44,708 nucleotides of DNA, taken from contig JABJJO010000221.1 in the NCBI GenBank assembly GCA_018660825.1, positions 1 to 44,708 of the forward strand, in the 5' to 3' direction. Of the stretch, positions 1 through 44,708 are shown piece after piece (positions within the stretch are counted from its first letter, which is position 1; every line of letters starts with the position of its first letter). The position numbers were made by a program, and so were the translations under genes. The stretch is from Planctomycetaceae bacterium (GTDB taxonomy: Bacteria > Planctomycetota > Planctomycetia > Pirellulales > Pirellulaceae). The notes under the pieces were generated by a model that saw only the letters and a list, made by a program, of their open reading frames with translations, did not search any database and had not been told where the DNA came from.

Positions 1-170
1 CGATGCGGCTTGCCGCAGCGCTGATTAAAGCCAATAAGGATTTCGACTTGATTGTTATTCCCGGCGGAGGACATGGTGACGAGGGCCGGTATGGAAGCAG
101 ACGTCGCAAGGATTTCTTCTGGAAACATCTGCTCGGGCTGGAGTCACCGGACATTAATGCGATTCCCTAA
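1..170 (+). CDS. S9 family peptidase (prolyl oligopeptidase/DPP-IV type), C-terminal fragment
   Basis: Only the last 56 codons are present, because the gene enters from the left edge. The fragment carries a PGGGHG motif followed by a tyrosine and an arginine-rich stretch, then a DFFWKHLLG-like ending. This matches the end of the alpha/beta-hydrolase domain of dipeptidyl-peptidase-IV-like S9 enzymes, where the histidine of GGGHG is the catalytic one. Family enzymes cleave short peptides, usually after proline, and are often exported in planctomycetes. The nucleophile serine and acid lie outside the window. The gene is convergent with the glycerophosphodiesterase, with 9 bp between the stops and no visible terminator. 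Confidence 0.8.
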   Translation, partial: MRLAAALIKANKDFDLIVIPGGGHGDEGRYGSRRRKDFFWKHLLGLESPDINAIP

Positions 171-179
171 GAGAACAAA

Positions 180-1007
180 TTATCTTTCCGCCGTCTCGTC
201 AGGTTGAGACTTATTTGCCCGCCACACTTGCTGACTCAATATCGGATAATCTGTCAACATACCATCGGCACCTGCTGCTTGGGTTTGCTGCCAAGCACTG
301 GGGTTCCGCCGGTTCTCACCAGCTCCCGCGTAGTTGTATAGAGCTTGCTTGTGGTGTTGATGTAATCGATCGACATCTTCTCGGGTGGGGGTATAGGTCA
401 ACAAAAATACGTCTAGGAAATCTTCCTCAAGCCTTTCGATGACCGACGCTCGGTTTACATTTTGACCAATCCGTACACGTGGATTAAGTTGTTTGAGACG
501 CTCACTCACTTCACGGCTTTGGTCAAATGCAAAAGAATAATCGAGCATGTCATATTTGACCATCAATGCAACCAGTTTTCGTTCACCAGCGCGGGTAATT
601 TGCTTTACATTCAATGCGATAATCGTCGGGCCCTGTTTTCGCTTTTGAATCAACTTAAAAGTCTCTTCTAACGTGGGTACCTTCACTTCTTGATATCCAA
701 CATCAAACCAACTTCCAGCATCCAGCTTTTTGACTTCGGCCAAAGTCACATCGCGAATCGACCTGTTCGGACCATTGGTTGTCCGTTGTAAATTATCATC
801 GTGAATAACAACGAGATGACCATCGAAAGTCGTACGGATGTCGAGCTCAATTCCCATACGCAATTCTAGACACGCAGCAAATGCCGGTAGGGTATTCTCG
901 GGAGAATGCCGCAACAGCCCACGATGGGCAATCGCAATCGGATCGGCTGCAGATACGCAGTGAAGCAGTGATAGAAATAACGCCAAACATATAGTCGGTC
1001 GAACCAT
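180..1007 (-). CDS. Secreted glycerophosphodiester phosphodiesterase family protein
   Basis: A 275-residue protein with a signal peptide at about 1-20 followed by a GDPD TIM-barrel. The AHRG motif (His28, Arg29), the ENT motif at 37-39, the E-L-D pair (Glu54, Asp56) and the IHDD motif (His69) are the metal-binding and catalytic residues of the family. Members hydrolyse glycerophosphodiesters to glycerol 3-phosphate and an alcohol, so this one probably acts on exported or scavenged phosphodiesters in the periplasm. It is the last gene of a minus-strand run behind the DUF1501 gene, with a gap of about 26 bp, so co-transcription is likely. The substrate cannot be read from the sequence. Confidence 0.85.
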   Translation of the reverse strand: MVRPTICLALFLSLLHCVSAADPIAIAHRGLLRHSPENTLPAFAACLELRMGIELDIRTTFDGHLVVIHDDNLQRTTNGPNRSIRDVTLAEVKKLDAGSWFDVGYQEVKVPTLEETFKLIQKRKQGPTIIALNVKQITRAGERKLVALMVKYDMLDYSFAFDQSREVSERLKQLNPRVRIGQNVNRASVIERLEEDFLDVFLLTYTPTREDVDRLHQHHKQALYNYAGAGENRRNPSAWQQTQAAGADGMLTDYPILSQQVWRANKSQPDETAER

Positions 1008-1033
1008 AACAATACCATCACGTCGTAAAAGTT

Positions 1034-2482
1034 TTAGAGCACTAACTCTTTGATGACTTGTGCCGGCAGCACACCAGTGAGCCGTTGATTTAAGCCTTGG
1101 TACTTATATGACAATTGTTCGTGATCATAACCTAGCAATTGCATAACCGTGGCATGGAAATCACGAATGTGTACCGGTTCATTAACGATATTGTAGGAGA
1201 AGTCATCGGTTTCCCCATAGATGGTACCACCCTTTGTACCACCGCCAGCCATCCACATGCTGAAACAGCGTGGGTGGTGATCGCGACCATAATTCGTCAG
1301 CGACAAATTTCCTTGCGAATAAATCGTACGACCGAACTCGCCACCCCAGATAATTAACGTATCATCAAACATCCCGCGTTGTTTTAAGTCTTCAATCAAC
1401 GCTGCACAGGGTTGATCCACATCTTTACATTGGCTCGGCATCCGTCCGGCTACATTACCGTGATGGTCCCAATTGTTGTGGTAAATTTGGATAAAACGGA
1501 CACCGCGTTCAGCCAATCTCCGAGCCATCAAGACGGTATTGGCGAACGTGCCCAACTTCTTCGCTGCTTCACCGTATAACTTGAAGGTGTGATCTGACTC
1601 AGTACTTAAATCCGTCAACTCAGGCACACTAGCCTGCATTTTAAACGCCATTTCATATTGTCGAATCCGAGTTTGCGTTTCTGGATCACCGACCGCTTCA
1701 AAATTAATCTCATTTAACGCATTGATATTGTTGATCGTACTTTTACGGATCGCCGCGGGAACGCCAGCAGGATTATTAATATATAGAATCGGATCACCGG
1801 CGCTGCGGAAAGAGACACCCGCGTGCTCACCCGGTAAGTAACCGCTACCCCACAACCGAGAAGAAATCGCTTGCTCTTGGTCACGATTACTTGGCACAGC
1901 CACTAACACAACAAATGCAGGAAGATTTTCGTTGTCAGACCCTAATCCATATGAGGCCCATGATCCTAAACACGGACGCCCCGGTACTTGATTTCCTGTC
2001 TGCATCGCCGCGATCGCTGGTTCATGATTGATCGCTTCGGTGTGCAGCGACCTCATCCAACAGATGTCATCTGCTTTTTTTGCTAGATTAGGCAAAAGTT
2101 CCGTATTCATCATCATGCCACATTCACCCGCTGGGCTAAACTTAAATTTTGTGGGCGCGATAGGGAATCTTTTTTGGCCACTGGTCATGGTCGTCAAGCG
2201 TTGACCTTTACGAATCGAATCTGGTAGATCTTTGTCGTAAAAATTTTTCATCTTGGGTTTGTGATCGAATAAATCCATCTGCGCCGGACCACCAACCATG
2301 TGCAAATAAATTACTCGTTTCGCTGTGGCTGGGAAGTGGGTTTTAACAACGCCTTCACCTGCCGCTGCGGACGAACCACTTCCCAGTAGCGAACCGAGGG
2401 CGGCAGTTCCTAATAAATTCTTGCCCTGCGAGAAAAACTGTCGACGCGTTTGCAACGTTTTGTATTCTTCAATGATATTCAT
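1034..2482 (-). CDS. DUF1501 family protein (Tat-exported, sulfatase-like fold)
   Basis: About 482 residues. The N-terminus has a twin-arginine-like signal (TRRQFF followed by a Gly/Ala/Ser-rich hydrophobic stretch). The body carries DUF1501 hallmarks: MVGGPAQMDLFDHKP near the start, NNWDHHG, WGGEFGRT and NYGRDHHPRCF. DUF1501 is related to the alkaline-phosphatase/sulfatase superfamily but has no firmly established reaction. It is typically encoded beside a DUF1549/DUF1553 cytochrome protein, as here, where that gene lies directly upstream. The frame can extend to a TTG at 2494, but I chose the ATG at 2482 because GGAA lies about seven bases upstream of it. Confident in the family; function unknown. 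Confidence 0.88.
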   Translation of the reverse strand: MNIIEEYKTLQTRRQFFSQGKNLLGTAALGSLLGSGSSAAAGEGVVKTHFPATAKRVIYLHMVGGPAQMDLFDHKPKMKNFYDKDLPDSIRKGQRLTTMTSGQKRFPIAPTKFKFSPAGECGMMMNTELLPNLAKKADDICWMRSLHTEAINHEPAIAAMQTGNQVPGRPCLGSWASYGLGSDNENLPAFVVLVAVPSNRDQEQAISSRLWGSGYLPGEHAGVSFRSAGDPILYINNPAGVPAAIRKSTINNINALNEINFEAVGDPETQTRIRQYEMAFKMQASVPELTDLSTESDHTFKLYGEAAKKLGTFANTVLMARRLAERGVRFIQIYHNNWDHHGNVAGRMPSQCKDVDQPCAALIEDLKQRGMFDDTLIIWGGEFGRTIYSQGNLSLTNYGRDHHPRCFSMWMAGGGTKGGTIYGETDDFSYNIVNEPVHIRDFHATVMQLLGYDHEQLSYKYQGLNQRLTGVLPAQVIKELVL

Positions 2483-2561
2483 AGGAATTTCCAATACACC
2501 TTAATCGAGCTTCGGGTAATATTTTTCTATTGGTCTCTATTCGTTGATTACTTTACGGTTC

Positions 2562-5500
2562 TTACTTGTTAAGGACTTCATCTAAATTCAAGATCTGATT
2601 GCAAACCATCGTCCAAGTTGCCAGTGTTACATCGTCCATCGATTCATCGACTTTCGATTCACCCACTGCCAAAAGTGATTTAGCATCATCTGCATGGGCT
2701 TGATAATATTCGTGCAAATGCTGTTTACTGGATTGAACAATCTCTAATTCGCGATCTTTCAACGCTCTACTGAGCGCACGATCCGTGACAAAGTCAATCA
2801 TTGCTTGGTCACTGCCATCTGTTTCAATAAGCGCAAGTTCAGCGAGTTTTCGAGCAGCCTCGACAAATTGTGGGTCATTTAATGTAATCAAAGCTTGCAG
2901 AGGAGTGTTTGTGCGCTCTCGACTCACAGCGCAATATTCGCGGCTTGGGGCATTAAACGCTTCCATGTTTGGCGGAGGTGCCATCCGTTTCCAAAAATGG
3001 TATACCGTACGGCGGTATAGATTCTCGCCTTTGTCCTGAACATAATTTCGAGTATTGCCACTGGGTAAACCTACCACATCCCAAATGCCCGTTGGTTGGT
3101 ATGGCTTCGTGCCTGGTCCATACATTTTGCGTGACAATAGCCCGCTAACAGACAGGGCATAGTCACGTACCATTTCTGCATCCATGCGAAAACGCGGTCC
3201 ACGTGAAAGCAACACATTGTCGCGGTCTAGGACGATTTTTTCTTTAGTTACAGTCGCCGCCTGGCGATAAGTCGCGCTGGTCAGCATCAACTTAAATAAC
3301 TTTTGTACATCCCAACCGCTATCACGAAACTCTAGTGCCAACCAGTCCAGTAACTCTGGATGGCTAGGATCTGCACCCATCACACCAAAGTCTTCCGGAG
3401 TGGTGACAATCCCGCGGCCAAAGATTTCTTGCCAAAAGCGATTCACGGTAACTCGTAGCGTAAGTGGATTCGCTGGATCAACAATCCACTTTGCCAACCC
3501 CATGCGATTATTCGGCAAATCATCGGCGAATGGATGCAACGAAGCTGGAGTAGCCGCCGATACTTGTTCACCTTTTTTATCATATTCGCCTCGCATCAAA
3601 ATATAAGCCATCGCCTGCGAATCTTGCTTCTCGACTTGGACATGCGTCACGGCGCTACGAGCCTCAATAGCCGCTTTCTCTTTTTCTAGCTCACCAAGTG
3701 CTTTTTGGAGTTTTGGATACTGTTGATCGTTATTATTCAAGTAATAGTTCAATAAGATTTGGGTTTGTTCTTTACTGCGATCTGCCTGAGCAATCGATAG
3801 AATTTCCTGCAGTGGTGCGGCTTCACCTATCATCTTGACGTCTTGTGCCAATAATTGATGATCATAGATACGAACATCCTGCACGCTGCCGCCTTCGAAA
3901 ACAGCGCCTTGACTACGCTGACCCACTCGTAATGGCGTCTTCGTGCGAATCGTTGCGTCTGGTTTGATATTGTTTGTTGCAACAGTTAATTTAGTTTCTG
4001 CGCCATTCACGTATATTTTGATACCCTCGGGTTTGGCAGTTCCATCATAAGTCACAAACACATGTTGCCATTTCCCAGCCTTGACTTGGGCCCCCGTGGT
4101 GAGGACCTTAATTGCATTATCTGGCCATTCTTGAACCATATGCACGGCAAACTCACCTCTGTCTTGCCATAAATCCCAACCGCGATGTTTGGCCTGTTCG
4201 TCCATCCGAGCAATGATTCCACTGCCGCCATCAGTCTTTACAGTTTTGACCCAAGCACCATAGCTGAACGCCTGGTCTTTTTCAAAATCTCCCAACCCGC
4301 CAAGATCAAATGTATTGCCCGCTTTAATCACTGGTGCCGAGGCCGTCCGTCCATTGGCAACCCAAGTCACATTACCTGTTACCTTAACGGGTTCCGCATC
4401 TGCGATTTGATTTGTAACTGTGTTTCCCGAACCTTCATTTAGCGGAAGATTAACAACCAATCCCTTCGTCGGTAATTCTAGCGGGACGGTTTCTTTTTCC
4501 GTTACGTCGAGCCATTTATTAAACCCCGCCTGGGCAATAAGTTTTCTTTCATCGCGAGCTTTCCCAGCCGCTGTGATTGCCGCAGGTAATGCTGCCAGTC
4601 TTTCTCGATCTGCTTCTAAGGGGACCTTAATGACTGGGCCGCGACCATCTTTGATGTTGCCATCCTTGGGACCTTGCGTCGTGTTACGGAAAAATGCTGC
4701 CAGGGAATAATAGTCCTTCATCGTAATCGCATCAAACTTGTGGTCATGACATTGAGCACAGTTCGTCGTTATCCCAAAATAGACCCAACCAATCGTTTGC
4801 ACTCGGTCAGCCGCATAATTGGCCAGATTTTCTTCGTCAATCGTGCCACCTTCGTTCGTGGTAATATTGCAACGTTGGAAACCTGTAGCAATAAGTTGGT
4901 CCGTAGAAGGCTTTGGCAGCAAATCACCTGCAATTTGCTCAATGGTAAATTGATTAAACGGTTGATTGGCGTTGAACGAACGAATAACCCAATCGCGATA
5001 AGGCCACATCTCACGATAGTTATCAAAGTGCAAGCCATGAGTGTCCCCATAGCGAGCGGCGTCAAGCCAATACCGCGCACGGTGTTCACCCCATGCTGAT
5101 GTCTGCATCAATTTGTCGATCCACCCACCGAGAACTTTGTCTCTATTTTCTTTGCTGCCACGATATGCTGCAACAAAATCAGCAACATCTTCAGCTGCTG
5201 GAGGCAAGCCTGTGACATCTAGATGTACACGTCGAAACAACTGAGCGGGTGAAGCTTCCGCAGCCGGTGAGAGACCTTCTTCTTGTAGACGCGCTAACAC
5301 AAAACGATCAATGCCATTTTTTGCCCAACTTTTTTTACGAGCCTTGGGTAGTTCCGCTTGCCGTGGTGCAATTAACGACCAATGTCGCTGGTATTCGGCC
5401 CCTGCGGAAATCCAACGTTTGAGGATTTCCTTTTCTTCCGCGGTAAGTGTTTTCTTAAGCTCCGCCGGTGGCATGATCAGTTCGGCGTCGTCAGTCAACA

Positions 5501-5756
5501 CACGATTGAGTAATTCACTGTCATCGGGTTGGCCAGCGACGATTGCGCCAAAGTCGATTGCCGCTTCACGTTGGTCTAATCGTAAATCGGCTTTTCGCGC
5601 GGCACTGTCCGCACCATGACAAGCAAAGCAATTTTCTGCCAGTATCGGTAACACGTCTCGGTTGTATTGCAACGGTTCCGCTGACTGTGTAATTCCCGCG
5701 AATACGAAACAAATCACCAGTAAAAATAGTGAACGCCAAGTGCTTTGCTGATTCAT
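2562..5756 (-). CDS. PSCyt1/DUF1549-LamG-DUF1553 (PSD1) secreted cytochrome-like protein
   Basis: A 1064-residue exported protein. After a signal peptide (about 1-26) comes a planctomycete cytochrome c domain with CFACH at Cys43/Cys46, which predicts covalent haem. A DUF1549 domain follows (about 140-360) and contains a second CxxCH (NCAQCHDHKFDAI). A LamG/concanavalin-like insert occupies about 430-645. DUF1553 (about 765-1035) carries VNRFWQEIFGRG and the NTPLQALITLNDPQF signature. Such proteins are expanded in planctomycetes and co-occur with DUF1501 proteins. Their role, probably electron transfer or extracellular polymer processing, is unproven. It sits between the GntR regulator (54-bp gap) and DUF1501, suggesting one operon. 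Confidence 0.9.
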   Translation of the reverse strand: MNQQSTWRSLFLLVICFVFAGITQSAEPLQYNRDVLPILAENCFACHGADSAARKADLRLDQREAAIDFGAIVAGQPDDSELLNRVLTDDAELIMPPAELKKTLTAEEKEILKRWISAGAEYQRHWSLIAPRQAELPKARKKSWAKNGIDRFVLARLQEEGLSPAAEASPAQLFRRVHLDVTGLPPAAEDVADFVAAYRGSKENRDKVLGGWIDKLMQTSAWGEHRARYWLDAARYGDTHGLHFDNYREMWPYRDWVIRSFNANQPFNQFTIEQIAGDLLPKPSTDQLIATGFQRCNITTNEGGTIDEENLANYAADRVQTIGWVYFGITTNCAQCHDHKFDAITMKDYYSLAAFFRNTTQGPKDGNIKDGRGPVIKVPLEADRERLAALPAAITAAGKARDERKLIAQAGFNKWLDVTEKETVPLELPTKGLVVNLPLNEGSGNTVTNQIADAEPVKVTGNVTWVANGRTASAPVIKAGNTFDLGGLGDFEKDQAFSYGAWVKTVKTDGGSGIIARMDEQAKHRGWDLWQDRGEFAVHMVQEWPDNAIKVLTTGAQVKAGKWQHVFVTYDGTAKPEGIKIYVNGAETKLTVATNNIKPDATIRTKTPLRVGQRSQGAVFEGGSVQDVRIYDHQLLAQDVKMIGEAAPLQEILSIAQADRSKEQTQILLNYYLNNNDQQYPKLQKALGELEKEKAAIEARSAVTHVQVEKQDSQAMAYILMRGEYDKKGEQVSAATPASLHPFADDLPNNRMGLAKWIVDPANPLTLRVTVNRFWQEIFGRGIVTTPEDFGVMGADPSHPELLDWLALEFRDSGWDVQKLFKLMLTSATYRQAATVTKEKIVLDRDNVLLSRGPRFRMDAEMVRDYALSVSGLLSRKMYGPGTKPYQPTGIWDVVGLPSGNTRNYVQDKGENLYRRTVYHFWKRMAPPPNMEAFNAPSREYCAVSRERTNTPLQALITLNDPQFVEAARKLAELALIETDGSDQAMIDFVTDRALSRALKDRELEIVQSSKQHLHEYYQAHADDAKSLLAVGESKVDESMDDVTLATWTMVCNQILNLDEVLNK

Positions 5757-5810
5757 GTTGATTCTCGTAAAACTCGTTGGTTGATTAACTGAATTAAATT
5801 TTTGTATGTC

Positions 5811-6530
5811 TTATTGTTGTTTAATAGGGAACCCTCGACCCCAGTATTTTACTCCAGCAGCGATGTGTCTTGACATTGCCGCCGACGCTTTGTCACTATC
5901 ACCCGTAATTAACGCTTCGACAATTTCTAAGTGCTCCTGAGCTTCTTCAGCAAACCGATAGGTCTCATCCTCGGCCAATTCCGTTTCCCATGACGCATCT
6001 CGCAAAGCCCGAAACAACAGTTTCAATCTTTCAATTTCGTTTGCTAAAAATCGATTGTCGCATGATCTGGCTATCAAGTCATGCAATTGACTGTCAAACT
6101 TTCTAGCATTTTCGACAAATGATAATCCATGCCGTTTGGCATTTATCATTTTCGAGAACTTCGCGGCCAAATCATGTAATTGCGTGAGATTGATTCTGCC
6201 CGCAGCACTTGCCGTTGCTTCACATTCCAATACTCGCCGGACCGCTGATATCTCACGTACATCTTGTACGGTTACGGCTCGAACAATCGCCCCGCGATTG
6301 GGTGCAAACTCGATAATGCCAACACCTTCGAGCTGCACCAGCGCTTCACGAATTGGTGTCGAGCTCACGTTAAAACGATCCGAAAGTTCCTTGATAACCA
6401 AACGCTGACCCGCTCGATACGCCCCGCTAAGAATATCGCTTAGCAATGCTTCGGCCACGACCCAGCGACGCATACCATGTCCACAATCCTTTGTGGTATT
6501 CACCGCTACTGTTTTAACTAATATCGCCAT
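5811..6530 (-). CDS. GntR-family transcriptional regulator, FadR/FCD subfamily
   Basis: 239 residues. A winged helix-turn-helix at about 22-88 contains the GntR pattern (LSDILSGAYRAGQRL, then SSTPIREALVQLE and an NRGAIV wing). It is followed by an all-helical FCD ligand-binding domain at about 95-225 with an FDSQLHDLI segment typical of that fold. FCD regulators respond to small organic acids or sugar acids, usually as repressors. The gene heads the minus-strand run of DUF1549/DUF1553, DUF1501 and GDPD genes and probably controls that run and itself; this is inference. The N-terminal 19 residues precede the usual family start, and Met20 (position 6473) is an alternative start, discussed with the hairpin at 6481-6496. 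Confidence 0.88.
   Translation of the reverse strand: MAILVKTVAVNTTKDCGHGMRRWVVAEALLSDILSGAYRAGQRLVIKELSDRFNVSSTPIREALVQLEGVGIIEFAPNRGAIVRAVTVQDVREISAVRRVLECEATASAAGRINLTQLHDLAAKFSKMINAKRHGLSFVENARKFDSQLHDLIARSCDNRFLANEIERLKLLFRALRDASWETELAEDETYRFAEEAQEHLEIVEALITGDSDKASAAMSRHIAAGVKYWGRGFPIKQQ
6481..6496 (-). promoter_or_regulatory. Perfect 6-bp hairpin with AGGA in the loop, at the 5' end of the GntR gene
   Basis: On the minus strand CCACAA and TTGTGG flank a four-base AGGA loop. The element lies inside the codons for residues 12-17 if translation starts at 6530, or in the leader if it starts at Met20 (6473). In the second case the loop would be the nearest SD-like motif, 13 bases from the ATG, which is longer than ideal. 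It could be an operator half-site pair, an RNA element, or chance. Confidence 0.25.
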
Positions 6531-6533
6531 AGA

Positions 6534-6543
6534 TATAATTATA
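6534..6543. promoter_or_regulatory. 10-bp A+T palindrome just upstream of the GntR start
   Basis: TATAATTATA is self-complementary and lies four bases upstream of the ATG at 6530. It could be an autoregulatory operator, but short A+T palindromes are common and it does not match the classical FadR-type TGT-ACA consensus. Confidence 0.2.
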
Positions 6544-6680
6544 CATAATATAACGTTAATTGTCCATAGTTTTTAGTCGTCATCTAACGTATCAATTCGG
6601 ATGGGATTGCTCGCTTCTTCAAGTCGGTAGAAGCATAGGTTCAAAACTATATAAGCGGATAGTCTCCAAGGGGGAACCCT

Positions 6681-9600
6681 CTACTTGTTCGCCGTCTGGG
6701 ATTGTAAGGAAACGTGTACGCCGCTTTTGTTGGACGTTACGACATCCAATAGTCCATCGCCGTTAATGTCACCCATCCAGAATTGAGTGCCGACACCGGA
6801 CTGTTGGTGGATGACGCGCGGGATGTACGTCGTTAAACCACGTGAGTCCTTTTTAGCTTCAAACCAATAAACAATGGCCGGTTGATCTGAGCCCGGATCA
6901 CCCTTAGGTCCATGAGCCCAGAAGCGTTTGCCCGTAATGATATCCTGCAAGCCATCTCCATTAACATCACGAAAATGCAAGGCATGTGTTTGAGATACGA
7001 GATCAGGAAACAGGTCATGGCGAATAAACTTGATCTCGGCAGCTTCCTTACCATCGTCAACCACTTGCTGATGCCACCATATACCAAACTGATGAGCGCT
7101 ACTGCTGATGATGTCTGCCGCCCCGTCGCCATTAACATCAGCGGTTACCATGTTGGCACAAGCTGGACCGAGGTTCGCAACGTGAAACGTCCAAGGTTTC
7201 TCAGCAACCTCCGCAGGTTGCTGCCACCACCCATTCGCACAAATCACATCCGCACGATCATCTCCGTTAATATCACCCACGCCCAAACCATGTGAAAATC
7301 GATTCGTACCTGGAGCAGGCTGGCCAGCGCGGCCACTACGACTAATCGGGTGCATCGTCCATTTTTCAGTTGGGTCATCTCCGGGACTAAACCACGCCAT
7401 CGTACCCTCGTTCATCCGCCCCGCCGGTTCCCAACCCATTACCAGCACTCGCTGACCCGAACCAAACAAATCCTTGTACACCACCGTTTCATTACAGGCA
7501 CTGTGCCAAATCTCATGTTTCTTCCAATGTCCCTCGACGGCTTGTGGGTTCTCATACCAATGACAAGGAGTGCCTGGAAATCCAATAACAATCAAATCGG
7601 GCCATTGATCGTGGTTCACATCATCTACAAAACAGGCGAAGTTTGCACTGTAGCTATGGGCGCCGTCTCCATTATCAATCACTGGTGCGATTTCGTGGGG
7701 TGTCCAATTCGGTGCTTCGTACCAAAGTTCACCAACAAGAATATCTTTTTTGCCATCTCGGTTCACATCGGCAACCGCTACACCTTCACTGCGAAACCGC
7801 CCATCAATCCGTTCGGTAGCCCACTTCACATTGGATGGTTCTACTTTTCGCTGCGAATTCAAAAAAGCCGCTAGATCATAAAAATCCTGCGGCGGCATCT
7901 CAGACACTATATTCTCAGGCATGATCGATATCTTTGACTTCATCTGTTCATCGATTTCGTCTTCCTGGATCCTAATTTCCTCACCCTTTTGATTCACAAC
8001 AACCAGTGTTTTGCCTTCTTTGCGACGATGCAATCCCGTGATTATCCGACCGCTGTCTAATATGTATATCGACGTTTGAAACGCAACATCAACATTACGA
8101 CTAGGATCCAGTAAATCCTCAATAATACGTTCTAAACCTCGGTTACCGATTCCATCTAACTGTGGTCCCACCACCGCTCCGCGACCTAATATTTGATGGC
8201 AGGCTGTACATTTTTGATTAAACAACTGTTTACCGCGAGCCAGCACTGGTGCTGACGAACCATAGCCATTGGTTCGCTGCGTAATCAGTTCCTTTATCTG
8301 TGCGTTTAAAGGGGGTAATCTCTGAGTTAAAATATCCACTCGTTCTACTGCATTTTCCAACTTCGTTGCCACAAGTGTTCGCACTAGTAATTCGTTTTGC
8401 AACAACCTAGCCGACGCATTGCCGTTCTCAACTAATCCCAACAACACTTCTCCACCCACGGACGTTGAAGCCAATAATTCGGCAAGTTGACGTTGGAGTC
8501 GAGTCGGCACGGTTCGCATCACTTTGCTGAGAATCATTTTAGATTGTTGCGCAATTTGTTCACTATTGTCACTGTTCCATAATCCGCATATCTCCGCACG
8601 CAAACTCGTGGCGACAACATCTTCATCAATCAGCGTCGACAAGGCAATCAATGCCTGACTATTGCCGAACTGGTTCAGCGACTCCGCTGCACGGCGACGC
8701 ACCGACCAGCCAACGTTATCCGCTAACACCAACTGTTTCAAAGCTGGCTTTAGATTCTGTAATTGCAAGGTTCCTACCAATTCGGCGGCTGATTTCAACC
8801 GCCGTGTAATCTGAGCAGGAGCCACAGAGGGAACTGAAACAACCGGCGGCGAGAATCTCGCGACGGCCAACCAAGCAAATGCATTGATCGTCATACCATC
8901 CACAATTTCAACATAGGCGCGCTGCCCCTGGAACTCACCCAGATCCCAGTCGACTCGTGCCCCCAGATCGCTACGGGGAGGAAATACTTTGCGAACGACT
9001 TCGTTCGTCTCTGCTAATCGCAACTGCACATAATTGGCTTCACTGGCATCATCCTTTGGAAAACCCCGATGTCCGCAAATATAAAACTGAAGCTGTTCAG
9101 GGACTGCAAAGGTCTTGCTACGTAGTCTCCCTGTTTTGTCTTCTCCACCGAGCAAGCTACTCAAATACATCACACCCTGCACACCATCCGACGAATTGCG
9201 TGGTTGCAAGCCCCACGGATTACTCGCGCCACTGTTAGCCCATACAGCGACGTTTGAATCAAAAGATACTAGCAAACGTTCCGCCAGCACTTTCCCCCAT
9301 TGCTGAATCGCTTGCGTCTTCGGCTGACCCCGCTGCTGAAGACTTTGTTGAACAGACAGCAACAGTGTCAGTTGCAAATCTAAGTCATCCGGAACACTCG
9401 CTTGTGCAACCTGCACGACCTGCTCGATTTGCTCGATTTTCAAATATTTGGCAGCATGCGACAAATAGTCCCGTGCAACAGCAGGGAGAATTTCTTTTTC
9501 ACCGTGATTTTTCACCAAATATGCAATCAAGAACTCGGCAGCCACACTCGATTTCACACCAAGCGCGACCGACGCAATTGCCTGACTATCTACAGCACTC

Positions 9601-11375
9601 AAGGGTAACTGCTGAACATGTGTAAACGTCTCATTGACTTGAAGTTGATTTCGCAGAGCAAGCCTACAAGCCTGACGCAAATGTGCGTCTGCCACGGGAA
9701 TCGTCTGCAATGCATCCAACAATGGCTGTACCGTTTTTACATCCGAGTGCTGAGCAATAGCTCCTGCAGCACTACGTCGCACCAGCGGATTTTCATCCTG
9801 CAACCCGGTAACAACACCCTGTCTTAGCACAGCACTCCAACTCGGCGATTCTGAAATCACTCGCATCGCGTGATTTCGCACAAGAGCATCTCGATCGCTT
9901 GCGGCGGCCAACAACTGCAGCGACGTAATTTTTCCCAATCGGTGCAACACCCATAGTGCATGCACCCGAGTCGTCGCTGAATCCATATCCTGTACCGCTT
10001 TACCAAGCTCAGGAACAGCTGCGGTGCCAATACGATCCGACAACTGATCCGTCGCCAACATACGTCGCGTTAGATCAGAATCAGCTAAGATCGCGATGAG
10101 ATCCTTAGTCGTTGCTACGCTCAAATCAACTACTTCATTTCGTTTCACGTCCAGCGGCGTATCCGGCCCCGTATACCTAACTCGCCAAATCCTCCCTGAT
10201 GTACGATCTCTACCTGGGTGGTCTAATGCAACTTCATAGTGCCCGATGATCCGGTTGTAAAAATCTGCAATATACAATGCACCATCTGGACCTACTTGAA
10301 CATCTACGGGTCGAAACCAAGGATCACTACATTTAAGGAAATCCGTCATTTCTTGGGCTTTGGCCGTCGAGCCCTGCCACTGCAAAGAGTCTCGATTAAT
10401 CCGACTCGTCATCACATTGCCAACGAAGATATTGTTCCTGAATTCCTCTGGGAATTGGTGCCCTGTGTAATACCCCACACCAGAAATAGCTGTACTACCG
10501 TGGCCATGATCCATCACAGGTTGAACATATCCGAGGCCGTCATGAGGCTTGCCAAAACTTGGGTAATAGCCGTTTCGCATCAGCATCGATAACGGTTTGC
10601 TGTGACAATCGGCGCTGAAAATATCTCCCTCGGCTGTAAATGCCATGCCGAAGGGATTTACTTGGCCCCAGGTAAACTGTTCCACTCGCGACCCGTCCAA
10701 TCGCACACGATAGGTATTGCCACTGTTGAGTTGAATGCGACTACCATCTGCACCTTCAATGGTAGAGTCATTATTATAACCATGGCAAATATAGAGCCAA
10801 CCGTCGAACCCGCGAGTAAACCCGTTCTGCAAACCATGAACATCCCGTGGAATTCCCAATGGCCCGTACAATACTTCCCGCTTGTCCGCTTTACCATCTC
10901 CGTCGGTATCTTGCAAAAATAAAATATTTGGGATGCTATAAACAACGACTCCATTCTTATAAGGATATAAGCCGATCGGAATGTTTAAGCCTTCAGCAAA
11001 CTTCGTGATTTTGTCATAGCGGCCATCGCTAGTTGTGTCTGCCATGACAGAAATAGTATCTCGCCCTTTACCTGCAGCGGCGGCGTATGGATATTCAATC
11101 GACCCCGCTACCCATAGACGCCCGCGAGCATCAAAAGCCATGTTGATGGGCTTAGGAATGTGCGGCTCGGCCGTGACTAATTCAATTTCAAATCCATCTG
11201 GTAATTGAAATTTCTTCTGCTGTTCCGTGGGAGTTAACGGATCCGTGCCGCGGATACTGGTCGCAAATGGATTCGCTGGGGCTGGTTGTGCATTCGCACC
11301 ATCACCAGTGAAATTGACGAATAAACAACCAATCAACACAATACAAAGCACACGCTTTACAAAATAACAAAGCAT
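6681..11375 (-). CDS. PVC-type haem-binding propeller / HEAT / cytochrome c / FG-GAP fusion protein
   Basis: A 1564-residue exported protein with a signal peptide at about 1-30. An N-terminal beta-propeller of the planctomycete 'membrane-bound dehydrogenase' type covers about 45-410 (FEIELVTAEPHIPKPINMAFDARGRLWV; DVQVGPDGALYIADFYNRIIGHYE). HEAT-like helical repeats run from about 430 to 960, interrupted near 720-850 by a beta-rich segment. A cytochrome c domain follows with CTACHQ at Cys1056/Cys1059 and a conserved PVC haem-domain tail. From about 1190 to the end there are FG-GAP/VCBS repeats (ADVNRDGKKDI, GDINGDDRADV, ADVNGDGAADI, GDINGDGLLDV), which usually bind calcium. The start has AAGGGA eight bases upstream. 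The gene is divergent from the ThuA-like gene. Enzymatic activity is unknown; an outer-surface redox role is inference. Confidence 0.88.
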   Translation of the reverse strand: MLCYFVKRVLCIVLIGCLFVNFTGDGANAQPAPANPFATSIRGTDPLTPTEQQKKFQLPDGFEIELVTAEPHIPKPINMAFDARGRLWVAGSIEYPYAAAAGKGRDTISVMADTTSDGRYDKITKFAEGLNIPIGLYPYKNGVVVYSIPNILFLQDTDGDGKADKREVLYGPLGIPRDVHGLQNGFTRGFDGWLYICHGYNNDSTIEGADGSRIQLNSGNTYRVRLDGSRVEQFTWGQVNPFGMAFTAEGDIFSADCHSKPLSMLMRNGYYPSFGKPHDGLGYVQPVMDHGHGSTAISGVGYYTGHQFPEEFRNNIFVGNVMTSRINRDSLQWQGSTAKAQEMTDFLKCSDPWFRPVDVQVGPDGALYIADFYNRIIGHYEVALDHPGRDRTSGRIWRVRYTGPDTPLDVKRNEVVDLSVATTKDLIAILADSDLTRRMLATDQLSDRIGTAAVPELGKAVQDMDSATTRVHALWVLHRLGKITSLQLLAAASDRDALVRNHAMRVISESPSWSAVLRQGVVTGLQDENPLVRRSAAGAIAQHSDVKTVQPLLDALQTIPVADAHLRQACRLALRNQLQVNETFTHVQQLPLSAVDSQAIASVALGVKSSVAAEFLIAYLVKNHGEKEILPAVARDYLSHAAKYLKIEQIEQVVQVAQASVPDDLDLQLTLLLSVQQSLQQRGQPKTQAIQQWGKVLAERLLVSFDSNVAVWANSGASNPWGLQPRNSSDGVQGVMYLSSLLGGEDKTGRLRSKTFAVPEQLQFYICGHRGFPKDDASEANYVQLRLAETNEVVRKVFPPRSDLGARVDWDLGEFQGQRAYVEIVDGMTINAFAWLAVARFSPPVVSVPSVAPAQITRRLKSAAELVGTLQLQNLKPALKQLVLADNVGWSVRRRAAESLNQFGNSQALIALSTLIDEDVVATSLRAEICGLWNSDNSEQIAQQSKMILSKVMRTVPTRLQRQLAELLASTSVGGEVLLGLVENGNASARLLQNELLVRTLVATKLENAVERVDILTQRLPPLNAQIKELITQRTNGYGSSAPVLARGKQLFNQKCTACHQILGRGAVVGPQLDGIGNRGLERIIEDLLDPSRNVDVAFQTSIYILDSGRIITGLHRRKEGKTLVVVNQKGEEIRIQEDEIDEQMKSKISIMPENIVSEMPPQDFYDLAAFLNSQRKVEPSNVKWATERIDGRFRSEGVAVADVNRDGKKDILVGELWYEAPNWTPHEIAPVIDNGDGAHSYSANFACFVDDVNHDQWPDLIVIGFPGTPCHWYENPQAVEGHWKKHEIWHSACNETVVYKDLFGSGQRVLVMGWEPAGRMNEGTMAWFSPGDDPTEKWTMHPISRSGRAGQPAPGTNRFSHGLGVGDINGDDRADVICANGWWQQPAEVAEKPWTFHVANLGPACANMVTADVNGDGAADIISSSAHQFGIWWHQQVVDDGKEAAEIKFIRHDLFPDLVSQTHALHFRDVNGDGLQDIITGKRFWAHGPKGDPGSDQPAIVYWFEAKKDSRGLTTYIPRVIHQQSGVGTQFWMGDINGDGLLDVVTSNKSGVHVSLQSQTANK

Positions 11376-11473
11376 CTCACATTCCCTTTACCTTAATGGT
11401 ACCCAAAAACAGTACTCCCTAAACAATAGGTGAACAAATTAAAGGCTGTCAATGAGTACACATTCTTGGGAGC

Positions 11474-11503
11474 TTGTTCGCCGCCATCATTTTCCGTTAA
11501 AAT
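11474..11503 (+). promoter_or_regulatory. Candidate sigma70-type promoter for the ThuA-like gene
   Basis: TTGTTC at 11474-11479 and TAAAAT at 11498-11503 are separated by 18 bases and lie 53 bases upstream of the ATG at 11557. The -10 is a reasonable match and the -35 a partial one. Confidence 0.35.
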
Positions 11504-11556
11504 AAAACCAAGTCAACAAACACTTCATCGTTCGTCTAATCGGATATTCACAAACC

Positions 11557-12399
11557 ATGGTCAATCATAAGAACAATCAAAAAAATATCTTCTTTGGTTT
11601 AGCACTTGCAATAGGTGTGGTTTGTTTCGTTGTTGGGAAAACGACCGCCGCTGAAACAACTGCCACTAAGAGCAAAGTTGCACCTCTCAAAGTGCTAATG
11701 GTTACCGGTGGCAGCAGTCATGACTATACCAACCAAAAAGGCATCCTCGAGAAAGGTATCGCAGCGCGAACAAATATCCAATGGACGATTGCTCATCAAG
11801 GAGGCACAAATCGTGCGAAGATGATTGAACTATTCAAATCCCCAGATTGGGCCAAAGGATACGACGTCGTTGTACATAATCAATGCTTTGGCGGCGTCAC
11901 GGACGTAGCGTTTACAGAACGCGTTGCTCAAGCACATTACGCTGGAGTACCCGCGGTTATTATCCACTGCACCGTGCATAGCTACCGTCATGCCAAAACA
12001 GATGCTTGGCGAAAAGTTATCGGCGTAAGTTCCTTTAGCCATGAAAAACACCGGCCCTTGGCAGTTCGAAATCTACAAGCCAAACATCCCATCATGCAGG
12101 GATTCCCAAAAGTCTGGAATACACCCAATGGGGAGCTCTATAAAATTGACAAGATGTGGCCCAACTGCAAAGCACTGGCAACCGCATTTGGCGAAGACAC
12201 TCAAAAAGATCATACTTGCATTTGGACCAACACCATCGGAAAGGGCAAAGTCTTCGGCACGACGATTGGGCATCACAACGAGACGATGAGCACCGATGTC
12301 TATCTCGATCTTGTCACTCGTGGCATGTTGTGGGCTTGCAATAAACTCGATGACTCCGGAAAACCCAAACCCGGATACGGCCCCGCTAAAGTAAAATAA
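11557..12399 (+). CDS. Secreted ThuA-like domain protein
   Basis: 280 residues: a signal/anchor segment (about 10-30, hydrophobic, ending near TTAAE) and a ThuA domain. Diagnostic stretches are VLMVTGGSSHDY near residue 48, YDVVVHNQCFGG and AVIIHCTVHSYR in the middle, and GKGKVFGTTIGHHNET followed by RGMLWACNKL at the end. The ThuA fold is related to class I glutamine amidotransferases. The trehalose-utilisation name comes from rhizobia and should not be read as function here. ThuA-like proteins are common partners of PVC-type haem proteins in planctomycetes, and the neighbouring divergent gene is one. No strong SD precedes the ATG. Confidence 0.82.
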   Translation: MVNHKNNQKNIFFGLALAIGVVCFVVGKTTAAETTATKSKVAPLKVLMVTGGSSHDYTNQKGILEKGIAARTNIQWTIAHQGGTNRAKMIELFKSPDWAKGYDVVVHNQCFGGVTDVAFTERVAQAHYAGVPAVIIHCTVHSYRHAKTDAWRKVIGVSSFSHEKHRPLAVRNLQAKHPIMQGFPKVWNTPNGELYKIDKMWPNCKALATAFGEDTQKDHTCIWTNTIGKGKVFGTTIGHHNETMSTDVYLDLVTRGMLWACNKLDDSGKPKPGYGPAKVK

Positions 12400-12538
12400 A
12401 CCATCTGTGATTATGGTGCTAATAGGTGACGGGTGACTGCGACTCGCACACTTCTTAAACTTTTTCATCTCTTACTGCGTTGCTCGACAACTCTTTATTT
12501 TCATCCGCCAATCCAAAGAAGGATGCCCGATTTGTCAT

Positions 12539-12646
12539 TTAGTCTTCTACAACTATTTCATGCCATTTCGCTACAATTTCATTGGTCCAAATAAAAACGT
12601 CATCAACCGATCTATTGATTTCCACCGCGCCTGTGCTGTTCATCAT
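12539..12646 (-). pseudogene. N-terminal stub of an SRPBCC (START/polyketide-cyclase-like) protein
   Basis: A 35-codon minus-strand frame starting with a double ATG. A full AGGAGGT Shine-Dalgarno sits six bases upstream (12653-12659), the strongest ribosome-binding site in the window. The peptide (V-E-I-N-R-S-V-D-D-V-F, then W-T-N and K-W-H-E-I-V-V-E-D) reads like the first strand and helix of SRPBCC proteins, whose usual opening is IxRPxxEVFxxxTN followed by a tryptophan and VVED. Family members are about 140-150 residues; here a TAA falls immediately after VVED and the following sequence does not resume the fold. I read it as a truncated remnant. The alternative is a genuine short peptide. 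Confidence 0.5.
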
Positions 12647-12652
12647 TTGAGC

Positions 12653-12659
12653 ACCTCCT
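12653..12659 (-). promoter_or_regulatory. Consensus Shine-Dalgarno of the SRPBCC stub
   Basis: AGGAGGT on the minus strand with six bases to the first ATG at 12646. It indicates that this reading frame was, or still is, translated. Confidence 0.55.
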
Positions 12660-12745
12660 GAATGGGGTATTGCTGAATTCGGCGTTTTGTTACTAATACA
12701 AAAACGGAATAAATCAGACCAATCTAGTTGCAGGCCATATTAACC

Positions 12746-14713
12746 GTGCTTCCTTTTAAATACCGCAGCGATATCGATGGGTTACGAGCAGTCGCTGTAC
12801 TATTGGTACTGCTTTTTCATACCGAATGCGGTTTTTCCGGTGGATACATCGGCGTCGACGTGTTCTTTGTAATTTCGGGATTTTTGATAACTAGTCTGAT
12901 CATCAAGAATCAACAAAAAGAACAATTCAGCTTGGCGATGTTCTGGGGGCGTCGCATCAAACGCATTGTTCCCGCGGCCTTTGTTGTTGTCGTTGTGACC
13001 TTACTCGCAGGCGCTTGGATACTACTTCCAGAGGATTACGAACAACTCGCCGAGTCGACCACTTATCAGCAACTGATGCTTGCCAACAATTTCTTTTATC
13101 GAAACCTCAACTACTTTGACGGACCCTCGGAAACGAAGGCTCTGCTACATACTTGGTCACTCGCCGTCGAAGAACAATTCTATTTGGTGTTCCCGCTTCT
13201 TTTGATACTCTTGCGTCGGTACTCCAACCGTATAGCAGCTTCAATTCTAGTCACCCTCGCAATTATATCGTTTGGCTACAGTCATTGGGCCACCAGCAAC
13301 GCACCCGCAGCCGCATTCTTTTTACTCCCATCACGAATGTGGGAATTACTAGTCGGAGCCCTCTTGGCCTACGCTCCGCAACCAAAATCAAAATCAAAAC
13401 TATGGCAGGAATTTGCTAGTTTCGTGGGGATCGCCGGGATACTAGCTGCCGGTTTGCTATTCGATGCAACCACACCTTTCCCAGGCGCGGCCGCACTGAT
13501 TCCTTGCCTCGCTACTGCGTTGATAATCTACAGTAGCGCCAACACACAAACAAAGATTGGCAAGCTGCTCTCCTATAAAGGAATCGTTTTTATCGGTCTG
13601 ATTTCATATTCATTGTATCTGTGGCATTGGCCCATTTTAGCCTTCTTGCGTTACAGCACGAACCAACCGTTGACCACCGCATCACAATGTACCGCAATCG
13701 GATTAAGTTTTCTCTGTGGTTGGCTATCATGGAAATATATTGAGACGCCTTTTCGCCAAGGTTTTCAACACATCAAAATGTGGCGAACTCTCACTATCAC
13801 GGTTGCTTGTGCGACGGTGTTAATCATCACCAGTGTCTGGATTGATTATTCCAAGGGATTTACCTGGAGACTGCCTGCGGAAGTTTATCAGTTAATCCAA
13901 GACAACGACGTACCCAAACGATTTCGCAGTACCACCGATCAAGTTAAAACGGGCGACCTACCCCTACTTGGATCGACAGACAACTCACAACAGCCTATCG
14001 ATTTTCTTGTGTGGGGCGATAGCCATGCGATGGCGATTGGCACATTAATGGAAGACTTAGCGACTGAAAATCAACTACATGGCCGCATTGCAGCACGATC
14101 ATCTGTAACGCCGCTAGTTAATACATGGCGCAATGGTAAGCGCGACATATCGTCTCTGTGGAATGACGAAATTCTAAATTACATACAGCAACACGAAGTG
14201 CAAAATGTAATTCTAGTTTCACGCTGGGCCGTGGGGGTTGAGGGGAGACTCGATGGCGACTTGTCACCACTACTCTCTGACAAACAGACAACCTCCAAAT
14301 CCACCAGCGATGCTCGACAAGTCTTTAAACGGCAGTTGTATGAGACGCTGCAGAGGCTATCAAGTTCTGTACAACGTGTGTTTCTCATTGAGCAAGTACC
14401 GTGTCAAACTCTGAATCCCGAATATGAAGTTGTACGTGCGGTATTGAACAACGAGGATATTCCAATGGGAGTTACTCTAGAAACACATCAACGACGCCAA
14501 CACCACACACACACAATCATGTTGCAAGTCACTGCGAAGTTTAAAAACGTATTTCTCGTGGATCCAGCTGCACACTGTTTTAATGAACACAATCAATCTA
14601 TTATTGCCGTCTCTCGTGGCGTTCTCTATGCCGACGAGAATCACGTTTCACCCTTGGGCGCTGAAGTTTTATTTCGACCTGCGCTGAAACCGGTGATCGC
14701 CAATTTCAAATAA
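12746..14713 (+). CDS. OafA/YrhL-like membrane acyltransferase (acyltransferase-3) with C-terminal SGNH domain
   Basis: About 655 residues. The N-terminal half is an acyltransferase-3 domain with about ten membrane helices. Helix 1 carries the family R-X10-H motif (GLR...FHTECG), followed by GGYIGVDVFFVISGFLI and HTWSLAVEEQFY. The C-terminal part is an SGNH hydrolase-like domain with the GDSH block (WGDSHAMA, near residue 426) and a DENHVS block near the end. The two-domain form acetylates surface polysaccharides such as O-antigen, passing an acyl group across the membrane to the periplasmic SGNH domain. The frame extends to TTG at 12728; I prefer GTG at 12746 because the product then begins close to the conserved YRSDIDGLR, but no clear SD decides it. 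It stands alone, with no other polysaccharide genes nearby. Confidence 0.87.
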   Translation: MLPFKYRSDIDGLRAVAVLLVLLFHTECGFSGGYIGVDVFFVISGFLITSLIIKNQQKEQFSLAMFWGRRIKRIVPAAFVVVVVTLLAGAWILLPEDYEQLAESTTYQQLMLANNFFYRNLNYFDGPSETKALLHTWSLAVEEQFYLVFPLLLILLRRYSNRIAASILVTLAIISFGYSHWATSNAPAAAFFLLPSRMWELLVGALLAYAPQPKSKSKLWQEFASFVGIAGILAAGLLFDATTPFPGAAALIPCLATALIIYSSANTQTKIGKLLSYKGIVFIGLISYSLYLWHWPILAFLRYSTNQPLTTASQCTAIGLSFLCGWLSWKYIETPFRQGFQHIKMWRTLTITVACATVLIITSVWIDYSKGFTWRLPAEVYQLIQDNDVPKRFRSTTDQVKTGDLPLLGSTDNSQQPIDFLVWGDSHAMAIGTLMEDLATENQLHGRIAARSSVTPLVNTWRNGKRDISSLWNDEILNYIQQHEVQNVILVSRWAVGVEGRLDGDLSPLLSDKQTTSKSTSDARQVFKRQLYETLQRLSSSVQRVFLIEQVPCQTLNPEYEVVRAVLNNEDIPMGVTLETHQRRQHHTHTIMLQVTAKFKNVFLVDPAAHCFNEHNQSIIAVSRGVLYADENHVSPLGAEVLFRPALKPVIANFK

Positions 14714-14798
14714 TTTACTGCGTCGTTAATGATTCGCACTACTCGGCGTTAATTGGTAATTCAGGGACCCGTAGGAATATACGCTCACCGCATCGCTG

Positions 14799-14807
14799 TG
14801 TTAAAAT
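14799..14807 (+). promoter_or_regulatory. Candidate extended -10 element
   Basis: TGT followed by TAAAAT (14802-14807), about 38 bases before the GTG start at 14846. No convincing -35 is seen, which is acceptable for an extended -10. Confidence 0.3.
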
Positions 14808-14832
14808 AGAACTACATTACATCGCTATTCTT

Positions 14833-14837
14833 GGAGG
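14833..14837 (+). promoter_or_regulatory. Shine-Dalgarno that fixes a GTG start at 14846
   Basis: GGAGG lies eight bases before GTG 14846, whereas the in-frame upstream TTG (14831) would overlap it. This decides the start of the following gene. Confidence 0.7.
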
Positions 14838-14845
14838 CTATTCGC

Positions 14846-17467
14846 GTGCATCGTTTTTTCACAGTAGCCTATTTACTGACAATTTTTATTAGTGACCTTC
14901 AACATACGGACGCTCAAGATACCGTTCGAGTTCGCGGGGGGTTGCAAGTCCTTTATACATTTGAAGCGGGACAAGGAGATACGGTTTTCGACCGTTCAGC
15001 AAGCGATACCACACTCAATTTGAAAATCACAAACAAGGATGCTGTCAAATGGATCGATGGTGCACTTCAAGTGAACAGTGCCACCACGATTAAATCGGCG
15101 GCACCCGCGCGAAAAATAATTGATCTCGCCAAACGAACTCGTGGACTCACCGTCGAAGCTTGGGTCAATCCGGCGAATGACCGTCAGGACGGCCCAGCCC
15201 GAATGGTTACGATTTCCGGGAACACCAGTCGCCGTAATTTTACTCTGGGCCAAGACGCAAATTATTATGATGTGCGGCTCCGCACAACAGTCACGACAAC
15301 CAACGGTATTCCATCCACATCAACCCCTTCCGGAACTGCCACTCCCCGTTTAACGCACGTCCTATTTACCCGCCATGCGGACGGGACGACTCGCATCTTT
15401 ATCAATGGTGAACAACAAGCCACCGCGCAGATCAAAGGTGATTTTGGAAACTGGGATGATAGTTTTACTTTGTCTCTCGCAGACGAGGCAAGCGGAGGCC
15501 GACCGTGGCTTGGTACATTGCACCTAGTCGCCATCTATAGTCGTCCGTTGTCTACCAAAGAAGTCACTCAAAACTACACAGCAGGACCTGGCGCTAAAAC
15601 CGGCGAAATGCTCGCACAACGACGACACGAACAATTCTTTGAATCGAAGATCGCACCGCTGTTTGCCAAAAATTGCCTTGGCTGCCACGGCGCTGCGAGC
15701 CACAAAGGCATGTTGAATCTAGCTCGAAAAACAGATGCGTTTAAAGGGGGGGAAAGTGGCAAAGTCATTTTAGCGGGCAAACCAAATGAGAGTTTACTAA
15801 TAGGGCAAGTTATCTCAGGAGATATGCCGCCGCAAGGACCAGCACTTACCGAAATGGAGATCCATGACCTCCAGCACTGGATTAAGAACGGTGCTGTTTG
15901 GACAGTCGATGTTATTGACCAAGCACTATATGCCAACAATCGCCCCATCGAAATCTGGTTACAACGACTTACGATTTCAGAATACATCGGAACCGTTCAG
16001 CAAACTATCGGAGTTGATATTGCCGAGCAAGCAACCACGTTGCTACCCCCAGACATACGTGCCGATGGTTTCAGTAACACCGCCTACAACCTCAATATCG
16101 ATCTAAAACACATCGAAACCTATGCACATCTCGCTGAACAAATCGTGCAGCAGGTGGATGTAGCCAAATTTGCGGCACGGTTTTCCAAAAGCCGAAAGCT
16201 CTCAACTGATGATACGATGCGTGACTTTGTTGCAGACATGGGTGGGTGGATCCTCCGCGGGCCATTAGACGAACGAGAGATTTCAATCTACAGCGGAATA
16301 GCCACAACCATAGCTAGTACTGGCGGTTCCTACGATGAGGCTGTTGGGCTGATTATTGAAGCCATGATTCAATCGCCTCGGTTTATTTATCGAGTAGAAC
16401 ATCAACGTGGTGATGGCTCAGCTTGGCCCGTGAATGATTACGAAATGGCATCACGCATGAGTTATATTCTGTGGGGCACATCACCAGACCAACAGTTGAT
16501 GCAAGCTGCCAAAGACGGCCGTCTGCAAGATGCCACAAACGTCGCCGCTCAAGTCAAACGCATGCTTGAAAATCCACTGGCAAAAATACAATCTGCTCGA
16601 TTTATTACGGAATGGCTCGATCTTGATCGTCTGGAGAACTTGCAACCGAATGCAAAACGATTCCCTGCTTGGAACGCTTCACTTGCCCAGGACATGCAGC
16701 GGGAAACCGTGGCATTTTTTCAAGACATCGTTTGGCAACAAAAACGCCCCTTATCTGATCTCCTTAATGCCCAATTCACCTACGCCACACCACAACTCGC
16801 CAAGTTCTACGGATTCGCTTTACAAACCAATTCCGCCGAAAACGAACTGCAGCGTTACGACCTGAGCGATGTTCCTGAACGCGGCGGTTTTCTCACCCAT
16901 GCCAGTACGCTGACAGTCGGTGGGGACGATGCCTCGATGGTAACTCGCGGGTTATTTGTGCTCAACGATATACTCCGTGGTGCCGTCAATGATCCACCTC
17001 CGGGACTCGACACCACACCCGTTCCCGCAAAAAAAGGGCTCTCGCAGCGCAGTATTGCTGAGAAGCGAATTGCAAACTCCGCCTGTACTGGGTGCCACAG
17101 CAAATTTGAACCTCTTGCGTTTGGATTTGAAAAATTCAACGGTATCGGAGTTTTCAATAACCAAGACGAACACGGAAATAAATTGCGCGCAGACGGGGAG
17201 ATATTGTTTCCCGGAACAGCGGTCGCTATAAAATATAAATCCGCAAGTGAACTTATGGACTTACTTGCGGATAACAAACGAGTCCAAAAAACCATTACTT
17301 GGAAATTGATACAATTCGCTCTTGGGCGACCGCTTGCTGCTGCAGATGCTCGAATTATTAATCAAATCCATACTGCCGCAGGGGCTCATGAAGGAACATA
17401 CCAAAATTTAATGACGGCTATCCTGACAAGTGAGCTCGTGATGCTTACGCGGACCCAAACTGAATAA
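14846..17467 (+). CDS. LamG-PSCyt1-DUF1592/DUF1588/DUF1585-type secreted cytochrome-like protein
   Basis: About 873 residues from the SD-supported GTG. A signal peptide (MHRFFTVAYLL...DAQ) is followed by a LamG/concanavalin domain at about 30-245 (LTVEAWVNP, TRIFINGEQQ, VAIYSRPLS). A cytochrome domain has CLGCH at Cys277/Cys280. The DUF1587/1595/1592/1588/1585 series then follows, recognisable by ADGFSNTAYNL, SPRFIYRVE, MASRMSYILWG and RGGFLTHASTLTVGG. A second haem-type site, CTGCHSKFEPLAFGFE, lies at Cys747/Cys750. This module class pairs with DUF1552 proteins, as the next gene is. Their reaction is not established; participation in polymer attack or electron transfer at the cell surface is speculation. 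Confidence 0.88.
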   Translation: MHRFFTVAYLLTIFISDLQHTDAQDTVRVRGGLQVLYTFEAGQGDTVFDRSASDTTLNLKITNKDAVKWIDGALQVNSATTIKSAAPARKIIDLAKRTRGLTVEAWVNPANDRQDGPARMVTISGNTSRRNFTLGQDANYYDVRLRTTVTTTNGIPSTSTPSGTATPRLTHVLFTRHADGTTRIFINGEQQATAQIKGDFGNWDDSFTLSLADEASGGRPWLGTLHLVAIYSRPLSTKEVTQNYTAGPGAKTGEMLAQRRHEQFFESKIAPLFAKNCLGCHGAASHKGMLNLARKTDAFKGGESGKVILAGKPNESLLIGQVISGDMPPQGPALTEMEIHDLQHWIKNGAVWTVDVIDQALYANNRPIEIWLQRLTISEYIGTVQQTIGVDIAEQATTLLPPDIRADGFSNTAYNLNIDLKHIETYAHLAEQIVQQVDVAKFAARFSKSRKLSTDDTMRDFVADMGGWILRGPLDEREISIYSGIATTIASTGGSYDEAVGLIIEAMIQSPRFIYRVEHQRGDGSAWPVNDYEMASRMSYILWGTSPDQQLMQAAKDGRLQDATNVAAQVKRMLENPLAKIQSARFITEWLDLDRLENLQPNAKRFPAWNASLAQDMQRETVAFFQDIVWQQKRPLSDLLNAQFTYATPQLAKFYGFALQTNSAENELQRYDLSDVPERGGFLTHASTLTVGGDDASMVTRGLFVLNDILRGAVNDPPPGLDTTPVPAKKGLSQRSIAEKRIANSACTGCHSKFEPLAFGFEKFNGIGVFNNQDEHGNKLRADGEILFPGTAVAIKYKSASELMDLLADNKRVQKTITWKLIQFALGRPLAAADARIINQIHTAAGAHEGTYQNLMTAILTSELVMLTRTQTE

Positions 17468-17578
17468 AACCGATCAGCTATTCTTCATTTTAACTTTCCA
17501 CCTATCACGCCATAATACAGTTACGACTACAACTAGACCTCAGCTCCGCAAAAGCTTGAAATACGCTCAGGATTTTAT

Positions 17579-19000
17579 ATGTCTGTAAAAACAATAAACC
17601 GTCGAACCATGCTCAAAGGCGTTGGTTCAATCTCCATCGGGTTACCGCTTCTCGAAGAGATGATTCAACCCGCTGTCGCCGCAACGAAAGATGACGTGCC
17701 AATCAGAGCATTCAATATTTTCTTTGGCCTCGGTATCCCTTCACCGTTACAAGCAGAAGGTTTTGATGATGTTCTGGAGCCATTAAAACCGCTCGGCGAA
17801 AAGCTGTTAATCATGCGTAATGTCAACCAAATACGCTGTGACGAAAGTGGCATCAATGCGCACTATGATGGTGCCGCTGGGGCTTTTACGGCTAGTGCAC
17901 CTGATGGCGAAGCACGAGCGGGAGGGGCATCTATTGAGCAATTGGTTCGACAAGCCCATTATCCCGCTGGCCAACCCAACGGAGTTGTTCCCACTTTGGT
18001 TGGCGGAACTTTTTTCCGCCGTAGTCGTGTCGGACGATATATTCATAGTTACAACAAAGACGGCACGGTTGCCGCCACAATTCAAGAAAAACCTCGTGAT
18101 CTATTTGCGCGCGTTTTTGGTTCCGTCGCTTTAGCCAGTGGTAGCAAAGATGCTCGACGCCGAGCGTTAAAGCAAAGCGTACTGGACTCTGTCGTCGATG
18201 ACTTTCGTTTTTACACGGGTGCCAATTCACCGCTGGGAGCTAAATCTAAATCTCGCATCGCAGATCACTTAGATCGGATCCGAGAATACGAACAACGTGC
18301 ATTTGCCCTCGATACTGACCCCAATGCACCCAAACGTCCGCGCAGATCCGAAATACCCCACGGTGGTGCCTCAGACCCAGGCGGACAAGGGATTGATATT
18401 ACGTTAGAGCAACTTACAACTGAATGGCGTTTGCTGGCGGACTTGTATGCGCTGTCCATTCAAATGGACCGAGTACGATTTGGATCATTGACATTTTTGG
18501 CCGCCGGTGAACGCATTCGTTTAAAGGGTGAATATGAATATGACGGAAAGCACCGTTGGTCCTTCGATGATGCTCGACAACAAAATGCCAGTGGTGATCA
18601 AGGGTGCAGTCACGAATGGTGGCACAAGTTTAATGAAAATAAAAAGAATGAAGCACTACGGGCCCACGCTCACATGAAAATGCGGGAAGTTGCTTACTTC
18701 CTCCATCAACTTAACGACAAGAATTCACTCGAAGTCAATGATCGCACGATCATGGAAAACTCGATGATCACAATTTCCACCGAGTCTGGCGATGGTCGAC
18801 ACAATGATGTCAAACGCGAACTCTCGGGTGTGTTCCATGCAATCACCGGCGCCAACGGACGATTCAAAACTGGCCAAATCATGGATGTCGGAGCCGAAGG
18901 CATTGATGTTTACAACACAATGCTCGGAGCAATGGGCGTCAAAGACCAACTAGGTCCTGACGACCGTGACAATCAAACGATTGATCAAATCCGAGCTTAA
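17579..19000 (+). CDS. DUF1552 family protein with Tat-like signal
   Basis: 473 residues starting at an ATG with AGGA six bases upstream (17569-17572). The N-terminus carries a twin-arginine-type signal (NRRTMLKGVGSISIGLPLLEEM), consistent with export of a folded protein. The body has typical DUF1552 segments: the GIPSPLQAEGFD region, LIMRNVNQI, GGASIEQLVRQ, a DHLDRIREYEQRA helix, and CSHEWWHKFNE followed by a C-terminal STESGDGRHND segment. It follows the DUF1592-type cytochrome gene by 111 bp in the same direction; the two families are habitual partners. The biochemical role is unknown. Confidence 0.87.
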   Translation: MSVKTINRRTMLKGVGSISIGLPLLEEMIQPAVAATKDDVPIRAFNIFFGLGIPSPLQAEGFDDVLEPLKPLGEKLLIMRNVNQIRCDESGINAHYDGAAGAFTASAPDGEARAGGASIEQLVRQAHYPAGQPNGVVPTLVGGTFFRRSRVGRYIHSYNKDGTVAATIQEKPRDLFARVFGSVALASGSKDARRRALKQSVLDSVVDDFRFYTGANSPLGAKSKSRIADHLDRIREYEQRAFALDTDPNAPKRPRRSEIPHGGASDPGGQGIDITLEQLTTEWRLLADLYALSIQMDRVRFGSLTFLAAGERIRLKGEYEYDGKHRWSFDDARQQNASGDQGCSHEWWHKFNENKKNEALRAHAHMKMREVAYFLHQLNDKNSLEVNDRTIMENSMITISTESGDGRHNDVKRELSGVFHAITGANGRFKTGQIMDVGAEGIDVYNTMLGAMGVKDQLGPDDRDNQTIDQIRA

Positions 19001-19090
19001 TGGAGCCAAAATGTAGGCTTTTGAATTCAATGAAGATGGGAATCTTATCACCCCGTAATCGCGACACAACCTGTTAAATCTCAAAGCGAC

Positions 19091-19755
19091 ATGCACTCAT
19101 ACACTAACTTCCCACCATCCTGGTCCACACTCTGGGATTATCAACAACCCAAAAATACCCAACAACGATTATTGGATCATCTTTCGGAAACCGAAGCAGA
19201 CAGTACTGTGGCTTATCAACTCGAAGTACAAACACAAGTGGCGCGCACGCTCGGTTTACAAATGGAGTCTGTCGAAGCCCATCAGTTGCTCGATCATATT
19301 CAGTCAGAACTTACCAAGGGTAACTCCCGCACCAAAAATTATTATCTGTTGGAGCGCGGCCGTGTGTACAACTCCGCCGGCGAAAAAAACCAGCGGTGAA
19401 GATGTTTGAACAAGCGATGGAGCTGTTTCAAAAAGGATTACAATTTCGACTCGCGCAAGGCTGGACATCGGAAACGGTAACCGCCTGGTGGACAGTGGCT
19501 CACACACAACGAATGCTCGAGCTTTTTGAGGAATCACTGACAACGCTAGAAGAAGTTGTTCGCAGGTGGCGAGAATTGGGACAAAAGACCGATGGATATG
19601 TGTGGGAAGAACAGGCCGAGTGTTTGTTAGCGTTAGGGAAAACAGAACAGGCACAACTTCACTTTCGCTCGGCCTGGGAATTACTGAGTAAAGATGATTG
19701 GCTCGTCGCTAATGAACCGATACGAATTCAGCGTCTTCATAGCCAAGCCGGCTGA
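19091..19755 (+). pseudogene. TPR-repeat protein gene, frameshifted at an A7 run and apparently internally shortened
   Basis: Two frames together make one TPR protein. The first (19091-19399) ends a few codons after LLERGRVYNSAGE. The second runs to 19755 with MFEQAMELFQKGLQFRLAQG, YVWEEQAECLLALGKTEQAQ and a WLVANEP ending. One extra A in the A7 run (19383-19389), or a -1 slip there, joins them. From memory of this TPR family, about 60 residues normally separate the two halves of the repeat array; here they abut, suggesting an internal deletion between TPR units. I therefore call it a pseudogene. A sequencing error in the homopolymer would remove the frameshift but not the shortening. No good SD is seen at the first ATG. 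Confidence 0.6.
19384..19390 (+). promoter_or_regulatory. Canonical -1 slippery heptamer A-AAA-AAC in the TPR gene
   Basis: Read in the upstream frame, the bases are A AAA AAC, the X-XXY-YYZ pattern of -1 programmed frameshifting. A -1 slip here joins the two halves of the TPR protein exactly. I see no upstream SD-like stimulator and no obvious downstream stem-loop, so accidental frameshift or homopolymer error is more likely. Confidence 0.3.
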
Positions 19756-19790
19756 GATTTGGCTTCGTTTCAAATAGAACCTGTTCTATA

Positions 19791-19799
19791 CCCCCCCCC
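19791..19799 (+). repeat. C9 homopolymer tract
   Basis: Nine consecutive cytosines between the TPR gene and the next gene. It lies in an open frame running in phase into that next gene. Such tracts are prone to slippage in replication and in sequencing. Confidence 0.5.
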
Positions 19800-19892
19800 A
19801 CCGACGGGCATGGCAACTTTACGATTATCTGCAGCACAACTACAATCACGACCAGTGGGTTAAACAGTTGACTCACCATCCCTACAAACACA

Positions 19893-19897
19893 AAAGG
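19893..19897 (+). promoter_or_regulatory. Shine-Dalgarno fixing the ATG at 19907
   Basis: AAAGG, nine bases before ATG 19907. The product then begins with a normal signal peptide, which argues against the in-frame upstream TTG at 19868. Confidence 0.6.
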
Positions 19898-19906
19898 TAT
19901 ATCGTC

Positions 19907-20713
19907 ATGATCAAAAACCACACCAAAACCTTGTCGATGCTTTTGGCCGTCGCGTTTATGACCACCAATGGTCAAGCCCAGGATACGCCAATCGTCATTC
20001 AAATTTCAGGGGGTGCTGGCGAAATTGCTGCACCGGAGGCTATCCAAACTATTTTTGCGACCCAGGGCACAACCGCCTTCTTGACTCAAGGTGGTGGGCA
20101 ACAATTAATTACCTCATCAGTATCTGGTGGGTTCTTTGGTGGTGCATCACCGGAGTATTTATTACGGATGAAGCAAATTCAAGATGAACTGGTTTTAGAA
20201 GCGGGACAAATTGAAAAAATAACCGCCGCAGTAAAAGACATCCAAACCCGACGTCAAGAAGTATACAAAGGGGTTACCGATATCGCTCCCGAAAAGCGGC
20301 GGGAATTCTATGCTGAAATGAATACGGTACATCAAGAATTACTAGCAGAAAAAATCGGCCAAATCCTACTGCCAAAACAGAAAAGTCGGTTAGAACAAAT
20401 TCAGTACCAGATGCAAATGAAATCTGGCGGTGCTTATGCGTTTCAAAATCCTAAACTTGCCGAAGCGCTGGGAATTACTCCCGAACAACTAAAAGAACTT
20501 CAACAAAAAAATCTTGCCGCCAATCGTGAACTTGTCTTAGAATACCAACGCATGCGGAAAGAATCACAAGAAAAAATCCTTGTTGAAGTGCTTACCAAAG
20601 AACAACAAAAAAAGATAGAAGCACTGACCGGCGAAAAGTTTGAACTGCAACCTGCCCAACGTGGTAACTTCAATGTATTGCCGAGTGGCAAAAAGACACC
20701 GACGAAAAAATAG
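19907..20713 (+). CDS. Secreted helical protein of unknown function
   Basis: 268 residues. A signal peptide (about 1-25, cleaved near QAQ-DTP) is followed by a short beta/Gly-rich region and then mostly charged helix. One predicted coiled-coil stretch covers about 85-165 (MKQIQDELVLEAGQIEKITAAVKDI onwards) and another about 180-245 (GITPEQLKELQQKN, then EYQRMRKESQEKIL). Phrases such as LTKEQQKKIEALTGEKF and GITPEQLKEL recall the LTxxQ style of Spy/CpxP-like periplasmic proteins and many secreted planctomycete proteins. I do not recognise a specific family and assign no function. It lies between a decayed TPR gene and a prenyltransferase-fold gene. Confidence 0.7.
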   Translation: MIKNHTKTLSMLLAVAFMTTNGQAQDTPIVIQISGGAGEIAAPEAIQTIFATQGTTAFLTQGGGQQLITSSVSGGFFGGASPEYLLRMKQIQDELVLEAGQIEKITAAVKDIQTRRQEVYKGVTDIAPEKRREFYAEMNTVHQELLAEKIGQILLPKQKSRLEQIQYQMQMKSGGAYAFQNPKLAEALGITPEQLKELQQKNLAANRELVLEYQRMRKESQEKILVEVLTKEQQKKIEALTGEKFELQPAQRGNFNVLPSGKKTPTKK

Positions 20714-20758
20714 ACTGCGGTCGTAAATTGTTAGCAAACAATACAAAGAAGCGAGTAC

Positions 20759-21757
20759 ATGGGGCGTGCGCTCCCTTGGTCATATGATTGGATGAACTCA
20801 TTCATGGTAAATCGAATTTTTTTTGTTGTTGTGGCGATGATTCTGTCTATTCCGCAAATTACGGAAGCACAACAGGAAAAACCTCGCTCCCTCAAACAGT
20901 CGATTGAATTGGCAATTCCATTTGTGCAACGGAACGCTCAAACATGGATCGACCAGAAAAAATGCGTGTCGTGCCATCAAGTCCCGTTCGGTTTGTGGAG
21001 TACACAGATTGCTAAGAATGCCGGATACAAAACCGATGAAAAGCTGTTTCAAAAACAATCAAAATGGGCATTGGAGTTCTGTGACAATAATCTTAACTCC
21101 AAGACAATGAAACGCGATGGGGCCGGTACAGACACCATCTATCAAATACTGCTCAGTGGTATCGCCACCACAAAAGCTGACACAGCCGATTCCTTGGCAG
21201 TCTTGCTAGCGACGCTACAAGAACCCGATGGTTCCTTTAAACCGGCAGGGCAGTTGCCCACGCAAAAACGGCCTCTACTCGAAACCACACACGTTTCCAC
21301 TGGGTGGGCCGCCATCATGTACAACGACATCGGCAGCAGAGAATATCAAGGGACGATCGAAAAAGCGCTGAAGTATTCCATGAGTGATTTTCGTGGTGAC
21401 AGTACAGAATGGCTCGCCGTAAAATCGATATTAGATCACCAACGCCAATCAAAAACAGAGTCCGCAGCCTTGACTCGGTTACTCGAATCGCAGCACGACG
21501 ATGGTGGCTGGGGTTGGGATCACACCAGTATCAGCGATGCATTTGCTACCGGTGTCGCATTGTACGCGCTGTCTCGTTGTGGCCGTAAATATCAGAACGT
21601 CATCGAAAAAGCGCAGACGTTTCTTATCCACACGCAAACAGCTAATGGGAATTGGATCGTTCCGAGTACAAAAAAGGTCCGCAACAACAAACCCGGCGCT
21701 ACGTCCAATTACTGGGGAACCTGCTGGGCAGTAATTGGCCTAGTCTCAACAGAATAA
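20759..21757 (+). CDS. Secreted prenyltransferase/squalene-cyclase-fold protein with an N-terminal CxxCH
   Basis: Up to 332 residues. A hydrophobic export segment (MVNRIFFVVVAMILSIPQ...TEAQ) begins at Met16. A CVSCHQ motif at Cys69/Cys72 predicts covalent haem c. The remainder is alpha/alpha-toroid repeat sequence: LLATLQEPDGSFKP, LLESQHDDGGWGWDHTSISDAFATGVALYAL and FLIHTQTANGNW, with the QxxDGGW-like turns of terpenoid cyclase/prenyltransferase repeats. The catalytic DxDD of squalene-hopene cyclases is not visible, so cyclase activity is doubtful. The toroid may be a binding scaffold. Starts at 20759 (GAAG upstream), 20792 and 20804 are all possible; the last gives the most normal signal peptide. 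Confidence 0.75.
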   Translation: MGRALPWSYDWMNSFMVNRIFFVVVAMILSIPQITEAQQEKPRSLKQSIELAIPFVQRNAQTWIDQKKCVSCHQVPFGLWSTQIAKNAGYKTDEKLFQKQSKWALEFCDNNLNSKTMKRDGAGTDTIYQILLSGIATTKADTADSLAVLLATLQEPDGSFKPAGQLPTQKRPLLETTHVSTGWAAIMYNDIGSREYQGTIEKALKYSMSDFRGDSTEWLAVKSILDHQRQSKTESAALTRLLESQHDDGGWGWDHTSISDAFATGVALYALSRCGRKYQNVIEKAQTFLIHTQTANGNWIVPSTKKVRNNKPGATSNYWGTCWAVIGLVSTE

Positions 21758-21812
21758 ACACTCCGTAGAGTCGCAACTTGCACTCGATGCATCCACCTAC
21801 GAGATTTTCTGT

Positions 21813-23249
21813 TCAATCGAGCAGCGGAGTGGTTTCACCGACTACTCTCTGTAATTCAGCAACGGCAATGGCCCTGTCTGCAACCGCTTGGTGATAACCA
21901 AGTTGCAGCATCAACAAACTACGAAAATCTCGGGTCAAACGATCAAACTCGACCTCGCCATTTGCATACGCCGATTGATCCGTCTCTAACGTTTGTTGTG
22001 CCTGCGGGATGATCGTGTCCTTATATAAAATGGCTGTCTCATCAGCACGACCTATTTCAGCTAGTAATTGAACTATAACTGCCGTGGTCCGGTCAGTTAG
22101 CGTTTCAATCGATAACGTAGAAGCGTCATACACATATTTCGCTTCTTCCTCCAAAGCATCGTATTTTTTGTCCCAAATTGGAACGCTCACTTGGAGACCA
22201 ATGAACCATGGGTCTTCACCAACTTTCAAGCTCGGGTTAGGTGCTCGGTTGTCGTCTGTCAGAAAATAGCTCGCCATAACTGTAACGTCCGGACGGCGGC
22301 TTAGTTGTGCAACAGTGACACCCCATTTTTTGGCTTGATTGCGCAAACGAGCGGCTTGAATCTCCGGTTGAGATTGCAGAGCAATTTCTACTAGGTCAGC
22401 TTGGGATTGCGCTGGAATCGATACGGCAATTTTTTCTGGAGAGATTATCTTAGCGTCCAGCGACCGATTCATCAGACGATTGAGACTCGCGATTTGACTC
22501 GTCCGTTGTTGTTTGAGACGTGTAAGACGTTCCTCAAGTTTGGTAAGTTCAAGGGTGCCCAACAACACGTCTCGTGACGAACCTCTTTCGGCGGCGATCA
22601 AAGAATTGGCGACATCGATCAACGACTGTAACGTTTGCTGATTGTTTTTGGTCACCGAGAATTGTTGTTCAATTAAGTAAAGCCGGAACCACCCAACACG
22701 GACTTGCGACAAGATTTGCAACCGTGCACTACGATAATCGGCCTTAGCAGCTAATGCTTGAAGCGTTGCCAACTGTTGTTTTGCATCAAGTGTTTCAACC
22801 CAGGGGATCATTTGGCTAAGGCTGATACTGCCCCGCTGTGAACCTGTTGCGGTTTCAATCGGACGACCAAAGAAGTTCGCACCGATTTTGGGATCTGGTA
22901 GTGAATCGACATATCTCGTCTTAGCAGTCGCTGCCTCAAACACTAAGCCTAATCGCTGAATTTCGCTGTTGTGCTCTAGGGACCATTGCTCCAATTCGCT
23001 CCGTGTTTGCAAAGGTTCACCCGATGCTTGTTCGGTCGTTTGTTTTTCGGTCGCAGCGGAAGTGTTAACGGACGTCTGTTGGTCTTCATTGGAAGAATTA
23101 GCGTCTAGTGAACGACTCGGTTCAATCAAAGACGCTTGAGGGTATCGAGGTGTGGGTAAATTAATTGCGCAACCAGACATATATAAAACACCCCATATGA
23201 GTGGCAAATAAAGTCTGAGACGATTGGTGGGGATAATAGTTTTACGCAC
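21813..23249 (-). CDS. TolC-family outer-membrane efflux lipoprotein (CusC/CzcC-like)
   Basis: 478 residues beginning at a GTG with no clear SD. The signal sequence ends in a lipobox (LYMSGC, Cys27), so the mature protein is lipid-anchored. After a Ser/Thr/Gln-rich linker (about 40-90), two OEP repeats give the expected long helices: LEQWSLEHNSEIQR, TLEALAAKADYRSARLQILSQVRVGWFRLYL, then SQPEIQAARLRNQAKKWGVTVAQLSRRPDVTVMASYFL. This is the outer-membrane channel of an RND tripartite pump. It lies divergent from the Cys-rich, CusB-like and CusA-like genes, so it is the likely exit duct of that pump. Length is normal for the family. Confidence 0.87.
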   Translation of the reverse strand: MRKTIIPTNRLRLYLPLIWGVLYMSGCAINLPTPRYPQASLIEPSRSLDANSSNEDQQTSVNTSAATEKQTTEQASGEPLQTRSELEQWSLEHNSEIQRLGLVFEAATAKTRYVDSLPDPKIGANFFGRPIETATGSQRGSISLSQMIPWVETLDAKQQLATLQALAAKADYRSARLQILSQVRVGWFRLYLIEQQFSVTKNNQQTLQSLIDVANSLIAAERGSSRDVLLGTLELTKLEERLTRLKQQRTSQIASLNRLMNRSLDAKIISPEKIAVSIPAQSQADLVEIALQSQPEIQAARLRNQAKKWGVTVAQLSRRPDVTVMASYFLTDDNRAPNPSLKVGEDPWFIGLQVSVPIWDKKYDALEEEAKYVYDASTLSIETLTDRTTAVIVQLLAEIGRADETAILYKDTIIPQAQQTLETDQSAYANGEVEFDRLTRDFRSLLMLQLGYHQAVADRAIAVAELQRVVGETTPLLD

Positions 23250-23431
23250 TTTTTATTTATTGCTTTAACAAGGAAATAATCACTTCTTCGCAGCGTAAAT
23301 CGTCCAAAATACGTGGAATATTGCACTAATCCATCGGAAATAAAGGGGTTCGTGAATCGCCGTTTTAGAAAACACAATACTCGTATTTAGGTCGAATGAG
23401 CGGAACGATCATTTTAAGCAAAAAAACCCAT

Positions 23432-23441
23432 TTTCATGAAA
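23432..23441. promoter_or_regulatory. Palindrome in the divergent cus intergenic region
   Basis: TTTCATGAAA is a perfect 10-bp palindrome. The flanks extend the symmetry approximately (CATTT...AAATG). A TATACT-like -10 lies at 23452-23457, 11 bases downstream. It is a candidate operator for metal-responsive control of the divergent cus genes; the regulator is not in the window. Confidence 0.3.
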
Positions 23442-23501
23442 TGAATCAAACTATACTATAACCGTACGAAATGTATTTGAGGTTTTACGGAGTTCATTGA
23501 A

Positions 23502-23948
23502 TTGCATAAGCAAATTCACAAAATAATCATGGCAACAGCAGTTTTGCTGCAAATGATTGCGCCAACTTGGGCACTGAATGGCCTTTGCGACAATACCGAT
23601 GCATCTTGTGCACAAGGTATGGATGCAATGAAGGATTGCGTTTGCGCAATGCCAGTCGCTGAAACTGTGTCTACCTGCTGTGCGGCCCCAAAAGAACCTC
23701 TCACAGATACAATCAGCTTGCACGCTGTATCATGCGTGTGCTACGTGCAACACAGTGAACCATGGTTGCCGCCACAAGACATAGTGTTCAGCGAACTTGT
23801 CCCGGTCAGCTTTGTTTGCGGTTTTATACAGCACAATGCCAACGATCAATACTTGGCCGCTGCGAAGCGTAACCAAGTTACCACACCGATGTCAGCGAGT
23901 CGCATGCCTAGATATGCGCAAATTGTTCTAAGTGTCTGGCTGACCTAA
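23502..23948 (+). CDS. Small secreted cysteine-rich protein leading the Cus operon
   Basis: 148 residues from a TTG with GGAG nine bases upstream (23489-23492), which supports the unusual start. A signal peptide (about 1-24, cleaved near TWA-LNG) is followed by nine cysteines at 29, 36, 46, 48, 59, 60, 78, 80 and 106. These include CVC, CC and CVC pairs, with Met40, Met43 and Met50 between them. I recognise no family. The arrangement and the position immediately before Cus genes suggest a periplasmic metal-binding or thiol-redox protein; this is inference. Alternatively it is disulfide-bonded and only structural. The C-terminal 40 residues are basic with no cysteines. Confidence 0.65.
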   Translation: MHKQIHKIIMATAVLLQMIAPTWALNGLCDNTDASCAQGMDAMKDCVCAMPVAETVSTCCAAPKEPLTDTISLHAVSCVCYVQHSEPWLPPQDIVFSELVPVSFVCGFIQHNANDQYLAAAKRNQVTTPMSASRMPRYAQIVLSVWLT

Positions 23949-24128
23949 GCAGGATTCTATTTGGCATCTCAGCTATGGGATCGCCACGAATGCCCAGCCA
24001 CTGATTTCCTTTGGCGGATGTTTCTCACGCTGTTGTTATGCGACAACGCAAACATAAGCGAACACTTGATTTGTTTCCACGTTCTACAAATATCTTGTAT
24101 TACACAACTTTTTTAATAGAGGGTTATT

Positions 24129-24506
24129 ATGCGTTACCTTGCTTTACTTTCAATCGTTCTTATTTCCGTTGCCGGTTGTAGCGAATCCGATACGGAATCT
24201 TTCAACACTCCTGCGGTCGACGTGACCCTAACTTCCGTAAACCAACTGTGCCCAATCATGGGATCAACTGTTACCGAAGATGGTGGAACCACCGAATTTG
24301 ATGGCAAACTTGTTGGTTTCTGCTGTCCAAGTTGTGATGGCAAATGGAGCAAGCTATCCGATACTAACAAAGCGGCGAAGCTTGCTTCAGCAGATACCAT
24401 TAAGGAAGCACACAACGGTCACGACGATCATGAACACGAACACGCCGATGGTGACAAGGACGTTGAAAAGAAAGATGCCAAACAAGGTGCAGTATCGAAC
24501 GACTAA
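24129..24506 (+). CDS. Lipoprotein with CPIM/CCPSC metal-site-like motifs and His-rich tail
   Basis: 125 residues starting at an ATG with GAGGG five bases upstream. The signal ends in a lipobox (SVAGC, Cys17). The core has LCPIMGSTV (Cys41, Met44) and, about 20 residues later, FDGKLVGFCCPSC (Cys65, Cys66, Cys69). This layout resembles YHS/TRASH-type metal-binding modules. The C-terminus is an acidic, His-rich tail (HNGHDDHEHEHADGD). It probably binds copper or another soft metal at the membrane and may pass it to the adaptor encoded 58 bp downstream; that role is inferred from motifs and context. No CusF-like gene is present, so this protein could take that place. Confidence 0.72.
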   Translation: MRYLALLSIVLISVAGCSESDTESFNTPAVDVTLTSVNQLCPIMGSTVTEDGGTTEFDGKLVGFCCPSCDGKWSKLSDTNKAAKLASADTIKEAHNGHDDHEHEHADGDKDVEKKDAKQGAVSND

Positions 24507-24564
24507 TTTCGTTTAGAAAACTTGATTTATTTTGTAAGTTCTTGAAATTCATGGTGTAACGACA

Positions 24565-26646
24565 ATGACCACAAAACCAGAAACCGAATCAAAAAAAGCA
24601 CTACCGAGCGATACAACTACTGCCCAGACTCTTACTAGGAAGTCTTGGAATTGGTGGCTTTCTCGCTGTATCTCATCTGGTATGTTCCTAGCTGCTGTGC
24701 TGCTTGCAGGTATTTTGTTTCTTATTTCGATAGGCATCGCACAACGCATTGGCTGGATCGGGTCTGCTGGTGAATCTGCAGCTAGGGTCGACCATGACCA
24801 CGCCGAAACGATTTATACCTGTCCGATGCATCCAAATATTAGGCAGCCTACCGCAGGCCGCTGCCCAATTTGTGATATGGAACTGGCCCTCGCAACCTCG
24901 GGGGCTGATTCGGGAGATTCCATTAGCGTGCTGATCCCCCAAGCCAGCCGACGATTAGCGAATATTCAAACAGCAATCGCCACTCTAGAGTCATTAAGTA
25001 CTGAATTACACACGATCGGCTCTATCGAAGTTGATGAAAGCCGCCAAGCAACCATTGCCTCATACATCGACGGTCGCATCGAACGGCTATTTGCTGACTA
25101 TACCGGAGTATCCGTCACTACAGGGGACCATTTAGCGGTGGTTTATAGCCCTCAGCTGTATGCTGCTCAGATTGAATATGTCGAATCAGGCAAGGCTTTG
25201 GCAAAGATGACACCCAGCACCCTGAAAATCATTCGTGAAACCCAAATCAAACTTGTCGCCAATTCACGACATAAGTTAGGCGAATTAGGGATGACCACCG
25301 AACAACTCGCAAAACTCGACAAAACCGGCATTGCCGAGTCACGATTAACGATCTACTCGCCACTTGGTGGCACAGTCACTGGCAAAATGACGCAAGAGGG
25401 AAAATACATCAAATCTGGCGAGCCTATTTATCAGATTGCAAATCTTTCGACTGTATGGCTCGTCCTCAAGCTCTATCCAGAAGACGCCTCCCACATACGA
25501 TTTGGACAAACAGTCCACGCAGAGATTGCCTCTAAGCCCGGTACAATTCTGCAGGGGCGAGTCGCTTTTATCGACCCTGTTGTAAATACCACTAGTCGCA
25601 CTGTAGGCGTTCGAGTCGAATTCGATAACACCAATAAAGAATTACGCCCTGGTGATTACGCGCGAGCCACCATCGCAATACCAATTGGTACTAGCGGTGA
25701 AGTTTACGACCAAGAACTTGCCGGAAAGTGGATCAGTCCAATGCATCCGCAAGTAATTCGCGACACACCTGGGGATTGCCCAATATGTGGCATGAAACTT
25801 GTTTCAACAAAAGAATACGGATTTAGCGACACTCCAATCGATCAACCTAAATCACTTTCGATACCACGTTCCGCTGTTCTGTTAGCCGGCAACAACAGTG
25901 TGGTCTATGTTGAAACCAACCCTGGCCGCTTTGAAATACGCCGCGTTATATTAGGGCAGTTGCTAAAGAACCGCGCGATCATTTTGTCCGGAATATCCGC
26001 CGGTGAAAAAGTTGCGACGTCCGGTAACTTTTTGATCGATTCCCAAATGCAACTCGCCGGAAATCCTAGTTTAATTGATGCGACCGTCGCCAAGATGATC
26101 TCTGCAAAAAACCTTCCGCTACAGTTCGACCAATGGAGTGCTCGCAGCATCACTGGCGATGATGGTGAACAATTGGAGCAATTGTACTTGGCGTATTTTG
26201 ATATTAAACAAAAACTGTCGTCTGATAAAACGCCGACGAAAACGAGTATCGAAACATTGCATGCGATTAGTACCGCACTAGAATCTTCAGACGCGACTGG
26301 GTGGAGGGATGAGGAGAAAGCGTTGTTCTCACGCATCTCTCAACACTCACAAAACCTCCATGAATTATCACTAGCCAAAGCCCGTGTTGAATTCAAATGG
26401 ATCAGCCAATCCATTACCCCTTTGGCAACCAAGGTACGAGGAAGCGATAACCCGCAGCCGTTTTATCATTTTTATTGTGCCATGGTTAAAGAGGGCCAAG
26501 GTGATTGGCTACAGAACAACGATCGTTTGGCCAATCCTTTTCGCGGTGTTGAAATGCTCCGCTGTGGTGATTTAATCAACACGTTTGATGTTACTGAAAA
26601 AGAAACAGACGACAAAGTTGATGCACCAGCACAGGAAGGACAGTAG
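24565..26646 (+). CDS. cusB: CusB-like RND efflux periplasmic adaptor with two heavy-metal-binding motifs and DUF3347-like tail
   Basis: 693 residues. A membrane anchor lies at about 37-60. A heavy-metal-binding motif follows (YTCPMHP at 85-90, CPICDMEL from Cys100). Then comes the adaptor core: barrel-sandwich hybrid, helical hairpin (YAAQIEYVESGKALAKM) and beta-barrel (VWLVLKLYPEDASHIRFGQTVHA). A second motif, ISPMHP...CPICGMKL, sits at about 390-411 with Cys405/Cys408 but serine where the first motif has cysteine. After the membrane-proximal domain, about 520-680 resembles DUF3347 (QLYLAYFDIKQKL). It bridges the CusA-like pump, whose gene follows after three bases, to the TolC-type protein. 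The gene symbol rests on homology and context; copper/silver is the likely substrate. Confidence 0.87.
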   Translation: MTTKPETESKKALPSDTTTAQTLTRKSWNWWLSRCISSGMFLAAVLLAGILFLISIGIAQRIGWIGSAGESAARVDHDHAETIYTCPMHPNIRQPTAGRCPICDMELALATSGADSGDSISVLIPQASRRLANIQTAIATLESLSTELHTIGSIEVDESRQATIASYIDGRIERLFADYTGVSVTTGDHLAVVYSPQLYAAQIEYVESGKALAKMTPSTLKIIRETQIKLVANSRHKLGELGMTTEQLAKLDKTGIAESRLTIYSPLGGTVTGKMTQEGKYIKSGEPIYQIANLSTVWLVLKLYPEDASHIRFGQTVHAEIASKPGTILQGRVAFIDPVVNTTSRTVGVRVEFDNTNKELRPGDYARATIAIPIGTSGEVYDQELAGKWISPMHPQVIRDTPGDCPICGMKLVSTKEYGFSDTPIDQPKSLSIPRSAVLLAGNNSVVYVETNPGRFEIRRVILGQLLKNRAIILSGISAGEKVATSGNFLIDSQMQLAGNPSLIDATVAKMISAKNLPLQFDQWSARSITGDDGEQLEQLYLAYFDIKQKLSSDKTPTKTSIETLHAISTALESSDATGWRDEEKALFSRISQHSQNLHELSLAKARVEFKWISQSITPLATKVRGSDNPQPFYHFYCAMVKEGQGDWLQNNDRLANPFRGVEMLRCGDLINTFDVTEKETDDKVDAPAQEGQ

Positions 26647-26649
26647 AAA

Positions 26650-29600
26650 ATGCTGCGAGCCATCACATCTTTCTGTATTAAAGAACGCCTCATCATGGTG
26701 TGCCTAACGGTCCTCGTGATTGCTGGCGGCTGGTATAGCTTTCAAAATGTACCCATTGATGCCATTCCCAATATTGGTCAAAACCAAGTCATCGTTTACA
26801 CATCTTGGCCCGGCCGATCCCCCAAAGATATTGAAGACCAAATTACCTATCCCTTATCGGTCGCTTTACTCAGTGTGCCGGAAGCGGAATCGGTACGGGG
26901 AAAGAGTCTATTTGGTTATAGCTTTGTGCAGGTCACATTCAAAGACAGTACCGATTTTTACTGGGCACGCTCACGAGTCTCCGAGCAATTAGGTAGCGCT
27001 ACATCTACACTTCCCGCTGGCGTAACGCCCACTCTAGGGCCAGATGCTACAGGACTGGGACAAGTCATGTACTATATTCTTGAGCCGTCAAAAGACACAA
27101 ATTTGGCCGATCTCCGGAGCCTGCAAGATTATGTCGTTAAATTTGAATTAGAAGCTGTTGACGGAGTCAGTGAAGTTGCCAGTATTGGCGGTTACGTGCG
27201 CGAGTACCAAATCGAAGTCGACCCTGACAAACTTCGCTTTCATCACATTTCACTGAATCAAGTGATGGCTGCTATCAAAGAATCCAACCAAGACGTTGGG
27301 GCGAAGACGGTTGAATCGAGCGGTATGGAAATGATAATCCGTAGTCGAGGATTTATCGGAACAGATCAAGATGTCGAACAAGCGATAATAGATATTGAAC
27401 AAACCGTAATTAGGTCAGAAAACGGTCTGCCTACTCGAATCCGCGATATCGCCACCGTACAGATTGGCCCGTCCTTTCGACGAGGAGCATTGGATGTTAA
27501 CGGCATCGAAGCGGTAGGTGGCATTGTTACCATGCAATATGGTAATAATCCAAGAGCCGTCATTGATGAAGTAAAAAAGAAGATTGCTCAAATAGAGCCG
27601 AGCTTAGACGGAGTCCAAATAAACGTCATCTATGACCGTTCGGGGTTAATCAATGAAACAATCACAACGTTGACTACAGTGCTCAAAGAAGAAGTTATTA
27701 TCACAGCCATCGTGATTTTACTTTTCTTGCTCAACTTACGAGCAAGTATTGTGGTAGCAATCACGCTCCCAATCGCCGTTCTAATCGCCTTCATCGGTAT
27801 GTACGTCTTTAATATCGACGCCAACATTATGTCGTTAGCTGGTATCGCTATCGCCATTGGAACCATGGTTGATATGTCGATTATTGTATCCGAAGTAATC
27901 TACAGCCATTTAGCTGAGTGGGAAGAGAAAGGACGGCCTGGCGGTAAATCTGCACGATTGAATATTATCATCGATGCGACGATAGAAGTCTCACCTGCTA
28001 TCGTGACCGCAGTGATGACAACCGTCATTAGCTTCCTTCCCATTTTCTTGCTAACCGGACGAGATTACAAATTATTTGCACCGCTGGCGTGGACTAAGAC
28101 ATTTTCGCTCATAGCTGCCTTGATTGTGGCTGTGACAATCGTCCCATTGTTAAGTCGGATGATGCTAAGTTCTTCACAAATCAAAGCAAAACTGCGGTGG
28201 ATCGCTACGGGTCTTTGCGGCACAACCATTGGCCTCGTTACCTATCGATTCGGTGAATCATTTCCAGCAATTATCCCTGGTCCAAGAGCGTTCTCGGCGG
28301 TGGCCATTGGGTTAGGGGCAGCGGCGATTGTCTATTGGCTATTGATCGAAAAACTACGTCCCATCCAAAAAAATCCTATTAGCAGAATTATTTTGTTCTT
28401 TTATGAACCCACATTACGGTTTTTTCTCGCTCATAAATTCCTCTTTCTTACTATCCCGATTGTCATCATGGGACTGGGTTATGGCGCGTGGAAAGGTGTC
28501 GACGAACATTTCGAAGCACTGGAAAAAGGAGTAGATACTTTTGGGGTGAAACTCCAGCAACTTCCCGGTTATGACAAAACCAGGGAAATGATGAAGGCGA
28601 TCAAGTCAGACGATTGGATCGCGCTTGATGAAGGCAGTTGGTTCTATATGCCGACGTTGTACCCAGCTGCGAGTTTGTCGCAGGCGATGGAAGTGCTACA
28701 GACACAGGACACGCTGATTAAACAGATTCCTGAAGTTGAAAATGTACTTGGAAAAATTGGCCGTGCCGAATCCGCATTAGATCCCGCACCAACTGCCATG
28801 ATCGAGACCTACGTCATGCTCAAACCTAAGGACCAATGGCGAGCTGGAATTACGTCTAAAGATATCTGGCAGGAAATTAACCAAGTGGCAACACTACCAG
28901 GTGTAACTCCGGCATCAGAATTGCAGCCAATCCAAGGTCGGGTGGTAATGCTGCAAAGTGGTATTACGGCAACGATGGCGATCCGTATCTACGGCGATAA
29001 TTTAACTCAGTTGTCAGAAGCAGCTTTGGACATCGCGGCCTTCTTAAAGGATGTACCAGAAATTAACCCCGCCACCATTAGCCCAGATATTGTGTTGGGC
29101 AAACCGTATGTTGAATTTGATGTCAACCGTGACACAGCAGCTAGGTTTGGCATGTCGACCATGATGGTCAATCAAGTGATTTCGGCAGCGCTCGGCGGGA
29201 CGACAATAACGCAAACCGTTGAAGGGCGGGAGCGGTACGCAATCCGCGTGCGTTACCAACGAAATTTGCGCGAACAAATGGATGAATATAGTCGTCTCCC
29301 CGTCGTCACCAAATCCGGCGAAACTGTGCCGCTAGCAAATCTGGCCACCATGCAGACAACTTGGGGCCCTGGCGGTATCAGCAGCGAAGACGCCCGGTTG
29401 GTCGCACATGTTTCATTTTCACCTACAGGTGTGCTTGGAGATGTAGAAACTGCTCGAGCGGTTGAGGACCAATTAAGAGCTGCACAAAAATCACAGAAAC
29501 TGATTATTCCACCGGGCTATTCGTTTAAAGCAGTGGGATCGTTTCAGAATCAAGTCGAAGCAAACAACCGACTCCTGTGGGCATTACCGATCGTTGTGAT

Positions 29601-30111
29601 CGTCAATCTGTTTATCATCTATCTGCAATTCCGACACATTCCGATTTCACTAGCTGTGTTTTCAGGCATCCCCGTTGCTTTTGCCGGCGGCATGCTGGCG
29701 TTGGCATTTAACTCGATCGAAATCAACACAGCCGTATGGGTCGGATTCATTGCCTTGTTCGGCATTGCGGTCGATGATGGTATTGTCATGGCGACTTATC
29801 TCAATCAAATATTCACTCGCAAGAAACTAACATCGGCCCAAGACATTCGCGATGCAACGGCTGAAGCAGGCATGCGACGTATCCGGCCGTGTCTAATGAC
29901 CACATTCACAACCATTATCGCGTTGATTCCTGTGGTTATTTCGACAGGACGAGGAGCGGATGTTGCTAGCGCAATGGCTTGGCCAGTTATCGGTGGCATG
30001 ACCATCGAGCTACTGACGCTGTTTATGGTTCCCGTTGTGTATTCAGGTTACAAAGAACTCAAAATGAACTTGGGACTGAAAGATCGCCATTGGGAAGCCG
30101 GCAGTTTTTAG
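26650..30111 (+). CDS. cusA: CusA-like heavy-metal RND efflux pump
   Basis: 1153 residues of HME-RND type with N-terminal helix, two periplasmic lobes and two membrane bundles (LAGIAIAIGTMVDMSIIVSEV in helix 4; GFIALFGIAVDDGIVMATYL in the second half). The three methionines of the E. coli CusA relay are matched at Met667 (YMPT), Met717 (TAMIET) and Met767 (VVMLQSG), spaced 50 and 50 residues apart, indicating Cu(I)/Ag(I) rather than Zn/Co. It is about 100 residues longer than E. coli CusA: roughly 515-600 contains two extra hydrophobic segments between the first bundle and the second periplasmic region. AAGGA precedes the start. It works with the adjacent adaptor and TolC-type genes. Confidence 0.92.
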   Translation: MLRAITSFCIKERLIMVCLTVLVIAGGWYSFQNVPIDAIPNIGQNQVIVYTSWPGRSPKDIEDQITYPLSVALLSVPEAESVRGKSLFGYSFVQVTFKDSTDFYWARSRVSEQLGSATSTLPAGVTPTLGPDATGLGQVMYYILEPSKDTNLADLRSLQDYVVKFELEAVDGVSEVASIGGYVREYQIEVDPDKLRFHHISLNQVMAAIKESNQDVGAKTVESSGMEMIIRSRGFIGTDQDVEQAIIDIEQTVIRSENGLPTRIRDIATVQIGPSFRRGALDVNGIEAVGGIVTMQYGNNPRAVIDEVKKKIAQIEPSLDGVQINVIYDRSGLINETITTLTTVLKEEVIITAIVILLFLLNLRASIVVAITLPIAVLIAFIGMYVFNIDANIMSLAGIAIAIGTMVDMSIIVSEVIYSHLAEWEEKGRPGGKSARLNIIIDATIEVSPAIVTAVMTTVISFLPIFLLTGRDYKLFAPLAWTKTFSLIAALIVAVTIVPLLSRMMLSSSQIKAKLRWIATGLCGTTIGLVTYRFGESFPAIIPGPRAFSAVAIGLGAAAIVYWLLIEKLRPIQKNPISRIILFFYEPTLRFFLAHKFLFLTIPIVIMGLGYGAWKGVDEHFEALEKGVDTFGVKLQQLPGYDKTREMMKAIKSDDWIALDEGSWFYMPTLYPAASLSQAMEVLQTQDTLIKQIPEVENVLGKIGRAESALDPAPTAMIETYVMLKPKDQWRAGITSKDIWQEINQVATLPGVTPASELQPIQGRVVMLQSGITATMAIRIYGDNLTQLSEAALDIAAFLKDVPEINPATISPDIVLGKPYVEFDVNRDTAARFGMSTMMVNQVISAALGGTTITQTVEGRERYAIRVRYQRNLREQMDEYSRLPVVTKSGETVPLANLATMQTTWGPGGISSEDARLVAHVSFSPTGVLGDVETARAVEDQLRAAQKSQKLIIPPGYSFKAVGSFQNQVEANNRLLWALPIVVIVNLFIIYLQFRHIPISLAVFSGIPVAFAGGMLALAFNSIEINTAVWVGFIALFGIAVDDGIVMATYLNQIFTRKKLTSAQDIRDATAEAGMRRIRPCLMTTFTTIIALIPVVISTGRGADVASAMAWPVIGGMTIELLTLFMVPVVYSGYKELKMNLGLKDRHWEAGSF

Positions 30112-30184
30112 CGTCATCCCTAATTTCGTGAGTGTATGATTTTCCGACCTTGTCCCCCGATTGATACGACTAAAAATATCATCG

Positions 30185-31222
30185 TTAATCCAGTGGATCT
30201 TGATGCATGCGAACCGCAAACACCATCTTGTGGGTTTTTCCCGTGCGAATGTCAAAATAGACGCTAAAAGTGGCGTAAGGTACGGGGGTTCTAGAGTAGC
30301 GAGGCCGAGTCGTGACTAAGGCAGACTTGACAATACAATTGTCATGCCACGATTGGCGAATGAGAACAGGATTGGCTACGCTCAACGTAAGATTGTTCTG
30401 TTTGCAAATCGCTTTAATTTCGGATTTTCTTGATGCAAGTATTGCTTGAAAAGTTTGATCCAACTCTGCCTCTTTCCATTGATGTTCAATCGGTTTGATA
30501 CGGGCATTGTTCATATTGAAATGATGGATTTTCAACTTCTCTTTTTGAGGGTAGCTGAGTTCAGGGCGATTGGGAACAATCTTCACAGTGAACATCGCTA
30601 TCTTGCTATCTGTCAACCGACCCCATCGGAGTGGAGCTCGCACAGAAAACAGTTGTTGTAAATTGAGGGAATCGTTGCCTAAATTGTCACAATACAAAGT
30701 CACCTTTGTGGACGAATCTAAATGGGCAAAGGGCTGAGGGAGAGTGTCTCCAAAAATCACCGCCAGGGTCAACTTTGGCTTTGCAATGGGGGTATTCTCC
30801 TGGTCGAACACTGAATTGGTGTATTGGCGAATTTCCGGAAGTTTCTCGATTCGCTTGGTAAAACGAGGTAATAAATATTCAGAAATATATTTTTTATTTT
30901 TGGGATCCGACTCATCGAGAAAATAAATGCGCCAGTGCGCGTGTCGGGGCCAAGTTAGATGTAGCCAGGGCGGGTCGAGTAGGTGAACGTCATTGGTCGA
31001 TGCGTTGTATCTCCCCAAAAAAGTTACAGTCTTTCCGGCTCTGAGATGCGCACGATTTGAATACATCGCAACGCCAGCCGACCCAGAATGGATCCCATCA
31101 GGTCGCACGACTTCGATGTATGTCTTTTTGTCCGCTGATACCTGTATCGAGACAAGCAACAAAGTAACAACGGTCGCAATAAATAAAATCTTCATATTGA
31201 CTATTATAGTAAAAAGTTTCAT
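30185..31222 (-). CDS. Secreted protein of unknown function
   Basis: 345 residues from the ATG at 31222, or 336 from Met10 (31195), which gives the cleaner signal peptide (MKILFIATVVTLLLVSIQVSA-DKK). Neither start has a clear SD; the ATG at 31222 overlaps the stop of a 34-codon frame by ATGA. The mature part is mixed beta with many aromatics (PPWLHLTWPRHAHWRIYFLDE) and a C-terminal beta stretch (YATFSVYFDIRTGKTHKMVFAVRMH). Only a few cysteines are present and there is no CxxCH. I recognise no domain. It lies on the opposite strand between the Cus operon and the Rrf2 gene, convergent with cusA, and has no evident functional link to either. Confidence 0.65.
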   Translation of the reverse strand: MKLFTIIVNMKILFIATVVTLLLVSIQVSADKKTYIEVVRPDGIHSGSAGVAMYSNRAHLRAGKTVTFLGRYNASTNDVHLLDPPWLHLTWPRHAHWRIYFLDESDPKNKKYISEYLLPRFTKRIEKLPEIRQYTNSVFDQENTPIAKPKLTLAVIFGDTLPQPFAHLDSSTKVTLYCDNLGNDSLNLQQLFSVRAPLRWGRLTDSKIAMFTVKIVPNRPELSYPQKEKLKIHHFNMNNARIKPIEHQWKEAELDQTFQAILASRKSEIKAICKQNNLTLSVANPVLIRQSWHDNCIVKSALVTTRPRYSRTPVPYATFSVYFDIRTGKTHKMVFAVRMHQDPLD

Positions 31223-31323
31223 CTGATTGTTTTGGCCTGGTAATTTTCACGCACTACCCGCTGCAACCAATCAGCCTTTGACTCAATACCGAGCTCAAGT
31301 CGAAAAAGAGATATTGTTTGCAT
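31219..31323 (-). CDS. Possible 34-residue peptide overlapping the next gene's ATG
   Basis: A short minus-strand frame with ATG at 31323, a weak AGG upstream, and a TGA sharing the ATGA tetranucleotide with the ATG at 31222. The peptide is strongly amphipathic and charged (LFRLELGIESKADWLQRVV). The frame is open upstream for a further 15 or so codons. It may be a small coupled protein, a leader, a gene remnant, or chance. I assign no function. Confidence 0.25.
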   Translation of the reverse strand: MQTISLFRLELGIESKADWLQRVVRENYQAKTIR

Positions 31324-31438
31324 TGATACCTGTCGAATTGATTTCACAACAGGGATGACAAAACACAAGAGGGGCTTGCCCCACCGCGTGCAATTTTGTC
31401 ACAATAGCAAGACACCTCATCATTCTTCTATTATCACA

Positions 31439-31466
31439 TTGACACAAACGCCTAAAGATATATAAT
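31439..31466 (+). promoter_or_regulatory. Consensus sigma70-type promoter of the Rrf2 gene
   Basis: TTGACA at 31439-31444 and TATAAT at 31461-31466, both exact consensus, are spaced by 16 bases. The predicted start of transcription is near 31473, leaving a leader of about 43 bases to the ATG at 31516. It also makes the in-frame TTG at 31486 an unlikely start. A fully consensus promoter implies strong basal transcription that needs repression. Confidence 0.75.
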
Positions 31467-31487
31467 ATATACATGTTTCATATCTTT
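31454..31487. promoter_or_regulatory. 34-bp dyad overlapping the Rrf2 promoter -10 and start site
   Basis: AAAGATAT (31454-31461) is mirrored by ATATCTTT (31480-31487). Inside these arms further pairs match, about 13 of 17 in all. It covers the -10 and the predicted transcription start, the position of a repressor operator. The AAGAT...ATCTT edges recall NsrR sites, although those are shorter (about 23 bp). A candidate autoregulatory Rrf2 operator. Confidence 0.5.
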
Positions 31488-31515
31488 GCGCGTATTTTAT
31501 ACTGCAGGTCCTGAT

Positions 31516-31950
31516 ATGAAGCTATCACTACAGACAGATTTTGCCCTACGTGTATTGATTTATGCAGCGTTTCGAGACGAACGAATTAACATTTCGGATG
31601 TTGCTAACTTCTTCGATATATCCAAAGCGCATGTCGCAAAGGTCGTAAACCTGCTCAGCAGACACGGCTACATTCGCAGCATTCGTGGAGTCGGAGGTGG
31701 TGTAGAACTAGCGAAGCCACCCGAAGACATTACGATCGGAGAAATAATCAACTGCGTCGAAGGGCAAGCTCACATGCTCGATTGCATGAGCATGTCCAAC
31801 GTCTGTGTAATTGAACAGTTTTGTAACCTCAAAAATGTTCTGTTTGAAGCAGAGCAGATTCAAAACGATTATTTGACTACTAAAACCATTGCTGACGTCC
31901 TCCCTGGAAATCGACAAATGAAGTCAATAATCAACATTGAATCGCCATAA
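31516..31950 (+). CDS. Rrf2-family transcriptional regulator, NsrR-like with [Fe-S] ligand cysteines
   Basis: 144 residues from the ATG at 31516, where the protein opens with the family-typical MKLSLQTDFALRVLIYAA. The winged helix-turn-helix has VANFFDISKAHVAKVVNLLSRHGYI, then an RGVGGGVELAKPPEDITIGEII wing. Cys90, Cys97 and Cys103 (C-X6-C-X5-C) sit where NsrR and IscR bind their cluster; Cys80 is extra. NsrR-type members sense nitric oxide through the cluster and act mostly as repressors. The wing and the opening residues look closest to NsrR, but sensing of NO rather than Fe-S status or redox is inference. It is followed after 28 bp by a haem-protein gene that it probably controls. Confidence 0.85.
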   Translation: MKLSLQTDFALRVLIYAAFRDERINISDVANFFDISKAHVAKVVNLLSRHGYIRSIRGVGGGVELAKPPEDITIGEIINCVEGQAHMLDCMSMSNVCVIEQFCNLKNVLFEAEQIQNDYLTTKTIADVLPGNRQMKSIINIESP

Positions 31951-31978
31951 CATCACCTCATTATCAGGAACAATAACA

Positions 31979-32503
31979 ATGACACATTCTAAAATTACCC
32001 TCAGTCTATTGAGTATCGCCGTTATCGGCCTATTCAGTGTAAACCTATCATCCAAAGAAACAAAAAAAGAGTCGGCAGCTGTCGCTCGAACTCGCGAGAC
32101 TGTAAAAATGCTCGACGACGTTTATAAAACGGCGGTTGTTCTCATTACCGAACACTATGTTAACGACGAAGATGACCTGCCAGCTGGTTCAGCTGCTAAA
32201 GCATTGTTCGCGGCCATCAATGCCAAAGGATGGCATAAAGTTGAAATCTTAGATGCCTCGGGAGAACCCTATAATAAAGATAACACGCCCAAGGATCAAT
32301 TTGATATCGCTGCCGTCAAGAGCTTGAAAGCAGGTGAATCATTTGTCGATAAAGTGATCTCCAAAGATGGTAAAAAATACTTGCGGGCTGCGACTCCAAT
32401 TCCAGTCGTTATGAAAAAATGCATCATGTGTCACGAAAACTACAAGAATGCCAAAGATGGCGAACCCATCGGTATTCTAAGCTATACGATTCCTATTAAA
32501 TAA
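31979..32503 (+). CDS. Secreted DUF3365-type c-haem protein
   Basis: 174 residues from an ATG with AGGAA eight bases upstream. A signal peptide (about 1-25) is followed by a DUF3365 (Tll0287-like) domain: an early helix (ARTRETVKMLDDVYKTAVVLITEHY), a PAS-like sheet region (KVEILDASGEPYNKDNTPKDQFD; LRAATPIPV) and CIMCHENYK with Cys148, Cys151 and His152 as the haem site. The closing GEPIGILSYTIPI is typical of the family. Tll0287-like domains are proposed redox or gas sensors; a stand-alone periplasmic form could sense NO or scavenge it. It is the second gene of the Rrf2 unit and ends at a strong terminator. Confidence 0.83.
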   Translation: MTHSKITLSLLSIAVIGLFSVNLSSKETKKESAAVARTRETVKMLDDVYKTAVVLITEHYVNDEDDLPAGSAAKALFAAINAKGWHKVEILDASGEPYNKDNTPKDQFDIAAVKSLKAGESFVDKVISKDGKKYLRAATPIPVVMKKCIMCHENYKNAKDGEPIGILSYTIPIK

Positions 32504-32530
32504 GCTGTCTGACAGTTATTGGAATCTAAG

Positions 32531-32581
32531 ATGCCACCTGGCTGCTTCTTTTTAAGAACGGGTATTCCAGGTGGCATTTTT
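32531..32581 (+). terminator. Rho-independent terminator of the Rrf2/DUF3365 unit
   Basis: An 11-bp perfect stem (ATGCCACCTGG / CCAGGTGGCAT) with a loop of about 25 bases, followed directly by TTTTT. It ends the plus-strand unit 28 bases after the stop codon, before the convergent ZIP gene. Confidence 0.85.
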
Positions 32582-32622
32582 CATGCGCTATGAATGATAC
32601 AAGATCAGACCGTCTGTTTGCT

Positions 32623-33558
32623 TTAATGGTCGTGTCCCGCATGACCTTCTTGTACATCATGTTCGTGCGAGTCGTGTTGCTGATGCTCGTCAGGTGCAGG
32701 ATGATCGTGCGAGTGCATCGACTCAATGCCCACTGCTAACAGTAATCCCAGTATCAGAGCAGCCGTTAATTTCCCGCGATCATGCGAGTGAAAAGCAACC
32801 TCTGGTAACAAGTCACTCAAGGCAATACACAAAAAGAAACCGGCAGAAAATGCTAAGGCAATACCAACGAGCGTCTCATGTTCACCCGCAAATTGCTCTG
32901 CACCGAACCAAAACAATACGGCACCCAATGGGCATATTAGTGCGAACACGATATTGATCATCGTCCGCATGCGTGACGACCACGAAGCAGCGTGCATCAG
33001 AGAAGTAATGGCGAGTGCATCGAGTGGTTTATGCAAGAACACAACTAAGAAAGTACCGAGCCCTAAAAATATCGCTCCTGTTGCACCGTGTCCAATCTCG
33101 GCAGTTACACTCGCAGAAATTGCCACTCCGTCAAGCAACGAGTGAATTGCAAGTCCAACGAACAATCCGATCCAGCTGAATTGATGAGCATCACTTTTTG
33201 ATTCATCACCCCCAACAGGTTCATGGTGGTGATCATGTTCACAATCATGCCCGTCAGTGGCAGCATGCGAGTGCACGTGAAAGACTCGTAACAAGAAAAA
33301 CATCACCAGCAACCCACCCAACATTGCCCCGCCGGCTAATGATGCGGATTTTAGGTGTTCCAAAGAAGCGGGCAGCATATGCAACAACGCAACGCCTAGC
33401 ATCACACCGGAAACCAAACTCATCATCAATTGCCGCTTAAGATGATTCAGTTTCACCAGCGATGGCAACCAACCACCGGCCAACGATGCAGCAATGGTAA
33501 ATACGCAATAAACAATAATAGTTACAAACGGTGACATAACCCTAAATTGTAGGGGCAC
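32623..33558 (-). CDS. ZIP-family divalent metal transporter with His-rich loop and tail
   Basis: 311 residues from a GTG with GGAG seven bases upstream (33566-33569), which supports it over the ATG at 33537. Eight membrane helices are expected. Helices 4 and 5 carry the ZIP metal-site motifs HSLLDGVAIS and HKPLDALAI. The loop before helix 4 is rich in histidine (HVHSHAATDGHDCEHDHHHE), and the C-terminal tail is mostly His, Asp and Glu (HSHDHPAPDEHQQHDSHEHD). ZIP proteins move Zn(II), Fe(II) or Mn(II) into the cytoplasm; the His clusters favour zinc. It is convergent with the DUF3365 gene and completes a metal-handling region, although no shared regulation is visible. Confidence 0.88.
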   Translation of the reverse strand: MPLQFRVMSPFVTIIVYCVFTIAASLAGGWLPSLVKLNHLKRQLMMSLVSGVMLGVALLHMLPASLEHLKSASLAGGAMLGGLLVMFFLLRVFHVHSHAATDGHDCEHDHHHEPVGGDESKSDAHQFSWIGLFVGLAIHSLLDGVAISASVTAEIGHGATGAIFLGLGTFLVVFLHKPLDALAITSLMHAASWSSRMRTMINIVFALICPLGAVLFWFGAEQFAGEHETLVGIALAFSAGFFLCIALSDLLPEVAFHSHDRGKLTAALILGLLLAVGIESMHSHDHPAPDEHQQHDSHEHDVQEGHAGHDH

Positions 33559-33565
33559 CGATAAG

Positions 33566-33569
33566 CTCC
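33566..33569 (-). promoter_or_regulatory. Shine-Dalgarno fixing the GTG start of the ZIP gene
   Basis: GGAG on the minus strand, seven bases before GTG 33558. The ATG at 33537 has only GGG about two bases away, too close to act. Confidence 0.55.
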
Positions 33570-33649
33570 GTCACCCCCTTGCCTAAGACACCAGCCTTCG
33601 ATGCCATCACGTCTAGAATTAACATTTGCCACTACGACGTTTCCCAAGA

Positions 33650-35668
33650 CTAAATCGAGTCAATCGACTCAATATGCTTTGCCGGCGCTGCTCTCACCTT
33701 TTTTCCGTTGAGCATGGTACCGATGGGCGTGTACCTGACCAAATATTCATACATCACCAGTAAAGTAACCGTACAAACCGTACAAACCAATACAAACTTG
33801 AGCGTCCCGTCCAGATCCCAGTCACTAATGAACCATTGCAGCCAGATCATCAAAGGAAGGTGAGCTAGATAGAGCCAATAGGACGAGTCGGAAATATAAC
33901 GCATCCATTTGTTCTCCGCTGACATCAGTTTGCGAAACAAACCAATGAGACCAAACGTCATCAACCAAACATACAACACCTGAATAACAACCGAGATCGT
34001 TTGCTGCAGGAACTTGGGCATATCTTCAAAAATCCCCGCATCTCCGGTTTCAATTCCCGCTCCAATGAAGAACAACAACAGGGCAACAGGCAGGGTAATA
34101 TACCAACGACTTCCCAATTCCCCTCGGATGTCCGCGCAGTCAAAATAAAGCGCTCCAAATCCAAAGAAAATTGCATAGTAAAACAGTAAATGTGGGAAAG
34201 GAATCAAACCGACCGATGTATCCGGACCAAACCCGGGGCCCATAAACGCTTGCGGAATGATCGTAACAGGAACTAACCACAGATACCTTAACGGTGACAC
34301 GATCAGCAAGTTTGGTAAGGACTCAATACCAACAAGTTTTGCAAACATGGCATAGACAGCAAACCCACCTACTAACCAACACAGGAACCACAGAAACCAC
34401 AGGTGGTGAAAAACAGGGGTGAGCATTGCATGAAATCCAGTCTTTACATTCCAAAAATCCCCCAGCACGATCCACCAATAGACTTCGGTAAGGCTTGGTA
34501 TCTCTTCTCGATCCTTGCCGACGCCCGCCTCAACCTTTAAAACTGATGCCATTTCGGGACGCGATTTACGAACATCGTGTTGTCGAACATCAATGGTCAT
34601 CAGCGCGGCAATATAATCAACCGCTCCACCTTGTTCTTTGGTAAATGGACGCGTCACGTAATCGGTTGCTTTTTCACCCTTGTTATTCCTAATCGTCACA
34701 TCGACTTGATAATCCATCAGTACCCGAACAACATCGACACGTCCAAAAAACACAGCCCCATGTAACGCTGTTCCCCCATCCTCATTTTGAGCGTTCACGT
34801 CGGCTCCTGCCTCAAGCAACAACGTTGCTACCTGCGGATGCCCAAAAATCGATGCAATGCTCAAGGCCGTCGCAGTATCCCGTCGTTGCCCAGGGTCTGC
34901 TCCCTGCTCCAACAACTGACCAACCAGCTCATGATCACCACGTTTGATCGCATCAAAAAAATCGCCTTCGACCCAAACCTCACAACTGCTGGGCTTGTCC
35001 GATTCGGACTCCTTCATGGCAGTTTCGAGGGCTTCAACGACCTGAGGGTGTTGGAAAATTCTCGCTGTCTCCAAAGCGGTTACGTTATCCAGATTACGGT
35101 AAAACAAGTCCGCTCCCTCAGCAATCAAGAACTCGACCGCTTCCGTTTGCCCAACAGAGGCCGCCACAATCAGAGGCGTCGATTGTCGCTCTTGGTCACG
35201 AGCATTGATATCCACGCCACTTTTGAGAATTTCCTTCAGTGCCGCAACATCTCCAAATACCGCCGCCCACCAAATATTCGCGTCGTCACTCACCTCCTTC
35301 TTTAGCACTTCTGGCTGACGAGCCACCATTTCTGAAACCCAGTTCATCGCTGGGATGACTGTTACCAAGCCAACCATACAAGGCAAAAAGATTCTTAGAA
35401 AACGATGTTTCAGCAGACTTTGCAATCCACGTTTTCGCCAAAGCATGGCAGTAAAAAAACCACTCACTAGGAAAAACAAAGGCATGCGAAAACCATGAAT
35501 CATCGCAAAAACCGATCCCAACCACGGTGCCTGATTCGCATCCTGCACAGCCCACGGGAATCCCGTATAGGCTAACAACCCGTGCAACGCGATTCCTAAC
35601 AACATCGCAATCGCTCGCAAAGCATCTAAATCATGTCTGCGTGAAAATGATTCTGGTGGACTGCTCAT
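33650..35668 (-). CDS. Membrane acyltransferase (acyltransferase-3/OpgC-like) interrupted by an ankyrin-repeat block
   Basis: 672 residues. Helix 1 (about 15-35) has the acyltransferase-3 R-X10-H motif (Arg18, His29); helix 2 (about 55-75) has FRMPLFFLVSGFF. A basic loop (RKRGLQSLLKHRFLRIFLP) and helix 3 (about 93-110) follow. Residues about 130-345 form ankyrin repeats (STPLIVAASVGQTEAVEFLIAEGAD; TALSIASIFGHPQVATLLLEAGADVNAQNEDGGTALHGA). The transferase resumes at about 415 (HHLWFLWFLCWLVGG) with the remaining helices and SYWLYLAHLPLMIW. By the positive-inside rule the repeats would be periplasmic. The substrate is unknown; relatives acylate glucans or polysaccharides. No frame break is seen, so this is one protein, about 250 residues longer than usual. 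Confidence 0.85.
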   Translation of the reverse strand: MSSPPESFSRRHDLDALRAIAMLLGIALHGLLAYTGFPWAVQDANQAPWLGSVFAMIHGFRMPLFFLVSGFFTAMLWRKRGLQSLLKHRFLRIFLPCMVGLVTVIPAMNWVSEMVARQPEVLKKEVSDDANIWWAAVFGDVAALKEILKSGVDINARDQERQSTPLIVAASVGQTEAVEFLIAEGADLFYRNLDNVTALETARIFQHPQVVEALETAMKESESDKPSSCEVWVEGDFFDAIKRGDHELVGQLLEQGADPGQRRDTATALSIASIFGHPQVATLLLEAGADVNAQNEDGGTALHGAVFFGRVDVVRVLMDYQVDVTIRNNKGEKATDYVTRPFTKEQGGAVDYIAALMTIDVRQHDVRKSRPEMASVLKVEAGVGKDREEIPSLTEVYWWIVLGDFWNVKTGFHAMLTPVFHHLWFLWFLCWLVGGFAVYAMFAKLVGIESLPNLLIVSPLRYLWLVPVTIIPQAFMGPGFGPDTSVGLIPFPHLLFYYAIFFGFGALYFDCADIRGELGSRWYITLPVALLLFFIGAGIETGDAGIFEDMPKFLQQTISVVIQVLYVWLMTFGLIGLFRKLMSAENKWMRYISDSSYWLYLAHLPLMIWLQWFISDWDLDGTLKFVLVCTVCTVTLLVMYEYLVRYTPIGTMLNGKKVRAAPAKHIESIDSI

Positions 35669-35863
35669 AAATACGTAGCTTCTAAGGTGCTTAATTCATA
35701 ACAAAGTAAGATAATAAATATTCGGTCAACAGCGAATTTAGTGCCCCATCCATATTTCTCACATTCACAGTAACACAACCACTAATTGTTGTAACCAGTT
35801 TATGCTGTTAAATTGAAATGCTTAACCACCCACATTATCCTCTTGTAATCTAAGATTTCACAC

Positions 35864-38113
35864 ATGACCGCTGACAGCCCCAAAATAATCTACACCAAAA
35901 CAGATGAAGCTCCAGCGTTGGCGACACAATCATTATTGCCCATCGTCCGTGCCTTCACACGATCTTCGGGCATCACCATTGAGCTCAAGGATATTTCGCT
36001 TGTTGGAAGAATTCTGGCAGCCTTCAGTAATCAACTCCCCTTAGAACAACAACAAGTTGACGCACTTGCCGAACTTGGAGCCCTCGCCAAAACACCTTCT
36101 GCCAACATCATTAAGCTACCCAACATCAGTGCCTCAGTTCCACAACTTAAGACGGCCATCGCTGAATTGCAATCTCACGGCTATGCGATACCAGATTTTC
36201 CCGAAGAGCCGGAAACCGATGCCGACAAAGAAACTCGCGCTCGCTATGCCAAAGTTCTCGGCAGTGCTGTAAATCCAGTTCTCCGCGAAGGCAATTCAGA
36301 CCGTCGCGTGGCAGCTCCTGTCAAAGAATACGCCAGAAACAACCCGCACAGCATGGGCGCATGGAGTAGTGATTCAAAAACACATGTTGCCCACATGTCG
36401 GGTAATGATTTTTTTGGTAGCGAACAATCTCATGTAATGGCAACCGCCACCGCCGTTAGCATCGTCCTCGTTGCCGATGATGGTAGCTCAACATCGCTGA
36501 AGGAAAACCTGCAACTCTTACCAGGCGAAGTCATCGATGCCTCGGTCATTAGCTGCACCACGCTTAAGTCATTTTTTGCTGAGGCCATGGACGATGCTCG
36601 CAGCCAAGACATTTTGCTTTCTCTACATATGAAAGCGACCATGATGAAAGTCTCCGATCCCATCATTTTTGGACATGCCGTCGATGTCTATTACGCAGAC
36701 GTATTCACCAAACACGCCGCAATACTTGAACCTCTGAACATCGACACCCGCAACGGCATTGGCGATCTGTATAGCAAAATCAGTGAACTTACCGTGGAAC
36801 AACAAGCTGAAGTCCAAGCTGACATCAAGGCACTTTCTGCAACTCGACCACGACTCGCCATGGTCGATTCAGACCGTGGCATCACCAACCTCCACGTTCC
36901 CAGTGACGTAATTATTGATGCCTCAATGCCAGCAGCGATTCGCTCCTCGGGTCAAATGTGGGGCCCCGATGGCCAACTTGCGGATACTAAAGCAATGATT
37001 CCCGACCGTTGCTATGCGCGGATCTACCAAACAGTCATCGACTTCTGTAAACAAAATGGTGCCTTTAATGTGACCACGATGGGCAACGTTGCCAATGTTG
37101 GTTTGATGGCACAAAAAGCAGAAGAGTATGGGTCACATGATAAGACTTTTGAAATCCCTCATGCCGGAACCGTACAAGTGATTGATACTGACGGCACAAC
37201 ATTACTTGAACACACCGTCAGTGCAGGTGACATTTGGCGAATGTGTCAAACCAAAGATGAGCCAATCAAAGATTGGGTTCGCCTCGCGGTCAGTCGTGCT
37301 CGCGCCACCGGATCAACTACGATTTTCTGGCTCGACAGCGACCGCGCTCACGACAACAACCTCATCGCCAAAGTCAACGAATATCTACCACTGCATGACA
37401 CCACTGGACTTGATATTCAAATTCTATCGACCACCGCAGCAATGCAATTAACTTGCCAACGGTGCCGCGATGGACTCGACACAGTATCCGTTACCGGCAA
37501 CGTACTACGAGACTACCTAACCGACCTGTTTCCAATCATCGAATTAGGGACCAGTGCAAAAATGCTGTCGATCGTGCCTCTGCTATCCGGCGGCGGACTT
37601 TATGAAACCGGTGCCGGTGGTTCTGCCCCCAAGCATGTGCAACAATTTCAAACTGAAAATCACCTGCGTTGGGATTCACTCGGTGAATTCCTCGCAATCG
37701 GAGTTTCCTTGGAAGAACTAGCTGAAAAAACCGATAACAAAAAGCTTACACTTGTCGCCGCCGCATTAAATCAAGCTAGTAGTCAATATCTAACGGAAAA
37801 CCGCTCGCCATCTCGAAAAGTAAATGAACTGGACAATCGTGGTAGCCATTTCTATCTAGCACTTTACTGGGCTCAGACGCTGGCAACTCAAACTGCTTGC
37901 CCTGAATTGCAAGCAGAGTTTTTGCCATTGGCAACAACACTCGCTGAAAATGAACAAACGATCGTCGATCAACTCATTGCCGTGCAAGGTGAAGCTGTCG
38001 ACCTCGGTGGATATTATCACCCCTGCGAACAATCAGTTGTTACGGCCATGCGACCGAGCACCATTTTCAACGATGCCATCGATGGATTTTCTGGCGACGG
38101 CAACGAACACTAG
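35864..38113 (+). CDS. icd: NADP-dependent isocitrate dehydrogenase, monomeric type
   Basis: 749 residues, the normal length for the monomeric (IDH-II) form and nearly twice that of the dimeric enzyme. The N-terminus ([26 protein letters not shown]), [12 protein letters not shown], the [19 protein letters not shown] segment that contacts isocitrate and metal, and ATTMG-like and WLDSDRAHD stretches are all family-specific. It converts isocitrate and NADP+ to 2-oxoglutarate, CO2 and NADPH in the cytoplasm (TCA cycle). No strong SD is visible. It precedes the aldo/keto reductase gene by 46 bp; nearby PutA also feeds glutamate/2-oxoglutarate metabolism, though on the other strand. Confidence 0.94.
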
Positions 38114-38159
38114 GATTCCCAACACCCGCTTGCAAATCTAAACCTAGTGAACCGTAACC

Positions 38160-39044
38160 ATGCTCAAAATCAACTCGCTCGGATCCACCAAATTGCCCGT
38201 CACTTGTCTGGGCTATGGCAGCATGGGATTGCGCGGCCCAGCCACATGGGGAGTGCGAACCGTCACTGAAGAGGCCGCCGATCAATTCCTCAACCAAGTA
38301 CTCGATACGGGTATAAACTTTATTGATACTTCGCCTGATTATGGTGCCAGCGAAGAACGTATCGGCAAGTATATTGGCTCACGGCGCAACGAGTTCTTTC
38401 TTGCCACAAAGTGCGGATGCGACTATCAACAACATACCGACCACATCGAAATCATTCACACTTGGTCTGCGGACGTACTCAAGCGTAACATCGAGACAAG
38501 CCTCACAAGGCTGCAAACAGACTGCATCGATTTATTGCAATTCCACGGTGGCGACGCTGATTCGATTCAACAAGCAGGCCTCGTTGATACGCTCATCGAG
38601 TTCCGAGAGCAGGGTATAATTCGATTCTTAGGATCATCAAGTTCCATTCCGAATCTAGCAGGCATGATTGATATGGGAGTGTTTGACACATTCCAAATCC
38701 CCTATTCCTGTTTAGCGCCGCAACACCACGACTTGATTTCGCAAGCAGCAGCAACGGGTGCTGGTATTATCATCCGCGGTGGCATCGCACATGGCGGACC
38801 CGACGCCGTGATCGAGCGGCCTGCACTAAACGATTTCTGGCTGCAAGCAAACCTCGACGAATTATTGCCAACCGGCATGACGCGTGCCGAACTCATTCTG
38901 AGATTTACATTATCTCACCCCCATGTCGACACCGTGATCGCCGGGACTTGCAATACTAAACACCTTCAGGAAAACATCGCTAGCGCCTCTGCCGGTCCCC
39001 TACCAGAAGACCTCTACCGCGAAATCAAACAACGTGTGATGTAA
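38160..39044 (+). CDS. Aldo/keto reductase
   Basis: 294 residues of a TIM-barrel AKR. The catalytic tetrad is visible: Asp56 in NFIDTSPDYG, Tyr61, Lys84 in LATKCG and His129 in LLQFHGGD. NADPH-binding features near the end (TVIAGTCNTKHLQENI) are present. The enzyme should reduce aldehydes or ketones, or oxidise sugars, in the cytoplasm; the sequence does not show which. It follows the isocitrate dehydrogenase gene in the same direction, 46 bp away, so co-transcription is possible. It is convergent with putA, with 13 bp between the stops. Confidence 0.88.
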   Translation: MLKINSLGSTKLPVTCLGYGSMGLRGPATWGVRTVTEEAADQFLNQVLDTGINFIDTSPDYGASEERIGKYIGSRRNEFFLATKCGCDYQQHTDHIEIIHTWSADVLKRNIETSLTRLQTDCIDLLQFHGGDADSIQQAGLVDTLIEFREQGIIRFLGSSSSIPNLAGMIDMGVFDTFQIPYSCLAPQHHDLISQAAATGAGIIIRGGIAHGGPDAVIERPALNDFWLQANLDELLPTGMTRAELILRFTLSHPHVDTVIAGTCNTKHLQENIASASAGPLPEDLYREIKQRVM

Positions 39045-39057
39045 CCCACCCTGTTAT

Positions 39058-42000
39058 TTATAACGGTTCGACACGAATCTCTATCGCGCGTTTCCCAAGA
39101 TTTCCGTAGCGATGGTAATCATCCGACACACTCTGCTCTCGGACATTCCACAGCAATTCAATTCGCCCATTCACCAAAACGGGGGCATCCATCACAACAA
39201 CATTATGCTCATCGAAAACTCTGCGAGCATCATCTTCCACAGCAGACGGCTGTGCGTAACGAACTCGTGAAACTTCACCTCGAGCAACTCGGTCAAGTAA
39301 TTCACCATCCGTTTCCACAATTTGAATTGCAGTTTTTTTCCAATGCCGAGTAAAATCAATCAACACCTGCAGCAGTTCTTCATGCACGCCAGCAGCATGG
39401 CTCAACATGACTCGTGCTCCAACAGCATGAGCCGCCGCCATCCGCAGCACAATTTCATAAGCTTCATCTCGGCGTGTTACACGGATAACTAAATCTTCCA
39501 CGGGTAAATATCTGCGAATATTATCTTGCCCGATCAAATGAAAATGATCATGGACACGATTGTATTCACTGTGTGCATATTCGTCATAGCTAGTCAAAGC
39601 CTGAATGATGATCTGCTTGGCGGTTGCCTTAATATCCGACCGTCGAGCTTCAAGTAAAGTCGTGCCGAACTCTGCTAACTCTTGATTATGCATGTTCTTC
39701 AAATCTGCCGTGACATCGATGAGCCAAGTCCGGAACTTCATCAGTTGAGTCACATAGTTTGGTCCACCCGCTTTAATTCCAGCTCCAATAGACGAAGCCC
39801 CAAAACCACCAAACGGTTGCCGCAACACAATCGCTCCTGTTGTAGGCCGATTCACATACAAGTTCCCTGCAACAATATTTGCTTTCCAATACTCCTGCTC
39901 TCGATCATCTAACGTTTCAATCCCCGCCGTCAAACCGTACCCCGTTTCATTGGCTAACGTAACAGCGTGCTCGAGTGACTCCGCTAACATCACTCCTAAT
40001 ATTGGCCCAAATAATTCTGTACGGTGGACGAAACTGTTGGCCGTGACACCCATTTTGATTCCTGGTGAAACTAAACATTTATTGTTCTTATCGATCCGAG
40101 GTTCCAGTAACCACGACTCACCCTCTTCCGAATTCAAAAGTGCTTTATATAAATCTCCTGACGGCGGGTTAATTAAAGGACCAATACGCGTTTCTAACTG
40201 CCACGCACTACCCACAGTTAAACTTGAAGCGGCATCGCGTAATAATTCCAAAAATGCTTCGTCTTCATACACTCCCTTTTCCAAAATCAACAACGACGTC
40301 GCAGAACACTTTTGTCCAGAATGCCCAAACGCAGAATGTAATACGTGCTTGACGGCCTGTTCCCGGTCCGACAACACGGTGACGATGGTGGTGTTCTTGC
40401 CACCCGTTTCTGCTAGCAAACGAGCCCGCGGGGTCTGTTGCTGAATCAGTTTGGCAGCTGCGGTACTTCCCGTGAAGATAATTGAATCGACTTTATCCGA
40501 CGCAGTTAGTTGCACTCCACCCGCAGCACCGCGACACGGTGCAAATTGCAAGACTTTCTTAGACACACCTGCTTCCCAAAAACACTCACATAATCTCCTA
40601 GCCGTTAGCACCGTCTCCGATGATGGTTTTAAGATAACGGTATTTCCAGCAGCCAATGCGGCGGCAACTCCGCCACACGGAATTGCTATCGGAAAATTCC
40701 AAGGTGAAATAACTAACGCCATACCTCGAGGACTAGCTGATAAGTCCTGCATCTCTTCAATGTGCACGACCGACTTGCGGTAAAACTCAACAAAATCCAC
40801 CGCTTCAGAGACTTCGGCGTCAGCTTCGAGAATTAGTTTACCTCCTTCGGCGAGTGCGATTTCAATCAAATCTCGGCGACTGCGACGGATTTCATTGGCG
40901 ACGTCACGCAATATCGCAGAACGTTCTTTAGCGGTGGTCTTTCGCCATGATGTCTCATCAACATCCGCACATTTTAGTGCTAAATCAATTGCCGATTCTT
41001 CGGCTGCCGTCCAAGTGCCTACGTGCTGAGTCGGCCGCGAAGGGTCCGTAGAATTAAACAGATGCGTAGCTTGGATATCCTCCTCACCTGCAATGATTGG
41101 AGTCACAACCCGTGGTTCTGCTTGGAGTCCACTGGCAATTATTTCTTGTGCCCACCGAGCGTTGTCCGGAAGTGAAAAATCCGTATCTGGTTCATTGACC
41201 AATTGATCCCACCGCCAATTATCTAATGTGCTTTCAAATACTTCCGTCGTTCGATTTTGAGTTCGCCGACTACCAATGGGTAAATGCGATATCAATTCAA
41301 ATGATTCAATAAATTTCTGCCGTAACATCACCCAATTAGCCGAACCTGGTTTGAGATGAAAAGCGTAACGCAGGAAATTACTGGCACCCGTGTTTTCATC
41401 GAGTCGTCTAACAAGATACCCAATCGCATTGATGAACTTCTCTTTTTTACAGGCTGGAGCATATAGCAAAATATTATCAACATGTTCGGACATCGCCCGC
41501 CGCAAATGATTAGCCATACCTTCGAGCATTTCGAACTGCACACAATCCAGTACATCTCGCTCCGTCGCCAACACCATCGCATACGCTATATCAAGCAAGT
41601 TGTGAGATGCGACGCCGACGTTTACCGCGCGAGCGTGCTGGGGCTGTAATGCATAGTCGAGCATGCGTTTATAATTTGCGTCAGTCTGTAATTTCGTCTT
41701 AAACGGACTTTGTGGCCAACCACGCAGCGATGCATCAACGCGTTCCATTTCAAGATTCGCACCTTTAACTAAACGAACCGTTGTCACCGCGCCACCGTTG
41801 GCAACACGTTGCAACGCCCATTGCACCAGTTGTTTTTGCACACCAAACGAATCGGGGATGTACGTCTGTAACGCAATACCAGAACGGGCTTGCTCAAATC
41901 CAGGTGCCGACAACGCACGCACAAAAGCCTCAAAGGTAATGGACATATCACGAAACTCTTCCATGTCCAGATAAACCATTTTACTTACGTTCACTTCCTC

Positions 42001-42735
42001 ACCCTGATAAATTTCGTCTCGTGCGATCTCAAACAAACTCTGCATTCGCGCCGCAACCACCGCTATCGTGGATTCGCGGGCCAGATGGTTAATTTGCGAA
42101 TATAGAGTCGAGATTTTCACGGACAAGACTTCCAGTGCCGGATTTCGTAACGCTTTCTGGTAACTTTCAATCCGCTCGAGTGACTGTTTTTCACCAATTA
42201 GTGATTCACCCAATAAATTCACGTTCATGCGTATTCCCTGAACACGACGATCTGCCAGATGCTTGTTCAAATGTTCCGTCTCAGCCGGCAGGACAACGTT
42301 GGAGGTTTCATGCCGCATCTTCTTTTTGACCAGTGGCATCGAAACACTCGGCAAGAAGCTGCCAAACAGTTTGAAGTTTTGCAGCATCAATTTGTCGAAC
42401 GGACTGAAGAATCCAGGGATACCCTGGACATCTAAAATATGTACAAGCTGGTCGGCTGAGCGATGAAGACTGCTCGAACGAAACACCTGATCTGTCATTT
42501 GAACAAGCGTCGCACGATCAGCTGGATTTCTTATCAGCTTGTCAAACTCTTCTTGTTGTTCTTTTTCGACAGATGTCAGTAATTCATTGGCACGCGATTG
42601 CAGAAAAGCAGCCAAGGCAGCAGCACGCTGGATACGTGTGTTTTGATCCAGTGCCTTTCCAGACTCAACACCAAATTCACTCAATAATAGATCTTTGATG
42701 CCTAGCGGTTCATCATTGCCTAATTGTTGTGCCAT
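39058..42735 (-). CDS. putA: Bifunctional proline dehydrogenase / L-glutamate gamma-semialdehyde dehydrogenase
   Basis: 1225 residues from the ATG at 42735, which has GGAAAGA upstream; the frame reaches a TTG at 42765 that lacks one. An FAD-binding proline dehydrogenase barrel covers about 150-480 (RLVKGANLEMERVDASLRGWPQSPF, Lys324 region). The aldehyde dehydrogenase covers about 520-1000, with Glu776 in LAETGGKN and nucleophile Cys810 in HSGQKCSA, 34 residues apart as in the family. A C-terminal tail of about 200 residues follows. There is no N-terminal ribbon-helix-helix, so it should not repress itself as E. coli PutA does. It oxidises proline to glutamate in two steps with substrate channelling. 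Confidence 0.94.
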   Translation of the reverse strand: MAQQLGNDEPLGIKDLLLSEFGVESGKALDQNTRIQRAAALAAFLQSRANELLTSVEKEQQEEFDKLIRNPADRATLVQMTDQVFRSSSLHRSADQLVHILDVQGIPGFFSPFDKLMLQNFKLFGSFLPSVSMPLVKKKMRHETSNVVLPAETEHLNKHLADRRVQGIRMNVNLLGESLIGEKQSLERIESYQKALRNPALEVLSVKISTLYSQINHLARESTIAVVAARMQSLFEIARDEIYQGEEVNVSKMVYLDMEEFRDMSITFEAFVRALSAPGFEQARSGIALQTYIPDSFGVQKQLVQWALQRVANGGAVTTVRLVKGANLEMERVDASLRGWPQSPFKTKLQTDANYKRMLDYALQPQHARAVNVGVASHNLLDIAYAMVLATERDVLDCVQFEMLEGMANHLRRAMSEHVDNILLYAPACKKEKFINAIGYLVRRLDENTGASNFLRYAFHLKPGSANWVMLRQKFIESFELISHLPIGSRRTQNRTTEVFESTLDNWRWDQLVNEPDTDFSLPDNARWAQEIIASGLQAEPRVVTPIIAGEEDIQATHLFNSTDPSRPTQHVGTWTAAEESAIDLALKCADVDETSWRKTTAKERSAILRDVANEIRRSRRDLIEIALAEGGKLILEADAEVSEAVDFVEFYRKSVVHIEEMQDLSASPRGMALVISPWNFPIAIPCGGVAAALAAGNTVILKPSSETVLTARRLCECFWEAGVSKKVLQFAPCRGAAGGVQLTASDKVDSIIFTGSTAAAKLIQQQTPRARLLAETGGKNTTIVTVLSDREQAVKHVLHSAFGHSGQKCSATSLLILEKGVYEDEAFLELLRDAASSLTVGSAWQLETRIGPLINPPSGDLYKALLNSEEGESWLLEPRIDKNNKCLVSPGIKMGVTANSFVHRTELFGPILGVMLAESLEHAVTLANETGYGLTAGIETLDDREQEYWKANIVAGNLYVNRPTTGAIVLRQPFGGFGASSIGAGIKAGGPNYVTQLMKFRTWLIDVTADLKNMHNQELAEFGTTLLEARRSDIKATAKQIIIQALTSYDEYAHSEYNRVHDHFHLIGQDNIRRYLPVEDLVIRVTRRDEAYEIVLRMAAAHAVGARVMLSHAAGVHEELLQVLIDFTRHWKKTAIQIVETDGELLDRVARGEVSRVRYAQPSAVEDDARRVFDEHNVVVMDAPVLVNGRIELLWNVREQSVSDDYHRYGNLGKRAIEIRVEPL

Positions 42736-42904
42736 GTTAGTTCTTTCCGAGACGCACGCAAACAATATTCATTGAATTTTTTTAACAAACCAATGGTACG
42801 CATGAGGGTAACAGCGAGTTGCAGTTTTACAACCTTTTTTTAAATCAATTTGGTCAACTTTTTTCATCATTTAAAACATCCTCAAATTCCAATAACTGTA
42901 ACCG

Positions 42905-42934
42905 TTAACATCGCTCAACCTAAAATGCTATAAT
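42905..42934 (+). promoter_or_regulatory. Sigma70-type promoter with extended -10 for the ceramidase-like gene
   Basis: TTAACA (42905-42910) and TATAAT (42929-42934) are spaced by 18 bases, with TGC directly before the -10. Transcription should start near 42941, about 47 bases before the ATG at 42988. Confidence 0.6.
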
Positions 42935-42987
42935 CAAGAAAACAACCAAGCAAAACCGTCCTGCATTCCTCTACAAGTAATTATCTT

Positions 42988-44388
42988 ATGTCGTCAATAA
43001 ATAAACCCCAGCGGCGTGAATTTCTTCAACAAACAGTCGCTGCTGCAACCATTTGGAAACTACTTCCGGATAGTCTCCAAGCCGATGAGCAATCAGGACA
43101 ACCCCTGCGATTGGCGACCTTCCACTTCGACGTCACACCACCGATGGGCCATTCCCTCTGTGGTGGTTGGATCAAGCCCGTTGTAGGCGTTACCGACAAC
43201 CTCCAAGCCATTGGGTTTGTCTTACTTGGAGCCGGCAAACCGATCGTCATTGTGGCGGTCGACTGGACTGGAATTCTGAATGAAGCACACGTCCAATGGC
43301 GGACGGCACTTGCCAACGCGGCTGGTACAACTCCAGACCGTGTCGCTGTGCAATGTGTGCACCAACACAACGCGCCGTTCGCTTGCCTTGGTGCTGAGAA
43401 AATTGTGATGGCCGAAGGTGATCTGCCTCATATCGTTGAAGTTGATTATTTCAACGATTGCCTGAAACGAGGCGCAACTGCCATCCGCGACAGCCTCAGC
43501 ACAGCACAAGCAGTAACTCATGTTGGCCAAGGCGAAGCAAAAGTAGATCGGGTTGCATCGAACCGACGTATTTATCGCGATACCTACGGCATCATTAAAG
43601 CCATGCGCGGCAGCAGTTGCAAAGACCCTAAACTGCGGGCGATGACTGAAGGCATCATTGACCCCATGCTGAAAACCGTCGCTTTTTACAATGGTGACAA
43701 AAAGATCGCCGCCTGCCATTATTATGCGACGCACCCTATGAGTTATTACGGCGATGGCTTAGTTTCGAGTGACTTCGTTGGTATCGCGAGAAAACAACAC
43801 CAAGCGGAAGAACCGCACTGTCAGCACATTTATTTTACCGGTGCTGGCGGAAATATCTCCGCGGGTAAATACAACGATGGTTCACACCCCGTACGTAAAG
43901 TACTAGCAAAACGAATCTACGATGGCATCGCAGCGGCCGGTAAAAACATAAAGAAAAAACCTCTTACCGACGTCGCCTGGCGGACGGTAGAAATGCTACC
44001 GACCGCTCGTGACCTACTCATCGCCGATGAACTACAAGCTCGCATCTCTAACAAATCCAATTCTACGGTCAATCGAAATCGACCTTCGTATATGCTCAGT
44101 TGGTTACAGCGACTCGAACAAAAAACGCCGATCTTACTCAGTGCGTTGAGCCTCGGAGATATTTCATTGTTACATCTACCAGCAGAGTCATTCATCGAAT
44201 ATCAACTGCGGGCCCAAACATTGGCGCCCAATCGTTTCGTAGCAACCGCTGCTTATGGCGACGGCGGCCCTTGGTATATTCCGATCGCACAAGAATACGC
44301 TAACGGTGGCTATGAAGTAAGTGTTGCTTTTAGTGATTCATCCATCGATGCCACGATGACCGCCGGAATCACTAAGATTTTAGGCTAA
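42988..44388 (+). CDS. Neutral/alkaline ceramidase-like N-terminal domain protein, exported
   Basis: 466 residues. The N-terminus has an RREFLQQTVAAATIWKLL segment resembling a Tat signal. The domain opens with RLATFHFDVTPPMGHSLCGG, like neutral ceramidases, followed by VVAVDWTGI, CVHQHNAPF and CHYYATHPMSYYGDGLVSSDF. The histidines of VHQHN and ATHP correspond to metal ligands of the fold. Planctomycetes carry many such proteins of unproven substrate, so hydrolysis of ceramide should not be assumed; only the N-terminal domain is present. It sits upstream of a PVC-type haem protein gene with a 57-bp gap, probably co-transcribed. Confidence 0.82.
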   Translation: MSSINKPQRREFLQQTVAAATIWKLLPDSLQADEQSGQPLRLATFHFDVTPPMGHSLCGGWIKPVVGVTDNLQAIGFVLLGAGKPIVIVAVDWTGILNEAHVQWRTALANAAGTTPDRVAVQCVHQHNAPFACLGAEKIVMAEGDLPHIVEVDYFNDCLKRGATAIRDSLSTAQAVTHVGQGEAKVDRVASNRRIYRDTYGIIKAMRGSSCKDPKLRAMTEGIIDPMLKTVAFYNGDKKIAACHYYATHPMSYYGDGLVSSDFVGIARKQHQAEEPHCQHIYFTGAGGNISAGKYNDGSHPVRKVLAKRIYDGIAAAGKNIKKKPLTDVAWRTVEMLPTARDLLIADELQARISNKSNSTVNRNRPSYMLSWLQRLEQKTPILLSALSLGDISLLHLPAESFIEYQLRAQTLAPNRFVATAAYGDGGPWYIPIAQEYANGGYEVSVAFSDSSIDATMTAGITKILG

Positions 44389-44445
44389 GCAAACTCAATA
44401 TTTTTTGGGTTCCCATTGCCCTTTCTATTATCACCAAAGCCAAAA

Positions 44446-44708
44446 ATGTCCCGACCAATTATTAGCAAACCAACCACGATCATTCTAGCCCTCTTAGTTT
44501 CTTTCAACTTTGGTTTTATTCTAATAACAAGCAACCAGGCACAACCGCCGGAAGAGCGAGTCGTCACTGCTGCGGATATGCCGCGGATCAAACATACTGA
44601 TTCCGAGAAAGCTCTAGCGACATTTCAACAAGCTCGCGGGTTTACATTAGAAATAGTTGCCGCTGAACCACTCGTGTCCGACCCCGTTGATGCTTGTTTT
44701 GATGAACA
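44446..44708 (+). CDS. PVC-type haem-binding domain protein, N-terminal fragment
   Basis: The gene runs off the right edge; 87 codons are visible. A signal/anchor segment (about 10-32) is followed by a linker and then GFTLEIVAAEPLVSDPVDACFDE, the opening of the planctomycete membrane-bound-dehydrogenase-type propeller. The same opening is found in the 1564-residue protein at 6681-11375. The haem site, expected hundreds of residues downstream, is not in view. No SD is obvious before the ATG. Confidence 0.75.
   Translation, partial: MSRPIISKPTTIILALLVSFNFGFILITSNQAQPPEERVVTAADMPRIKHTDSEKALATFQQARGFTLEIVAAEPLVSDPVDACFDE

Follow-up and report, generated by a model that had tools for sequence, protein, structure and literature searches.

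The gene at 33650..35668 (minus strand) of the window, by which we mean the whole 44,708-nucleotide stretch of DNA that was analysed, encodes one enzyme of the acyltransferase-3 family (AT3; Acyl_transf_3, PF01757, TmAT superfamily) whose chain is split after the third transmembrane helix (TMH3) by ~290 residues, made of six ankyrin repeats (residues ~130-325) and a helical C-cap (~330-385). The enzyme is likely to export acyl groups, and we put at about 60% the probability that the module in its loop serves to dock a periplasmic partner, or the acceptor itself, at the pore exit, deciding what is acylated and when.

An AT3 enzyme interrupted by ankyrin repeats

The open reading frame (ORF) starts with ATG and encodes 672 amino acids. 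As the first-pass annotation had proposed, the R-x10-H motif and three helices, then the ankyrin repeats, then the remaining helices follow one another in a single frame, an arrangement borne out by Pfam, by HMM alignment and by an AlphaFold2 (AF2) model; the strand is corrected here to minus. The N-terminal AT3 part (residues 1-118, 35315..35668, minus strand; Pfam match 12-112) comprises TMH1, TMH2 and TMH3, and the AT3 motifs can be read directly from its sequence, D15xxR18-x10-H29 in TMH1 and R89xxR92 in TMH3. The ankyrin region (residues 130-338, 34655..35281, minus strand), defined by the Pfam Ank families and AF2, contains six helix pairs in two triplets and the start of the cap. The helical C-cap itself (residues ~330-385, 34514..34681, minus strand) has no Pfam match of its own in the window protein. 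The C-terminal AT3 part (residues 420-672 and the stop codon, 33650..34411, minus strand) carries TMH4-TMH10 according to Pfam and the AF2 helices. The ~215 ankyrin residues of the first-pass annotation thus match residues 130-338, except that the end of this region belongs to the distinct cap, which had been overlooked.

Acyl_transf_3 matches the window protein in two stretches with 97.7 bits (cut-off 31), and Ank_2 matches between them with 99.5 bits (cut-off 27.3). The AT3 model breaks at a single seam: the part ahead of the insert matches model positions 2-98 and the part behind it 93-320, and each exceeds the cut-off by itself. The AF2 model, built from an 84-row alignment, has a pLDDT of 87.8 and a pTM of 0.79. 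It shows helices 12-34, 48-80 and 82-102 before the insert, the six ankyrin helix pairs as triplets 132-220 and 236-319, a helical cap at 336-376, and seven helices after the cap, within 421-644, which are taken as TMH4-10 (461-473 is short). This gives ten transmembrane helices (3 + 7, with high pLDDT), their membrane assignment being a reading of the model rather than of coordinates. When loop lengths are compared with those of homologues, the insert loop of the window protein measures 307 residues.

The repeats are tandem 33-residue helix pairs by Pfam and AF2, and they align with solved ankyrin chains at Z 16.6-18.0 (VIA-align) among the 50 matches listed, for example at Z 18.0 with an rmsd of 2.1 over 122 aligned residues. 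The structure matches listed for the full model are ankyrins. The AT3 C-terminal half alone gave none at E <= 0.001, its best structure match being MurJ (Z 5.0, rmsd 11), which we read as noise, and its sequence found nothing in the PDB at E <= 1. No TmAT structure is among the matches listed for the full model or the half, which says nothing for or against the fold. An ankyrin effector of the Dot/Icm type was considered and rejected, as all NCBIfam matches of this kind listed are far below cut-off and have only the repeats in common with the window protein.

The motifs R-x10-H in TMH1 and RxxR at the cytoplasmic face of TMH3 are described as typical of AT3 proteins (PMC9833829). Among 93 nonredundant homologues (see below), R-x10-H is present in 93/93 and the full DxxR-x10-H in 92/93, the exception being L066, whose ORF as delimited begins downstream of the Asp; RxxR is present in 92/93, L066 having a Trp for the second Arg. 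The best AT3-type NCBIfam match is OpgC/MdoC (NF003014), with 120.2 bits in two stretches. This score is below the equivalog cut-off of 338, no OpgC_C Pfam match is listed for the window protein, and MdoG has 0 matches in its own genome (96.6% complete), with a profile that does match E. coli among 14 control genomes. The identification as OpgC, the succinyltransferase of periplasmic glucans, was therefore rejected; the likeness is that of the closest named AT3 family, from which the window protein differs by its score, its ankyrin insert and the lack of MdoG in its genome. Pfam finds no SGNH domain in the window protein. A canonical AT3-SGNH acyltransferase, with both Pfam domains over cut-off, is encoded elsewhere in the window (12728-14713, plus strand); it is one of four AT3 proteins found in this genome.

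Conservation and ancestry of the insert

The closest homologue, L006, a named metagenome-assembled genome (MAG) record from another assembly, is 85% identical and has the identical architecture. A second close relative, L087 (genome G007; 87% over the matched part), is identical to L006 and lies inside it, so that the two are one contig and only one close homologue is independent. Between the window and L006, dN/dS (Nei-Gojobori) is 0.11 for the N-terminal AT3 part, 0.21 for the insert and 0.15 for the C-terminal AT3 part, which indicates that selection keeps the insert, slightly more loosely than the enzyme. Acyl_transf_3 together with Ank and Ank_2 in one protein, the combination for which the first-pass annotation had suggested a search, is matched in 84/84 rows of the alignment (A1). 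The two-domain matches, the insert dN/dS and L006, alike in a separate assembly, rule out that the fusion arose by chance or from the assembly join considered at first.

A scan of the GTDB genome collection (84,980 species) detected relatives at 193 loci, and the 80 best were retained. By record title, these 80 comprise 52 Planctomycetota, 14 Verrucomicrobia, 4 Latescibacterota, 4 Gemmatimonad, 1 Poribacteria, 1 Armatimonadetes, 1 Thermoanaerobaculia and 3 unlabelled loci; Rhodopirellula, Stieleria and Thalassoglobus are among the names in the homologue records. The Latescibacterota- and Gemmatimonad-labelled loci have common neighbours, hence some of the MAG labels are doubtful. The idea of a planctomycete architecture holds in so far as the family exists and is mostly found in Planctomycetota, but it extends to Verrucomicrobiota and other labels.

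The 115 loci examined contain 106 ORFs that have both AT3 halves, 3 of these ORFs being the window itself. Of the 103 others, 98 were N-terminally complete; adding the window and removing 6 near-identical sequences left the 93 homologues used above. Three of these 93 (L106, L111 and L115) have no ankyrin insert in the loop and were either left out or exchanged for more complete loci. The tree was enlarged by 17 sequences, namely 11 relatives that have no ankyrin, 5 long paralogues and the full version of L106, L126. In the resulting tree of the AT3 core (359 columns, 107 leaves), one clade of 96 leaves (support 0.894) unites all 95 insert-bearing proteins and L126, which has no insert in the loop. 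The first-pass annotation had named full-length homologues sharing the insertion point as support, and they exist: the insert lies between TMH3 and TMH4 in 95/95 insert-bearing sequences. Since the tree is midpoint rooted, a single insertion is its simplest reading rather than proved. This count treats L141 (G014:C608) as lacking the insert; otherwise L139 joins too. L141 is an AT3 relative whose TMH3-4 loop contains 137 residues of low complexity, rich in Gly, Pro and Phe, with no ankyrin, and it indicates that this loop accepts unrelated inserts. Loop lengths among the 95 sequences range from 152 to 438, with 79/95 within 160-219; the long-loop paralogues have 437-438 residues in four genus mates and 406 in G012.

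The rearranged homologue L126 (1394-3901, minus strand), from genome G040, is nested in the insert clade as the sister of L070 (support 0.934). Its module is close to the N-terminus, preceded by a signal peptide recognized by eye, and is followed by extra transmembrane helices, of which three or five would fit, and by an uninterrupted AT3 domain (Pfam 429-806). These data bear on the view that a tolerant periplasmic loop simply gathered a repeat domain without functional coupling to the enzyme. The insert of L141 in the equivalent loop, the variable length of the inserts and the G040 AT3 domain, free of ankyrin in its loop, would all agree with such a passenger. However, the insert is under purifying selection and was kept in 95 sequences of one clade under several phylum labels, and in G040 the module has moved elsewhere in the chain and not been lost. 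We consider this explanation improbable.

Location of the repeats and proposed mode of action

In AT3 proteins the TMH3-4 loop is described as long and periplasmic, and it helps to delimit the acyl-CoA pore in simulations of OafB (PMC9833829). In the window protein, the inside loops contain 2, 3, 0, 2, 3 and 5 Lys + Arg residues and the four short outside loops 0, 0, 0 and 0, with transmembrane borders that we set from the AF2 helices. The insert loop contains 30 Lys + Arg in 318 residues, and the positive-inside rule discounts such long loops. The module is also found on proteins other than AT3 enzymes (see below), and the N-termini of these carriers point the same way: a hydrophobic segment is present in the first 80 residues of 15/16 non-AT3 carriers vs 133/309 control ORFs, a contrast weakened by the partial kinship of the carriers and by uncertain start codons. 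The 16 are those non-AT3 carriers whose N-terminus could be read, after exclusion of 5 open-ended ORFs; the sixteenth, L187, has a single transmembrane helix at ~145, and the lipoboxes and signal peptides of the carriers were read by eye. From the charge pattern, the AT3 topology papers, the carrier N-termini and the G040 signal peptide, we infer that the insert lies on the periplasmic side of the membrane, which supports the placement outside the cytoplasm made in the first-pass annotation.

Most familiar ankyrin proteins are cytosolic. Were the repeats of the AT3 proteins cytoplasmic as well, they might bind a cytosolic partner on the donor side, and the protein kinase gene that adjoins the AT3 gene in some loci would suit this arrangement; the four lines of evidence just given stand against it and make it very improbable. 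An outside location was at first thought unusual for ankyrins, and precedents temper this view. Bd3460 of Bdellovibrio is described as a periplasmic ankyrin protein that binds and blocks enzymes there (PMC4686830), and AnkB of Pseudomonas as another periplasmic ankyrin protein, so that the location by itself is not new. Both resemble the present module as exported bacterial ankyrin repeats, and differ from it in that, by their descriptions, they stand alone, with no fusion to a membrane acyltransferase.

AT3 proteins are thought to move acyl groups from cytoplasmic donors to acceptors outside (PMC9558356, PMC9833829). Given the intact motifs, the acyl group would pass from cytoplasmic acyl-CoA through the ten-helix domain to an outside acceptor. 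The periplasmic TMH3-TMH4 loop, bordering the pore as in the OafB model, would hold the ankyrin repeats and cap like a lid, and the module might dock a periplasmic partner, or an acceptor that is proteinaceous or protein-bound, over the pore exit. The docked module could then gate transfer, in a manner comparable to the lid role proposed for SGNH in OafB. The first-pass proposal, that the module docks or recognizes a substrate in the acylation of surface polysaccharides, may likewise apply.

The AT3-SGNH enzymes of the OafB and OatA type offer a close parallel, since they also join an AT3 membrane domain and an extracytoplasmic partner domain in one chain, and this second domain is believed to finish or direct the transfer (PMC9558356, PMC9833829). 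In contrast, the SGNH domain is an enzyme that follows an eleventh TMH at the C-terminus, whereas here a repeat module without known catalysis lies within the TMH3-4 loop. A review (PMC9558356) poses as an open question how AT3 enzymes function in the absence of SGNH and whether a partner protein is required. AT3 enzymes with an extracytoplasmic partner domain and periplasmic ankyrins are thus known already, and the pair Acyl_transf_3 + Ank is probably annotated in UniProt/InterPro. Searches of an open-access collection that were aimed at this architecture listed no paper on an ankyrin-bearing AT3 protein, and the word ankyrin is absent from three AT3 papers; in the papers searched we met neither the union of AT3 and ankyrin in one loop nor an ankyrin + cap common to unrelated envelope proteins. 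If the module on the pore side does bind proteins, its soluble form used as bait could find the acceptor or the controller of the enzyme.

The ankyrin and cap module on other proteins and the gene neighbourhood

The cap has a partial consensus, G-x-T-P-x-D ... W ... I-A-x-x-L ... V-x-x-G-R ... L, and a cap model was built from 29 rows of AT3 and non-AT3 carriers (alignment A2). It matches 37/98 genomes at E <= 0.001 and 18/246 genomes drawn over the phylum at E <= 1e-5, the genome of the window being included in both counts and some matched genomes having supplied rows, so that they match by construction; the weakest matches are confined to its ankyrin end. The gene studied here scores 65.6 bits, its own sequence being part of the model. 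By Pfam, the non-AT3 carriers include CotH proteins (L176, L204), PQQ_2 propellers (L179, L183, L028), a glyoxalase (L188) and a sulfatase with two modules (L201). A protein of the seven-bladed-propeller type (L177; Lactonase just over cut-off, YNCE just under) also carries the module, and its relatives show CxxCH haem motifs by eye. Further carriers are ankyrin proteins with a lipobox (L186, L190) and two-module proteins with an anti-sigma-like N-terminal part that has no Pfam name (L082, L187). By its sequence, the ankyrin + cap is a mobile module common to acyltransferases and unrelated, apparently exported proteins. In a genus mate (G007:C203), L132 (1866-3776, plus strand), cut by the contig end, combines a lipoprotein-like N-terminus, ankyrin repeats and a multi-transmembrane region, and appears to be another exported-type ankyrin membrane protein.

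A Phe (in 'AAF') occupies one helix position of the last repeat of the module, ahead of the cap, in 61/76 scored AT3 copies and 29/36 scored other copies, compared with only 9/91 of the other repeats of these proteins (19 AT3 and 5 other copies were unscored, and 5/41 of the others are truncated AT3 ORFs). This residue is F307 in the window protein, and its position is one that we take to belong to the usual ankyrin binding face. The ankyrin surfaces differ from one homologue to the next, and conservation is highest mostly at framework positions, hence one common ligand is not demonstrated. The presence of the module on apparently exported proteins suggests a hitherto undescribed system for docking on the outer side of the membrane. 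That it is a mobile extracytoplasmic docking module of planctomycete-type bacteria, gathering envelope enzymes and regulators round a common partner, is a possibility that we put forward tentatively; the acyltransferase would then be a frequent membrane-anchored member of a set that includes propellers, sulfatases, CotH proteins, lipoproteins and anti-sigma-like proteins. The common cap provides a sequence handle on this exported ankyrin system, for which the Pfam scans show no model.

The genome of the window (96.6% complete) gave no further Ank_2 match and no second cap match. A tether to sibling ankyrin proteins was therefore rejected as a general role, and the partner in this genome is unlikely to be an ankyrin protein, unless it is encoded in the missing few percent. 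An ankyrin lipoprotein gene does precede the long paralogue in G001 and G002 (L127, L128), and these lipoproteins have no cap match. The long paralogues L127-L131 and L092 score <12 bits with the first cap model, and a second cap model matches one long paralogue (G001:C236, E 2.4e-5).

Several types of neighbouring genes recur, in a minority of loci, among flanking ORFs that were chosen by length and are partly spurious. In a cluster of kinase genes, 12/15 members lie immediately upstream of the AT3-ankyrin gene on the same strand, and 10/11 kinases recognized by motif among 464 flanking ORFs (71 loci) do so. Pfam confirmed Pkinase in L037, L056, L052 and L009, the last one gene further away; the upstream Ser/Thr kinase genes are at 2647-4494 (L037, transmembrane by eye), 2883-4919 (L056) and 1993-4827 (L052), all on the plus strand. 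ECF sigma genes are found on the same strand <=3 ORFs upstream in 10 loci, of which L080 and L082 are near-identical, and were confirmed by Pfam in L066, L057, L082, L049 and L042; in some loci the upstream kinase follows an ECF sigma gene. In L082 the sigma and AT3 genes flank a gene for an anti-sigma-like single-transmembrane protein with two modules; no anti-sigma Pfam label was found for this protein, the name resting on resemblance and on the upstream sigma gene. Module carriers adjoin the AT3 gene in L028 and L179 (PQQ type), L063 (single transmembrane helix) and L080/L082. Genes of the propeller/haem type adjoin it in L045, where Pfam finds no ankyrin, and in L079 and L080/L082, where there is no cap match (the L079 and L080 copies are cut).

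These kinase and sigma neighbours, and the two-module protein of L082 placed between, would fit a sensor, in which the module binds an envelope ligand such as a glycan, a peptide or a stress product and thereby activates the acyltransferase, within an envelope response under ECF-sigma or kinase control. Most loci, including the window, nevertheless have no adjoining kinase or sigma gene, and the kinase-linked loci may be one lineage; we regard a sensor as rather unlikely and prefer a module that docks a partner or acceptor at the pore.

In the window, the fusion gene is followed downstream, at 91 bp, by a ZIP metal transporter gene (32623..33558, minus strand), and a monomeric isocitrate dehydrogenase gene (35864..38113, plus strand) is divergent from it. 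Close to the AT3-ankyrin genes of L006 and L044 there is likewise a divergent isocitrate dehydrogenase gene, and L006 has the same ZIP neighbour (95% identity over 234 residues). A 345-aa ORF of the window (30185-31222, minus strand), hydrophobic over a stretch at its N-terminus, matches no family of Pfam or NCBIfam, and an ORF of equal length with a similar start follows the ZIP gene in L006.
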